Positions 1 to 64,000 of a DNA stretch of 64,000 nucleotides are shown one piece after another. Positions within the stretch are counted from its first letter, which is position 1. Each line of letters opens with the position of its first letter. A program made the translations under genes and the position numbers. The notes below the pieces were generated by a model. The model was not told the origin of the DNA, did no database searches, and worked only from the letters and a program-made list of their open reading frames with translations. Source of the stretch: Polaribacter sp. (GTDB taxonomy: Bacteria; Bacteroidota; Bacteroidia; Flavobacteriales; Flavobacteriaceae); NCBI GenBank assembly GCA_029250685.1, contig JAQXEU010000060.1, forward strand, positions 41,091 through 105,090, given 5' to 3'.

Positions 1-2
1 AA

Positions 3-563
3 TACATAGAAAAAACCTTAAAAGGTGATTCTAATGCTTTTGCTTTCTTAATTGATAAGTATAAAGACATGGTTTTTACGTTGGCAATAAAAATGGTTAA
101 GAGTATAGAGGAAGCAGAAGAAGTTTCGCAAGATGCTTTTTTAAAAGCATATAAATATTTGCCTAAATTTAAAGGCGAATCTAAATTTTCTACCTGGTTG
201 TATAAAATTGCATATCATACAAGTTTAGATGCTATTAGTAAAAATGCAAAACATAGAAATAATGTTGCAATTGATGAAATTACAGTAAATTATATATCAT
301 CCGTAGAAACTATTTTAGACGGAATAGAACGTGACGAAAGAGCAGAAGTAATAAACGATTGTTTAGAACAATTGCCAGAAGATGAAAAAGCAATTTTATT
401 GTTTTTCTATTTTAAAGAGTTAAGTTTGAAAGAAATTATCGCCATCACAGATATGAGCGAGGCAAACGTAAAAGTAAAATTACATAGAGCGCGTAAGAAA
501 TTATTGAGCATTGTAAAAAACACAGTAGAACCAGAATTAATTAGTCATTATGGGAGAAAATAA
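3..563 (+). CDS. ECF-type RNA polymerase sigma factor (5'-partial at window edge)
   Basis: Frame stays open to the window start (YIEKTLKGDSNAFAFLIDKYKDMVFTLA...), so the ORF start at 69 is probably internal; sigma region 2 (EEAEEVSQDAFLKAYKYLPKFKGESKFSTWLYKIAYHTSLD) and region 4 HTH are visible. Confidence 0.93.
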   Translation, partial: YIEKTLKGDSNAFAFLIDKYKDMVFTLAIKMVKSIEEAEEVSQDAFLKAYKYLPKFKGESKFSTWLYKIAYHTSLDAISKNAKHRNNVAIDEITVNYISSVETILDGIERDERAEVINDCLEQLPEDEKAILLFFYFKELSLKEIIAITDMSEANVKVKLHRARKKLLSIVKNTVEPELISHYGRK

Positions 564-963
564 ACAAATAAAAGAAATAGATGCTTTCACAAAAAAGTAT
601 GTAAAAGAAATTAAAACTGAAACTCCATCTTTAGATTTTACTTCAAATTTAATGAAGTCTATTCAGCAATTAGATGCCGTTAAAAGCGTAACTGTATACA
701 AACCATTGATTTCTAAAAAAGCGTGGCTTGTTGTTTTTGCAGCTATTGTTGCAATACTATTTATTCCATTTAACTCTTCAGAAAAAGCATTGTTTACTTT
801 ACCAGAGATGAATTTTTCGTTTTTTGAAAAATTAAATTTCTCAGGAATGTTTCAAAGCGTAAGTGTTTCTAACACTACCTTTGTGGTTGCATTGGTATTT
901 GGATTACTATTAACAATTCAAATAGTATATTTAAAAGGATTCTTTGAAAAACGATTGAATTAA
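550..963 (+). CDS. membrane protein, possible cognate anti-sigma factor
   Basis: Overlaps the 3' end of the sigma gene by 14 nt; cytosolic N-terminus followed by two hydrophobic segments. Confidence 0.7.
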   Translation: MGENKQIKEIDAFTKKYVKEIKTETPSLDFTSNLMKSIQQLDAVKSVTVYKPLISKKAWLVVFAAIVAILFIPFNSSEKALFTLPEMNFSFFEKLNFSGMFQSVSVSNTTFVVALVFGLLLTIQIVYLKGFFEKRLN

Positions 964-1811
964 TCAGAAACTAAAGCTAAATAGTTTCCTTTTTTATTTA
1001 CTAATATTCTTGAAATATTATTGAATTTGTTTTTTGGGAATGTGTGAAAAATCTTCCAATCTTTATCTATTGTAGGATTGAATTTCATTAGCGTATTTCC
1101 AACAGCCATTAGTAAAGTTCCATCTGGTAACCAGCAAATATCTTCTTTTTTACCAGCAGTTTTTATAATTGTTCTTCTTTCTTGATTTCTAGGATTAAAT
1201 GTTTTTACTTCCCATTGTTCCTTTTCTTTACTAATGTAACTTACAAGTGAAGTGTTTGGAATGTGATGAACAGATCTACCTACTTTTTTCTCAATTGTTG
1301 TATTTTTTTTTGATTTTATATCGCTTACAATTAAATCTAAACCACCATCAACAATTACAACATTTACCGCTGTATTTTTATCATACCAAAAAGGATATGC
1401 AACTTTTAAGTCTGCAATGATTTCTGAGCTTTTCCCAGATTTGTAATTGTATTTGTAAAAGCGTTGTAAACCATCAATATCTAGACGAACAGCAGAAATG
1501 TCTTTAGATTTTGGAATACGTTGAGGTGAATATTCCCCACCATTTGGTGTGCTATTTATAAATTTTATTTTTCCATTTTTAATTGTGTATTCTGCAATGT
1601 CTGTTTGCTTATTTCTTGTTGATGAAAAAATGATTGATTTACTTGAATAGAAATGTGGTTGACTATCGTAACCAGGATTGTTAGAAATATTTTTTCCTTT
1701 TCCAATTGACCAATTTCCTTTGTCTTTAGTAATTTCAAATAAATATACTTCTGTGTTAGATTGTGCGAATGCAACAGTAGTTGCAAATAAAAAGAAGATT
1801 AGTTTTTTCAT
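960..1811 (-). CDS. secreted WD40/TolB-like beta-propeller protein
   Basis: Signal peptide MKKLIFFLFATTVAFAQ; repeated propeller-like motifs (PGYDSQPHFYSSKSIIFSSTR). Confidence 0.75.
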   Translation of the reverse strand: MKKLIFFLFATTVAFAQSNTEVYLFEITKDKGNWSIGKGKNISNNPGYDSQPHFYSSKSIIFSSTRNKQTDIAEYTIKNGKIKFINSTPNGGEYSPQRIPKSKDISAVRLDIDGLQRFYKYNYKSGKSSEIIADLKVAYPFWYDKNTAVNVVIVDGGLDLIVSDIKSKKNTTIEKKVGRSVHHIPNTSLVSYISKEKEQWEVKTFNPRNQERRTIIKTAGKKEDICWLPDGTLLMAVGNTLMKFNPTIDKDWKIFHTFPKNKFNNISRILVNKKGNYLALVSD

Positions 1812-1996
1812 TTTTTGTCTTTTAATTCTAAAATTGTGTATCTTAAGTTTTCTGTAAATTCATACATTACCGTTTGCTCAAATCCAACTAAATGCCACCT
1901 TCCAATCACAGTGTTTTCTTCTGGCAAACTATCTTCATTTGTAGAACAACTAAAAAAACTTGATGTAAGAACTAGGAATAAAAGTATTTTTCTCAT
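1808..1996 (-). CDS. short lipoprotein, possibly truncated lipocalin-like protein
   Basis: Lipobox-like LTSSFFSC then IGRWHLVGFEQTVMYEFTENLRYTI resembling the lipocalin-like N-terminus; stops after 62 aa with ATGA overlap to the next gene. Confidence 0.55.
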   Translation of the reverse strand: MRKILLFLVLTSSFFSCSTNEDSLPEENTVIGRWHLVGFEQTVMYEFTENLRYTILELKDKK

Positions 1997-2043
1997 AAGC
2001 TGTAAATCTATTGAAAATAGTTAGAAGTAGAAAACTTAATTTC

Positions 2044-2325
2044 TTATGAAATTACCTCCGGATAAAAACCCTCAGCAATTGCACCAACTGCTAATGTAAT
2101 CCACAAAAGAAAAATTGCTAAGACTATTTTTGCTACATAATGAATTGAAAAACCAAGATTTTTTTTAATGATTTTATTTGCATTCGGAACGTAAATAAAT
2201 GAAATCAACATAAAAGCAACGCCTAAAAGCTGGTCATTTCCTCTCAAAATATTTAAAACTCCGATGATAAAAATGATAAATCCGAAAATTCTGCTTACTA
2301 AATTGAAAAACACTTTTGATTCCAT
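2044..2325 (-). CDS. small integral membrane protein of unknown function
   Basis: 93-aa ORF with several hydrophobic helices. Confidence 0.6.
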   Translation of the reverse strand: MESKVFFNLVSRIFGFIIFIIGVLNILRGNDQLLGVAFMLISFIYVPNANKIIKKNLGFSIHYVAKIVLAIFLLWITLAVGAIAEGFYPEVIS

Positions 2326-2357
2326 TTACTTCATTAATTGAAATCTAATTTACAAAA

Positions 2358-2390
2358 AAAAACCTCCCTGTTTTCACAAAGAGGTTTTGG
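2358..2390 (-). terminator. Rho-independent terminator downstream of htpG
   Basis: AAAACCTC...GAGGTTTT stem; T-run on the - strand. Confidence 0.75.
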
Positions 2391-2403
2391 ATTTTTATAA
2401 ATA

Positions 2404-2427
2404 CCTTCGACTGCGCTCAAGGTGACA
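2404..2427. repeat. REP-like intergenic repeat, solitary half unit
   Basis: CCTTCGACTGCGCTCAAGGTGACA; shares TCGACTGCGCTC and the GACA end with the element at 38546-38604. Confidence 0.6.
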
Positions 2428-2476
2428 TTAAATTCATGACTTTTCTAAAAATCTAATCATCCAAAAATCTAACAAT

Positions 2477-4384
2477 CTATTTTACTAGTTCGTAAGAACG
2501 TTTTATAAAGTTTGTCAACTCTTCACCATGTAACAAGTTTTGAGATAACTTAGCTAAATCAAAAGATTGTTTAATTAAACGCTCTTGTTTTTTAGCCGTT
2601 TTGGTGTTTAAAATCTCACCAACTAAAGGATGGTTAGTATTTACAACCAAATTGTACATATCTGGCATGTTTCCCATTCCCATCATTCCGCCACCAGTTG
2701 CGCTCATTTCTTTCATTCTACGCATAAATTCTGGAACTGTAATGATAAACGGAGAAGCATCAGAGTCCATAGATTCTAATTGCACCGTATACGTTTCTTT
2801 AGGAACAGCAGCTTCAATAATTGGCTTTAATGTTTCTTTTTCTTCGTCAGATAATTTAGAAATAACGGTGTCGTCTTTCTTAATTAAATTATCAATATGA
2901 TCAGAATCTACACGTGTAAATTTTAATTTTTCATTGCTACCTTCTAATTTCTGAATTAAGTGTCCGACAATTGGAGAGTCTAATAATAACACTTCGTATC
3001 CTTTTGCTTTAGCATCTTGAATATAACTGTGTTGTGCGTCTTTATGTGAAGCATACAAAATGATTTGAGTTCCATCTTTATCAGTTTGTGCATCTTTTGT
3101 TTTTTCTTTTAATTCTTCTAAATTGAAAAAAGTATTATCTACAGTAGGATACAATGCAAAGTTTTTCGCCTTGTCAAAGAATTTATCGTCAGATAACATT
3201 CCGTATTCAATAATTACTTTGATATCGTTCCATTTTTGTTCAAAATCTTTACGATTGTTTTTGTACAGAGAATTTAACTTGTCTGCAACTTTCTTAGTAA
3301 TATAACCCGAGATTTTCTTTACAGCTCCATCTGCTTGTAAGCCAGATCTAGAAACATTTAATGGAATGTCTGGAGAATCAATTACACCTTTTAGCATTTG
3401 TAAGAAATCAGGAACAATTCCTTCTACATTATCCGTTACAAAAACTTGATTTTGGTACAATTGAATCTTATCTTTTTGCATATCCATATTCGGACTTAAC
3501 TTCGGGAAATATAAAATTCCAGTTAAGTTAAACGGATAATCAACATTTAAATGAATGTGAAATAAAGACTCTTCAAATTGCATTGGATACAATTCTCTGT
3601 AGAAATTTTTATAATCTTCATCTTCTAGATCAGCAGGTTTTTTTGTCCAAGCCGGAACTGTATTGTTGATGATATTATCTACATCGATTTGTTTGTGTGG
3701 CTCTGTAGTTTCTTTACCATCTTTGTCGGTTGTAGTTTTTGGCGTAAAGGTTGGATCGTTTTCTTGTTTCATTCCAAATTTAATTGGAACTTGATTAAAA
3801 CGATTGTATTTATTTAATAAACCAGAGATTTTAGAATCTTCTAAAAAGTCTAAAGAATCTTCTGCAATGTGTAAAACAATTTCAGTTCCTCTTTCAGTTT
3901 TAGCATCTTCAACCAATGTATATTCTGGCGAACCATCACAACTCCATTTTACAGCAGTTTCATCTTTAAAAGATTTAGTAATGATGTCTACTTTTTCTGC
4001 AACCATAAAAGCAGAATAAAAACCTAAACCAAAGTGACCAATTACACCAGTGTCGTTTTTGTCGTCTTTATATTTTTCTAAAAACTCTTCCGCTCCTGAA
4101 AAAGCAATTTGGTTGATGTATTTTTCAACTTCATCACCAGTCATTCCTAAACCGTTGTCTTTAATAGAAAGCGTTTTGTTGTCTTTGTCAATGCTGATTT
4201 CAATTTTAGCATCTCCTAATTCTACTTTTGCTTCACCAATAGAAATTAAGTGTTTTAGTTTTGTAGTTGCGTCTGTTCCGTTAGAAATTAATTCACGTAA
4301 AAATATTTCGTGATCAGAATACAAGAATTTTTTAATTAACGGAAAAATGTTTTCTACCGATACATTAATGTTTCCTTTACTCAT
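2477..4384 (-). CDS. htpG: Molecular chaperone HtpG (Hsp90)
   Basis: Full-length Hsp90 signatures: LRELISNGTDATTKL, SIKDNGLGMT, GVIGHFGLGFYSAFMVA. Confidence 0.98.
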   Translation of the reverse strand: MSKGNINVSVENIFPLIKKFLYSDHEIFLRELISNGTDATTKLKHLISIGEAKVELGDAKIEISIDKDNKTLSIKDNGLGMTGDEVEKYINQIAFSGAEEFLEKYKDDKNDTGVIGHFGLGFYSAFMVAEKVDIITKSFKDETAVKWSCDGSPEYTLVEDAKTERGTEIVLHIAEDSLDFLEDSKISGLLNKYNRFNQVPIKFGMKQENDPTFTPKTTTDKDGKETTEPHKQIDVDNIINNTVPAWTKKPADLEDEDYKNFYRELYPMQFEESLFHIHLNVDYPFNLTGILYFPKLSPNMDMQKDKIQLYQNQVFVTDNVEGIVPDFLQMLKGVIDSPDIPLNVSRSGLQADGAVKKISGYITKKVADKLNSLYKNNRKDFEQKWNDIKVIIEYGMLSDDKFFDKAKNFALYPTVDNTFFNLEELKEKTKDAQTDKDGTQIILYASHKDAQHSYIQDAKAKGYEVLLLDSPIVGHLIQKLEGSNEKLKFTRVDSDHIDNLIKKDDTVISKLSDEEKETLKPIIEAAVPKETYTVQLESMDSDASPFIITVPEFMRRMKEMSATGGGMMGMGNMPDMYNLVVNTNHPLVGEILNTKTAKKQERLIKQSFDLAKLSQNLLHGEELTNFIKRSYELVK

Positions 4385-4484
4385 AATATATATGTTTTTA
4401 GATTTTGTATTAGTATTAATAATTTGGAAATGTAATAGTCAAAAAAAATACCAAAAGAAGATTTGTGACAAACTGACATAAAAA

Positions 4485-4510
4485 AACGTCAATAAAAATA
4501 TATTGACGTT
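4485..4510 (-). promoter_or_regulatory. Perfect 10-bp inverted repeat upstream of htpG (terminator/attenuator-like on - strand)
   Basis: AACGTCAATA-AAAATA-TATTGACGTT; read on the - strand it is followed by a short T-run. Confidence 0.55.
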
Positions 4511-4558
4511 CATTTTAGTTTGGTTATAGTTGTTTGTAATTTTTGTAAACCACTTACT

Positions 4559-4590
4559 TTGTAAAGATATAAATAAATTTAGTAGATTTG
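4559..4590 (+). promoter_or_regulatory. Candidate Bacteroidetes-type promoter of the fabH-like gene
   Basis: TTG (4559-4561), 21 nt, TAGATTTG (4583-4590) matching TTG/TAnnTTTG; start codon at 4634. Confidence 0.5.
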
Positions 4591-4633
4591 AAACACTAAA
4601 TTTACAATTCAATAAAATAAGACATATAAAATT

Positions 4634-5641
4634 ATGTATAATTCAAAAATAACAGGTTTAGGTTATTACGTTCCAGAGAATGTGGTTACAAATGATGACT
4701 TAAAAGAATTCATGGAAACTTCTGATGAATGGATTCAAGAAAGAACAGGAATTAAAGAAAGAAGATGGATTGATCCAAAAACGGGAGATACAACCGCAGT
4801 AATGGGAGCAAAAGCTTCTGAAATTGCAATTGAACGTGCAGGGTTAACAAAAGATGATATCGATTTTATTGTGTTTGCAACCTTAAGTCCAGATATGTAT
4901 TTTCCTGGAGGTGGAGTTCAAATTCAAGATTTATTAGAAATGCCAACAATTGGCGCATTAGATGTTCGTAATCAATGTTCTGGTTTTATTTATGCGATGT
5001 CTGTTGCAGATCAATTTATAAAAACAGGAATGTATAAAAACATTTTAGTTATTGGCGCAGAAAATCATTCTGGTGGTTTAGAAAAATCAACTAGAGGAAG
5101 AAATGTCTCTGTGATTTTTGGTGATGGAGCTGGAGCAGCAATTTTATCTAGAACTGATGAAGAAGGAAAAGGGATTTTATCTTCTCACTTACATTCTGAA
5201 GGAAAACATGCAAAAGAGTTGGCATTAATTGGCCCTTCAACTTCTCGTTGGGTTCCAGAAATTTTGGAAGCAAATGATCCTGAAGATGTTTCTTATTATC
5301 CTTATATGAATGGACAATTTGTGTTTAAACATGCAATTGGGCGTTTTTCTGAAGCAATTGTTGAAGGTTTAGAAAAAAACGGTTTACAGAAAGATGATAT
5401 TGATATGTTAATTCCGCATCAAGCAAATTTACGTATCGCACAATTTATCCAAAAGAAATTTCAGTTAAGTGATGATCAAGTTTTTAATAATATAATGAAG
5501 TACGGAAATACAACAGCTGCTTCTGTAATTATTGCATTAACTGAAGCATGGGAATTGGGTAAAATAAAAGACAATGATTTAGTTGTGTTAGCTGCTTTTG
5601 GTAGTGGGTTTACATGGGGTTCTGTAGTGATTCGTTGGTAG
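4634..5641 (+). CDS. 3-oxoacyl-ACP synthase III family protein (FabH-like)
   Basis: Thiolase fold with active-site Cys (DVRNQCSGF), His (IPHQANLRI), Asn (YGNTTAAS). Confidence 0.93.
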   Translation: MYNSKITGLGYYVPENVVTNDDLKEFMETSDEWIQERTGIKERRWIDPKTGDTTAVMGAKASEIAIERAGLTKDDIDFIVFATLSPDMYFPGGGVQIQDLLEMPTIGALDVRNQCSGFIYAMSVADQFIKTGMYKNILVIGAENHSGGLEKSTRGRNVSVIFGDGAGAAILSRTDEEGKGILSSHLHSEGKHAKELALIGPSTSRWVPEILEANDPEDVSYYPYMNGQFVFKHAIGRFSEAIVEGLEKNGLQKDDIDMLIPHQANLRIAQFIQKKFQLSDDQVFNNIMKYGNTTAASVIIALTEAWELGKIKDNDLVVLAAFGSGFTWGSVVIRW

Positions 5642-5661
5642 GTTATAGCATTAAAACAATA

Positions 5662-5692
5662 AAAAAACCGAAGCAAAATGCTTCGGTTTTTT
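5662..5692. terminator. Bidirectional Rho-independent terminator
   Basis: AAAACCGAAGC-AAAAT-GCTTCGGTTTT between convergent genes. Confidence 0.9.
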
Positions 5693-5728
5693 GTTTTCAA
5701 ATAATAGATACTTGGTTTTAGGTGTTTG

Positions 5729-8089
5729 TTATATAAAACCTCCACCTTGTTTTTCGTTTTTATCTCTGTTTCTTCTACTTTTAGCTTTGTTTTTTCCGCC
5801 ACCAAATCTGTAGTTAAATCCTAAGAAAACTGATTGATTGTCTCCTTGAAATTGTCCATTTTGTGTAAATGGAATAGTTGAGTTGAATTTAAATTTTGCA
5901 GAATTAAAAATATCATTTACTCTAAACGTGATGCTTCCTTTTCCTTCTAATACTCTATAACTAGCGCCAGAAGCAATCATCCACATTGGAGATACATCAA
6001 ATTGTAAATTCTTATTTGCGTCTCTGTACATTCCAAATAATTGGACTCTTAAGTTTTTTGTTGCAGTAAAACTATTACTAATTCTAACATTAAAAGCGTT
6101 ATTCGTAACTTCTGTTTGTGTGTTTGAAACAATCCCTTTTAACGTCTGAGAATAAAAATCTAAACTAGCATTTACTCTCCACCAGTTTGCAACCTTATAA
6201 TTTGAAGATGCTTCAAAACCATATCTGTTGTTACCATCAAAATTCGAATCAGATTTTATTTGTTTTGTATTTGTTGGATCTGTAGTGTCTTTATATAAAA
6301 CTGTTGAGATTTCATCATTTACTCTTCTAAAGAATGTCCCAAATGTTACTGATCCACCTTTAATCTGTCTTGTGTAATTTACTTCAAAAGAGTTTGTAAA
6401 TTGAGGTAATAAATCCGGGTTTCCTAAAGAAGTGATTAATGGTGTACTCCATTCTCTTATCGGATTTACTTGTTGTATTGATGGTCTATCAACTCTTCTA
6501 CTGTAGCTCAATTGAAATTGATTTTTTTCAGAAGGCGTATATGTAAAAAACGCTGATGGATAAATACTAAATATACTATTTGTATATGGTGAAGATGGCT
6601 TTGTTTCTTCATTAAACACTCCGTCTACATTATATTGCTCAAAACGCGCACCAACTTGCATAGTTACTTTATTAAATTTATGACCATAATTGACATAGGC
6701 AGAGAGCATTTGTCTGTCATAACTAAATGAAGAATTTAATGCGTTTGTGTTTTTATTTGTGTTTTCAGTTTTATTGATTCTAATTTCTGTTCCTAATTCT
6801 AGTTTTCCGTTTTTTGAAATTGGATTTGTATAATCAATGTTAAAAAGTGTGTTACTTCTTTCGTTTCCAATGTTTTCAGTTCCTGTATTTCTAACTGCGT
6901 ATTCTGGAGAATCTGAATTAGAATATGTAGCTTCTAATTCTAAATTATGTCCTTTCTTATCAAAATCTACTTTGTAATTTAGATTGTAAACTCCAGATGT
7001 GTTTCCTCCAGAGTCTGAAGTAAATGGTGCATCAATTAATAAATTATTATTGGTGTCATAAACTTTCGTTCGACCAGATCCAAAACCATCAGCAAAATTT
7101 TGAGTAGTATAAAAAGACAATGTGTTTTTATCATTGATATAAATATCTGCTCCAAATTTTAATAAATGAGTCTTGTTAAGATTATCAAAATTAAAACGTT
7201 GTGTAGAAGCATTTGCACCAGTTCTAGTTACATTTCCAAAGTTGTTTTGCTCTCTGTTATTATAACCGTAATTAGTGTAAAAGTTTACTTTACCCGTTTT
7301 GTAATTCATATCTAAAGAACCATTGTAACTCGTGTAAGTTGCTTGTGTAACACCTGTGTTTACTGAACCATTAAAGCCAATGTTTGCTTTTTTATTTAAA
7401 ATAATATTTACAATTCCACTCATTCCTTCTGGATTGTATTTCGCAGACGGATTTGTAATTAATTCAATGCTTTTTATTGATGAAGACGGAATTTGTTGCA
7501 ACAATTGTGCAGTGCTAATATTTGTAGGTTTTCCATCAACCAACACTCTAACATTACTGTTTCCACGTAAACTTAAAGCTCCAGTTTGACTGTCTACACT
7601 TAAGGATTGAACGTTGTTTAATAGTTCTGAAGCAGTTGCTCCAGCAGCGGTTAAATCTTTACCAACATTGATAACTTTTCTGTCGATTTTTTGAATAACA
7701 GTAGAAAGTTCTGCTCTAATTTCAACTTCGTCTAACATTGCACTGTCTTCTGCTAACGAAATCGTTCCAAGGTTTTGTCTAAAACTTCCTCTTTTGATGT
7801 TAATTTTTTTAGAGTATGTTTTGTATCCAATAAATTGAATTTCAATTACACTAACTCCTTCTGGAATATCTTTAACTTTAAAATTTCCGTCTAAATCGGT
7901 AATTCCTCCAGTAATAATTTTCTTATCGATATCTCTAATTACAATATTTACATAAGGCAATGTTTCTGTTGTTTCTTGGTCGATTACTTTTCCAGAAATT
8001 GTTCCTGGTTTTGCAATTTTACTTTTGTCTAACTGTGCGTAAGAGCCAACACTAATTGTTAAAACAAAAAGTAGTATTAATTTTTTCAT
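5729..8089 (-). CDS. TonB-dependent receptor-like outer membrane beta-barrel protein with carboxypeptidase-like regulatory domain
   Basis: Signal peptide; GTISGKVIDQETTETLPYVNIVI; plug-domain motif; long beta-barrel. Confidence 0.93.
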   Translation of the reverse strand: MKKLILLFVLTISVGSYAQLDKSKIAKPGTISGKVIDQETTETLPYVNIVIRDIDKKIITGGITDLDGNFKVKDIPEGVSVIEIQFIGYKTYSKKINIKRGSFRQNLGTISLAEDSAMLDEVEIRAELSTVIQKIDRKVINVGKDLTAAGATASELLNNVQSLSVDSQTGALSLRGNSNVRVLVDGKPTNISTAQLLQQIPSSSIKSIELITNPSAKYNPEGMSGIVNIILNKKANIGFNGSVNTGVTQATYTSYNGSLDMNYKTGKVNFYTNYGYNNREQNNFGNVTRTGANASTQRFNFDNLNKTHLLKFGADIYINDKNTLSFYTTQNFADGFGSGRTKVYDTNNNLLIDAPFTSDSGGNTSGVYNLNYKVDFDKKGHNLELEATYSNSDSPEYAVRNTGTENIGNERSNTLFNIDYTNPISKNGKLELGTEIRINKTENTNKNTNALNSSFSYDRQMLSAYVNYGHKFNKVTMQVGARFEQYNVDGVFNEETKPSSPYTNSIFSIYPSAFFTYTPSEKNQFQLSYSRRVDRPSIQQVNPIREWSTPLITSLGNPDLLPQFTNSFEVNYTRQIKGGSVTFGTFFRRVNDEISTVLYKDTTDPTNTKQIKSDSNFDGNNRYGFEASSNYKVANWWRVNASLDFYSQTLKGIVSNTQTEVTNNAFNVRISNSFTATKNLRVQLFGMYRDANKNLQFDVSPMWMIASGASYRVLEGKGSITFRVNDIFNSAKFKFNSTIPFTQNGQFQGDNQSVFLGFNYRFGGGKNKAKSRRNRDKNEKQGGGFI

Positions 8090-8186
8090 AATTGTATTTT
8101 AAATTGTTTTGATTTGATGTTAGGTAGACGAGAGGTTTCTTATATTTGTTACCAGTATTAACATTCTTTAACGTAATATTATCAAA

Positions 8187-8549
8187 ATGAATACATCTAC
8201 TTTAGTACTTGGAGCGTCCGAAAACACTGAGCGTTACTCGAATAAAGCAATACATAAATTAAGAGCAAATAAAATTGAGGTTTTTGCAATAGGAGCAAAA
8301 AAAGGAATTGTTTTAGGCGTAGATATCGAAGTTGAAAAGAAGTTTTTTAAAAATGTAGATACCGTAACTTTATATCTAAATTCGACGAGGCAAAAAGAAT
8401 ATTATAAGTATGTTTTAGAGTTGAATCCAAGACGTGTGATTTTTAATCCTGGAACAGAAAATTTAGAGTTTGAAAACTTATTAAAAGAAAACGGAATTGA
8501 AACTGAAATTGCTTGTACTTTGGTACTATTAAGTATCAATCAATATTAG
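8187..8549 (+). CDS. CoA-binding domain protein
   Basis: LVLGASENTERYSNKAIHKLRANKIEVFAIG Rossmann-like CoA_binding_2 pattern. Confidence 0.85.
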   Translation: MNTSTLVLGASENTERYSNKAIHKLRANKIEVFAIGAKKGIVLGVDIEVEKKFFKNVDTVTLYLNSTRQKEYYKYVLELNPRRVIFNPGTENLEFENLLKENGIETEIACTLVLLSINQY

Positions 8550-9463
8550 ATTAAAGATATCTTTTTTCCGGCTTCTGCTAAAATAACTTTAGGGAAAATT
8601 GTCTCAGCCTCTTCTTTAAATAATTCAATATTTTTATATCGACTAGAGTAATGGCCGATAACTAATTGATTTACATTTGCTTGAGATGCGATTTGTGCAG
8701 CTTGCTTTGCTGTAGAATGTTTTGTTTTTTTTGCTAAATCTTCTCTGTCTGATAAAAAAGTAGTCTCATGATACAATAAATCTACATTTTTTATAATCGG
8801 AATTATGTCTTCTTTGTAAGAAGTATCGCTACAAAAAGCAAAGCTTTTTGATTTTACTGGTGGTAACGTTAATTCTTCATTTTTAATAATTTCTCCACTT
8901 TCCAGCAAAACATCTTTTCCTGCTTTTATATTGTGATAATCGCAAGTTTGAATTTCTGGATATTGTTGCACATTTTCTATATGTAATTTCCTTGTAGATT
9001 CTTTTTCTCGAAATAAAAATCCGTTTGTATAAACTCTGTGTGTTAAAGGAATTGTTGTTACAGAAACTTTATCATCTTCAAAAATAAGTTCACTGTTTTT
9101 AGAAGTTAATTCGTGAAAAATAATATCAAATTTTGAATATGATTTCGATACTTTTAACTGTAAATTGGTTACTTCTTTTATTCCTTTAGGGCCATAAATA
9201 TGTAATTCTTTTTCTCGATTCAAAATTCCGAAAGTAGAAATTAAACCAATCAATCCATAGAAATGATCACCGTGTAAATGAGAAATAAAAATATGATTAA
9301 TCTTAGCGAAACTTACTTTGTGTTTTCGCATTTGACGTTGAGTTCCTTCACCACAGTCAATTAAAAAATGACGATTATTTATTTCTAAATATTGCGAAGT
9401 TGGATATGCATTTTCACGTGGAGTTGCAGAATGACAACCTAAAATTGTTAGCTGTAAACTCAT
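8546..9463 (-). CDS. rnz: Ribonuclease Z
   Basis: LGCHSATPRENAYPTSQYL, FISHLHGDHFYGL, FCSDTSYKEDI; full length. Confidence 0.96.
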   Translation of the reverse strand: MSLQLTILGCHSATPRENAYPTSQYLEINNRHFLIDCGEGTQRQMRKHKVSFAKINHIFISHLHGDHFYGLIGLISTFGILNREKELHIYGPKGIKEVTNLQLKVSKSYSKFDIIFHELTSKNSELIFEDDKVSVTTIPLTHRVYTNGFLFREKESTRKLHIENVQQYPEIQTCDYHNIKAGKDVLLESGEIIKNEELTLPPVKSKSFAFCSDTSYKEDIIPIIKNVDLLYHETTFLSDREDLAKKTKHSTAKQAAQIASQANVNQLVIGHYSSRYKNIELFKEEAETIFPKVILAEAGKKISLI

Positions 9464-9777
9464 TTGATAACAAATCGTTTAGAAATAATTTCATTGCTAC
9501 TCCTAATTGCATAAATGTACATTCCAGATTGTAAATTATTTCTGTTGAAAACAATTAAATTTTTACCAACCTTTGCTGTGTAGGTTTTTTGAAAAACTGT
9601 TTTGCCAAGTACATTTCTAACTACTAAAATCACAGGCTGACTTTTAGTAATAGTGAATTTTATAGTAGTTTTTGTTAAAAAAGGATTTGGAGCAGTAGAT
9701 AACTTCTGCAATTTTTTTTGAGAAAAAACTGCAGTTGAAAAGCTTAAAAATAAAATAAAAAGTAATTTTTTAACCAT
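9460..9777 (-). CDS. Small secreted protein consisting essentially of a T9SS type A sorting domain
   Basis: Signal peptide plus PNPF...LVVRNVLGKTVFQKTY...L.SGMYIYAI...SKRFVIK typical of T9SS C-terminal domains. Confidence 0.85.
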   Translation of the reverse strand: MVKKLLFILFLSFSTAVFSQKKLQKLSTAPNPFLTKTTIKFTITKSQPVILVVRNVLGKTVFQKTYTAKVGKNLIVFNRNNLQSGMYIYAIRSSNEIISKRFVIK

Positions 9778-9811
9778 TCGTTAGTTGTTTATATATTAAG
9801 AGAAACTAGTT

Positions 9812-10144
9812 TCAAAAACCTAAGTCTCTTTCTATTGCTTCCATTTCTAATACATCTTCTGCTTCGTGTAATGTTGGTGCAACATTAATTTCATCAGGAA
9901 TTTCGTCAACATCAATTCCATTACAAATAATAACAAAAGATATGCCATTTTCTCTATGATTCTCAGCGATATTCAAAAATAAAGACAAATCATTTAGAGT
10001 TGTGTTAAGGTTATCAGAAAGTTCAATAACTTTATGATTCTCAACACTATCTAATTTTTCAACTTTAAATGCAGTCATGAATTCAGAAAACGAATGTTCG
10101 TTGGATGCAATAAAGGTGTAATTGTCTTTTTGAGAAATTTTCAT
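9812..10144 (-). CDS. small conserved protein of unknown function, possible STAS-like fold
   Basis: 110-aa acidic ORF between rnz and pyrB; STAS-like assignment is by pattern only. Confidence 0.65.
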   Translation of the reverse strand: MKISQKDNYTFIASNEHSFSEFMTAFKVEKLDSVENHKVIELSDNLNTTLNDLSLFLNIAENHRENGISFVIICNGIDVDEIPDEINVAPTLHEAEDVLEMEAIERDLGF

Positions 10145-10168
10145 AGAAATATGAATTAAGAAAGTAAA

Positions 10169-11098
10169 TTATCTTTTAATCTGTTGCGCTAATAAATAAA
10201 TAACTGCCATTCTTACAGCAACACCATTTTCAACCTGATTTAAGATGATAGAATCGTTAGAGTCTGCAACATCACTTGTGATTTCTACACCCCGATTTAT
10301 TGGACCTGGATGCATAATTACAATCTTTTTACCTAAGCTATCTAGTACTTGTTGATTGATTCCGAAAAGCTGCGTGTACTCTCTAGTTGAAGGAAAATAA
10401 TTCACATCCATTCGTTCGTTTTGCACACGTAAAACGTTGGCAACATCACACCAAGCTAATGCTTTCTTTAAATTGGTTTCTACTGTTACCCCTAAACTTG
10501 TAATGTATTTCGGAATTAACGTTGTTGGTCCGCAAACTTTAACTTCTGCGCCTTGTAATTGCAACGCAAAAATGTTTGACAATGCAACTCTTGAGTGTAA
10601 AATATCTCCAACAATTAAAATTTTTTTCCCTTTTACGCTTCCCAGTTTTTCTCTGATTGAATATGAGTCTAATAATGCTTGCGTTGGATGTTCGTGCGTT
10701 CCGTCACCAGCATTTATGATTTTTGCATCTACATGTTTTGATAAGAAAACGCCAGCTCCAACATTTGGATGACGCATCACCACAATATCAACTTTCATTG
10801 ATAAAATATTGTTTACCGTATCAATTAATGTTTCTCCTTTTTTTACTGAAGATTGACTTGCAGAAAAATTAATAATATCTGCAGATAACCGTTTTTCTGC
10901 CAGCTCAAAAGATAATTTTGTTCTGGTTGAGTTTTCAAAAAATAAATTGGCAATGGTAATATCTCTTAGAGAAGGTACTTTTTTAATGGGTCTATTTATA
11001 ACCTCTTTAAAATGATCTGCGGTTTCAAAAATAAGATCAATATCGTTTTTGTTCAGATATTTTATGCCTAATAAATGGTCTACGCTTAGTTGTTTCAT
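10169..11098 (-). CDS. pyrB: Aspartate carbamoyltransferase catalytic subunit
   Basis: FFENSTRTKLSFELA, HEHPTQALLD, MHPGPINRGVEI. Confidence 0.98.
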   Translation of the reverse strand: MKQLSVDHLLGIKYLNKNDIDLIFETADHFKEVINRPIKKVPSLRDITIANLFFENSTRTKLSFELAEKRLSADIINFSASQSSVKKGETLIDTVNNILSMKVDIVVMRHPNVGAGVFLSKHVDAKIINAGDGTHEHPTQALLDSYSIREKLGSVKGKKILIVGDILHSRVALSNIFALQLQGAEVKVCGPTTLIPKYITSLGVTVETNLKKALAWCDVANVLRVQNERMDVNYFPSTREYTQLFGINQQVLDSLGKKIVIMHPGPINRGVEITSDVADSNDSIILNQVENGVAVRMAVIYLLAQQIKR

Positions 11099-11099
11099 T

Positions 11100-11642
11100 T
11101 TATGAATTGTGTTCTAAATAAACTACGTCTTTTTTATGTGTTTCTTTCCAACAAACTTTTACTTTTTCTTGATTGATGGCGTCAACTTGTCTTCCTCTGT
11201 AATTCGGCTGAATTGGTAAATGTCTACTAAAACGTCTATCAATCAACACTAATAATTCTACTAAATTTGGTCTTCCAAAATCATTGATTGCAGATAATCC
11301 AGCTCTAATACTTCTTCCAGAAAATAATACATCGTCAATTAACACAACGTTTTTATCTTCAATTAGAAAGTCAATTTCTGTACTACTTGCATCAATCGGA
11401 GAATCTCTTCTTCTAAAATCATCTCTATAAAAAGTGATGTCTAATAAGCCTACTTTTAAATCTTTGATATTGTAATCGTTAATTAAAATATCTTTAAGTC
11501 GGTTTGCTAAAAAACTCCCTCTTGGTTGTAAGCCAATTAGCACTGTGTTAGAAAAATCGTTGTGGTTTTCGATAAGCTGACAAGCTAGTCGATGTAGGAT
11601 GATGTCAATTTCTTTCGAGTTTAATAATACCTTCGAGCTCAT
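11100..11642 (-). CDS. pyrR: Bifunctional pyr operon regulator / uracil phosphoribosyltransferase PyrR
   Basis: PRPP-binding VVLIDDVLFSGRSIRAGLSA; start chosen at MSSKVLL; adjacent to pyrB. Confidence 0.95.
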   Translation of the reverse strand: MSSKVLLNSKEIDIILHRLACQLIENHNDFSNTVLIGLQPRGSFLANRLKDILINDYNIKDLKVGLLDITFYRDDFRRRDSPIDASSTEIDFLIEDKNVVLIDDVLFSGRSIRAGLSAINDFGRPNLVELLVLIDRRFSRHLPIQPNYRGRQVDAINQEKVKVCWKETHKKDVVYLEHNS

Positions 11643-11946
11643 AAGAAAAATGTCCAATTTTTAGTTGGAATAAATCAGTAAAACTGATAATTAATGTTGG
11701 GCAAAATTAGTGTAAATAAAAGGATTCGCAAAATTTTAGTGTATTGCATTTTAAATCGACTCTTATTTTTGTTAATTAATTTGTTGAAAAGTATACCAGA
11801 TTTTTTTAAAGTGGTATAAGACTTGTAGTACTTTTAATTAAGTAATAAAAGCAATCTCTATTGTTGAATTATTACAGCTTGTTTAATCGAATGAGAATTT
11901 AGAAATGAATATTCATTTTTACTTTTCATGATAAAATTAGAAGCCT

Positions 11947-13317
11947 ATGTCACTTTCAAAGTTCGAATCCATGTTAAAAACAAATAGTGTGTATTTCTTT
12001 GACTCTGTTGAGTTTGAAGAAATAATTCAGCATTATTTAGATAGCGGTAAACATTCTTTAGCAAAAAAAGCGGTGCAATTAGGTTTGGAACAGCACCCAA
12101 CTTCTGTATTGTTGAAATTACTGAAAGTTGAGTTGTTAATTTTTGAAGATAAACTACAAAAAGCGACTTCTTTAATCAACGAAATAGAAGCAATTGCGCC
12201 CAATAATGAAGAATTGTTAATTCAGAAAGCAATTATTTTATCTAAAAACGATAAACACATAGAAGCTATTGATACCTTAAAACAGATTTTAGCTGTTACA
12301 GACGATCCTGTTGATATTTGGTCTATGATTGGAATGGAATATTTATATGTGGATGATTTTACAAATGCGCGCTTAAATTTTGCCAATTGTATTGATGTAG
12401 ATTTCGAAGATTATTCGTCTTTATACAATGTTGTGTATTGTTTTGATATGGAAAATAATCATGAAGAAGCTATTGTTTATTTGACAAATTATATTGAAAC
12501 AAATCCGTATTGCGAAGTTGCTTGGCATCAATTAGGTAGGCAATTTTTTGTATTGAATCGTTTTAAAGAAGCATTACGTGCTTTTGATTATGCAGTGCTT
12601 ATTGATGAATCTTTTATAGGTGGGTATTTAGAAAAAGCAAAAACCTTAGAAGAATTAGACCGATATGAAGAAGCTATTCAGAATTACTTAATTACCTTAG
12701 AATTAGATGATGCAACTGCATTTGTTTACATAAGAACTGGTGAGTGTTATCAGAAATTAGGCGATTTAGATACAGCGGTTAAATATTTCAAAAAAGCAGT
12801 TCATGAAGATCCATTATTAGACAAAGCTTGGTTGTTGTTAACCAATTTATATTTGGATGAAAAAGAATATCAAAAAGCACAATATTATATTTCTAAAGCC
12901 TTAAATATTGATGATTCTAATGCCATGTATTGGAGAAAATATGCAGAAATAAATATAAAATTAAATTTTTACGAAGAAGCAGTAAAAGCGTTTCATAAAT
13001 GTTTAGATTTAGACGACCTTTCTTTAGAAATTTATGTTGGTTTAGCTGATGTTTTACTATTTATTGGCGATTTTGAAGATGCGTTGAAAATAGTTGTAAA
13101 AGCAAAAAATACCTACAGACAATTTGCTGAAATTGAATATCGTTTATGCGGGTTATTCTTATTAACTTCTGATGAAAAAAATGGATTGATTCATTTAAAA
13201 AATGCGTTGGCAATTGATGCAGATTACAGATCTATTATTCAAGAATTATATCCATCAGTTTTTGATAACGAAAAAGTGCAAACGATTATACAGAACTACT
13301 TGAAAGCTACAGAGTAG
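11947..13317 (+). CDS. Tetratricopeptide repeat protein
   Basis: Multiple TPR units through the ORF. Confidence 0.95.
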   Translation: MSLSKFESMLKTNSVYFFDSVEFEEIIQHYLDSGKHSLAKKAVQLGLEQHPTSVLLKLLKVELLIFEDKLQKATSLINEIEAIAPNNEELLIQKAIILSKNDKHIEAIDTLKQILAVTDDPVDIWSMIGMEYLYVDDFTNARLNFANCIDVDFEDYSSLYNVVYCFDMENNHEEAIVYLTNYIETNPYCEVAWHQLGRQFFVLNRFKEALRAFDYAVLIDESFIGGYLEKAKTLEELDRYEEAIQNYLITLELDDATAFVYIRTGECYQKLGDLDTAVKYFKKAVHEDPLLDKAWLLLTNLYLDEKEYQKAQYYISKALNIDDSNAMYWRKYAEINIKLNFYEEAVKAFHKCLDLDDLSLEIYVGLADVLLFIGDFEDALKIVVKAKNTYRQFAEIEYRLCGLFLLTSDEKNGLIHLKNALAIDADYRSIIQELYPSVFDNEKVQTIIQNYLKATE

Positions 13318-13335
13318 TAGTAATAATTTAAAAAT

Positions 13336-13362
13336 AAAAACCGAGCTAAAAACTCGGTTTTT
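13336..13362. terminator. Bidirectional Rho-independent terminator
   Basis: AAAAACCGAG-CTAAAAA-CTCGGTTTTT between convergent genes. Confidence 0.9.
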
Positions 13363-13369
13363 ATTTTTT

Positions 13370-14098
13370 CTATTTCAAATACCAATCTAGCTGCACAACC
13401 TTAATTTCAGCATTCCCTTTGTTCACTAAGCTTTTAAATTTTGCAACATCGCTTAAACCAACGGTTCCTCTATAATGATATGGGTAAACTTCTTTTGGTT
13501 TAAACTCTAGCACTGCATCAGCAGCGCTTTCAACGGTCATTGTATACGGTAAATTCATACAAACAAAAGCTTTGTCAATATTTTTTAAGGCACGCATTTC
13601 TGGAATGTCTTCTGTATCTCCAGAAAAATAAATCCGTTGGTTGTCTATTGAAAATACATAACCGTTTCCTCTTCCTTTTGTGTGAAACTTTAGCGCTTCC
13701 TCTCTAAGATTATACATCGGAATTGCTTCAGCTTTAAAACTACCAAATGTTTTGGTTTCTCCGTTGTTGATAATCACAATTGCTTTTGCAGTTTCTTCCG
13801 GAATTCTGTCAGCTACAGCTTTCGGAGCAACAATTGTAGTGTTAGATAAATCTAAAGACTTTAATGTTTTTAAACTCAAATGATCTCCGTGAATATCTGT
13901 AATAAATACATAGTTTGGTGCAGAAAAATCAGCAAATGCTTCGGCTTTTCCTGTTGGATCTATAAAGACAGTGTTGTCACCTGAAGTAAAAACCGCTGTT
14001 CCGTGTGTAATTGGTGTAATTATTAAATCGCTTTCTGAAGTTGATTTACAACTGATTGAGATAATCGTAATTAGAGTTAATAGTATTGATTTTTTCAT
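13370..14098 (-). CDS. MBL-fold metallo-hydrolase (lipoprotein)
   Basis: Lipobox ISISC; ITDIHGDHLS, YFSGDTEDIPEM metal-ligand motifs. Confidence 0.88.
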   Translation of the reverse strand: MKKSILLTLITIISISCKSTSESDLIITPITHGTAVFTSGDNTVFIDPTGKAEAFADFSAPNYVFITDIHGDHLSLKTLKSLDLSNTTIVAPKAVADRIPEETAKAIVIINNGETKTFGSFKAEAIPMYNLREEALKFHTKGRGNGYVFSIDNQRIYFSGDTEDIPEMRALKNIDKAFVCMNLPYTMTVESAADAVLEFKPKEVYPYHYRGTVGLSDVAKFKSLVNKGNAEIKVVQLDWYLK

Positions 14099-14103
14099 GT
14101 GAG

Positions 14104-15645
14104 TTATTTCTTTATTGTTTTTAATTTAGGCTCTTTTCTATGTAAGGTTCCTTGTTCGTAAGAATATGCTAATTTAATTAAAGTTGGTTCGGAATACATT
14201 CTTCCAAGAAATTGAATTCCTGCGGGTAAATTTCCTTTTGTAGATCCCATCGGAACGGTAAATGCTGGTTGCCCTGTATGTGGCGCAATGATTTGATTGT
14301 TATCACCCAAATATTCTTTTTCAAAAAAATCAATTCTTGCAGGTTTGTTATTCCAAGTAGGATAAATAATTGCATCTATTTTTAATGAATCCATTACTCT
14401 TTCAATTGCTTCTCTAAATGCAACTCTTCTTGGGTCTTTATAAGCATCAAAACATTTCTCTTTTACATCACCCCAACGTGTAAATTTTTTGCTTGCTGAT
14501 AATAAGTTATCACTAGCATATTTAGAAGTACTTCCAATTCTAATAATATCTTCAATTGTTTTTATGGTGTCGTTTTTTACATAGGTTGCTAAGTATTCTT
14601 CTACATCCTTTTTAAATTCAGAGCACCATTGATTTTGACGTAATTCAGCAAAATTCGGAATCACAATTGAGTCAATAATTTCAGCTCCTAAAGAGCCTAA
14701 GTCTATAATTGATTTATCAAATAAAACTTTAATTTCTGGATCAACATTGTCTTCACTTAATTCTCTTAAAACACCAATTCTAGCTCCTTTTAATCCATTT
14801 TTATTTAAAAATTGTGAGTAATTTTTAACTGTTTTTCCTTCAGAATACCTGGTGATTTTATCTTTAGGGTCTATTCCTGTCATAATTTCTAGAATCCGTG
14901 TTGCATCTTCAACCGTTCTTCCCATTGGGCCAACAACATCATTTCTTAAAAACAAAGGAATTATTCCTTCTCTACTAATCAATCCGAGTGTAGTTCTAAA
15001 TCCAACAAGTGCATTGTGCGAAGATGGTCCTCGAATAGAATTTCCTGTGTCTGTTCCTAAGCCAATTGTTGCAAAATTTGAAGCAATCGCTGCAGCAGTT
15101 CCACCACTTGATCCTGCAGGAACATGATCTAAATTATAGGGATTTCTGGTTGTTCCTTTTGTCGAACTCTCAGTGTGTTTAGCAGAAAAAGCCCATTCAG
15201 CCATATTTGATTTTGCAATAATAATTGCTCCAGCAGCTATCAATTTTTTAATAACAAAAGCATTTTCTTTAGGGATGAAATCTTTCAACGCTAAAGCTCC
15301 TCCGGTTGTTGGTAGGTTTTTTGTGTTTATGTTGTCTTTTATAATAATTGGGATTCCGTGTAACGGTCTTAATTTATTAGTTTTTTGAAACTCTAAATCT
15401 AATTCCTTTGCAATGGTAACTGCATTAGAATTAATAATTGAAATAGCGTTTATTTCAGAATCGTTTCCTTTTATCCTTTTGATATATTCTTTAACAAGTT
15501 GCTCACTAGAATAACTTCCGTTTTTGTAAGAATCATGTATTTTGGAAATTGTTAATTCTGATAAATTTATAGAGGTTTTCTTAGGATTACTGCAACCAAT
15601 AATTAACAAAATAATAAAAGAGAGAAAAGCTGTTTTTCGATACAT
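14104..15645 (-). CDS. Amidase (amidase signature family), lipoprotein
   Basis: GGSSGGT-type motif (PAGSSGGTAAAIASNFATIGLGTDTGNSIRGPSSHN); lipobox LIIGC. Confidence 0.93.
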   Translation of the reverse strand: MYRKTAFLSFIILLIIGCSNPKKTSINLSELTISKIHDSYKNGSYSSEQLVKEYIKRIKGNDSEINAISIINSNAVTIAKELDLEFQKTNKLRPLHGIPIIIKDNINTKNLPTTGGALALKDFIPKENAFVIKKLIAAGAIIIAKSNMAEWAFSAKHTESSTKGTTRNPYNLDHVPAGSSGGTAAAIASNFATIGLGTDTGNSIRGPSSHNALVGFRTTLGLISREGIIPLFLRNDVVGPMGRTVEDATRILEIMTGIDPKDKITRYSEGKTVKNYSQFLNKNGLKGARIGVLRELSEDNVDPEIKVLFDKSIIDLGSLGAEIIDSIVIPNFAELRQNQWCSEFKKDVEEYLATYVKNDTIKTIEDIIRIGSTSKYASDNLLSASKKFTRWGDVKEKCFDAYKDPRRVAFREAIERVMDSLKIDAIIYPTWNNKPARIDFFEKEYLGDNNQIIAPHTGQPAFTVPMGSTKGNLPAGIQFLGRMYSEPTLIKLAYSYEQGTLHRKEPKLKTIKK

Positions 15646-15778
15646 AATTACAAGTTTGGTTAGAATAATACGGCTAAGTTAAATTTTTAAAAATTAAGTA
15701 TCAAACTAAACAATATTGAGATATCGCTATTTTCACAATTTCCTGTATCTTCGTTTTACTAAAAAACAAACAAACAGT

Positions 15779-16699
15779 ATGAGTAGAACAATTAAAGATT
15801 TTGTAGTAATCGGTTTAAAAGGAATGGCAATGGGAGCAGCAGATGTAGTGCCAGGAGTTTCTGGAGGAACCATTGCGTTTATTTCAGGAATTTATGAAGA
15901 ATTACTAACGTCTATTAGTAACGTAAATTTTAGTTTACTGAAAACATTAAAATCAGACGGAATTAAAGCTGCTTGGAAACAAGTAAATGGATCTTTTTTG
16001 TTGTCTCTGTTTGTTGGGATTTTTGTGAGTATCGTTTCATTAGCAAAAGCCATTAAATGGATGTTAGAAAATGAACCAATTTTATTATGGTCATTCTTTT
16101 TTGGTTTGGTTTTGGCAAGTGTCATTTACATCGCCAAACAAATTACAAAATGGAATCTTCTAACTTTTGTTTTACTAATTGCTGGCGCAGGGCTTGCGTT
16201 TTATATAACGACATTAAATCCTCTGGTTACTGAGAATTCTTCTCCGTTGTTTTTGTTTTTAGCCGCAGCTTTAGCAATTTGTGCTATGATTTTACCTGGA
16301 ATTTCAGGGGCTTTTATTTTAGTTTTATTAGGTGCATATAAACCAGTTTTAGCAGCTGTAAATAATAGAGATTTTACTTCAATAGCAATTGTTGGAGCAG
16401 GTGCAGTAGTTGGTTTGTTAACATTTTCTAGAGTTTTAAAATGGTTATTTACCAATTTTAAAAATTACACATTGGCAATTTTAACAGGATTTATAATTGG
16501 GTCATTAAATAAAATTTGGCCATGGAAAGAAACCTTGACTTGGCGCACAAATTCTCACGGAATTGACGTGCCTTTAAATCAAAAGAGTGTTTCTCCTTTT
16601 CATTTTGAAGACAACCAATTATTATACGCAATAGTTTTAGCAATTGTTGGTTTTGGTTTGATTTTGCTTTTAGAAAAATTAGCGGTTAAGAAAGACTAA
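15779..16699 (+). CDS. DUF368 membrane protein (polyprenyl-phosphate translocase family), copy 1
   Basis: KGMAMGAADVVPGVSGGTIAFISGIYEELL and MILPGISGAFILVLLGAY; start at MSRTIKD. Confidence 0.93.
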   Translation: MSRTIKDFVVIGLKGMAMGAADVVPGVSGGTIAFISGIYEELLTSISNVNFSLLKTLKSDGIKAAWKQVNGSFLLSLFVGIFVSIVSLAKAIKWMLENEPILLWSFFFGLVLASVIYIAKQITKWNLLTFVLLIAGAGLAFYITTLNPLVTENSSPLFLFLAAALAICAMILPGISGAFILVLLGAYKPVLAAVNNRDFTSIAIVGAGAVVGLLTFSRVLKWLFTNFKNYTLAILTGFIIGSLNKIWPWKETLTWRTNSHGIDVPLNQKSVSPFHFEDNQLLYAIVLAIVGFGLILLLEKLAVKKD

Positions 16700-16701
16700 A
16701 A

Positions 16702-17715
16702 ATGAAATTAGAACGCACCTTTTTACAGAGATTATATCTTTTCTTAAAAGGATTGGCAATGGGTGCTGCAAATAAAGTTCCCGGTGTTTCTGGTGGCACT
16801 GTTTCTTTTGTGTTGAGTTTTTATGAAGAGATGATTTATTCTTTTCAGAAGATCAATTTAAAAGCATTTAAGCTTTTAGTAAACGGTCGTTTTAAAAGTT
16901 TTTATCAATATGTAAACGGACAATTTTTGCTCTTAGTTATGGGTGGAAGTATGTTTAGTTATTTTAGCATTTCTTTAGTATTGGACTACTTTTTAAAACA
17001 TTACGAACTGTATGTTTGGAGTTGGTTTTTCGGAATGATCATTGGCTCTGTATTTTATATTTACAAAGATTTTGGTGATTGGAATTTTAAAAACACATTG
17101 TCATTTATTATCGGAATTTCGGTTGGCGTTGGAATAAGTTTTATGACTCCAGCACAAGAAAATGATAACTTATGGTTTGTTTTTTTCTGTGGAATTATAG
17201 GTGTTTCAGGAATGACTTTGCCAGGATTATCAGGTTCTTTTATTCTAATTTTATTAGGGAATTATGTACTGTTGTTAGTTGATTCTGTAAATGGACTCTT
17301 GACAATTGTTGCAGGGTTGTTATCTGGAAATTTTGACATTTTAGATATTCCTAACAACATGCGGCATTTAAAAATTATTTCTGTTTTTACAGCAGGTTCA
17401 GCTTTTGGATTGGTTTCAATTTCTCATGTATTAGGTTATGTTTTAAAGCGCTGGCATCAAATTGTAAATGCTGTAATTATTGGTTTTATTGCTGGTTCTT
17501 TAGGGATTGTTTGGCCTTGGAAACGAACTATTTTTTCGCAAGAAAAGGGTGAGTTTTTATTAGATGCAAAAGGAAATAAAATCATTCAGAATTACGAACG
17601 GTTTTTGCCTGATTTTTCGAATTCAGAAACTTGGTTTGCTATTTTTTATATTGTTATTGGTGTTGCATTAATTTTAGGAATTGATTATTATGATAGACAG
17701 AAAAAAGCTAAATAA
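16702..17715 (+). CDS. DUF368 membrane protein (polyprenyl-phosphate translocase family), copy 2
   Basis: KGLAMGAANKVPGVSGGTVSFVLSFYEEMI and MTLPGLSGSFILILLGNY; two nt after copy 1. Confidence 0.93.
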   Translation: MKLERTFLQRLYLFLKGLAMGAANKVPGVSGGTVSFVLSFYEEMIYSFQKINLKAFKLLVNGRFKSFYQYVNGQFLLLVMGGSMFSYFSISLVLDYFLKHYELYVWSWFFGMIIGSVFYIYKDFGDWNFKNTLSFIIGISVGVGISFMTPAQENDNLWFVFFCGIIGVSGMTLPGLSGSFILILLGNYVLLLVDSVNGLLTIVAGLLSGNFDILDIPNNMRHLKIISVFTAGSAFGLVSISHVLGYVLKRWHQIVNAVIIGFIAGSLGIVWPWKRTIFSQEKGEFLLDAKGNKIIQNYERFLPDFSNSETWFAIFYIVIGVALILGIDYYDRQKKAK

Positions 17716-18454
17716 AGAACAACTGTTTGGATTGTTAGGGAGAGATATTTCGTATTCTTTTTCTAGCGGATATTTCAAAGAAAAATTTGCTGAATTAGAA
17801 TTAGCAAATCATGAATATCAAAATTTTGACATTCAATCAATTGAAGAGTTTCCAAAACTTATAGTGCAACAGAAAGCTTTAACTGGAATGAATGTTACGA
17901 TTCCCTATAAAGAAGGAATAATTCCGTTTTTAGATGAAATAGATTCTGAAGCGAATGAAATTGGAGCTGTAAATACCATCAAGTTTTTAAATAGCGGAAA
18001 ATTAAAAGGATTTAATACGGATGTTTTTGGGTTTTTAAATTCGATTAAGCCATTATTAGAAAGGCATCATACCAAAGCATTAATTTTAGGAACTGGCGGT
18101 GCGTCAAAAGCAATTGCTTATACATTGAGAAAGTTAGAAATCGATTTTCAATTTATTTCTAGAAATCCATCCAACGAAAAAGAGATTTCATATGAAGGTT
18201 TATCCGAAGAAATAATTGCTACACATACAGTTATTATAAATAGTACTCCTTTAGGAACTTTTCCTGAAACAGATTTGTGTCCAGATATTCCATATCAATT
18301 GATTGATTCAAAGCATTTATTATTCGATTTAATTTACAATCCGTCTAAAACTACTTTTTTACAAAAAGGAAAAGAAAAGGGCGCAAAAGTTAAAAACGGA
18401 CTTGAAATGTTACAGCTTCAGGCGGAAGAATCTTGGCGAATCTGGAATCGCTAA
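17690..18454 (+). CDS. aroE: Shikimate dehydrogenase
   Basis: GLLGRDISYSFSSGYF, GMNVTIPYKE, LILGTGGASKAIAY; overlaps the preceding DUF368 gene by 26 nt. Confidence 0.94.
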   Translation: MIDRKKLNKEQLFGLLGRDISYSFSSGYFKEKFAELELANHEYQNFDIQSIEEFPKLIVQQKALTGMNVTIPYKEGIIPFLDEIDSEANEIGAVNTIKFLNSGKLKGFNTDVFGFLNSIKPLLERHHTKALILGTGGASKAIAYTLRKLEIDFQFISRNPSNEKEISYEGLSEEIIATHTVIINSTPLGTFPETDLCPDIPYQLIDSKHLLFDLIYNPSKTTFLQKGKEKGAKVKNGLEMLQLQAEESWRIWNR

Positions 18455-18543
18455 TTTTTTGTTATAAAAGACTAAGTTTTTTTGTCAATTTGTAATACAT
18501 TCCTATATTTAAGCATTAATATAGGAACCTTAAACATTATAAG

Positions 18544-20478
18544 ATGTTAGACGAAAATCAAGAGAATACAGAAGATCAAATCAATCAAACTCCAGAAGAA
18601 AATGAAGTAGCGCCAATTGAAACTCCGAAAGCTGAAAAAGTGGAAGAGGAAGCAGCAGTTGCCGAAGAAGTTAAGGAGGATGTAGAAGAAGAGAAAGCAA
18701 CTACAGATAAAGTTGTTGAAGAGATTGAGGAGAAAGTAGCAGAAGAAGCTGAGAAAGATGAAGAAAGAAACACGATTCCGATGTTGGATTATGAAAACAT
18801 GGAATTAGAAGCTTTGGCAGATGAGTTAGAAAAGTTGATTAAAGATTTTCCAATACAACAACTAAAGAAAAATACTGACGCAATTAAAAACGCATTTAAT
18901 GCTAAATTTGGTGCTTTATTAGCGGAGAAGAAAGCAGTATTTTTAGAAGAAGGCGGTAATTCAATCGATTTTCAATATACAAGTCCTGTGAAGGCAACAT
19001 ACAATTCTTTATTGTCTGATTATAAAAAGAAAAGAGACGCGTATTATTCTGATTTAGACACACAGTTAAAAAATAATTTAGAAAAGCGTCATATTGTAAT
19101 TACTCAATTGAAAGAGCTAATTGAGAATGCAGATCCAAAAACGATGTATAAAAACTTTAAAGTTATACAAACAAGTTGGAGAGAAATTGGTGCCGTTCCA
19201 AGAAATAAATACAATGATACTTGGAGAAATTATCATCATCATGTAGAGCGTTTTTACGATTTATTACACATGAGTAATGATTTTAGAGATTTAGATTTCA
19301 AAAATAATTTGGAAGAAAAATTACAGTTGATAGCAAAAGTAGAAGCCTTGGCAGAATTAGATAATGTTAATGACGCTTTTAAAGAATTGCAACAATATCA
19401 TAAAGCCTGGAAAGAAGATATTGGGCCAGTTTCACAAGAGCATAGAGAAGATGTTTGGCTGAAATTTAGTGCTGCAAGCAAAAAAATTCACGATAAGAGA
19501 CATAATTATTTTAGATCGATGAAATCTCAATATCAAGAAATTATTGAGAAAAAATTAGAAGTAATTGAATCTATAAATCAATATGATACTTCTAAAAATA
19601 AAAAACATAGTGATTGGCAAAAAAGTATCAACGAAATTGAAACGTTGAGAAAGCAGTATTTTGATGCTGGAAAATTACCTTACAATAGAAGTGAAGAGGT
19701 TTGGCAAAAATTTAAAGCAGCAACAAAGAAGTTTAATGCAGCAAAAAATGTTTTTTACAAACAAGAGAAAAGTGTTCAGCAAGATAATTTAGATAAAAAA
19801 AATGCACTTATTGAATTGGCAGAATCTGTGAAGGATAGCGAAGATTGGGAAAACGCTACAAACACGATAAAGAAAATTCAAGCAGATTGGAAAAAAGTTG
19901 GGCATGTTCCAAGAAAATTTTCTGATGATATTTGGAAACGTTTCAAAGGAGCTTGTAATCATTATTTTGATAGATTTCATAATAGACAAGACGATTTAAA
20001 TAAAGAACAACAAGCTTTTATTGAAGAGAAGAAAGTCTACTTAGAAGAAGTTAGAAAAGTTGAAAAAGCAACTTTAGAAGAAATAAATGATTTTATTAAA
20101 AAATGGAGAGACTTTGGGGAAACTCCAAGAAGTGTGCGTCATTTAGAATCTAAATTTTATAAGCAAGTTGATAAGTTGTTAGAAGGTTTGTCTTTAAGTA
20201 AAGATGAAATTGCAATGTTGAAGTATAAAAACTTGGTTGAAGGTTTGATGGCTCAAGGCAACGAACATAAATTAAATGCAGAGCAATTATTTGTTAGAAA
20301 GAAAATTGACGGAATTAATAAAGAAATTCAGCAATTAGAAAACAATCTAAGTTTCTTTTCTAATGCAAAAGATGATAATCCTTTAGTAATAAATGTTAGA
20401 ACCAATATAGATTCTTTCAAAGAAGAAATTAGTATTTGGAAGCAAAAACTAGACTATATTAAGAGATTGGATTACTAA
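18544..20478 (+). CDS. DUF349 domain protein with acidic low-complexity N-terminus
   Basis: Repeated 'W...IG.VPR......W..F' units (WREIGAVPRNKYNDTWRNY, WKKVGHVPRKFSDDIWKRF). Confidence 0.92.
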   Translation: MLDENQENTEDQINQTPEENEVAPIETPKAEKVEEEAAVAEEVKEDVEEEKATTDKVVEEIEEKVAEEAEKDEERNTIPMLDYENMELEALADELEKLIKDFPIQQLKKNTDAIKNAFNAKFGALLAEKKAVFLEEGGNSIDFQYTSPVKATYNSLLSDYKKKRDAYYSDLDTQLKNNLEKRHIVITQLKELIENADPKTMYKNFKVIQTSWREIGAVPRNKYNDTWRNYHHHVERFYDLLHMSNDFRDLDFKNNLEEKLQLIAKVEALAELDNVNDAFKELQQYHKAWKEDIGPVSQEHREDVWLKFSAASKKIHDKRHNYFRSMKSQYQEIIEKKLEVIESINQYDTSKNKKHSDWQKSINEIETLRKQYFDAGKLPYNRSEEVWQKFKAATKKFNAAKNVFYKQEKSVQQDNLDKKNALIELAESVKDSEDWENATNTIKKIQADWKKVGHVPRKFSDDIWKRFKGACNHYFDRFHNRQDDLNKEQQAFIEEKKVYLEEVRKVEKATLEEINDFIKKWRDFGETPRSVRHLESKFYKQVDKLLEGLSLSKDEIAMLKYKNLVEGLMAQGNEHKLNAEQLFVRKKIDGINKEIQQLENNLSFFSNAKDDNPLVINVRTNIDSFKEEISIWKQKLDYIKRLDY

Positions 20479-20499
20479 AGATAAAGTCTCTATAAAATA

Positions 20500-20532
20500 A
20501 AAAACTCGGAGAAATTTTCTCCGAGTTTTTTT
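20500..20532. terminator. Bidirectional Rho-independent terminator
   Basis: AAAACTCGGAGAAA..TTTCTCCGAGTTTT between convergent genes. Confidence 0.92.
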
Positions 20533-20554
20533 ATGTTTTAAAGATTGGTGTTTC

Positions 20555-21328
20555 TTAAGCCATTAAGCCGTCAATCTTTTCTTTTTCTTCTCTTGCTAAA
20601 TCAGCATCCACTAAAATTCTACCGCTATACTCATCAATAGTAATTTTTTTACGAGTAGCAATTTCTACTTGTACTTGTGGTGGAATAGTAAAGAAAGAAC
20701 CACCAGAAGCTCCTCTTTCGATTGATACAACAGCTAGCCCGTTTTTTACTTTATTTCTAATTCTTTTATAAGCTCCTAATAAATGCTCGTCAATTGCTTC
20801 AGAAAATTCTGCAGATTTTTTAACTAACATTTTTTGCTCTTTTTCAGTTTCTTTTAAGATTCCTGCTAGTTCAGCTTTTTTATGTTTTAAATGCTCATCT
20901 TGCTTTGCTAATTTCTCTTTAGTAGCATTAATGATTTCATTTTTTTGTTCAATTTTTACAGCATATTCTCCAATTCTTTTTTCAGCTAATTGAATTTCTA
21001 ACTCTTGATATTCAACTTCTTTTGTGATAGAATCAAACTCTCTGTTGTTTCTAACTTTCTTTTGTTGCTCGTCGTATTTTTTCATCAAAGCTTTAGATTC
21101 TTCAATCAATATTTTTTTGTTATTGATATCTGTATCTAAGTTTGCAACGTCTTCTGCAAAATTTGAAAGTCTAGTATTTAAACCTGCAATTTCATCTTCT
21201 AAATCTTCAACTTCTAAAGGTAATTCTCCACTAACATTGTTAATTTCATCAATTCTAGAGTCGATTAATTGTAAGTCGTATAAAGCTCTTAGTTTTTCTT
21301 CTACCGTAACCTCTTTCTTCTTTGCCAT
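20555..21328 (-). CDS. CdsZ-like coiled-coil protein with degenerate zinc-ribbon
   Basis: Coiled-coil plus C-terminal GASGGSFFTIPPQVQVEI...DEYSGRILVD matching the family layout without cysteines. Confidence 0.85.
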   Translation of the reverse strand: MAKKKEVTVEEKLRALYDLQLIDSRIDEINNVSGELPLEVEDLEDEIAGLNTRLSNFAEDVANLDTDINNKKILIEESKALMKKYDEQQKKVRNNREFDSITKEVEYQELEIQLAEKRIGEYAVKIEQKNEIINATKEKLAKQDEHLKHKKAELAGILKETEKEQKMLVKKSAEFSEAIDEHLLGAYKRIRNKVKNGLAVVSIERGASGGSFFTIPPQVQVEIATRKKITIDEYSGRILVDADLAREEKEKIDGLMA

Positions 21329-21331
21329 GTT

Positions 21332-22123
21332 TTAACTGTAATAAATTGGATTTGTACTTTTTTCTGATAAAATGACTGCAAAATTAGTGAATTTTTTTGT
21401 AAGATACTCAACTAAAAGATTTTTTGTGAACTGTTCACTTTCATAATGACCAATATCTGCCAATAAAATTTTCTTTTCAGCTTTAAAAAAATCGTGATAC
21501 TTAAAATCAGAACTAATATATGCATCTGCATTTAAGGCGATTGCATTTTCAATTGCAAAACTTCCAGATCCACCTAAAACGGCTACTTTTTTTATGGATT
21601 TATGAAGTAATTCTGAATGACGAACACATTCGGTTTTCATGGTTGATTTTACAAATTGAATAAAGTCAGTTTCGTTCATTTCGGTTTCTAATTCACCGAT
21701 CATTCCCATTCCAATAGTTTCTTGAGTTTTTAAGTTTGATTTTGGAATTAAAATCTCTGTATTTTTTAAATCTAAAACTTCACAAATTTTCCCGCTTACA
21801 CCATCTTTTTTATTATCTAAAGCTGTATGCATTGCATAAATTGCGATGTCATTTTTTATTGCTTTTAAAACCACACGTTCTACATACGTATCTCCGTTAA
21901 GTTTTTTTAATCCGCCAAAAATTATAGGATGAAAACTTACAATTAAATTGCAGTTCTTTGCAATTGCTTCATCAACTGTTTCTTCTAAACTATCTAAAGT
22001 AACTAAAACACCTGTAACTTCTTTGTTGTAATTACCAACTAATAAACCAACATTATCAAAGTCTTCAGCATAAGAAAGCGGAGCTAATTCTTCTAAGTAA
22101 TTGGTTACGGTTTGTATTTTCAT
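21332..22123 (-). CDS. Nif3-like dinuclear metal center hexameric protein
   Basis: MKIQTVTNYLEELAPLSYAEDFDNVGLLVG, FHPIIFGGLK, MHTALDN; start chosen at MKIQTV. Confidence 0.94.
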   Translation of the reverse strand: MKIQTVTNYLEELAPLSYAEDFDNVGLLVGNYNKEVTGVLVTLDSLEETVDEAIAKNCNLIVSFHPIIFGGLKKLNGDTYVERVVLKAIKNDIAIYAMHTALDNKKDGVSGKICEVLDLKNTEILIPKSNLKTQETIGMGMIGELETEMNETDFIQFVKSTMKTECVRHSELLHKSIKKVAVLGGSGSFAIENAIALNADAYISSDFKYHDFFKAEKKILLADIGHYESEQFTKNLLVEYLTKKFTNFAVILSEKSTNPIYYS

Positions 22124-22205
22124 TCCATATAAATTTGTGAAATTTTCTTTAAAAAGAAAATTATTACGAGAACCAAAGTTAAGATTTTTAATTACTTTAG
22201 TACTA

Positions 22206-23228
22206 ATGAAATTTATTCGATTTTTATTATTCCCATTTACCATCATTTATATAATAGTTACGTCACTTCGTAATTATTTTTTTGATGTTGGTGTTTTTAA
22301 ATCAACAAGATTTGAAAAACCAATTATTGTTGTTGGAAATTTATCTGTTGGCGGAACAGGAAAAACGCCACAAATAGAATATTTAATCAAATTGTTAAAG
22401 TCGAATTACAAACTTGGGGTTTTAAGTAGAGGTTACGGACGTGTAACCAAAGGGTTTTTATTGGTTGATGAAACCAAAAATGTTTTAGAAGTTGGTGACG
22501 AACCTTTACAGTTCTCTAGGAAGTTTGTTAATGTTTCTGTAGCAGTTGATGAAAATCGTGTAAATGGAATTCAACAATTAACAAATACAGAAGTTGTTTT
22601 ATTGGATGATGCTTTTCAGCATAGAAAGGTAGCAGCTGGATTTTATGTTTTGCTAACAAAATACAGCGATTTATTTTCGAACGATTTTGTTTTACCAACA
22701 GGTAATTTAAGAGAGCGAAGAGTTGGTGTAAAAAGAGCTAATGTAGTTGTGGTTACAAAATGCCCGTCTACAATTGATGAACAAGAAAAGAATGATTTAA
22801 AACAATTAATTGGTAGGTACTATGAGGGGCCAATTTTCTTTTCTACAATAAAATATGCTGCTGTTTTGCAAAGTAATAATGCTATAGTAATTCAAACATT
22901 AGATTTATCTAATTATGAAGTTTTATTGATAACCGGAATTGCAAATCCAACACCATTAGAAAACTATTTATTAGGATTGAATTGTAGTTTTAAGCACATT
23001 AAATTTTCTGATCATCATCAGTTTACTGAAAAAGAGATTACCGATTTAAAAAGACAATTTGATATCCTAAACTCCGGAAATAAAATTGTACTAACTACCG
23101 AAAAAGATTTTGTGCGTTTGTCAGATCAAATCGAGAATTTGTATTATTTAGAAATCGAAACCAATTTTGGGAATCAGCAACAGGAGTTTGATGATTTAAT
23201 TACCAATTATGTAAAAAAGGACTTATAA
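22206..23228 (+). CDS. lpxK: Tetraacyldisaccharide 4'-kinase
   Basis: VGNLSVGGTGKTPQIEYL P-loop, LSRGYGR, LLDDAFQHRKV; start chosen at MKFIRFLLFPF. Confidence 0.95.
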   Translation: MKFIRFLLFPFTIIYIIVTSLRNYFFDVGVFKSTRFEKPIIVVGNLSVGGTGKTPQIEYLIKLLKSNYKLGVLSRGYGRVTKGFLLVDETKNVLEVGDEPLQFSRKFVNVSVAVDENRVNGIQQLTNTEVVLLDDAFQHRKVAAGFYVLLTKYSDLFSNDFVLPTGNLRERRVGVKRANVVVVTKCPSTIDEQEKNDLKQLIGRYYEGPIFFSTIKYAAVLQSNNAIVIQTLDLSNYEVLLITGIANPTPLENYLLGLNCSFKHIKFSDHHQFTEKEITDLKRQFDILNSGNKIVLTTEKDFVRLSDQIENLYYLEIETNFGNQQQEFDDLITNYVKKDL

Positions 23229-24119
23229 TTTATTACGATGTAAGCTTTTTATAATTCCGTCTGCTAAACCAATTTTTGGAACATAAATTTTTCTAGCACC
23301 ACTCCATTTCATTGCAGATAAGTAAATTTTTGTTGCAGGAATAATTACATCGGCTCTATCAGGATTTAAACTTAATTCAGAAACGCGATCATCAAAACTC
23401 ATGTTTTTTAAGAACTGATACTGTGCATTTAAATAAATATAAGAAATTGGTTTTCCAATTGTTCTTCCAGACATTTTAAACAGTTTATTGATATTTCCAC
23501 CAGAACCAATTAAAGATATTTTTTTAAGATTTTTTGTATTGTCCTCAACCCATTTTTGAACTTCTTTAAAAATGATTTTGTTATCTGATTTTTTATTATT
23601 TATCAAACGTACGGTTCCCATTTTAAAAGATTTCGAATTGATAATCCTACCTTTAGAGAAAATAGTAAATTCTGTACTTCCACCACCTACATCAACATAT
23701 AAATAAGAAGCATCACTTTCAATTAATTCACTTAAATCTGTCGAAAAAATAATAGCAGCTTCTTTTTTTCCGCCAATAATATCTATTTGGACCCCTGTTT
23801 TTTCTAAAATTAATTGCGCAATTTCTTTCCCGTTTTCAGCTTCACGCATTGCTGAAGTTGCACAGGCTTTATATTTTTCTACATTATTGATTTTCATCAA
23901 TAATTTAAAAGCTTCCATGGCTTCAACCATTCTTTGTGCATTTATATCTGAAATTTTTCCAGAAACAAAAGCGTCAGCTCCTAAGCGAATTGGAACACGA
24001 ACCAAAGAAGATTTTCTAAACTGTGGTTCTTTATCTTTTTCTACAATAACATTGGCAATCAGCAAGCGAATGGCGTTTGAGCCAATATCTATCGCAGCAT
24101 ATTTTTTAATTTCTAACAA
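23223..24119 (-). CDS. ppx: Exopolyphosphatase / Ppx-GppA phosphatase
   Basis: AAIDIGSNAIRLLIANV, ATSAMREAENG, YVDVGGGSTEFT. Confidence 0.93.
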   Translation of the reverse strand: MLEIKKYAAIDIGSNAIRLLIANVIVEKDKEPQFRKSSLVRVPIRLGADAFVSGKISDINAQRMVEAMEAFKLLMKINNVEKYKACATSAMREAENGKEIAQLILEKTGVQIDIIGGKKEAAIIFSTDLSELIESDASYLYVDVGGGSTEFTIFSKGRIINSKSFKMGTVRLINNKKSDNKIIFKEVQKWVEDNTKNLKKISLIGSGGNINKLFKMSGRTIGKPISYIYLNAQYQFLKNMSFDDRVSELSLNPDRADVIIPATKIYLSAMKWSGARKIYVPKIGLADGIIKSLHRNKL

Positions 24120-24127
24120 GCGTACTT

Positions 24128-24616
24128 CTATTTATGATTTTTCGGAAATTCAACTAATGTTGTAATCCCTTTTTTAATGCTTTTCCAGTGTTTGTTATCA
24201 AATTGAATTCCAATAACACCACAAGTTGGAACGTGTGCAATTGGTTTACTTCCGTATTTGTTTACAAATGTGTTTATTCCGTGATCGTGGCTGAAAATAA
24301 TTGCAGAATCAAAACTATCATCCAGCGCTTTTATCGTTTTTACCAAATAACCATCGCTAAAACTGTATAGTTGTTTTTTGATTTTTAAATTGGCTAAAGG
24401 ATAACCAAAGTTATCACAAAAAATAATTGCTGTATGTAGCGCTCTATTTGCGCTACTTGTTACAAAAACATCAGGTTTTGTAATTGTTTCTGATAAGTAA
24501 TTTGATACTAAATGCGCGTCTTTGATACCGCGTTTTTTAAGTGGTCTATCAATATCTTCAATACCATCGTATTCCCAAGATGATTTTGCGTGACGAACAA
24601 TATAAAGTGTTTTCAT
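24128..24616 (-). CDS. Histidine phosphatase family protein (SixA-like)
   Basis: TLYIVRHAKSSWEYDGIEDIDRPLKKRG catalytic RHG-type motif. Confidence 0.92.
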   Translation of the reverse strand: MKTLYIVRHAKSSWEYDGIEDIDRPLKKRGIKDAHLVSNYLSETITKPDVFVTSSANRALHTAIIFCDNFGYPLANLKIKKQLYSFSDGYLVKTIKALDDSFDSAIIFSHDHGINTFVNKYGSKPIAHVPTCGVIGIQFDNKHWKSIKKGITTLVEFPKNHK

Positions 24617-24646
24617 TTTAAAGTTTGATAGAGTAAATATAGAGAA

Positions 24647-25294
24647 TTATGGAGCTAATCGTTCTATTTTCCAAGAAAAATCTTTTTGTAAAGTATAACG
24701 AATTCTGTCATGCATTCTGTTTGGTCTTCCTTGCCAAAATTCAATTGAAACAGGTTTTACTAAAAAACCACCCCAATGCTTTGGGCGTAAAATCTCTTGC
24801 TGATTAAATTTTTCCTCAAAGGATTTTAAATTGTTGTCTAAGGCTTCTCTTGAAGCAACAACTTCGCTTTGGTTCGAGGCCCAAGCTCCTAATTTGCTTC
24901 CATCTGGTCGTGATTCAAAGTAACCATCAGATAAATTCTCTGCTAACTTTTCTGCATTTCCTTTAATGATGATTTGTTGTTCTAAGCCAGCCCAAAAAAA
25001 CGATAAACAAATATTGTTATTTGCTGAAATTGCTTTCCCTTTTTCTGAATTGTAATTGGTGTAAAAAATAAAACCTTCCCATGTGTATTTCTTTAATAAA
25101 ACAACTCTGCTTTTCGGAAAACCGTCTAAACCAATTGATGAAATTGTTACGGCGTTTGCTTCATGAATTAACTCAGAAGCATCTGCATTTATAAACCATT
25201 GCTGAAATAATTCAATCGGATTTTCTGGACAAGTACTTTCTAATAGTTCTTGTTTTTCGTAAGATTTTCTATGATTACTTAAATCGTGCGCCAT
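24647..25294 (-). CDS. pdxH: Pyridoxamine 5'-phosphate oxidase
   Basis: PKSRVVLLKKY, FYTNYNSEKGKAI, FWQGRPNRMHDRIRY. Confidence 0.97.
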   Translation of the reverse strand: MAHDLSNHRKSYEKQELLESTCPENPIELFQQWFINADASELIHEANAVTISSIGLDGFPKSRVVLLKKYTWEGFIFYTNYNSEKGKAISANNNICLSFFWAGLEQQIIIKGNAEKLAENLSDGYFESRPDGSKLGAWASNQSEVVASREALDNNLKSFEEKFNQQEILRPKHWGGFLVKPVSIEFWQGRPNRMHDRIRYTLQKDFSWKIERLAP

Positions 25295-25350
25295 AAGTTT
25301 GTTTTGCAGAGTAAAAATACAAATGTTTTGAGAGTGACAGCAAATTACTT

Positions 25351-26769
25351 TTATTTTTTTAAACCAACTTTATATTCTGGATGCATTAAGTTTTCCACTG
25401 TTAAAATAGCGTCCAATTCTGTTTCTGATAGTAATCCTTTTTCTAAAACCAATTCTCGAATTGTTTTACCTGTTGTAATAGCTTCTTTTCCGATAATATC
25501 TCCCATGTGATGACCAATATATGGATTTAAATATGTGATTAATCCGACAGAATTATACACCATGCTTTTTGTGTGTTTGGCATTTGCTGTTATTCCGCTA
25601 ATACATTTATCACTTAACGTTGTACATGCATTTGAAAGTAGTTCAATCGACTCAAAAAGCGATTGTGCGATTACTGGTTCCATGACGTTTAATTGTAGTT
25701 GTCCTGCTTCGGCAGCAAATGAAATAGTTACGTCGTTTCCAATTACTTTAAAACAAACTTGATTGACAACTTCTGGAATTACTGGGTTTACTTTAGCTGG
25801 CATTATTGAAGAACCAGCTTGCATTTCGGGTAAATTAATTTCGTTAAAACCACATCTTGGACCAGAAGATAATAAACGCAAATCATTACAGATTTTAGAA
25901 AGTTTTACAGCGGTTCTTTTTAATGCTCCAGATACCATTACATAAGCACCACAATCTGAAGTAGCTTCAATTAAATTGTGTGCTTTTATAAATTTTGCGC
26001 CCGTAAATTCTTGTAAATAGTTGATGGAAACTTGAGTGAAATTTTTTGGAGCATTTACCCCAGTTCCTATTGCTGTGCCTCCTAAGTTTAATTCTAAAAT
26101 AAGATTTCTAACATTTCTTAGGCTTTTAATTTCTTCTCTTAAATTGGTAGCCCAAGCAGAAAATTCATCACCCATTGACATAGGAACAGCGTCTTGTAGT
26201 TGCGTTCTTCCCATTTTAAGAACTTTTGAAAATTTTACAGATTTTACACTAATCTCTTTTATCAATGAGCTTAAATCCTCAATTAAATAATCTATATAAT
26301 AATACAATGCAATTCTAAATCCAGTTGGATATGCATCATTTGTGGATTGTGATTTATTTACATGATCGTTTGGGTGAACAACATCATAATTTCCAAGTTC
26401 ATAACCATTTAACTCTAAAGCAACATTTGCAATTACTTCATTAGTATTCATATTTACTGAAGTTCCTGCGCCACCTTGAAAAACATCAACAGGAAAATAT
26501 TTTGTGTATTTGGAAACATTATTTAGAATTTCATCACAAGCTTGAATAATCATGTTTGCTGTATCCGTTGGAATTGTTCCAATTTCTTTGTTGGCACAAG
26601 CACATGCTTTTTTGGTTAGAATCATTCCTTTTATAAAAATAGGATAATCAGCTATTTTGGCTTTAGATATTTTAAAGTTATCGATGGCTCTTTGTGTATG
26701 GATTCCGTAATAGAGATGCTTAGCAATCTCCATGCTTCCTAATAAATCTTCTTCTATTCTATTTTTCAT
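25351..26769 (-). CDS. aspA: Aspartate ammonia-lyase
   Basis: [15 protein letters not shown] fumarase/aspartase signature; N-terminus [10 protein letters not shown]. Confidence 0.95.
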
Positions 26770-26832
26770 TGCTTACGTATTTTTTGCAATTATAAAAATA
26801 GTAGTTTTTTATGATTTTAAGATGTCGAAACC

Positions 26833-27045
26833 TTATAAGTTTTCACAATAAAACCCTTCTTTTTGAACTATGTGTTTTACTTCTTCTTCATGTAAGCTTT
26901 CATTCGCTTCAATTCGTAAAACATTATCGATGTCTTCTAAATCAATAGACCAATTTGTGATAATTGGATGCTCGTTTAAAAAGGGTTTAATTTTTTTAAC
27001 TTTTTTCTTTGTTTTAATATCTGTTCTAAGGATAATGAGTTTCAT
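26833..27045 (-). CDS. small HMA-like protein without CxxC
   Basis: 70-aa beta-alpha-beta-like pattern, short ORF next to sigma factor/DUF4386. Confidence 0.55.
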   Translation of the reverse strand: MKLIILRTDIKTKKKVKKIKPFLNEHPIITNWSIDLEDIDNVLRIEANESLHEEEVKHIVQKEGFYCENL

Positions 27046-27048
27046 AGG

Positions 27049-27495
27049 TTATTTATAACTGTCTTTTACGCCTTTTATCAAAAGCCATAGAATGGTAGAG
27101 AACTCTCCTAAGGCAAGTGGTAGCATTATAATTGCAGTTACTGATTCTTTGTGTTCCGGTAAAATAATTGAAACAAAACTATCTATTAAATAAGCAAAAC
27201 ATCCAATGGTTAAGAAAATACCAATGATTTTTGGAATAAATTTAGATTTGATAATTAGCATTCCAAAAGGGAACAACCAAAGTCCCCAGAAAATTCCAAC
27301 TACTGAAATCCCATACTCATATAAATTAATGAATACCAACGCTAAAGAATTTAGCTGTTCAGTATTGAAAACTTGTAAGAAATCAGCACCACTAACAAGC
27401 ATTTGAGCTACAACAAGATTGAGGACATTAAGGAAAGATATCGGTATCGCAACCAATACCAGCGTTACCATGTATTTGGTTAGTTTGGTATTCAC
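27049..27495 (-). CDS. DUF4386-like membrane protein
   Basis: Multi-TM, PISFLNVLNLVVAQMLVSG...FGMLIIKSKFIPKIIGIFLTIG. Confidence 0.75.
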   Translation of the reverse strand: MNTKLTKYMVTLVLVAIPISFLNVLNLVVAQMLVSGADFLQVFNTEQLNSLALVFINLYEYGISVVGIFWGLWLFPFGMLIIKSKFIPKIIGIFLTIGCFAYLIDSFVSIILPEHKESVTAIIMLPLALGEFSTILWLLIKGVKDSYK

Positions 27496-27499
27496 CTCT

Positions 27500-27892
27500 T
27501 TAAAGAGTCGACTTAAAGTTAAGACTAAAAATAGCTTTCTTTAATTCTTCTTTCAACGCTTCTGAATACGAATCTTCTGAATTTTCGTAAAACGCTTCTG
27601 CAAAGTCTGTCAATTGGTTTTCGAATTCATCTTCTACATGAGTATATTTGGTACCTTTTCTCATGACGTCGATAATTTTATTTTTTATCGAATGATAGAC
27701 AAAACCAGGGACATTGTTGATAGGTGAAATATTCTTGCGAGAAAAAATTTTTAATGCGACATCTTGAATGATATCTTCTGCATCTCTATCAGCATCGTTC
27801 TCAATTTTAGAATTTACATAAGCTTTTAGGTTATGATATTCCTCATTGAAGAAGTTTTTTAGTTGCTGATCGTTGTTTTTATCTGATGCCAT
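27500..27892 (-). CDS. Sigma-70 family sigma factor with region 2 but no recognisable region 4 (truncated)
   Basis: DRDAEDIIQDVALKIFSR..NNVPGFVYHSIKNKIIDVMRK region 2; ends at ...IFSLNFKSTL* where region 4 should begin. Confidence 0.8.
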   Translation of the reverse strand: MASDKNNDQQLKNFFNEEYHNLKAYVNSKIENDADRDAEDIIQDVALKIFSRKNISPINNVPGFVYHSIKNKIIDVMRKGTKYTHVEDEFENQLTDFAEAFYENSEDSYSEALKEELKKAIFSLNFKSTL

Positions 27893-27966
27893 TCAAGTCC
27901 CTTTTTCTAGGTCTTCATTTATAAAGACGCAAGGTTTTAAAATTATTGCATTTTTTTTGAAGTTTT

Positions 27967-29154
27967 TTAATTTATTTCATTCAAGTGCTTGGCAACAGTA
28001 ACACCAATACTTGCACAAGCTTGTAATAAGTACCCGCCAGTAGGCGCATCCCAATTGATCATTTCGCCAATACAGTAATGATTTGGGAGTTTTTTTAATT
28101 CAAAATTGTCAGTAACTGCTGCTAGATCAATTCCACCAACGGTAGATATTGCTTCATCAATAGTTGCTGTGTTTGTAATTTCTAATGGAAATTTTTTAAT
28201 ATGATTCGCCAATGACTCTGTCTGTAAATACGATTCTTTAGAAAGATAATTTTTTAATAAATCGATTTGAGAACCACTTAGCTTCAATTCTTTTTTTAAG
28301 GTTTGTGTGGTGTTTTTATATCCTGAATTTTTGATTTTAGAAATGACATTTTCTAAAGTCATTGAAGGTTTTAAGTCGATAAAAATAGTTGCTTTTGACT
28401 TGTCTTCTAATTCTTCTCTAATCTGAGGACTCAATCCATAAATGGCATTTCCTTCCATCCCAAACTTTGTAATGACTGCTTCTCCTTTTTGGACAGCATT
28501 TCCACAAGAAATAGCAATGTTTTTCAAAGGAATTCCTTCATTTTTGTGAATAAAATCGAATTTCCAATCAATTTTGTAACCGCAATTTGATGCTTGAAAT
28601 GGTTTTGTTTGAACTCCTTTTTTAGAGAAAGTATCTAGCCAGTTTCCATCAGAACCTGTAATTTTCCAGCTTCCGCCGCCTAAAGAATAAACGGTAAAAT
28701 CAGATATAATAGGGTTGTTATTGATAATCGGGTTGTTATCTGTATTCCAACCAGTAAACGTTTGTTCGTAGTTAATTGTGGTTCCTTTTTCTTTAAGGTG
28801 ATTTAATATTGCACTCAGTACTTCAATCGGTTTAATGCCTTCTTTTGGGTATACTCTTTTACTGCTTCCAATAAAAGTTGGAACATCAATTTTTTCGAGC
28901 CAATCTCTAAAATCAGTATTTGTGAAATTCAATAAAACGTTGTCAAGAAAACCAGTAGGTGAATAACGTTTTATAAGCTGTTCAATCGGTTCTGAATGTG
29001 TCAAGTTAAAACCACCTTTACCAGCAACTAAAAATTTACGACCTGCGGTTTTGTTTTTTTCATAAATAGTAACGTCGAATTTTGAAGCATCTAAAAATGC
29101 AGCCAATAAAAATGCTGAAGGTCCGCCTCCAATAATTGCAACTGATTTTTTCAT
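27967..29154 (-). CDS. NAD(P)/FAD-dependent oxidoreductase, HI0933-like (BaiN/RdsA family)
   Basis: VAIIGGGPSAFLLAAFL, AGRKFLVAGKGGFNLTHSE, GEMINWDAPTGGYLLQACASIG. Confidence 0.92.
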   Translation of the reverse strand: MKKSVAIIGGGPSAFLLAAFLDASKFDVTIYEKNKTAGRKFLVAGKGGFNLTHSEPIEQLIKRYSPTGFLDNVLLNFTNTDFRDWLEKIDVPTFIGSSKRVYPKEGIKPIEVLSAILNHLKEKGTTINYEQTFTGWNTDNNPIINNNPIISDFTVYSLGGGSWKITGSDGNWLDTFSKKGVQTKPFQASNCGYKIDWKFDFIHKNEGIPLKNIAISCGNAVQKGEAVITKFGMEGNAIYGLSPQIREELEDKSKATIFIDLKPSMTLENVISKIKNSGYKNTTQTLKKELKLSGSQIDLLKNYLSKESYLQTESLANHIKKFPLEITNTATIDEAISTVGGIDLAAVTDNFELKKLPNHYCIGEMINWDAPTGGYLLQACASIGVTVAKHLNEIN

Positions 29155-29175
29155 ATTAAAGTTAAACTCTACTCT

Positions 29176-30609
29176 TTATTTTCTCTTAAACAACAACAGT
29201 CCTAAAAACGTTAACGCTCCATTTAAAACTAATACGAAAAACCCAAAATCAAAACCTAATTTTTCTTTGCTGTAGAAACTAATTAAATAGGTTAGAATTG
29301 GTGCACTTAAGCAAATAAAAGGAACCACTTTGTCTTTTACATTTAGTTTGGTAAATAGCCCAAATGCATATAAACCTAATAAAGGACCGTAAGTATAACC
29401 AGCAAACGTAAATATTTTGGCAATTACACTTGCATCCGCAATAAAATATTTGAAAATTAAAATGGTTGCAATTAAAATGAATGAAAATAAAATATGAATC
29501 TTCTTTCTAATTTTTATTTGTTCACTTTTTTCTTTCTTTTTGTCGATCTCTAAAATATCAATACTAAATGAAGTAGTTAAAGAAGTTAATGCAGAATCTG
29601 CACTAGAATATGCCGCGGCAATTAATCCTAGTAAAAAGAACATAGCTGTTGCAAGCCCTAAAGTTCCTTTGGTTGCTATGATTGGAAATAATTCGTCTTT
29701 ATGTGCGTCAATTCCATTTCGCTGTGCGTAATCTGTTAGTAAAACACCTAAAGCTAAAAAGAAAAAGTTTACAATTACCAATACAATAGTGAACCAAAAC
29801 ATGTTTTTCTTAGCATCTTTTAAGTTTCTGCAGGTTAAGTTTTTCTGCATCATATCTTGATCTAAACCTGTCATTACAATTGCAATAAATGCTCCGGCGA
29901 GGAATTGTTTCCAAAAGTAGTTTCCTGCATTTACATCATCAAAAAAGAAGGTTTTAGAAAGCTCATTATCGGCAACATAGCTAAATAAGTTGGTAATATT
30001 CATTTCGTCAGAAACGGTGTAAATACATACTCCAACCGCAATCAACATAAACAACGTTTGTAGTGTATCAGTCCAAACAATCGTTTTTATTCCACCTCTA
30101 AAAGTATACAACCAAATCAGTAAGATAGTAATAGTTACGGTTACCCAAAACGGAATTCCGTACGCATCAAACAATAGTAATTGTAAAACATTTGCAACTA
30201 AAAACAATCGAAATGCTGCACCAATGGTTCTAGAAAGTAAAAAGAAACTGGCGCCGGTTTTATAAGAATATTTTCCAAAGCGGTCTTCTAGATACGTATA
30301 AATCGATGTTAAGTTTAATCGATAATAGAGTGGAAGTAATACCAGTCCAATAACTGCGTAACCAACAACATAACCCAAAACCATTTGCATGTAACCCATG
30401 CTTTGATCTTCAACCCAACCAGGAACAGAAATAAAAGTTACTCCAGAAAGTGAAGCGCCAATCATCCCAAAAGCGACTAAATACCAGGGTGAAGAGTTAT
30501 TTGCTTTAAAAAAAGTTTCGTTTGTGGCAGATTTTCCTGTGATGTAAGAAATCAATATTAATACAGCAAAATAGGATATGATTAATAATATAATATGAAT
30601 TGGTTGCAT
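29176..30609 (-). CDS. Sodium:solute symporter family transporter
   Basis: SSF multi-TM pattern (GMIGASLSGVTFISVPGWV, ADSALTSLTTSFSIDIL). Confidence 0.93.
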   Translation of the reverse strand: MQPIHIILLIISYFAVLILISYITGKSATNETFFKANNSSPWYLVAFGMIGASLSGVTFISVPGWVEDQSMGYMQMVLGYVVGYAVIGLVLLPLYYRLNLTSIYTYLEDRFGKYSYKTGASFFLLSRTIGAAFRLFLVANVLQLLLFDAYGIPFWVTVTITILLIWLYTFRGGIKTIVWTDTLQTLFMLIAVGVCIYTVSDEMNITNLFSYVADNELSKTFFFDDVNAGNYFWKQFLAGAFIAIVMTGLDQDMMQKNLTCRNLKDAKKNMFWFTIVLVIVNFFFLALGVLLTDYAQRNGIDAHKDELFPIIATKGTLGLATAMFFLLGLIAAAYSSADSALTSLTTSFSIDILEIDKKKEKSEQIKIRKKIHILFSFILIATILIFKYFIADASVIAKIFTFAGYTYGPLLGLYAFGLFTKLNVKDKVVPFICLSAPILTYLISFYSKEKLGFDFGFFVLVLNGALTFLGLLLFKRK

Positions 30610-30762
30610 CTTTTTGAGTTGTGAGTTTTAAGTGTTGAATTATGAGTTACGAATATAGTTTTTTTAGAGGATAGATAAGTGGGAAAAGATTATAGATCAA
30701 CCGAAAACTCTTTTTTTTAATTTCTCTATTCTTTTTTCTTTTGAAATTGTAGATTTGCATCT

Positions 30763-31380
30763 ATGGATTTTTCATCAAAATTGTTAGAAAATGCCGTTAA
30801 CGAAGTGTCTCGTTTACCAGGAATTGGAAAGCGAACTGCCTTGCGTTTAGTGTTGCATTTATTAAAGCAGCCAACAGAACATACAACCTATTTGTCTGAA
30901 GCGTTGTTGCATTTACGAAATGATGTAAACTCGTGTGAAAAGTGTCATAATATCTCTGATACCGTTTTGTGTGAAATTTGTAACAATCCGAAGAGAAACT
31001 CAGAGATTGTTTGTGTAGTAGAAGACATTCGTGATGTAATGGCGATAGAAAGTACTGCACAATTTAAAGGGTTGTATCATGTATTAGGTGGGAAAATTTC
31101 TCCAATAGAAGGCATTGGTCCACACAATTTACAAATAGAGTCTTTAGTTCATAAAGTTGAAAAAGGAGAAATTAAAGAATTGATTTTTGCACTGAGTTCT
31201 ACGATGGAAGGAGATACAACCAATTTCTATATTTTTAAACAAATAGAAAAGTACGAGATTACAACAAGTACTATTGCACGTGGTATTTCTGTTGGTGATG
31301 AATTAGAATATGCTGATGAAATTACCTTGGGCAGGTCTATTGTAAATAGAATTCCGTTTGAGCAATCGATAAAAAATTAA
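30763..31380 (+). CDS. recR: Recombination mediator RecR
   Basis: [12 protein letters not shown] Hh[17 protein letters not shown] zinc finger, Toprim. Confidence 0.97.
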
Positions 31381-31424
31381 ACAATGTAATAATTTGAAAA
31401 TGTAACAATTGATACATTGTTTGA

Positions 31425-31991
31425 CTAACTCATTGATTCATTGTCTTTATCCCAATCTTTTTTTGCTCTAATGCTTTTGTATAATTTAATACCAAGCATT
31501 AATAAAACTCCGAATAAAATAATTCCTACAACACCCCAAATCCAATTGATGGCACTTTTTAGAGTAACTAAAAACACCACAGCAAACAAAATGATGGTAG
31601 CAACTTCGTTCCAAATTCTTAATTGAAAAGAAGAATATTTTACAATGTCGTTTTGTAATTGTGTAAATAATATTTGACAAGCTCCGTGATAGAAATATAA
31701 AGCAAAAACAAATGCTAATTTTATCAGCATCCAATCCATTGTCAAATACGCAGGATTTTTAAATAACAACCAAAAAGCAAAAAAACTAGCTAAAACTGCT
31801 GATGGCCATGTAATAATATACCACAATCTTTTTGCCATTAATTTGTACTGTGTTTGTAAAATCTCTTTGACTGGTTCTTCTTTGTCTTCGGCTTCTGCTT
31901 GATAAATAAATAAGCGAATAATGTAGAATAAACCGGCAAACCAAGTGATCACAAAAATAATATGTAATGCTTTTACGTATAAAAAATCCAT
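31425..31991 (-). CDS. CopD/HemJ-like membrane protein (candidate protoporphyrinogen IX oxidase)
   Basis: KALHIIFVITWFAGLFYIIRLFIYQ, MAKRLWYIITWPS; next to hemH. Confidence 0.8.
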   Translation of the reverse strand: MDFLYVKALHIIFVITWFAGLFYIIRLFIYQAEAEDKEEPVKEILQTQYKLMAKRLWYIITWPSAVLASFFAFWLLFKNPAYLTMDWMLIKLAFVFALYFYHGACQILFTQLQNDIVKYSSFQLRIWNEVATIILFAVVFLVTLKSAINWIWGVVGIILFGVLLMLGIKLYKSIRAKKDWDKDNESMS

Positions 31992-32002
31992 AGTTTTTAT
32001 TT

Positions 32003-32061
32003 TGTCAGGTCGTTCGGAATCGAGACCTAATTAAAGCCTCTCGATTGTGATCGAGGAGACA
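32003..32061. repeat. 59-bp paired-palindrome intergenic element (REP/BIME-like), copy A
   Basis: TGTCAGGTCG...CGAGACC / CCTCTCGAT..ATCGAGGAGACA; its reverse complement aligns ungapped with 38546-38604 (46/59 by hand count). Confidence 0.8.
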
Positions 32062-32081
32062 TTTGTTAATTCACTAAAGTA

Positions 32082-33104
32082 CTAATTTTTTGAAACCCAT
32101 TCATCAATCCAAGTATTCATTACTTTTACCCAATCGTCATTGTCGTTCATACACGGAATGTGTTTGTAATGGGTTCCGCCACCTTCAAAAAATTGTTCTT
32201 TTCCTTCTATGGCAATCTCTTCTAAGGTTTCTAAACAATCGGAAACAAAAGCTGGAGTTATAACCGCCATTTTTCGTTTTCCTTCTTCTTTCGGAATTCT
32301 ATCAAATTCAAAATCGGTATATGGTTTTAACCATGGATCTTTTAATAACCTAGATTGAAACGAATTGCTATAGGTTCCTTCTTTCAAATCTAACTCTTTT
32401 GCAATCGCTTTTGTAGTTTCGAAACATTGATGACGATAGCAAGTGTTATGTGCTTTTGATGCTTTTTCACAACAAGAACCATCAATTTTACAATGACTTT
32501 TTGTTGGATCCGTTTTTAGAATATGACGTTCTGGAATTCCGTGATACGAAAACAACATATGATCATACTCAAAACCTTCAATATGATTTTTGATGTTATC
32601 AGACATCGCTTTAATATATCTTGGTTCATTATAAAAATGTGGAATTTCTGAAGTTTTTATGTTCGGATAAAACTCTTTTCTTATTGCTTCTGCTTTTGCT
32701 AAAACGGTTTCAGTAGAAGACATTGCAAAGTGTGGATACAATGGAACAATTAAAATATCATCAACTCCTTTTGCAGCTAATTCTTGAAATCCTTTTTGAA
32801 TACTCATGCTTCCGTAACGCATTGCTAATGCAACTGGAATTTTTGTATTATCTGCAACTTTTTTAGCAAAACGTTCAGAAATTACAACTAATGGCGATCC
32901 TTCTTTCCACCAAATTTTTTTATAAGCTGCAGCAGATTTTTTTGGCCTTACATTTAATATGATTCCTTTTATCAATAACCAACGTTTCCAATAAGGAATA
33001 TCAATTACACGTTCGTCCATTAAAAATTCATCTAAATATTTACGAACATCTTTTGTTTCTGTGCTGTCTGGCGACCCTAAATTTATTAATAAAACTCCTT
33101 TCAT
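32082..33104 (-). CDS. hemH: Ferrochelatase
   Basis: LINLGSPDS, LFSYHGIPERH, FQSRLLKDPWLKPYTD, TPAFVSDCLETLEEI. Confidence 0.97.
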   Translation of the reverse strand: MKGVLLINLGSPDSTETKDVRKYLDEFLMDERVIDIPYWKRWLLIKGIILNVRPKKSAAAYKKIWWKEGSPLVVISERFAKKVADNTKIPVALAMRYGSMSIQKGFQELAAKGVDDILIVPLYPHFAMSSTETVLAKAEAIRKEFYPNIKTSEIPHFYNEPRYIKAMSDNIKNHIEGFEYDHMLFSYHGIPERHILKTDPTKSHCKIDGSCCEKASKAHNTCYRHQCFETTKAIAKELDLKEGTYSNSFQSRLLKDPWLKPYTDFEFDRIPKEEGKRKMAVITPAFVSDCLETLEEIAIEGKEQFFEGGGTHYKHIPCMNDNDDWVKVMNTWIDEWVSKN

Positions 33105-33139
33105 GTGTATGCTGAATTTGATTCAGTATCTTTTAATTA

Positions 33140-33640
33140 TTACTTTATTTGATTTGTTACTTCATACAATGCAATCGATAAACTATGAATTACGTTCATA
33201 GAAGAATTTCTTCCGTACATTGGTATTGCAACTGTTTTGTCTACTAAATTTATATTTTCAATTCCGTTGCGTTCGCTTCCTAAAAGCAACACAATTTTAT
33301 GGTGATTTTTAAAATCGAAATCTTGAATAGCAATACTTTTATCTGTGATTTCTATTCCGATTATTGTATTTCCCTTATCTTTTAATTGTTGAATAAGTTG
33401 TGGAAAATCTGCATACGTTTCATGTTCAATTTGCGCTAACGTATTTCGTGCAGTTTTCTTTACAATTCGATTTTCTTCTGTTGGAGAAGTTTCGTGTAAA
33501 TAAATTTTTTCCACACCAAAACTTTCAGAAATTCTAAAACACATTCCGATGTTTTCTGGAGTTCTAATTGCGTCGCAAACAATGGTTATTGGAAAATGTT
33601 TTTGACTATTTTCTATTTCTGTGTGATGTAATTGTTTCAT
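33140..33640 (-). CDS. SPOUT/TrmH-family RNA methyltransferase
   Basis: RTPENIGMCFRISESFG, LLLGSERNGI, IPMYGRNSSMNVIHSLSIALYE. Confidence 0.92.
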   Translation of the reverse strand: MKQLHHTEIENSQKHFPITIVCDAIRTPENIGMCFRISESFGVEKIYLHETSPTEENRIVKKTARNTLAQIEHETYADFPQLIQQLKDKGNTIIGIEITDKSIAIQDFDFKNHHKIVLLLGSERNGIENINLVDKTVAIPMYGRNSSMNVIHSLSIALYEVTNQIK

Positions 33641-34528
33641 CTAGCTGTTTTGTAAAGAACTCACGTATTTCTTTGGGGTTGTCCCAAATTTCTTTTTAAA
33701 GGCTGCAATAAAATGACTTGATGTACTATAGCCAATTTTAGAGCCAACTTCATTTACATTGTGCTTGTTGCTTTCTAATAATCTTCTAGCATGTTCCATT
33801 TTATAATCTAGTAAAAAACCATAAACAGTATCTCCATAAATTTGTTTAAAACCTTCTTTTAGTTTTTTTAGTGATAAACCAATTTCGGTAGATAATTCTT
33901 GTAAACTTGGTGGTTCAGACATTCTAGAAATAATAATATCTTTTGCTTTTCTAATTTTTAAAACATTTTCTTCATCAATTAAAAACGGGCAAAAATCTGC
34001 ATTTTTTGTGTCTTCTTTTTGAAAATGTAAACTCAATAATTCGTAAATTTTCCCTTTGATAAATAACTCTTTTATAGAACTATTTACATTAGAGTTGATG
34101 ATTTGTTGCAGTACAATTAATACTGATGGCTTTATTGCGTCATCGTTGTAATATTTTCTATTGATATTTTCATCACTTAAAAAATGAATGTGATTTGCTT
34201 CTTTTGAAAATAACGAATGAAATTTCTTTATCGAAATTAATAATGAAACTAAAGATGTTTTCGGTTCGATTTCTAAATTTATGGGTAATTTTTGTTGTGG
34301 GTTGTATAGTAAAATTGAGTGTTGATTTAAAACATCAAAAGTATAATTCCCGCTATTAAATAAAAACTTTGAGCTTCCTTTTATACAAAAATGAAGCTGT
34401 ATAAAAGAGCTATCTATTTCTCTTTCAAAACGTTGAGTTTTATTACTATCGTTGTCAAAATGCAGCAAGAAAAATTGATTCTCAATACTTATTTCTTGTG
34501 TGGCACCTTTTGCGTTGTTTTTTGTCAT
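33641..34528 (-). CDS. AraC-family transcriptional regulator divergent from hemA
   Basis: C-terminal double HTH (SLQELSTEIGLSLKKLKEGFKQIYG...VNEVGSKIGYSTSSHFIAAFKKKFGTTPKKY). Confidence 0.93.
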   Translation of the reverse strand: MTKNNAKGATQEISIENQFFLLHFDNDSNKTQRFEREIDSSFIQLHFCIKGSSKFLFNSGNYTFDVLNQHSILLYNPQQKLPINLEIEPKTSLVSLLISIKKFHSLFSKEANHIHFLSDENINRKYYNDDAIKPSVLIVLQQIINSNVNSSIKELFIKGKIYELLSLHFQKEDTKNADFCPFLIDEENVLKIRKAKDIIISRMSEPPSLQELSTEIGLSLKKLKEGFKQIYGDTVYGFLLDYKMEHARRLLESNKHNVNEVGSKIGYSTSSHFIAAFKKKFGTTPKKYVSSLQNS

Positions 34529-34558
34529 TTCTTAAATTGAATAAGATTCTCTTTTATT

Positions 34559-34571
34559 TAGAACGGTTCTA
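34559..34571. promoter_or_regulatory. TAGAAC-G-GTTCTA palindrome in AraC/hemA divergent region
   Basis: Perfect 6-bp arms with 1-nt spacer, 12 nt from the translational start side of the AraC gene. Confidence 0.35.
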
Positions 34572-34736
34572 TGTAAGGAGTCTTAAAAGCTCTTATTTTC
34601 TTGCAAAAATACATATTTTTTAGTTTTATTAAATATTAAATAGTTAAAAAACTCATAACGACATTAATAGTTCTTTTAGCGATACTTTTATTGCAGGGAA
34701 GTTTATATTTTTGACCTACTTTTTGAAAAATAATAC

Positions 34737-36005
34737 ATGATAACAAATAAACATCAAGTGAATTTATACAACATCGGTGTTAGCTATAAAAAAGCAGAAG
34801 CCAATGTTAGAGGTAAATTTTCATTAACCAAAGAAGCTCAAGTTCAATTATTGACAGAAGCGAAGGAAATTGGTATAGATGGAATTTTTGTGTTATCAAC
34901 TTGTAATAGGACAGAAATTTCTGGCTTTACAGAGTATCCTCTTCAACTTATAAATTTGCTATGTAAATACTCTAACGGAAGTTTAGAAGAGTTTACAAAA
35001 GTTTCTAATGTTTATAAAAATGAAGAAGCAATCTCTCATTTATTTAGAACAGGAACAGGTTTGGATAGTCAGATTTTGGGAGATTACGAAATTGTTGGTC
35101 AATTAAGACAAGCTTTTAAACAGGCAAAGAAATTGAATACAACAAACGCTTATTTTGAAAGATTACTAAACAATGTAATGCAAGCGAGTAAGCGAGTAAA
35201 GAACGAAACAAAATTAAGTTCTGGAACAACTTCAGTTTCCTATGCAGCTGTTCAATATATTATCAAACATTTGCCAAATTATGATGCTAAAAATATTCTG
35301 GTTTTTGGTTTGGGTAAAATGGGCAAACATACTTGCAAAAACTTAGCGGAATACACAGAGAATAAATCAGTTTGTTTAATTAATAGATCAGAAGAAAAAG
35401 CGATTGAATTTGTAAAAGAACATCCGTCAATTAAAAAAGGAGTGATTGGTAATTTGTCATCAGAAGTTCATAACTCAGATGTGTTAATTGTTTCTACAGG
35501 CTCAGATCAACCAACAATCACGAAAGCGCAAATTCCGATAGATAAAGAAATTTTAATTTTAGATTTATCGATGCCAGCAAATGTTGCAACAGATGTAAAA
35601 GAATTAAAAAACGTTACCTTAGTAAATGTAGATGAATTATCTAAAATTACTGATGAAACCTTAGCGATTCGTCAACAGGAAGTGCCGTTTGCAGAAGCAA
35701 TTATCCAAACTCATAAAGCTGAATTTAATGAATGGTTAAGTCATCGAAGTTTTACGCCAGCTATTTATGCGTTAAAAAAGTCTTTAGAATCAATTCAAAA
35801 AGACGAAATTGCTTTTCATAAAAAGAAATTTAAAGATTTTGATGAAGAACAAGCAGAAATCATAACATCAAGATTTATTCAAAAAATAACAACACAGTTT
35901 GTAAAACATTTAAAAGACGAAGAAACGTCAATTCCGCAAAGTATTAATGTGGTTAGTAAAATGTTTGGAGCTGAATTAGAAAAACTACATGCAGAAGATC
36001 ATTAG
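34737..36005 (+). CDS. hemA: Glutamyl-tRNA reductase
   Basis: LSTCNRTEISGF, GLDSQILGDYEIVGQ, VFGLGKMGKHTCKNL. Confidence 0.97.
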   Translation: MITNKHQVNLYNIGVSYKKAEANVRGKFSLTKEAQVQLLTEAKEIGIDGIFVLSTCNRTEISGFTEYPLQLINLLCKYSNGSLEEFTKVSNVYKNEEAISHLFRTGTGLDSQILGDYEIVGQLRQAFKQAKKLNTTNAYFERLLNNVMQASKRVKNETKLSSGTTSVSYAAVQYIIKHLPNYDAKNILVFGLGKMGKHTCKNLAEYTENKSVCLINRSEEKAIEFVKEHPSIKKGVIGNLSSEVHNSDVLIVSTGSDQPTITKAQIPIDKEILILDLSMPANVATDVKELKNVTLVNVDELSKITDETLAIRQQEVPFAEAIIQTHKAEFNEWLSHRSFTPAIYALKKSLESIQKDEIAFHKKKFKDFDEEQAEIITSRFIQKITTQFVKHLKDEETSIPQSINVVSKMFGAELEKLHAEDH

Positions 36006-37572
36006 AATTGGTACAAGAGATAGTGAACTTGCACTTTGGCAAGCCAAAACTGTTCAGCAACAATTAGAGTATTTAGGACACAAAGTCGAAATTGTTCCTG
36101 TTAAATCTACTGGAGATTTAGTCCTAGATAAACCATTGTACGAAATGGGAATTACAGGGATTTTTACCAAAAACTTAGACATCGCTTTATTGAATGGTGA
36201 AATTGATATTGCTGTACATTCTTTAAAAGATGTACCAACTGTTTTGCCTGTTGGAATTGTGCAAGCTGCGGTTTTAAAAAGAGGAAACTCTAATGATATG
36301 CTGGTTTTAAAGGATAATGAAGAGTTTATGGCGCAAAAAGACGCGATTGTAGCAACTGGGTCTTTAAGAAGAAAAGCACAATGGTTACATCGTTTTCCAA
36401 CACATACAATTACTGACATTCGTGGAAATGTAAATTCGCGGTTAGAGAAATTAGAAAATAACGACTGGAATGCAGCAATTTTCGCCGCAGCAGGTTTAGA
36501 ACGTTTAAAGATAAAACCAGCAAGTGCATTTAGTTTAGATTGGATGGTTCCTGCACCAGCGCAAGGAGTTGTTGCTATTGCTGCTTTAGCAGATGATGAA
36601 GATTTGTTAACGATTTTAAAAGAATTGAATGACGAAGAAACTGAAATGTTGGCAAAAGTTGAGCGTGATTTTTTAAACTTGTTAGAAGGTGGGTGTACTG
36701 CACCAATTGGTGCTTTAGCATATGTCAAAGAAGAAGAAGTTCATTTTAAAGGAGTTTTGTTAAATCCTGAGGGAACCAAAAGAATTGATGTTACTTCTAA
36801 AGAAAAAATTGGAAGACACAATTATATTGCCAAAGAATGTGCAGATTTCGTCTTAAATAGAGGCGGAAAAGAAATAATGGCAGGTTTAAAAGGTGAGGAT
36901 AAAAAAGAATATTCAGTTTTCTCTACAAAGAAATTATCTGAAATTCAAAAGAGATTACTTGCTGAAAAAGTAGGCGTTGAAGATAGTGATTTTATCAAAA
37001 TTCGATTTAATAGAATTGCACCGAAAGTAGTAAAGAACGAAATTGAAAATGTAATTATTACAAGTAAAAACGGTGTTGAAGCGTTATTAAATAGTTTCAT
37101 CAAACAAGAATTACAATTCAAAAATATTTATTGTGTAGGTAGAAGAACTAAAAAGTTAATCGAACAGAAAATAGGAAAAGTTTCGCATTCTGAAAAAAAT
37201 GCAGAAAAATTGGCAGCATATCTTTCTAAAGAAATCAAAGGTCAAGAAGTAACTTATTTCTGTAGCGATTTACGTTTAGATACGTTGCCAATTGTTTTAA
37301 CAGAAAATGGAGTTTCAGTAAACGAAATTGAAGCATACAAAACAATGTATAGCCCGGTAAATGTTAGAGACCAATTTTCTGGAGTTTTGTTTTATAGTCC
37401 TTCAACTGTAGAAAGTTATATGCAAGACAATTCCACAGATAAAATTGCATTTTGTATCGGTGAAAGTACTGCGAAAGAAGCAAGAAAACATTTCGAAAAT
37501 GTACAAGTTGCTAAGTTGCCAACTGTAGAAAGTGTGTTGGAGTTAGTGAATTTACATTACGTAAAAGAATAA
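35989..37572 (+). CDS. hemC: Fused hydroxymethylbilane synthase / uroporphyrinogen-III synthase-like
   Basis: [33 protein letters not shown] (HemC) followed by a ~200-aa HemD-like C-terminus ([13 protein letters not shown]...[10 protein letters not shown]...IGESTAKEA). Confidence 0.94.
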
Positions 37573-37574
37573 AT

Positions 37575-38543
37575 ATGTTTAGAGGAAGAAGGCTTAGGAA
37601 ATCAGAAGGAATTCGCAGATTGGTTCAAGAAACTAAACTTTCTGTAGACGATTTTGTGTATCCACTTTTTATTGAAGAAGGCGAAAATATTGAAACAGAA
37701 ATTGTTTCAATGCCAGGAATCAAACGTTTTTCTTTGGATAGAATCTCTAAAGAATTAGACGAAGTTGTTTCGTTAAATATTCCTGCAGTTTTATTATTTG
37801 GAATTCCATCTAACAAAGATGACGAAGGAACAGAAACTTGGAATGATAACGGAATTATGCAACAAGCAATTCGTTTTATCAAGAAGAATTACCCGAGTTT
37901 ATATGTAATTACAGATGTTTGTTTTTGTGAATATACATCTCACGGACATTGCGGAATTATTCACGACAATGATGTTGAGAATGATGCAACTCTAGTAAAT
38001 ATCGCTAAACAAGTAATTTCTCATGCAAAAGCAGGAGTAGATATGGTTGCTCCTTCAGGAATGATGGATGGAACTATTTCTATGGTTCGAGAATCTTTAG
38101 ATAATACAGGTTTTGTTGATTTGCCAATCATGGCATATTCTGTAAAATATGCTTCGGCATTTTATGGGCCTTTTAGAGATGCCGCAGATTCTGCGCCAGC
38201 TTTTGGTGATAGAAGAACCTATCAAATGGATCCTGCAAACCGAGATGAAGGGTTGCGTGAAGCAACTTTTGATGATCAAGAAGGAGCAGACATTTTAATG
38301 GTAAAACCAGCATTATCATATTTAGATATTATAAGAGATTTAAAAAATAATTTCGACCGACCAATTGCGTGTTATAATGTAAGTGGAGAGTATGCAATGG
38401 TTAAAGCTGCTGCTGAAAAAGGTTGGATAGATGGTCAAAAAGTAATGATGGAAAGTTTGCTTTCTATGAAAAGAGCAGGAGCAGACATCATCATCACTTA
38501 TTTTGCAAAAGAAGCGGCAAGAGTTTTATTGAAACAGAATTAG
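37575..38543 (+). CDS. hemB: Delta-aminolevulinic acid dehydratase (porphobilinogen synthase)
   Basis: [46 protein letters not shown]. Confidence 0.98.
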
Positions 38544-38545
38544 AA

Positions 38546-38604
38546 TGTCTCCTCGAGTGCAGTTGAGAGGTCTTAATGAGGTCTCGACTGCGCTCGACCA
38601 GACA
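38546..38604. repeat. 59-bp paired-palindrome intergenic element (REP/BIME-like), copy B
   Basis: TGTCTCCTCGAGTGCAGTTGAGAGG-TCTTAATGA-GGTCTCGACTGCGCTCGACCAGACA. Confidence 0.8.
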
Positions 38605-38617
38605 AAAAACAAAATAA

Positions 38618-39907
38618 ATGGAATTCAAGAATTCACAAAAATTATATAATAAAGGATTGGTAAATCTTGTTGGAGCAGTAAATTCACCTGTAAGAGCATT
38701 TTCATCTGTTGGTGGAAATCCGTTATTTATAAAAAAAGCAAAAGGAACTAAAATTACAGATGTTGATAATAATACGTTTGTAGATTTAGTATTGTCTTAC
38801 GGTCCAATGATTTTAGGGCATCGTCATAAAAAAGTTCAAAAAGCAATTGACAAAGCATTAAAAAACGGGTATACTTTTGGTGCATCAACAAAAAACGAAA
38901 TCAAATTAGCAAAAATAGTTTGTGACGCTTTTCCAGGAATGGATAAAGTACGTTTTGTAAACTCAGGAACTGAAGCAGTTTTAAGTGCTTTGCGTTTAGC
39001 AAGAGCATTTACAGGAAAAGATAAAATCATCAAGTTTTCTGGTTGTTATCACGGTCATTCAGATGCGTTATTAGTTGCAGCTGGATCTGGTTTGGCAACT
39101 TTAAGTTTACCAGGATCTAAAGGTGTTCCTGAAGGAGCAGTTAAAAATACATTAATTGCAAATTATAACGATTTAGAAAGTGTAAAAGCACATTTTGAAA
39201 ATCATGATGATATTGCTGGTGTTATTTTAGAGCCTGTCGCAGGAAATATGGGTGTTGTAACTCCGAAAGATGATTTTTTAAAAGAATTAAAAAATTATTT
39301 AGAATCTAAGAACGCGTTGTTAATTGTTGATGAAGTAATGACAGGTTTCCGTTCTAAATTTGGTGGAGCGCAAGAATTATTTGATGTTGAAGCAGATATC
39401 ACCTGTTTAGGAAAGGTAATTGGAGGAGGTTTTCCTGTTGGAGCTTATGGAGCTAGAAACGAAATTATGGAAATGGTTTCACCTTTAGGTGGAATGTACC
39501 AAGCAGGAACTTTATCTGGAAATCCGATTGCAATGGCAGCAGGAATTTCTACATTAACAGAATTGAAAAAGCAAAATCCGTACAAACAATTTAATGAAAT
39601 AGCGTCTAAGTTAGAAACAGTTTTATTGGAATCTGCAAAAAAGCATAATATTGATTTAGTTGTAAACCGATTTGGTTCGATGGTCAATCCATTTTTCACA
39701 AAAATAAAAGTGACTAATTTTGAAGAAGCTCAAACTGCTGATACAGAGAAATTTGCAGTGTTCTTTTGGGAAATGATTAAGAATGGTGTGTTTTTACCAC
39801 CATCACAATTTGAAGCTTGGTTTTTATCATCAGCTTTAACAGAAAAAGATTTAGAAAAAACAAGTAAAGCAATTGAAGCAGGAATGTTAGCTATTTCAAA
39901 AATGTAA
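38618..39907 (+). CDS. hemL: Glutamate-1-semialdehyde 2,1-aminomutase
   Basis: VNSPVRAFSSVGG, RFVNSGTEAVLSALRLARA, GKVIGGGFPVGAYG. Confidence 0.98.
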   Translation: MEFKNSQKLYNKGLVNLVGAVNSPVRAFSSVGGNPLFIKKAKGTKITDVDNNTFVDLVLSYGPMILGHRHKKVQKAIDKALKNGYTFGASTKNEIKLAKIVCDAFPGMDKVRFVNSGTEAVLSALRLARAFTGKDKIIKFSGCYHGHSDALLVAAGSGLATLSLPGSKGVPEGAVKNTLIANYNDLESVKAHFENHDDIAGVILEPVAGNMGVVTPKDDFLKELKNYLESKNALLIVDEVMTGFRSKFGGAQELFDVEADITCLGKVIGGGFPVGAYGARNEIMEMVSPLGGMYQAGTLSGNPIAMAAGISTLTELKKQNPYKQFNEIASKLETVLLESAKKHNIDLVVNRFGSMVNPFFTKIKVTNFEEAQTADTEKFAVFFWEMIKNGVFLPPSQFEAWFLSSALTEKDLEKTSKAIEAGMLAISKM

Positions 39908-39910
39908 GAT

Positions 39911-40936
39911 ATGATTAAAAACGATTTATTTTTAAGAGCATTAAAAGGAGAAACTGTTGAAAGACCACCAGTTTGGATGATGCGCCAAGCAGGAAGGTAT
40001 TTGCCAGAATTTCAGGTAATCAAAAAGAAATATGATTTCTTTACGCGTTGTCAAACTCCAGAATTAGCCTCAGAAATTACAGTGCAACCTATTCGTAGAT
40101 ACGGAATGGATGCAGCAATTTTGTTTTCAGATATTTTGGTAATTCCACAGGCAATGAATATTGAAGTGCAAATGAAACCAGATTTTGGACCTTATTTACC
40201 AAATCCTATTCGTACTCAAAAAGATGTTGATAATGTAATTGTTCCTGATGTAAATGTAGCATTAGATTATGTGTATCAAGCGATAAAAGCAACCAAAGAA
40301 AAGTTGAATGATGAAATTCCGTTAATAGGTTTTGCAGGTTCGCCTTGGACAATTTTATGTTATTGTGTGCAAGGTCAAGGTTCTAAAAACTTTGACAAAG
40401 CAAAAGAGTTTTGTTTTACAAATCCGATTGCAGCTCATCAATTATTACAAAAAATCACAGACACTACAATTGCTTATTTAAAAGCAAAAGTTGCTGCGGG
40501 TGTGAACGCTGTTCAGGTTTTTGATTCTTGGGGAGGTATGTTGTCACCAGTAGATTATCAAGAATTTTCTTGGCAATACATTCAGCAAATAATTGATGCT
40601 TTAAAAGACGAAGCACCGGTTATTGCATTCGGAAAAGGATGTTGGTTTGCTTTAGATACCATGGCAAAATCTGGAGCTGCAGCTTTAGGAGTTGATTGGA
40701 CATGTTCTGCAAGAAATGCTCGTTATTTATCTGGTGGAAATATTACATTACAAGGTAATTTTGATCCAACAAGATTATTTTCTCCTCCGGCAGAAATAAA
40801 GAAAATGGTGCACCAAATGATTAATGAATTTGGAAAAGATAAATATATTGTGAATTTAGGTCATGGTATTTTACCTAATATTCCGTTAGATAATGCGAAA
40901 GCATTTATTGATGCTGTTAAAGAATATAAAGCGTAA
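39911..40936 (+). CDS. hemE: Uroporphyrinogen decarboxylase
   Basis: [39 protein letters not shown]. Confidence 0.98.
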
Positions 40937-40938
40937 GA

Positions 40939-41430
40939 ATGTCTTTTTGGAAACTGATAAAAGGAATTAAATTTAAACAGCTAATAAGTTTATTTAAATT
41001 CTTTTTGATGTATCCAGTGTTAATGTTTGCAACGATTAAAGCTACTTCTAGAACAATGAAAATTGTTCAGGAAAAGTTTCCAGACATTCATGGAGGAAAC
41101 AATAAAGCAAATGCATTTAGACATGCTTTATGGAATTTATTGATTTCATTTGAATGTTTGAAGAGAAAAAAAGATTTAGAGGCTATTATTTCTTGGACAA
41201 AAGAAATTACAGATTGGCATGAAGATTTTTCTCCAAACAGAGCATTAGCAAGAGCAATGGATTTGCATAATAATTTTATCGGAAGAGAATTGTTTTTAGC
41301 TTGTATTAGTAAGTCTGATAATGAAACGATTAAAGAATTAGAATTGAAATTAGATTCGGCAGTTTGCGTAAAATCTTATGAAGAGATTGATGAGAACTTG
41401 TCAGCGTTAGTTTATATAAAATCAAATTAA
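40939..41430 (+). CDS. DUF6973-like protein of unknown function in heme operon
   Basis: ANAFRHALWNLLI ... MDLHNNFIGRELF conserved His/Asp pattern. Confidence 0.65.
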   Translation: MSFWKLIKGIKFKQLISLFKFFLMYPVLMFATIKATSRTMKIVQEKFPDIHGGNNKANAFRHALWNLLISFECLKRKKDLEAIISWTKEITDWHEDFSPNRALARAMDLHNNFIGRELFLACISKSDNETIKELELKLDSAVCVKSYEEIDENLSALVYIKSN

Positions 41431-41432
41431 TC

Positions 41433-41777
41433 ATGCCACATTTTATTTTAGATTGTACAGAGAGAATCCTCGAGATTCAAGAACCACAAAAGGTAATTGA
41501 AGCTGTTTTTGAAACGGCTTTTGAAACAGGTTTGTTTGCTAGAAATGATATAAAAGTTCGTTTAAATCCATATAAATATTCTTTAGTTCAAGATGGTGAT
41601 AGCGATTTTATCCATGTTTTTGGAAACATAATGGAAGGAAGGACAACTGAACAAAAAGCGAATCTTTCTAAAATGATAGTTGTAAAGTTGAATGCGTTAT
41701 TTCCTGAGGTTCCAATTATTTCAATAAATATTAGAGATTTCGAAAAGACATCTTATTGTAATAAATCAATGCTGTAA
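41433..41777 (+). CDS. 5-carboxymethyl-2-hydroxymuconate delta-isomerase-like tautomerase
   Basis: MPHFILDCTERI (Pro-1) and IHVFGNIMEGRTTEQKANLSKMIVVKL. Confidence 0.85.
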   Translation: MPHFILDCTERILEIQEPQKVIEAVFETAFETGLFARNDIKVRLNPYKYSLVQDGDSDFIHVFGNIMEGRTTEQKANLSKMIVVKLNALFPEVPIISINIRDFEKTSYCNKSML

Positions 41778-41781
41778 ATTG

Positions 41782-42684
41782 ATGAAAGAACAGTTTTTTA
41801 AATACATTCAAGAATTACAAGACACCATAACTTCAACGTTAGAAAAAGTTGATGGAAAAGCAACTTTTCAAGAAGATAATTGGAAACGTAAAGAAGGTGG
41901 AGGAGGAAGAACTCGCGTTATTGAAAATGGAAATATTTTTGAAAAAGGCGGTGTTAATATTTCTAAAGTTTTTGGAGAATTACCAGAAGCTTTACGAAAA
42001 CAATTTGGCGTTGAAAATGGTGATTTTTTCGCTTGTGGTTTGAGTTTAGTGTTGCATCCAACAAACCCTTTTGTTCCAACTGTTCATGCAAATTGGCGTT
42101 ATTTTGAAATGTATGATGAAAGTGGAAATATTGTTACGCAATGGTTTGGTGGCGGTCAAGATTTAACTCCGTATTATTTATTTGAAGAAGACGCAATTCA
42201 TTTTCATCAAACGTGTAAAACGGCTTGTGATCAACATAATTCAGAGTTTTACCCAAAATTTAAAGAAACTTGCGATAACTATTTTTGGAATAAACACAGA
42301 AATGAAGCACGTGGAATTGGTGGATTATTCTTCGATTATTTAAAAGAAACTGAAGCGTTTTCTATTGAAGATAGATTCAATTTTGTGACAGAAGTTGGGA
42401 ATAGCTTTTTACAAAGTTACGTTCCAATTTTAGAGAAACGAAAAGAGATTTCGTATACAAAACAGCATAAAGATTGGCAAGAAATTCGCAGAGGTCGTTA
42501 TGTAGAATTTAATCTAGTGCATGACAGAGGTACATTGTTTGGTTTAAAAACAAACGGAAGAATCGAGAGTATTTTAATGAGCCTTCCACCTACAGTTCAA
42601 TGGGTTTATAATCAGTATCCAGAAGAAAATTCTGAAGAAGAAAAACTGCTTAAGGTTCTCGCGAAAACCAAAAATTGGATTTAA
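41782..42684 (+). CDS. hemF: Oxygen-dependent coproporphyrinogen oxidase
   Basis: FFACGLSLVLHPTNPFVPTVHANWRYFE, WFGGGQDLTPYY, RGRYVEFNLVHDRGTLFGL. Confidence 0.98.
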   Translation: MKEQFFKYIQELQDTITSTLEKVDGKATFQEDNWKRKEGGGGRTRVIENGNIFEKGGVNISKVFGELPEALRKQFGVENGDFFACGLSLVLHPTNPFVPTVHANWRYFEMYDESGNIVTQWFGGGQDLTPYYLFEEDAIHFHQTCKTACDQHNSEFYPKFKETCDNYFWNKHRNEARGIGGLFFDYLKETEAFSIEDRFNFVTEVGNSFLQSYVPILEKRKEISYTKQHKDWQEIRRGRYVEFNLVHDRGTLFGLKTNGRIESILMSLPPTVQWVYNQYPEENSEEEKLLKVLAKTKNWI

Positions 42685-43273
42685 ACTTTAGTGTAAAATC
42701 TATATCTATCATTTTTCGAGTTTTTAGTAAACCTAAAAATGCCTTCGGTGGTTTAACACCAAAATCAGTCATGTTTAACTTTTGTATCCCTTTTAAAGTG
42801 ATTGTTTGATCCTTTTGATAAAAGACTACCGGAGTTGTTATTTTCTTTGTTACACCAGCAATGGTTAAAAAACCAGAAATTTTTTGATTCTCATTTTTTT
42901 CAAGGGTATTTATTAAGTAAAAAAAAGTGATGTAAGGGTGTTCTTCACTCTTTAAAGCTTTATTTGTTAGTCGATCCATTTTTTTATTACCACTTAAAAT
43001 ATCTTTTACTTTTATTTTAATAAATAATGTATCTATGATAGTTAATGGAATTCTAAAGTCGTGATTATTACTTTCCTCGTGGGTAATAAGTTTAGCACTT
43101 ATAAGCTTTACGTTACTTTCCCATTTATTTAAATTAGATTTTCCTTTAATTAAGGTTTGTTGAAAGATTAGATGTTGATTAATTTGCTCTTTTTGAGCAC
43201 TCATAGTTTTTTGAGAAAATAGAATTAAATAGCCGTAAAAAACAGATAGTATAATTTTAGAAAGCTTTCTCAT
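42650..43273 (-). CDS. YceI-family protein
   Basis: Signal peptide and lipocalin-like YceI pattern (GFLTIAGVTKKITTPVVF); 3' end overlaps hemF by 35 nt. Confidence 0.82.
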   Translation of the reverse strand: MRKLSKIILSVFYGYLILFSQKTMSAQKEQINQHLIFQQTLIKGKSNLNKWESNVKLISAKLITHEESNNHDFRIPLTIIDTLFIKIKVKDILSGNKKMDRLTNKALKSEEHPYITFFYLINTLEKNENQKISGFLTIAGVTKKITTPVVFYQKDQTITLKGIQKLNMTDFGVKPPKAFLGLLKTRKMIDIDFTLKFKSNFWFSREP

Positions 43274-43297
43274 AGCACTAAAAATTTAATTATTAAT

Positions 43298-43312
43298 ATA
43301 CCTTAAAGGTAT
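43298..43312. promoter_or_regulatory. ATACCTT-A-AAGGTAT palindrome upstream of yceI-like gene
   Basis: Perfect 7-bp arms, 1-nt spacer, about 25 nt upstream of the start codon. Confidence 0.35.
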
Positions 43313-43476
43313 TTAATAAAGTAATTTTTCCCAATAGGTAGTTTGCTTAATTTTTAGAAAGAAGGTTTAGAGAGAAATAAATGACTCCATGTTAAATGGT
43401 AATTAAAAAAAGGTTCTAAACTCAGTATATGCCATTCAAAAAGGGTTAACCACGTTGTAAATATTGTAAAACATGG

Positions 43477-44094
43477 TTATTTTTTAGGTCTTTGATATGG
43501 AAATCTACTAATTTTTTCAGGCACAGAGTATGCATCTAAACCACTTATTGCTGCAATCTTACCCTTGCTTAAATTGATAAAGTAATCTTCTGAAACCATT
43601 TCTTTGCGAACATGTATTTTTTCTACTGATGCGAGTATTAATATCGTGCCATTTGCTTTTATATGTACTTCTTCAAGAAATTTCATTGCTATTTGCAGCG
43701 GGGCATTTTTAACAAAAGGAGCATTCCAGTTTTCTTTGTATTCTTCAGTAAACGATGTTTTGTCAAACTCAGAGGTTTCATCAGCGTATTTTGCAGATGT
43801 ATGATGTGCGTCAGAAATCTTCTCTTCAAAAACAGGATTTAAAGTGAAGATACCAGTTTCTTTAATATTGTCATAGGTATTTCTTCGAACGGTTGTTGGT
43901 CTTAAAACAAAGCCATAAATAGCTGGTTCTGAGCCAAAATGTGTTACAGAGCTAAATATTGCTAAATTAGAAATACCCGCTTTTGACTTTGTGCCAATTA
44001 AATTTGCAGATTTATAGCCACAAGCAGAGTTTACAAGATTTATTTTGTTTAAGTACTCAAGATTTTTAATTGTTTCTTTGTCAAATGCAATCAT
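43477..44094 (-). CDS. Flavin reductase family protein
   Basis: FMN-binding split-barrel pattern (SNLAIFSSVTHFGSEPAIYGFVLRPTTVRRNTYDNIKETGIFTLNPV). Confidence 0.88.
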   Translation of the reverse strand: MIAFDKETIKNLEYLNKINLVNSACGYKSANLIGTKSKAGISNLAIFSSVTHFGSEPAIYGFVLRPTTVRRNTYDNIKETGIFTLNPVFEEKISDAHHTSAKYADETSEFDKTSFTEEYKENWNAPFVKNAPLQIAMKFLEEVHIKANGTILILASVEKIHVRKEMVSEDYFINLSKGKIAAISGLDAYSVPEKISRFPYQRPKK

Positions 44095-45404
44095 AATTTT
44101 GTGCTGTAATTATTGATTTTTACATTTGTAGCCTTTAAGTCAAACATTAAATTGTACAACCCGAAAAATGTTCTATTTATGTAAATAAAATGTTTTGAAC
44201 CTCTGTTTCCATTCATCTCTTTTAACTCTGAACTTTTAGCATATTTTGACCCTAAATCAGCAATTTGTTCAAAAAATGCTGGATCAGAAAAATCAAACTC
44301 ATCTTGATGAAAAGGCTGTGTGAATAAACTTAGCATTTCATGAAATAGTTTTTTAAAAAACACAATTTCTTCATTCGAATCATCTTCTCTTAAAATCTCT
44401 AATTCGTATAATTTATTTTCAAAATATTCTGGGTTCTCTATATTTTCTTCTTTTGCTAATTCAAAATAAGGAATATAAAATTCATCAGGAATTGATTTCA
44501 TACAACCAAAATCAATGACAATCAATTCTCCATTATCATTGACTAAAAAATTCCCTGGATGTGGATCTGCATGAACTTTCTTTAAATGATGAATTTGAAA
44601 CATGTAAAAATCCCATAATGCTTGACCTAATTTATTGGCTGTTTCTTGATGTATCGGTTTGTCTGTATATTCTGATAAATGTATTCCGTCTATCCAACTC
44701 ATCGTTAAAATTCTTTCTGATGAATACTCTTTAAAGTATGTTGGGAATTTTAAATTCGGAATTGATTTACACGCTTCTGAAATTTCTACACTTTGTTCAA
44801 ATTCTAATGAATAATTTGTTTCTTCTGTAAGTTTTTCTTCTACTTCTTTAAAATAGCGTTCAGAATTTTCACCTTTAATGTTAAACATTTTCATAGCGAT
44901 TGGTTTTACCAATGCTAAGTCTGATGAGATGCTTTCTGCGATCCCAGGATATTGAATTTTAACAGCAAGTTTTTCTCCATTGTGTTCTGCTTTATGAACT
45001 TGTCCAATACTGGCAGCATTAACTGAAGTTAAATTAAATTGATCAAAAATTTGTGCTGGATGTTTTCCGAAATATTTTTTAAATGATTTTACCACTAAAG
45101 GAGCAGATAATGGAGGAACTGAAAACTGAGCAAGAGAAAATTTTTCTACATAAGCTCTAGGTAAAATGCTTTTTTCCATGCTAAGCATTTGCGCAACTTT
45201 TAAAGCACTGCCTTTCATTGTTTTTAATCCGTTATAAATGTCTTCAGCATTAGATTCATTTAAGTTTTCTTTTGCTTTTTCTTCTGAGGTTATTAATTTT
45301 TCGCCATAATATTTCATGTAATTAACTCCAACCTTTGCGCCAGTTTGAATTAATTTTGTTGCTCTTTGAATTTTTGATGTTGGAATTCTATCAATTGTTT
45401 TCAT
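44091..45404 (-). CDS. AarF/UbiB/ABC1 atypical kinase family protein
   Basis: LKVAQMLSM, ASIGQVHKAEHNGEKLAVKIQYPG, VHADPHPGNFLV, VIDFGCMK. Confidence 0.96.
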   Translation of the reverse strand: MKTIDRIPTSKIQRATKLIQTGAKVGVNYMKYYGEKLITSEEKAKENLNESNAEDIYNGLKTMKGSALKVAQMLSMEKSILPRAYVEKFSLAQFSVPPLSAPLVVKSFKKYFGKHPAQIFDQFNLTSVNAASIGQVHKAEHNGEKLAVKIQYPGIAESISSDLALVKPIAMKMFNIKGENSERYFKEVEEKLTEETNYSLEFEQSVEISEACKSIPNLKFPTYFKEYSSERILTMSWIDGIHLSEYTDKPIHQETANKLGQALWDFYMFQIHHLKKVHADPHPGNFLVNDNGELIVIDFGCMKSIPDEFYIPYFELAKEENIENPEYFENKLYELEILREDDSNEEIVFFKKLFHEMLSLFTQPFHQDEFDFSDPAFFEQIADLGSKYAKSSELKEMNGNRGSKHFIYINRTFFGLYNLMFDLKATNVKINNYSTKL

Positions 45405-45409
45405 ATTGG

Positions 45410-46069
45410 CTAAAGTTTAAAATTCATTTTCTCTTTTAGTAAAAACTTACCTAAATCTATAAAGCTCTTTACCGGTGTGGTATTGATGATATCAAAACTA
45501 GCATGAACACTCTTTTCAATGAAAATATCTGTTTTCTCGAAAGAAGAAGAAGTGTCATCCATCCAGAATTTAATAATCATTAAGAATTGAATCCAAAAGC
45601 CTTCCTGAATTCCTTTGTCTTGAATTTTTTCAAATTTTTCCTGTTTAAGATCTAATTTTTCTATTTGTATTTCAAGGATAAACCCACTAAAAGCTTTTTT
45701 AAGTTCTTCTAATTTTTTTAAATTTTTTAATGAGTTTTTACTCTCTTTTAAAGCGAGTAGAACATAAGACCTATTTTCTGTTAAGATTTCGAAAAAAGTA
45801 AAGTAAAAACTTAATAACTTGTTCTTTGCATCATAACTTTTAAAGTCCTCAGTTTTATTTAATAAAGCTGTAGCATTTTCGAAAAATAAAGTAAAAATAT
45901 TTTTTTCTAAGTGCTCAAAAGAACTGAAAAATTTGTAGAACTCTTTTTCTTCAATATTAAGATCTTTTGAAAATTTATAAATCGATGCTGGTTTTTTTCC
46001 TGTTTCTAAAATTGTATCAATATATTTTGATACAATTTCTATTTTATTCATTTCTTTTTTTGTCTCCAT
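45410..46069 (-). CDS. TetR/AcrR-family transcriptional regulator
   Basis: N-terminal HTH (IVSKYIDTILETGKKPASIYKFSKDLNIEEKEFYKFFSSFEHLEKNIFTLFF), all-alpha C-terminus, adjacent to AarF. Confidence 0.85.
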   Translation of the reverse strand: METKKEMNKIEIVSKYIDTILETGKKPASIYKFSKDLNIEEKEFYKFFSSFEHLEKNIFTLFFENATALLNKTEDFKSYDAKNKLLSFYFTFFEILTENRSYVLLALKESKNSLKNLKKLEELKKAFSGFILEIQIEKLDLKQEKFEKIQDKGIQEGFWIQFLMIIKFWMDDTSSSFEKTDIFIEKSVHASFDIINTTPVKSFIDLGKFLLKEKMNFKL

Positions 46070-46085
46070 TATTCTAAATTTTATT

Positions 46086-46143
46086 CAAAGATATAAAATG
46101 TTTAACTTATTTATGTTAAAGTTAAACAAAAGTTGTAGATTTG
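46086..46143. promoter_or_regulatory. Symmetric divergent promoter/operator between tetR-like and SDR genes
   Basis: IR TGTTTAACTT-ATTTATGTTA-AAGTTAAACA (46099-46128) flanked by outward -7 motifs: TAGATTTG (+, 46136-46143) and TATCTTTG (-, 46086-46093). Confidence 0.65.
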
Positions 46144-46162
46144 AATTCTAAAAATATGATAT

Positions 46163-46846
46163 ATGAAATCTGTACTTATTATTGGAGGAAGTAAAGGAAT
46201 AGGAAAATCTTTGGTTAGTTTACTTCTAGACACAACAAAAATTATATCTATGAGTAGATTCTCATCAGAAATTAAGCATCCAAATTTTAAAGAATTTCTA
46301 TGTGATGTTTTAAATGATGAGCTTCCAGAAATACAAAATATTGATGCAATAGTTTATTGTCCTGGTAGTATTAACTTAAAACCAATTTCTCGATTAAAGA
46401 AAGATGATTTTTTAAATGATTTTTCTATAAATGTATTAGGAGCGGTAAAGGTAATTCAAGAGTACCTTCCTATATTAAAACAGTCAAATACCCCAAACAT
46501 CTTAATGTTTAGTTCTGTTGCTACAAAAATGGGAATGCCTTTTCATGCAAGTGTTGCATCTTCAAAAGGAGCAGTAGAAGGTTTGGTGAAGTCTTTGGCG
46601 GCTGAGTTCGCTCCTTTAATAAGAGTTAATGCAATTGCTCCAACTTTAACAAATACAAGTTTGGCAACTAAGTTATTGCGAAATGATAGATTAAAAGAAA
46701 TGAGTGCCGAAAGACACCCTTTAAAAAAATATTTGCAACCAGAAGAAGTAGCAGAGCTAGCAAGCTTTATTATTTCTGATAAAGCTCAATCATTATCTGG
46801 TCAAATATTTGAAATGGATTATGGAATTGTAAATTTAAAAGTTTAG
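46163..46846 (+). CDS. SDR-family NAD(P)-dependent oxidoreductase
   Basis: IIGGSKGIGKSLV, SSVATKMGMPFHASVASSKGAVEGLVKSLAAEFAP. Confidence 0.94.
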   Translation: MKSVLIIGGSKGIGKSLVSLLLDTTKIISMSRFSSEIKHPNFKEFLCDVLNDELPEIQNIDAIVYCPGSINLKPISRLKKDDFLNDFSINVLGAVKVIQEYLPILKQSNTPNILMFSSVATKMGMPFHASVASSKGAVEGLVKSLAAEFAPLIRVNAIAPTLTNTSLATKLLRNDRLKEMSAERHPLKKYLQPEEVAELASFIISDKAQSLSGQIFEMDYGIVNLKV

Positions 46847-46851
46847 AAAAT

Positions 46852-47019
46852 ATGTTTGGATTATTTAAGAAAAAATCAGAATTAGAAATCTTAAGAAATA
46901 AATATCAAAGTTTGATGGAAGAGTCTTTTATTCTTTCAAAATCAAATAGATCTGCATCTGACAAGAAAATAGCTGAAGCAGAACTAGTAATGAATGAAAT
47001 AGAGTTGCTTACTAAATAA
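46852..47019 (+). CDS. Lacal_2735-family small protein (not in the supplied ORF track)
   Basis: MFGLFKKKSELEILRNKYQSLMEESFILSKSNRSASDKKIAEAELVMNEIELLTK*; 55 aa, 5 nt after SDR stop. Confidence 0.82.
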   Translation: MFGLFKKKSELEILRNKYQSLMEESFILSKSNRSASDKKIAEAELVMNEIELLTK

Positions 47020-47202
47020 TTTTTATTGATAATTCAATAAAAATAGACATATAATATGTAATTCGTATTTTAATCATTTTTATTGCCTTTTGAAATGTGT
47101 TTAGTGTAATTTATAGTTGAAAAAAATAAACACTTCCTTAAGAAAAAATGTAAAAAATTACTCAAATTTTACTACTTTCGCAGTCAATAAAAAGAACAGA
47201 CA

Positions 47203-48504
47203 ATGGCTAGATTCGAATTGAAGTTACCTAAAATGGGTGAAAGTGTTGCAGAAGCAACAATTACATCTTGGTTAAAAGAAGTTGGAGATACAATAGAAAT
47301 GGACGAAGCAATCGTAGAAATTGCGACAGATAAAGTAGATTCTGAAGTGCCAAGTGAAGTTGAAGGAACGCTAGTTGAAATCTTATTTGAAAAAGATGCT
47401 GTTGTTGAAGTAGGAGCAACCATTGCTGTTATTGAAACTGAAGGAGGAGATGTTGTTGCAGTTACAGAAGCAAAAGTAGAAACACCAAAAGAAGTTGTTG
47501 CAGTAGAAAAAACTATTGAGAAAGCAGTTGAAACTGTTTCTGAACCAATTACAAAAACTTCTGATTCAGGTAAATTTTATTCACCATTAGTAAGAAACAT
47601 TGCGCAAGCAGAAAATGTTTCTATGATCGAATTAGAAGCAATTGCTGGAACCGGAAAAGATGGGAGAGTTACAAAATCAGATATTTTATCATATATAGAA
47701 AACAGAAGTTCTACACCGATTAAAACTGTTGAAAAATCAGTTGCAAAACCAGAGAAAAAAGAAGCTGTAAAAGCAGCGCCAGTTTCTGTAAATGGAGAAG
47801 ATGAAGTAATTGAAATGAGTAGAATGGGTAAACTAATCGCCAAGCATATGGTAGATTCAGTTCAAACTTCGGCACATGTCCAATCATTTATTGAAATTGA
47901 TGTTACAAATATTGTAAAATGGAGAACTAAAGTTAAAGATGCTTTCTTAAAAAGAGAAGGAGAAAAATTGACTTTTACGCCAATTTTAATGCAAGCCGTT
48001 GCAACAACAATCAAAAAATATCCTATGATAAATATTGCGCTTCATGGCGATACAATTATCAAGAAGAAAAATATTAATTTAGGAATGGCAGCAGCTTTGC
48101 CTGACGGAAATTTAATTGTTCCTGTAATTAAAAATGCAGATCAATTAAACTTAGTTGGAATGACAAAAGCTGTAAATGATTTAGCTGGTAGAGCTAGAGG
48201 AAATCAATTAAAGCCAGATGAAATTCAAGGTGGAACTTATACCGTAACTAATGTTGGTGGTTTTGGTTCTGTAATGGGTACACCAATTATCAATCAACCA
48301 CAAGTTGCAATTTTAGCACTAGGAGCAATTAGAAAGGTTCCTGCTGTAATTGAAACTCCAGATGGTGATTTTATTGGAATCAGACAGAAAATGTTTGTTT
48401 CTCATTCTTATGACCATAGAGTTGTAAATGGTGCTTTAGGTGGAATGTTTATCAAAACCTTAAAAGAAATTATAGAGTCTTGGGATGTAAATCAAGACTT
48501 TTAA
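47203..48504 (+). CDS. 2-oxo acid dehydrogenase dihydrolipoyl acyltransferase (E2)
   Basis: Lipoyl domain EIATDKVDSEVPSEVEG, E3-binding domain, catalytic SHSYDHRVVNGALGG. Confidence 0.95.
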   Translation: MARFELKLPKMGESVAEATITSWLKEVGDTIEMDEAIVEIATDKVDSEVPSEVEGTLVEILFEKDAVVEVGATIAVIETEGGDVVAVTEAKVETPKEVVAVEKTIEKAVETVSEPITKTSDSGKFYSPLVRNIAQAENVSMIELEAIAGTGKDGRVTKSDILSYIENRSSTPIKTVEKSVAKPEKKEAVKAAPVSVNGEDEVIEMSRMGKLIAKHMVDSVQTSAHVQSFIEIDVTNIVKWRTKVKDAFLKREGEKLTFTPILMQAVATTIKKYPMINIALHGDTIIKKKNINLGMAAALPDGNLIVPVIKNADQLNLVGMTKAVNDLAGRARGNQLKPDEIQGGTYTVTNVGGFGSVMGTPIINQPQVAILALGAIRKVPAVIETPDGDFIGIRQKMFVSHSYDHRVVNGALGGMFIKTLKEIIESWDVNQDF

Positions 48505-48530
48505 ATATCAGAATTATTAATAGATTAACA

Positions 48531-48559
48531 AAACGCTTAGAAATTCTGAGCGTTTTTTT
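48531..48559 (+). terminator. Rho-independent terminator after E2 gene
   Basis: AAACGCTTAGAA-AT-TTCTGAGCGTTT + T-run. Confidence 0.85.
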
Positions 48560-48590
48560 GTTACTTTGGTTTTTTGAATAACTGTAGAGA

Positions 48591-49630
48591 ATGACTTTTG
48601 ACAATCCAATTTTATTTTTTTTATGCTCGCTTGGAGTTTTTAATGGTTTTTTGGTAAGTGTTTATTTTTTGTTTTTTGAAAAAAGAAAACGTACACAAAA
48701 TACTTTGTTTGGTTTTTTGGTGCTAATGCTTTCAATTAGAATTGGAAAATCTGTGTATTCACTTTTTAGTGAAACAAAAGATTTATTGGTCATGCAAATT
48801 GGTTTATCTGCTTGTTTCTTGATTGGCGTATCATTATTCTTTTATTTAAAGTCGTCTGTTGAGAATAGAAAAAAAATTCCTGTTTCTTGGAAAATACATG
48901 TGCTAGTTTTATTCCTAATTGTCCTAATTGTTGGTTTTTTTAAACCCTATAGAATACATATCGATTTTTGGAGAAGTTTTGTTGTGTTTATATACGTTGT
49001 TTGGGGGGGTATATTTTTTTTTCAGGGTTTTTATTACGAAATATTTACAAAAAAATATTTGAGAAGAATATTTACTGTACAACATCTGAGCTATGGTTAG
49101 TTGCTGTTTTTATAGGTAATCTGTTGATTTATTTAGCTTATATAGTTGGATATTTATGGTTGTATTTAGTAGGTACATTAACATTTTCTCTTGTTTTTTA
49201 TGGGTTATTTTTCTTCTTTATGTTTAAAAAAAATAGAGAAACTATATTTAAGGATATTCCTGAGAAATATGCTTCAAAAAAGATTGAAGATGTAGAGGCC
49301 AACTTCTTGGTTGAATCTTTAAATACTGTGATGAAAGAAAAACAATTTCATAGAAACACAAATGTTAAGTTGAATGACATCGCTAAAGAATTACGTATTT
49401 CATCACATCAATTGTCACAATTATTAAATGACAATTTAGGAAAAAGCTTTGCTTTGTTCATCAATGAATATAGAATTAATGAAGCTAAAAAATTATTGCA
49501 AGAAAATAATCAGTTTACATTAGAAGCAATTGGTTTTGACGCTGGGTTTAGTTCAAAATCAACATTTTACGCTACTTTTAAAAAGATTGTTGGTCAAACT
49601 CCATCAGAATACAAAAAACACTTTTCTTAG
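48591..49630 (+). pseudogene. Membrane-anchored AraC-family regulator interrupted by a single frameshift at G7/T9 tracts (or phase-variable gene)
   Basis: N-terminal 7TM-like segment in frame 48591..49100; its continuation and AraC HTH domain in the 48968..49630 frame; the join lies at 49003-49022. Confidence 0.85.
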
Positions 49631-49732
49631 GTTTTTCCTCCGAGTTTATAATTCTGGACACCTCAATTATAAATTATCACTACATTTTTTTATTGATTTT
49701 AGAGATTTGTCAAAATCTTTAAAACAAATAAT

Positions 49733-50161
49733 ATGAGAAATTACATTTTACTTTTTGCGGCAATTTTGAGCTTGCAAATGGCAAATGCACAGTCAGAAGC
49801 ATCTTTAATAGAGAAAACTTTAAAAAATTATATGGACGGAAGTTCATACAACAAGCCAGAAATGTTATTGAGTGCATTTACAGAAGATGCCACTTTATAT
49901 TTAACAGGAAGAGATGGATTTAAGTTGTATGCACCTAAAGAATATGTTGCCCTGTTTAAAAATGCAAAAATTGGAGAATTTAATGGTCGTCTTGCTAAAA
50001 TCTTAGCGACAGAAGTTGTAAAAGATATTGCAACAGCTAAGGTAGAAATTGCTGGTCCTGATAGAAAATGGATCTACATCGATTTGTTTTTGTTAAAGAA
50101 ATTTGAAAATGGTTGGAAAATAATTAGTAAAACTGCAACGCGTGTTGATGATAAAAAATAA
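49733..50161 (+). CDS. Nuclear transport factor 2 / SnoaL-like protein (secreted)
   Basis: Signal peptide; LSAFTEDATLYLTGRDGFKLYAPKEYVALF NTF2-like pattern. Confidence 0.85.
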   Translation: MRNYILLFAAILSLQMANAQSEASLIEKTLKNYMDGSSYNKPEMLLSAFTEDATLYLTGRDGFKLYAPKEYVALFKNAKIGEFNGRLAKILATEVVKDIATAKVEIAGPDRKWIYIDLFLLKKFENGWKIISKTATRVDDKK

Positions 50162-50165
50162 TAGA

Positions 50166-52327
50166 ATGAAGTTTTATATAACATTTATTTTATCGCTTGT
50201 TTTTACTGTTGCTTACGCGCAGAAATCAACAATTAGTTATGTTGATACTAAAATAAAAATTGATGGTAAGTTTGACGAATCGGTTTGGAGTCAATTACCA
50301 GAATATACAGGATTTTATAATTATGCACCTACAGATATTGGTTTAGCAGAGAATCAAACTTCTGTGAAAATATTTCATAACAAAGAGTATTTGTATGTAA
50401 GAGCAATTTATAATGATTCAACTGAAAAAACTCAAGTTAGTACATTAAAAAGAGATACATCAATTTTTTTAAGTGATGCTTTTGTAATGATTTTAGATAC
50501 TCAAAATCAAGAACAAAATGGATATTTCTTTGGAGTAAACTCTTTAGGGAATCAAACAGAAGGTCTGGTGGGTAGAAGTGGTGAGAATTATGATTTAAAT
50601 TTTAGTTGGAATGCAATTTGGCAATCTAGAGTAATTTTAAACGGAACAAAAAAGCAATATGAAATCGCAATTCCACTAAAATCCTTAAACTTCAATAAAG
50701 ATAATGGAGTTTTTGGAGTGCAATTTTATGTACGTGATATCAAAAATAATTCTTGGACAATATTTAAAAATGTTAAACGCAATTATGCGAATTTTGATTT
50801 ACGTTTTAATGACAAATTTTTAATAGAACACCTTCCAGAAAAGTCTAATTCAAGATTTACAATGACTCCTTCGGTTACTGCAAATTATCAAAAAGATGTC
50901 ACAAATAACTCAAATCAGACTTCTTTTAAACCAAGTGTAGATATTCAGTACAATGTAACTTCATCTTTAAAATTAGAAGCAACTATTAATCCAGATTTTT
51001 CTCAAATTGATGTAGATCAACAGGTAACTAACTTGACTCGATTTGCAGTGAATTTTCCAGAACAAAGAAATTTCTTCTTAGAGAATGCAGACTTGTTTTC
51101 TAACCTTGGTGTGTCTGGAGTAAATCCGTTTTATTCAAGAAGAATAGGTTCAAGTTCTGACATTCAATTTGGATTAAAATTATCTGGAAATATATCTCCA
51201 AAAACTAGAATTGGTGTTTTAAATGTGCAAACTGAAAAAGAAAATGGAGTTGCTTCACAAAATTTTGGAGTGTTTGTTGCCGAACATCAATTATCTAAAA
51301 ACTTTACATCAACGGGTTTTGTAATTAATAGACAGGAGACTGATAAGTTTAGTTTTGAAGACGATTATATTCGAGTTGCTGGTATAAATTTAAATTATAA
51401 ATCCAACAATAATAAATGGACTGGAGTTCTGAATTATGGGAAAAGTTTTAATGATGGGGTTTCTGGAGATAATTCGTTCTATAATGCAAGTATTTACTTT
51501 AATAAAAGAGGATTTAACTTTAATACTTCAGTAAAGAAATTAGATAAAAATTACATTACTGACGTTGGTTTTACGCCAAGATTGTATCATTATGATGCGA
51601 TTAACAATGTTACTATTAGGGAAGGCTATTTACAGACTTCATCTGGAATTGCATATGAAAAATTCTATGAGAAATCTAAAGCATTAAACTCAGTTTGTTT
51701 TTTAAGGTATGGGTTGAACAATTATTTTGATGTAAATGGGAACTTGACCCAATCTCAACATTCGTTTAATTCAGCAGTGTTTTTTAAAGATTTATCAGCG
51801 GTTTATTATGTTTTTACTTTTGATGAAGTAGATTTAAAATATGGTTTTGATCCTTTAAGAAATGGAAATGCTTTAACTCCTGGTAAATATAGCTTTGGAG
51901 TTTTAAAAATTGGGTATAACTCTGCAAATAACCAAAAGTTAAGATATCGTTTTAATGTTCAGAAAGGAACTTATTACGGAGGTGATAGAGCAACAGCCGG
52001 AGCTTATTTAAATTATCAAATGTTGCCTTTTGCAAATTTTGAGTTAGCATATGATGTTAATAAAATTGATTTAAATCAGTTAGGTAAAGAAACGTTTCAT
52101 TTAACACGTTTTACAGGAGAAGTATTCTTTAATAACCGTTTAAACTGGACAACTTATGTGCAGTATAATACACAAAGAGATAATTTTAATGTAAATACAA
52201 GATTGCAATGGGAATATATAAACCGCTTTCTTATATTTATTTGGTATTGACTGACAATTTTAATCAAAATATCACTCGTCAAGATTGGGGAGTTTCTTTT
52301 AAAATGAATTACCGTTTTGATTTCTAA
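50166..52327 (+). pseudogene. CBM9-like/DUF5916 outer-membrane protein with C-terminal frameshift
   Basis: Main ORF 50166..52250; after WEY the other frame restores KPLSYIYLVLTDNFNQNITRQDWGVSFKMNYRFDF* up to 52327. Confidence 0.88.
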
Positions 52328-52330
52328 ATT

Positions 52331-52364
52331 AAAAAAGTCTCAAGAACTTCTTGAGACTTTTTTA
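52331..52364. terminator. Bidirectional Rho-independent terminator
   Basis: AAAAAGTCTCAAGAA-CTTCTTGAGACTTTTTT between convergent genes. Confidence 0.88.
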
Positions 52365-53312
52365 TTATTCAATACTTAAATGAAATAAAGCATCACCCTT
52401 ATTTACAATTGGTGTTTTGTTGATGCAGAAAATATGACAATTAAAAGGGGCATAAATTTTCTTTTTAAATTCCCCAAAAGGATCTTGAATAACACCTAAC
52501 ACTTCTTTCTTTTTTACAAAACTGCCATTTTCAACGCTAATTTTAAACATTCCAGAATGAGATGCTCTTAACCATTTTGCTTTATTTACAAAAACAGGAG
52601 CTTCTCTAACGACAATTTCTCCATCGATTAAACCCAAATGAATTAAAACATTTTTAGTTCCGTTTACACCTTCATTAATAATTTCAGGGTTTAATTCTTT
52701 TGATTTTCCTCCTTCAAATAATAAAACAGTTTTACCCATTTTATGTAGTGTTTCTCTTAACGACTTAGTAATGTTATTAGAAAAAACAATCATTGGTGGA
52801 TTGAATATTTTTGCTAATTCTAATGCTTTAATATCATCTTTATTACAACGAATTTGTGAAATATTATCTCTTTCTCCACCACCAGTATGAAAATCAATTA
52901 CATAATCTACAAAAGGTGCAATTTCTTTGGTAAATTGATATGCAAATTGACTCGCCAAAGAACCATTTTGAGTCCCAGGAAACATTCTGTTTAAGTCTCT
53001 TCCATCTGGAAATTCTCTTGTCTGTATTAAGTATCCAAAAATATTAAAAACAGGAATGCAAATAATTGTTCCGTTTTTAGGTTTGTTAATTCCTAAATTA
53101 ATGATTTCTCTAATGATTCCAACACCATTCGTTTCATCACCATGTATTCCAGCCAATAATAAAACTACTGGACCAGGATTTGTAGAACGCTCAATTATAA
53201 CAGGAACTTTCACAGTAGTCCTTGTGTGTAATTTGGCAACTTCCAAATCTAAAATTGTTCGTTTTCCTTCAGGAATTTCTTTTCCTAAAAGTGTAAATGG
53301 TTTATTCGACAT
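52365..53312 (-). CDS. Succinylglutamate desuccinylase/aspartoacylase family protein
   Basis: [40 protein letters not shown] zinc-ligand motifs. Confidence 0.93.
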
Positions 53313-54177
53313 TTAATTCTAAATAACGAATAATTTCTTTCGCAATATTTTTTCCTGTAGCAGTTTCAATTCCTTCTAAACCAGGAGAAGAGTTTACTTC
53401 TAAAACCAATGGTCCTTTTGAAGATTGCAACATATCAACACCAGCAATACCTAATCCCATTGCTTTTGTAGCTTTTAATGCCGTTTTTTCTTCTTCGTCT
53501 GTAAGTTCTATTATGTTTGCATTTCCACCTCTGTGTAAGTTAGAACGAAATTCTCCTTCTTTACCTTGTCGTTTCATAGCGCCAATAACTTTTCCATCAA
53601 CAACAAAAGCTCTAATATCTGCTCCTCCAGCTTCTTTGATAAATTCTTGTGCAATTACTCTTGCTCCAAGCCCGTTAAAAGCTTCTAAAACAGAAGTTGC
53701 AGCATTTTGTGTTTCTGCCAAAACGACTCCTAAACCTTGTGTTCCTTCCAGTAATTTTAAGATTAAAGGAGCTCCTCCAACAGATTCTACAACATGCTCA
53801 ACGTCTTTCGTGTAGTTTGTGAAAACTGTTTTTGGTAAACCAACTCCAGCTCTAGCTAGAATTTGCAAACTACTTAATTTGTCTCTTGATCTAACTAAAG
53901 CAATTGAAGAAACAGCTGTAAAAACTTTCATCATTTCAAACTGACGAATTACCGCAGTTCCATAAAAAGTTACAGAAGCACCAATTCTAGGAATGATTGC
54001 ATCAATATCAGTTAAGTATTCCCCTTTGTAAAAAATCTTTGGAGCTTTTTTTTCGATTTCGATATTACATTTTAAATGATCAACAACGATTACTTCATGG
54101 CCTCTTTTTTCAGCAGCTTCTACAAGTCTTCTTGTTGAGTATAACTTTGGGTTTCTTGATAAAATGACAATCTTCAT
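53302..54177 (-). CDS. rimK: RimK-family ATP-grasp glutamate ligase
   Basis: [66 protein letters not shown]. Confidence 0.95.
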
Positions 54178-54188
54178 AATTAGATTCT

Positions 54189-54638
54189 TTATTTTAATTT
54201 GTAAGAATTATTTTTTTGTGATGAGTCTACAATATACTTCTTGTTTAGAAATTTTCTACCTAATAAAATAGGATATTTCATGTCGCTTCTTTCACTTAAA
54301 GTGAGTTCAATAGTATGTGTTTTTTTAAAAAGTGTTACCGTAGTTTTTATTGCAAATCGTTCTTCGGATGTTCCATTTGAGCTTTTTATAACTCTCTTTT
54401 CATAATTTTTTGTTGTAAACTCTTTTTCGTTATATTGTAAATGTTCAGGGTCTAATAATGTGAATTTAATGAAATTTTCATCATTAATAATTACTTCTTC
54501 AATTTTATGTGTATGAATTGCAGAAGTATAAGCACCAGTATCTACTTTTGCTTCAATTTCTAAAAGTTCAAATTCGGGAAAATCAATTTTATCAATTCTT
54601 CCAATTGTTTTTTTAATCATTATCTTAAAATCGGTCAA
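54189..54638 (-). CDS. RimK-associated retropepsin-like zinc/aspartic protease (RimB-like)
   Basis: [18 protein letters not shown] ... [22 protein letters not shown]. Confidence 0.9.
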
Positions 54639-54697
54639 GATGTTTTATATAATATAATGCAAATGTATGACAATAACAATAGTTGTTTCAAAAAAAA

Positions 54698-54734
54698 AAA
54701 GAGCTCGAAAATATTTTTGAACTCTTTTTTTTTG
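54698..54734 (-). terminator. Terminator-like hairpin after pdhC
   Basis: A-run, AGAGCTCGAAAA..TTTTTGAACTCT imperfect stem, T-run. Confidence 0.6.
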
Positions 54735-54751
54735 AATATATAAAAACTCTT

Positions 54752-56002
54752 TTAAGCTAGCATCGTAACTGGATTTTCTATAAAAGTTTTTAATGTTTGT
54801 AAAAACTGAGCTCCCACAGCACCATCAACAGTTCTGTAGTCACAAGTTAAAGTTAAATTCATTGTATTACCAATTACTATTTGTCCGTTTCTAACAACAG
54901 GTTTTTCAACAATTGCACCAACAGATAAAATTGCAGAATTTGGTTGATTTATAATTGACGTAAAATTATCAATTCCAAACATTCCTAAATTAGAAACTGT
55001 AAATGTACTTCCTTGCATTTCTGCAGGAGCAATTTTTTTATTTCTTGCTTTACCAGCTAAATCTCTTACACCAGCGCCAATTTGAGTTAAACTTAATTGG
55101 TCTGTGTGTTTGATGACTGGTACTAATAAACCATCGTCAACAGCTACAGCAACACCAACGTGAATATGAGAATGAAATACTGTATTGCTGTCTGTCCAAG
55201 AAGTATTTACTTGTGGCTGTTTTACCAACGCCATTGCACAAGCTTTAACAACCATGTCATTAAAAGATACTTTAGTATCTGGAATAGCATTTATAGTTTT
55301 TCTAGATCTCATTGCATTCTCCATATCAACTTCAATATTTAAACTGAAATCTGGAGCAGAGAATTTAGAGTTTCCTAAAGATTTTGCAATTGCTTTACGC
55401 ATTTGAGAATTCTTAACTTCTTCAGATTTTTCTTCACCAGAAGCAAGGAAACTTATTGCTGGTGAAGGAGTAGAAGTTGCTTTTGCAGCTGGTGAATAAC
55501 CTTCTACATCTTTTTTTGTGATTCTTCCATTATCTCCAGAGCCACTTAGGTCTGCTAAATTAATTCCTTTGTCACTTGCAATTTTCTTTGCTAAAGGTGA
55601 TGCGAAAATTCTTCCCGTAGAAGTAGAGACTGTTTTTGTTTCTTCAACTTTTACAGCTAGTTCAACCGCTTCAACTTTTTTAGGAGCTTCTTCAGTTTTA
55701 GTTTCTTCTACTTTTGTTTCTTGTGGAGCAGTTGCGCCGCTGAGTAATCCAGAAATGTCTTCTCCTTTATCACCAATAATAGCTAATAAAGTGTCAACAG
55801 GAGCACTTTCTCCTTCTTGAACCCCAATATGTAATAAAGTCCCTTCGTTAAACGATTCAAACTCCATTGTTGCTTTATCAGTTTCAATTTCCGCTAAAAT
55901 ATCGCCCTCTTCAATAGAATCTCCAATATTTTTTAACCATTGTGCCACAACACCTTCTTCCATGGTGTCACTTAAGCGCGGCATGTTTACTACTATTGCC
56001 AT
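54752..56002 (-). CDS. pdhC: Pyruvate dehydrogenase complex dihydrolipoamide acetyltransferase (E2), single lipoyl domain
   Basis: EIETDKATMEFESFNEGTL lipoyl motif; LTCDYRTVDGAVGAQFL catalytic end; downstream of pdhA. Confidence 0.95.
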   Translation of the reverse strand: MAIVVNMPRLSDTMEEGVVAQWLKNIGDSIEEGDILAEIETDKATMEFESFNEGTLLHIGVQEGESAPVDTLLAIIGDKGEDISGLLSGATAPQETKVEETKTEEAPKKVEAVELAVKVEETKTVSTSTGRIFASPLAKKIASDKGINLADLSGSGDNGRITKKDVEGYSPAAKATSTPSPAISFLASGEEKSEEVKNSQMRKAIAKSLGNSKFSAPDFSLNIEVDMENAMRSRKTINAIPDTKVSFNDMVVKACAMALVKQPQVNTSWTDSNTVFHSHIHVGVAVAVDDGLLVPVIKHTDQLSLTQIGAGVRDLAGKARNKKIAPAEMQGSTFTVSNLGMFGIDNFTSIINQPNSAILSVGAIVEKPVVRNGQIVIGNTMNLTLTCDYRTVDGAVGAQFLQTLKTFIENPVTMLA

Positions 56003-56005
56003 AAT

Positions 56006-56998
56006 CTATCTTTTAATAAAAGGATAATCTTCTTGTTCGTATACAACATCGTATAATTGACTAATTTCTGGAAAAGCAGAACTTTCTGCAAACTCTTCAC
56101 ATTCTTTAACCAATGCTTTTACTTCTTTGTCAATTGTGTCAATTTCTTCTTGAGAAGCGTATTTCTTATCTTTAATGACATCTAAAACTTGCGTAATAGG
56201 GTCAATTTTTTTGTATTCTGCAACTTCGTCTTTTGTTCTGTAATGTTGCGCATCAGACATTGAATGCCCTCTGTAACGATACGTTTTCATTTCTAAAAAA
56301 GTTGGTCCATCACCACGACGTGCTCTTTGAATAGCTTCATCAACTGCTTCAGCAACTTTAATAGGGTTCATTCCGTCAACAGGTCCACAAGGCATTTCAT
56401 ATCCTAAACCAAGTTTCCAAATATCTGTATGATTTGCTGTTCTTTCAACTGAAGTTCCCATTGCGTATCCATTATTTTCAACAATAAATACAACTGGTAA
56501 TTTCCATAGCATTGCCATGTTGAAAGCTTCATGTAAAGAACCTTGTCTTGCAGCTCCATCACCAAAATAGGTTAATGTTACTCCATCGTTTCCTGCATAT
56601 TTATCTCCAAATGCAATTCCTGCACCTAAAGGAATTTGACCACCAACAATTCCGTGACCACCATAAAAACCTTTTTCTTTAGAAAAAATGTGCATTGAAC
56701 CTCCCATTCCTTTAGAAGTTCCAGTAACTTTTCCGTACAATTCTGCCATGACAGCTTTTGGATCTACCCCCATTCCGATTGGTTGAACGTGATTACGATA
56801 TGCGGTAATCATTTTGTCTTTACCCAATTCCATTGCATGTAAAGAACCTGCTAAAACAGCTTCTTGACCATTATATAAGTGTAAAAAACCTCTTACTTTT
56901 TGTTGGATATAAACTGCGGCAAGTTTGTCTTCAAACTTTCTCCAGAATAGCATATCTCTATACCAATTGATGTAAGTTTCTTTGGTTATTTTTTTCAT
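56006..56998 (-). CDS. pdhA: Pyruvate dehydrogenase E1 component alpha subunit
   Basis: KGMGGSMHIFSKEKGFYGGHGIVGGQIPLGAG; FGDGAARQGSLHEAFNMA; YRYRGHSMSD. Confidence 0.97.
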   Translation of the reverse strand: MKKITKETYINWYRDMLFWRKFEDKLAAVYIQQKVRGFLHLYNGQEAVLAGSLHAMELGKDKMITAYRNHVQPIGMGVDPKAVMAELYGKVTGTSKGMGGSMHIFSKEKGFYGGHGIVGGQIPLGAGIAFGDKYAGNDGVTLTYFGDGAARQGSLHEAFNMAMLWKLPVVFIVENNGYAMGTSVERTANHTDIWKLGLGYEMPCGPVDGMNPIKVAEAVDEAIQRARRGDGPTFLEMKTYRYRGHSMSDAQHYRTKDEVAEYKKIDPITQVLDVIKDKKYASQEEIDTIDKEVKALVKECEEFAESSAFPEISQLYDVVYEQEDYPFIKR

Positions 56999-57127
56999 TA
57001 TTAATTGTTATTAAAAATCTATTTTGAATTGCTTGTAGAAGCAAAAATAAGGGTAATTAGTTTTTAAAAAAAATGTTTTTTAATTAAAAATGAATCACTA
57101 AAAGAATGAAGCTTTTGCTGCGGTAAA

Positions 57128-57787
57128 TTATTTGTCTTTTGCGATTAAAATAGTGGCAGTAGCACCAGTTGCAAGATTCCATTCGTTAGATGAAATTAAA
57201 TTATTTGAATCGTCATACACTTTAAATCCGGCAGTATTAGGTCCAGAAGTTCCTTGGTTTAAAGCCCTAAAAGCAATTCTGTTGATTCCAACTCCTATTG
57301 GAAAAGTAAATTTTTGATAATTCTGTTTTAAAGTTATGCTTTTGATAATTGCAATTCCATTTATTAAAATAGTAACTCTATCTCCATCTGGATATTGAAA
57401 ATCTCTACAAATAATTGTAATATATTTAGAACTGGTTCTAAAACTTCCTAGATCTTGATCAATTTTTGGGTATTGATATACACCGTTTATTTTTTTGTAG
57501 GATTTCAATACTTTTTCTTCATTAATCCTTGCTTGATTAATGATGCCTTTGTTTCTTAACTCAGCATCTTTTTGTGCTTGAGTTTTTGTTTTAAGAGAAT
57601 TCTTATGAGCATTCTGAAATCCTTTTTTAGCGTCAAAATTTAAAGAGCCTGGTTTTTTAACTGGAGTAACTTTTGCTTTTATGGAAACAACTTTTTTCTT
57701 ACCAATCTTATCTTCTTGAGAATTGATTGACTGCACAGAAATTAGCAAAAAGCTAACAATAAAAAGAAGTTGTTTGTTAAAATTCAT
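57128..57787 (-). CDS. secreted protein of unknown function
   Basis: Signal peptide FIVSFLLISVQSINSQ; C-terminal beta-rich region. Confidence 0.65.
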   Translation of the reverse strand: MNFNKQLLFIVSFLLISVQSINSQEDKIGKKKVVSIKAKVTPVKKPGSLNFDAKKGFQNAHKNSLKTKTQAQKDAELRNKGIINQARINEEKVLKSYKKINGVYQYPKIDQDLGSFRTSSKYITIICRDFQYPDGDRVTILINGIAIIKSITLKQNYQKFTFPIGVGINRIAFRALNQGTSGPNTAGFKVYDDSNNLISSNEWNLATGATATILIAKDK

Positions 57788-57866
57788 AAAAGAAAACTAT
57801 AATTTCTTGACTGCAAATATAATACCGTAAAATTTAAGATTCCTTTTTGTTCTGTTAAAATTGATT

Positions 57867-58535
57867 TTATTCAATAGGGAAGTTGAAGTATGTTTCCGGA
57901 AAAGGTTCGTTTCTCAATGTAAAATGCCACCATTCGGTTCTAATAGGATTAAACCCGTTCGTAAGCATTAAGTTTCTTAATAACAATCTGTTTGCACGTT
58001 GTTTTTTTGTAAGAATTGTGTTTAGGGCATGAGATTCATTTCCAAAGAAATCATACGGACTTCCCATGTCTAATTCAGTATTTGTGGCTAAATCCATTAG
58101 GGTTAAATCAACGGTGCTTCCTCTTGTGTGACCAGATTTTGAAGAAATATATCCTAATTTGAATAATTGATTTTTTGGGACTTCTGGATAATATTGACGT
58201 TTCATCAACGTGTCATTTAACACTTTTGCCCATCGCACAAAATGATTTACTGCTTGTTGTGGTCTGTATGAATCAAATATTTTTAAACTTAAATTAAATT
58301 TCAATAATTCTTTTTGAATTCTTTTTAATGCAGTTGCAGTTGGTTTAGAAACAATTATTCTTGCTTTTTGATAACCTTCAATTGGTTTTCCTATAAAATT
58401 GTTGTGAGAAATATATCTCATTTCTGATTTAATAGTTGCATCAACATCAGAAAGATAGACAAATCCTTTAGGTAAGTTTTGTCCGTAAGAAGAAATTGAA
58501 ATCCAAATGAATAGAAATAGAGTTGCTTTTTTCAT
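57867..58535 (-). CDS. M15-family D-alanyl-D-alanine dipeptidase (VanX/DdpX-like)
   Basis: SGHTRGSTVDLTL and EWWHF zinc/catalytic motifs; signal peptide. Confidence 0.92.
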   Translation of the reverse strand: MKKATLFLFIWISISSYGQNLPKGFVYLSDVDATIKSEMRYISHNNFIGKPIEGYQKARIIVSKPTATALKRIQKELLKFNLSLKIFDSYRPQQAVNHFVRWAKVLNDTLMKRQYYPEVPKNQLFKLGYISSKSGHTRGSTVDLTLMDLATNTELDMGSPYDFFGNESHALNTILTKKQRANRLLLRNLMLTNGFNPIRTEWWHFTLRNEPFPETYFNFPIE

Positions 58536-58662
58536 GTTTATAAAAGTACTAAAAAAACAAAAGCCATATTATAAATAATATGACTCTTGCAAGTAAACTA
58601 ATAAAACCAAGTATTAGTGCTATTATTAAGGCTGAAGATCCTTAACATAGATTTTAAATATT

Positions 58663-59133
58663 TTAATTATGTAAACTGATTACTTTTGTCATTTTCCAGT
58701 TGTCATTTTTCTTATTCCAAATCACAATAAATTTACTAGGGATAGATTTTGCATTTGGTTCTTCTTTATTATAGAATTTATGATAGCCAATTTGTATTGC
58801 CCCATAATCTTTTATTGGATATACTTCAACACTACCTTTAATTAATGTTCTTGTTACTTTATTACAAATATTCTCTTTTAATGCTTTTAAAAGATCACTT
58901 TTTGATGTTGATAGTCCGCCTTTGTCATGAAAAAACTCTAAATCTTCATCGTAAATATCTGCTTGGGTTTCCATATCACAGGTATTGTAAGCGTTAAAGT
59001 ACTTTGTGTCCATTTGTAAAATTTCGTTGTGTAATTTTACATCAGAGGATTTATACTTTGGTATTTCATTTATTTGGCCAAAAGCAAATAATGACATTAA
59101 AAAAGCGATAATTGATAATATAATCTTAAACAT
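58663..59133 (-). CDS. NTF2/SnoaL-like secreted protein
   Basis: Signal peptide; FNAYNTCDMETQADIYDEDLEFFHDKGGLSTSKSDLLKAL. Confidence 0.82.
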   Translation of the reverse strand: MFKIILSIIAFLMSLFAFGQINEIPKYKSSDVKLHNEILQMDTKYFNAYNTCDMETQADIYDEDLEFFHDKGGLSTSKSDLLKALKENICNKVTRTLIKGSVEVYPIKDYGAIQIGYHKFYNKEEPNAKSIPSKFIVIWNKKNDNWKMTKVISLHN

Positions 59134-59166
59134 TAGCGTGTTCGGTAATTTGTTTTTAAATTTTAT

Positions 59167-59892
59167 TTAGTTTGATGAAATACTTCCACCAGAATTTTTC
59201 TTCTTATCAACTTTTTTAGGATTTCCTCTATAATCGATATCGCCACCACTTGTAGCTTTTGCAGTTAAAGATTCAGTTACATAAACATCGATGTCTGCAC
59301 CGCTATTTACTTTTACATCTGCATTTTTACTTTCTAATCCGTACGCTCTTATTGAACTTCCGCTAGTTGCTTTTGCTGTGTAATAATTTGCACGACCTTT
59401 AATTCTTAAATCTGCACCACTAGAAGAACTTGAGTTTACAGTATCTGCATTTACATCAATTCTTGCATCAGCGCCACTACTAACATGTGCCTCAAAAACA
59501 GTTGCTCTGATTGTGTTTTCAGTGATTACATCACTTCCGCTTGAAGCTTTAATTCCGTTAATATTTGGTGCAGAAAGATATATTTTCTTAGATTTTGCTC
59601 TTCTAATATTTCTTTTTGATGATATTTTTAAAACACCATTTCTAACTTCTGTTCTAATTAAATCGTGTAGATTTTCATCTGCTTTTACGACCAATGATAA
59701 ATCGTTGCTTTGTGTAACGTATAACTGAATTCCTTGTCCAACTTCAATTTTAGTAAAATCGTTATTGATTTTGCGTGATTCTGTTACCACATTTCTGTTT
59801 CCCGTTACTGAGCTAATTCCATCTATCATGCAAGATGTTGTTAGTGTTGCAATGAATAAAAATGCGAATGCTTTTGCTATAAATGTTTTCAT
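59167..59892 (-). CDS. Head GIN domain (DUF2807) lipoprotein
   Basis: Lipobox TLTTSC; repeated IKASSGSDV, AHVSSGADARI, VNSGADIDV; start chosen at MKTFIAK. Confidence 0.9.
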   Translation of the reverse strand: MKTFIAKAFAFLFIATLTTSCMIDGISSVTGNRNVVTESRKINNDFTKIEVGQGIQLYVTQSNDLSLVVKADENLHDLIRTEVRNGVLKISSKRNIRRAKSKKIYLSAPNINGIKASSGSDVITENTIRATVFEAHVSSGADARIDVNADTVNSSSSSGADLRIKGRANYYTAKATSGSSIRAYGLESKNADVKVNSGADIDVYVTESLTAKATSGGDIDYRGNPKKVDKKKNSGGSISSN

Positions 59893-59980
59893 AATATGTG
59901 TATTAAAGTTCAAATGTCTATATATAGACGCTTTGAAACGAATTTGGGTTACCGAACTGTTGCTTTTTATTGATGAACTG

Positions 59981-61654
59981 TTATTCTTCATCCAATTTGT
60001 TAGATTCTTCTAGTGCTTTCAACTCTTTACTGTGTAATCCTTCATCCGTCATTAAAAAATAATGATTTGCCATATTTCTATCATATGTGTTTGTTGTGTT
60101 TTCTACTCTGTGCAAATAGCTCTTTGTTGAGTTATCGAAATACACTGTAATATCATTTGGAATAAAAATTTTGACATATACATCTTCATCTTTAAAAGCA
60201 TTTTTAAACTCGCTGATGAAATAAGCATCTAACAAGATTGTATTATTTTCAATGGTATATTTGTAAGAAATATCACTAGCATTTTCAGTTGCTTTTAACT
60301 TGCTTCTTCCTTCAGAATATTTTCTAATTTGAATAGATGCTTCATTAGAATCACTTTTCTCTACATCAAGATAAACATCTGTTGAAACTAATTTCTTTTT
60401 ATCATCTACATAAATAACTCCTACATTGTTACTTCTATAATTATTCCTTTGATAATAGTAATTGTCATTTTTTATCATTTTAATAGAAATAGTGTCGTTT
60501 ACAACAGTTGTTAAGTCGATTTTTTCAACTTTATTTCCACCAAAAGCTTTTGTTGTCCCAAATTCAATACCGGTAAAAACCAATCCTAACACTGCAGCTA
60601 GCCATATTCCAAATAAAGTTAAAGAAGTTGCTTTGCTAAATCTTTTAACGTTGCTAGATAAGATTCGTAATCCTAAAACAAAAAGGATTAAAAATGGAAT
60701 TCCAACTACTAAAAATGTACATACAGTTAATAACCAATGTGGCATTATTGAATCATAGAAAAAGGGTGGGTAGGTTACAAAATCATTGTCAAATCCAATA
60801 ATTTCTAAACTACCTATAGAGAATGCTCCAATAATTAAAGATATTAAAGTGATTGCGGCAACAAACATTAGAATCACTCCAATAAACTTACCAATAATTT
60901 TAAATATTGTAAGAATTATTGTGCCTAAAGTGTCTAAAAAATCTTGAAAACCAGAGCTTGCTTTTTTGCTCCCTTTTTTAAAACCTTCATTTACTTTTTG
61001 ACTAACATCGTTTGCGCCATCTTTAATTTTGCCTGAAACTTCACTAGCTCCTGTCTTTATCGTTTCTGAAAAATTACTAAACTCTTCACGAATTTTTTTT
61101 TCGATGTTGTCAATATTTACCGGTTCTCCTTCCATTTGCAATTTCTCAGCAGTTGTTCCTGCTTCCGGAATTACAATCCAAAGAATAATATATGTTAAGA
61201 TACTAAATCCACTAAATGCAAGTAAAATAAAAGCTAAACGTATCCAAACCGTATCTACATTAAAATAATGTGCAATACCAGATGCAACTCCACCTAAAAA
61301 CTTATCATCACCATCTCTAAACAATTTTTTTCCGTTAGAATTTGTTCTTCTCTGGTAGTTGTAATTTTCATTAGCATAGCCTTCTTCAGCTTCTGCATAA
61401 TCTTCTGGTTGTCCCATGATTTTGATAACTTCATCAATATCACTTTCGTTTACAACCTGACGTGCATCAGTAATTTTTTCTGATAATAATTCGCTAATTC
61501 GCGCTTCTATGTCAGAAATAATTTCATTTTTTCCTTGAGGATCATCACTTAAAGATCTAGAAATTGAATCTAAATATCTTCTTAATTTTTGAAAAGCAAT
61601 TTCATCTATATGGAAAAAGAATCCTCCTAAATTTATGTTTATTGTCTTATTCAT
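59981..61654 (-). CDS. PspC domain membrane protein
   Basis: KKLFRDGDDKFLGGVASGIAHYFNVDTVWIRLAFILLAF PspC domain. Confidence 0.95.
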   Translation of the reverse strand: MNKTININLGGFFFHIDEIAFQKLRRYLDSISRSLSDDPQGKNEIISDIEARISELLSEKITDARQVVNESDIDEVIKIMGQPEDYAEAEEGYANENYNYQRRTNSNGKKLFRDGDDKFLGGVASGIAHYFNVDTVWIRLAFILLAFSGFSILTYIILWIVIPEAGTTAEKLQMEGEPVNIDNIEKKIREEFSNFSETIKTGASEVSGKIKDGANDVSQKVNEGFKKGSKKASSGFQDFLDTLGTIILTIFKIIGKFIGVILMFVAAITLISLIIGAFSIGSLEIIGFDNDFVTYPPFFYDSIMPHWLLTVCTFLVVGIPFLILFVLGLRILSSNVKRFSKATSLTLFGIWLAAVLGLVFTGIEFGTTKAFGGNKVEKIDLTTVVNDTISIKMIKNDNYYYQRNNYRSNNVGVIYVDDKKKLVSTDVYLDVEKSDSNEASIQIRKYSEGRSKLKATENASDISYKYTIENNTILLDAYFISEFKNAFKDEDVYVKIFIPNDITVYFDNSTKSYLHRVENTTNTYDRNMANHYFLMTDEGLHSKELKALEESNKLDEE

Positions 61655-61989
61655 TATTTTGTTTTTTTACTTGTTATTTGGTTTACTGCTGTAACTAGGT
61701 TTCCCCAAGTTCTGTCTAATTCTTTAGAAAACATTGCGCCGTTTTCTGTTAATACGTAATACTTTCTAGGTGGTCCAGAGGTAGATTCCTCCCAGCGATA
61801 TGTTAATAATCCTGCATTCTTTAATCTTGTAAGTAGTGGGTAAATTGTACCTTCTACTACAATCATTTCTGCACTTTTTAATGTTTCTAAGATTTCAGAA
61901 GTATACGCATCACCGTGTTTTAAAATCGATAAGATGCAGAATTCTAAAACTCCTTTTCGCATTTGTGCTTTTGTATTTTCTATCTTCAT
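61654..61989 (-). CDS. PadR-family transcriptional regulator
   Basis: LEFCILSILKHGDAYTSEILETLKSAEMIVVEGTIYPLLTRLKNAGLLTYRWEESTSGPPRKYYVLTENG. Confidence 0.96.
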   Translation of the reverse strand: MKIENTKAQMRKGVLEFCILSILKHGDAYTSEILETLKSAEMIVVEGTIYPLLTRLKNAGLLTYRWEESTSGPPRKYYVLTENGAMFSKELDRTWGNLVTAVNQITSKKTK

Positions 61990-62008
61990 ATAAAGAGTTT
62001 TATACGTG

Positions 62009-62443
62009 TTATTTAATAAATTTTATGGTAAAAGGATACTTGTAATTTTCTCCTTCTTTAGATTTTAATGATGCAATTATTATTAATGCAATTTTTAAAA
62101 TACCTACTAAAGTTAATATTGCGCCCATTCCTAAAAATCCAAAAAGACCGCTTCCGTCACTAAAATTAAAATCGAAATGAAAATCATTATACTGACGCAT
62201 GTTTCTTATAAATGAACCAAATGCAAATGGAATAATTGACAATCCTAAAATGAACATATATAAAGCGTAACTAATATTAAAGTTAACCGCTTCTTTTCCT
62301 TGTTCATCTAAAAAACGACTTCTGTCTTTCATCGTTTGCCATAATACTAATGGAACAATAATGCTTCCAAAAGGAATTATATATCCAGAAAAAGCCGAAA
62401 TATGGATTAAAAAAGCATTGGTGTTTTCGTTATTTCTATTCAT
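62009..62443 (-). CDS. DUF4870 (Tic20-like) membrane protein
   Basis: FSGYIIPFGSIIVPLVLWQTMKDRSRFLDEQGKEAVNFNISYALY; start chosen at MNRNNENT. Confidence 0.92.
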   Translation of the reverse strand: MNRNNENTNAFLIHISAFSGYIIPFGSIIVPLVLWQTMKDRSRFLDEQGKEAVNFNISYALYMFILGLSIIPFAFGSFIRNMRQYNDFHFDFNFSDGSGLFGFLGMGAILTLVGILKIALIIIASLKSKEGENYKYPFTIKFIK

Positions 62444-62647
62444 GTTTATATTTTTTATATAAAAACAGGTACTATGCAAAACAAAGTACTATATTTTTTA
62501 ATTTTAACATTTGAGTTTTCTTTTTTTATTGAAAAAGTATCCTTAAATTGCTTGTCGATAAAGGGAATTGTTCACTTTTTGATGTATTCAATAAATGTTA
62601 AAATAATTTCACTTTAAAAAATCAAAAAACTTAAAAATGTCCAAAAC

Positions 62648-63103
62648 ATGAAAATTACGCCACGTAAAATCAACTTATTTATGTTGTTTAAATTACCATC
62701 TGCATATTTTTGTGGTGTAAGAGTGGTGTCAATTTCTGATTCAGAAGCGGTTGTAAAAGTAAAACACAGGTGGATCAATCAAAATCCGTTTAAATCTTTG
62801 TATTGGGCTGTTCAAGGAATGGCATCCGAATTTGCAAACGGAATTTTAGTAATGCAAGAAATAAAAAAAACGAATAGAAAAATATCGATGTTAGTTACAC
62901 ATCAAGAAGGTCGTTTTACAAAAAAAGCAACAGGAAAAATACTCTTTAAATGTAGTGAGGGAAATCTCGTTAAAGAAGCGATTCATAAATCTATTGAAAC
63001 TGGAGAAGGGCAAATTATTCATTTAAAAACAGATGGAATTGATGCTAATGGAGAACTCGTTTCTCAGTTTGTTTACGAATGGAGTATTAAAGTGAAAGAG
63101 TAA
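62648..63103 (+). CDS. DUF4442 domain protein (hotdog-like thioesterase family)
   Basis: VRVVSISDSEAVVKVKHRWINQNPFKSLYWAVQGMASEFANGILVM. Confidence 0.9.
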   Translation: MKITPRKINLFMLFKLPSAYFCGVRVVSISDSEAVVKVKHRWINQNPFKSLYWAVQGMASEFANGILVMQEIKKTNRKISMLVTHQEGRFTKKATGKILFKCSEGNLVKEAIHKSIETGEGQIIHLKTDGIDANGELVSQFVYEWSIKVKE

Positions 63104-63220
63104 GTAATAAAGTTTGAAAGTAGCAAAGTTAAAAAGTTGTAAAGTTTGTTTGTTAATGGATTTGAAATTTTCTTATATTTCGAATAATCAAACAATTCAA
63201 TAATCTAAAAATCAAAAAAA

Positions 63221-64000
63221 ATGAATGCACACGAAATAGATTACAACATCTTTGGAGAAGAGATGCAATATGTAGAAATTGAATTAGATCCGCAAGAGAG
63301 CGTGGTAGCAGAATCTGGTAGTTTTATGATGATGAACGACGGAATTACCATGAATACTATTTTTGGTGATGGAACTAATCAAGACAAAGGAATTTTAGGA
63401 AAATTATTTTCTGCCGGAAAAAGATTATTGACTGGCGAAAGTTTATTTATGACCGTTTTCACAAATTCTGGTCATGGAAAAAAACATGCTTCATTTGCTT
63501 CGCCATATCCAGGAAAAATTGTTCCTATAGACTTATCGGAGTTTGGCGGAAAGTTTATTTGTCAGAAAGATGCCTTTTTATGTGCAGCAAAAGGAGTTTC
63601 TATCGGAATTGAGTTTTCTAAAAAACTAGGTAGAGGTTTGTTTGGCGGAGAAGGGTTTATCATGCAGAATTTAGTTGGAGACGGAATGGCATTTGTGCAT
63701 GCAGGTGGAACGATGTCTAAAAAAGTATTACAGCCAGGAGAAATATTGAGAGTAGATACAGGATGTATTGTAGGTTTTACAAAAGATGTAAATTACGATA
63801 TAGAATTTGTAGGCGGAATTAAAAACACCATTTTTGGTGGTGAAGGTTTGTTCTTTGCAAAATTACAAGGGCCAGGAACTGTGTATATTCAATCATTGCC
63901 ATTTAGTAGATTGGCAGGTAGAGTATTGGCAATGGCGCCACAAACAGGAAAAGGAGATAGAGGAGAAGGAAGTATATTGGGCGGAATAGGAAATCTACTC
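63221..64000 (+). CDS. TIGR00266/AIM24-family protein (3'-partial at window edge; absent from ORF track)
   Basis: Translates without stop: [42 protein letters not shown]...[19 protein letters not shown]... Confidence 0.93.

Follow-up and report, generated by a model that had tools for sequence, protein, structure and literature searches.

The Split Regulator Gene and Its Neighborhood

What does it mean when the gene of an AraC-type regulator falls into two reading frames at a run of seven guanines: a switch, a recoding site, a recent mutation, or an error in the assembled sequence? The gene in question belongs to a draft genome of Polaribacter (assembly G000; 2.22 Mb in 61 contigs, 95.8% complete), and the window analyzed here is the stretch of 64,000 nucleotides at positions 41091-105090 of contig C24. 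On the forward strand, an ORF of 169 aa (48591-49100) encodes the hydrophobic N-terminal part of the regulator up to W138, whose TGG codon occupies 49002-49004; beyond the G tract (49003-49009) this ORF reads out of frame until its stop codon. A second forward ORF of 220 aa (48968-49630), shifted by -1 with respect to the first, carries the last hydrophobic segments and the AraC-type helix-turn-helix (HTH) region, its first ~12 codons being read in the other frame. The AraC-type double HTH at the C-terminus is detected by Pfam in this 3′ fragment, with matches to PF12833 (HTH_18, E = 6e-21) and PF00165 (E = 4e-13) that both exceed the gathering score, the HTH_18 domain extending over 49379-49618 (residues 138-217 of the fragment). 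For the N-terminus, described earlier as 7TM-like, simple Kyte-Doolittle hydropathy yields ~6 hydrophobic segments. It matches no Pfam family, 7TM or other, either in this regulator or in its intact homologs, and no paralogue of the N-terminal half was found in the genome.

The preliminary description of this DNA had taken the two overlapping ORFs for a single AraC-family protein, and this is borne out by the end-to-end alignment of both halves with single congener ORFs of ~346 aa. The surroundings are also those found in relatives, which share the order odhB-like gene, regulator, Lumazine_bd_2 gene and DUF5916 gene. In the window, all of them on the forward strand, the 2-oxo-acid dehydrogenase E2 gene (odhB-like, 47203-48504) lies intact upstream, in the same region as in the relatives, and an intact Lumazine_bd_2 gene (PF12893, 49733-50161) separates the regulator from a second broken gene, encoding a DUF5916/CBM9-like outer-membrane protein (50142-52250) whose frame is lost near its 3′ end (52213-52218). 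The regulator at this locus has a membrane N-terminus and is an ordinary member of the known AraC family, its gene being conserved in many Polaribacter. Like the full-length AraC/XylS-family regulators of congeners that bear N-terminal membrane segments (L002 and L003, 79-83% amino acid identity), it shows the same length, hydrophobic segments, HTH_18 domain and neighborhood; it differs from them only by the single base that breaks its frame in this assembly.

Homologs in Relatives and the Position of the Break

Congener genomes, in sets of 99 and 168, were searched for homologs of the joined protein of 346 residues, which gave 29 aligned sequences, 39-83% identical, the closest of them aligning without gaps. 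The nearest relatives compared are other species, with 78% DNA identity. A single frame joining the N-terminus to the HTH, absent from this assembly, runs uninterrupted over the whole aligned length in 28 of the 29. The G tract itself is found at the break site in none of these homologs (0/29); most of them encode Trp-Gly-x-Tyr there with mixed codons, e.g., TGG GGT GTT TAT or TGG GGA ATT TAT. The one exception (L007, on contig C3 of genome G081) is open at the tract site but loses its frame at a T run near residue 32. Within 60 kb, the G081 assembly has at least one more break, in another gene; a third listed site contains stops and is doubtful. The second broken gene nearby suggests that the L007 break is an assembly error.

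Both the G7 run at 49003-49009 and a T9 run at 49014-49022, reported earlier, are present in the sequence, and the frame switch had been placed around 49003-49022. This interval can be narrowed. A shift at the G run restores W-G-G-Y, and the Tyr that follows the tract is invariant in 29/29 relatives; because only a frame change at the G tract preserves this residue, the indel is placed there and not in the T tract. The earlier placement therefore stands for G7 and falls for T9, where a shift would cost the invariant Tyr. Frame 0 ceases to match the relatives immediately after the G tract. A break further 3′, e.g., at the A7 run near 49050, was likewise discarded, given that the second frame matches the relatives from that Tyr onward. 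The split is an ordinary private indel, be it real or artefactual, and the gene that carries it was functional until recently.

How Unusual Is the G7 Run?

A G7 run had been considered conspicuous in such AT-rich DNA. Its occurrence is not improbable: the expectation for the window is 0.21, where one is observed, and at least one turns up in 19 of 100 shuffles. The whole 2.22-Mb genome harbors three G7 runs, fewer than the roughly 7 to which the shuffled window would scale up, and no run of G8. The T9 runs of the window are far rarer than chance (8 vs 53). The remaining two genomic G7 tracts sit in intact genes, which from our own reading of the translations we take to resemble a rhomboid protease and an MCE/MlaD-type protein. 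Chance does not account for the loss of a conserved gene's frame at precisely this G7.

Constraint on the Broken Gene

Pairwise dN/dS values were mostly unusable, synonymous sites being near saturation, and a three-taxon count of codon changes was used instead, in which the window gene was compared with L002 and L003. Private synonymous and nonsynonymous changes amount to 39:14 in the window lineage, and to 42:12 and 40:15 in the two intact relatives. The substitution pattern is alike on both sides of the break, and every position that is invariant among the homologs is kept in the window gene (45/45). No second lesion was found in the regulator gene. This retained constraint implies a gene that still functions or ceased to do so only very recently, and leads us to reject the idea of an ancient pseudogene.

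Other Frame Breaks in the Assembly

A reciprocal tblastn frameshift screen was carried out with the ORFs of relatives, genomes G003, G093 and G011 serving for the reverse direction. The indel rate derives from partial stretches of the assembly (414 kb taken, of which 187 kb were comparable), and in-frame stops were ignored, since they arise from the stop-to-stop reference ORFs and are about equally frequent in both directions. Six homology-validated frame breaks were found in 187 kb of the assembly as opposed to none in 219 kb of the reciprocal comparison (p ~0.01, simple binomial). If the sampled rate holds throughout, some 70 such indels would be present genome-wide. The six breaks fall in unrelated genes. 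Several affect runs of just 2-5 bases, and the sites are weakly clustered, two pairs lying within 3.3 kb (simulated p = 0.045). In the DUF5916/CBM9 gene, 3.2 kb downstream of the regulator break, an ATAT stretch (52213-52218) carries two additional bases, which replace the conserved C-terminal ~35 residues, the homologous C-terminus running on to 52324 in another frame. Outside the window, a TonB-receptor-like gene on the same contig is broken at about position 32289 of C24, and further unrelated genes at about 7960 and 9665 of C11 and 19655 of C19. An apparent break at 16700 of C24 was discarded, since it proved to be a shadow ORF containing stops.

Compression of homopolymers, which would indicate unpolished long reads only, was not seen when the long A/T runs were compared with those of G093 and G003. 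The run-length spectrum is normal and resembles that of both genomes, which excludes crude homopolymer compression as the cause and gives no sign of unpolished long reads. Low local depth or a mixture of strains would be compatible with the indel load.

Consensus Error or Recent Mutation?

The preliminary description had left three explanations side by side, namely phase variation, programmed frameshifting and sequencing error. Only the last of them is favored here, the first two being disfavored; to our judgment an error of sequencing or of the draft consensus is the most likely cause of the split, at about even odds. After the Trp, two neighboring codons have both turned into GGG in this lineage, which alone has the G tract, and the tract shows a length change of one base that is private to this assembly and leaves the run one base short. 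If the change is an error, the cell would make the full-length regulator of 346 aa and there would be no switch. An error is expected to come with a raised indel rate across unrelated genes, and this is what the screen returned. The open frame of 28/29 homologs, none of which has the G tract, the constraint kept by the gene and the scattered breaks, among them the 2-base ATAT insertion, also argue for it. On the other hand, the normal homopolymer length spectrum, with no sign of unpolished long reads, counts against an error, and so does the fact that a G7/G8 run is a true mutational hotspot. The data show the split, its place in the G tract, the intact homologs, the retained constraint and the raised indel load; that the indel is an error rather than a mutation is an inference.

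The regulator resembles a class of genes that has already been surveyed. The GeneTack analysis of 1106 genomes (PMC3711429) expects sequencing errors to account for most frame breaks that homology validates but relatives do not share, and we see no evident difference between those singleton frameshifted genes and the present one, which is likewise homology-validated and unshared.

The strongest alternative, possible although we do not consider it probable, is that strand slippage at the G tract produced a real mutation, of very recent date, by which the regulator was inactivated in the sequenced strain or in part of its population. The gene would then be a pseudogene of young age, or else the assembly would have captured a minor allele, in either case with no evolved switching role. 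G tracts mutate readily, the homopolymer spectrum is normal, and the neighboring DUF5916 gene is broken too, as would be expected of a decaying functional unit; the genome, with 2.2 Mb, is moreover small for the genus, which may point to ongoing gene loss. Against this reading, constraint is unrelaxed and the gene has no second lesion, which requires the mutation to be extremely young; the gene in between and the remainder of the block are intact, and similar lesions are scattered over other contigs.

Phase Variation and Recoding as Unlikely Explanations

If the split were biological, it had been proposed, it would act as an on/off switch on a signaling regulator, the G tract being a contingency locus in which changes of length turn the gene on and off. 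We regard phase variation as unlikely. Like the poly-G contingency loci of Campylobacter and Neisseria, the regulator has a G run within its coding region and loses its frame at this run, and the G8-G11 tracts found at apparent frame breaks in other Polaribacter (see below) indicate that poly-G slippage may occur in the genus. Unlike those loci, the tract is short, a G7 being little for a contingency tract, it is confined to a single genome and is not conserved. The repeat does not recur at the same place in any of the 29 homologs, nor is it longer or commoner in the genome than chance would give: G7 is not enriched, with three occurrences, two of them in intact genes, and G8 is missing. A text search of the literature returned no described case in Polaribacter, only passing mentions. 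With single-ORF homologs, no tract in congeners, the other G7 runs in intact genes and similar indels at short runs, the proposed switch finds no support. A narrower version, in which the lineage-specific G tract would be a newly arisen slippage hotspot that switches the regulator, one among poly-G contingency genes arising and disappearing independently in Polaribacter, appears decidedly unlikely. The locus serves mostly as a caution, as what looks like a plausible regulatory switch comes down to one private indel among several in the same assembly; should the reads show a real mixture of lengths, it would be an uncommon case of simple-repeat switching in marine Bacteroidota.

Recoding, by -1 ribosomal frameshifting at G GGG GGT (49004-49010) or by RNA polymerase slippage at the T9 run, could in principle yield some full-length protein. 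Like the -1 frameshift sites of the dnaX and IS type, the regulator has an X_XXY_YYZ heptamer, in the upstream frame (codons TGG GGG GGT) and in the right direction, that would produce W-G-G-Y, and a T9 run is long enough for transcriptional slippage. Unlike those sites, it has neither a stimulator nor conservation: no stable RNA structure was found in the 80 nt downstream (-8.1 kcal/mol, z = -0.43), the heptamer is missing from all relatives, and these make their product from one open frame that needs no frameshifting, so that the two-frame arrangement is not conserved. Programmed -1 frameshifting, formally correct in its heptamer, is disfavored accordingly, and recoding in either form is very improbable, at most an incidental rescue and not a programme.

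Poly-G Tracts in Other Polaribacter Genomes

Among the G8-G11 tracts sampled in other Polaribacter genomes, 3 of 30 coincide with apparent frame breaks, in genes other than the regulator. In these three loci, L229 (G11), L234 (G8) and L236 (G9), the tract lies around base 1501, at frame transitions within the coding region, and the genes encode a large surface-type protein, an amidohydrolase-like protein and a membrane protein. The three tracts are candidates for true poly-G slippage. In addition, a 2.6-Mb Polaribacter genome (G008) contains at least 30 consecutive G at 132759-132788 of its contig C8, with 115 overlapping G8 matches genome-wide; this run may be an assembly artefact.
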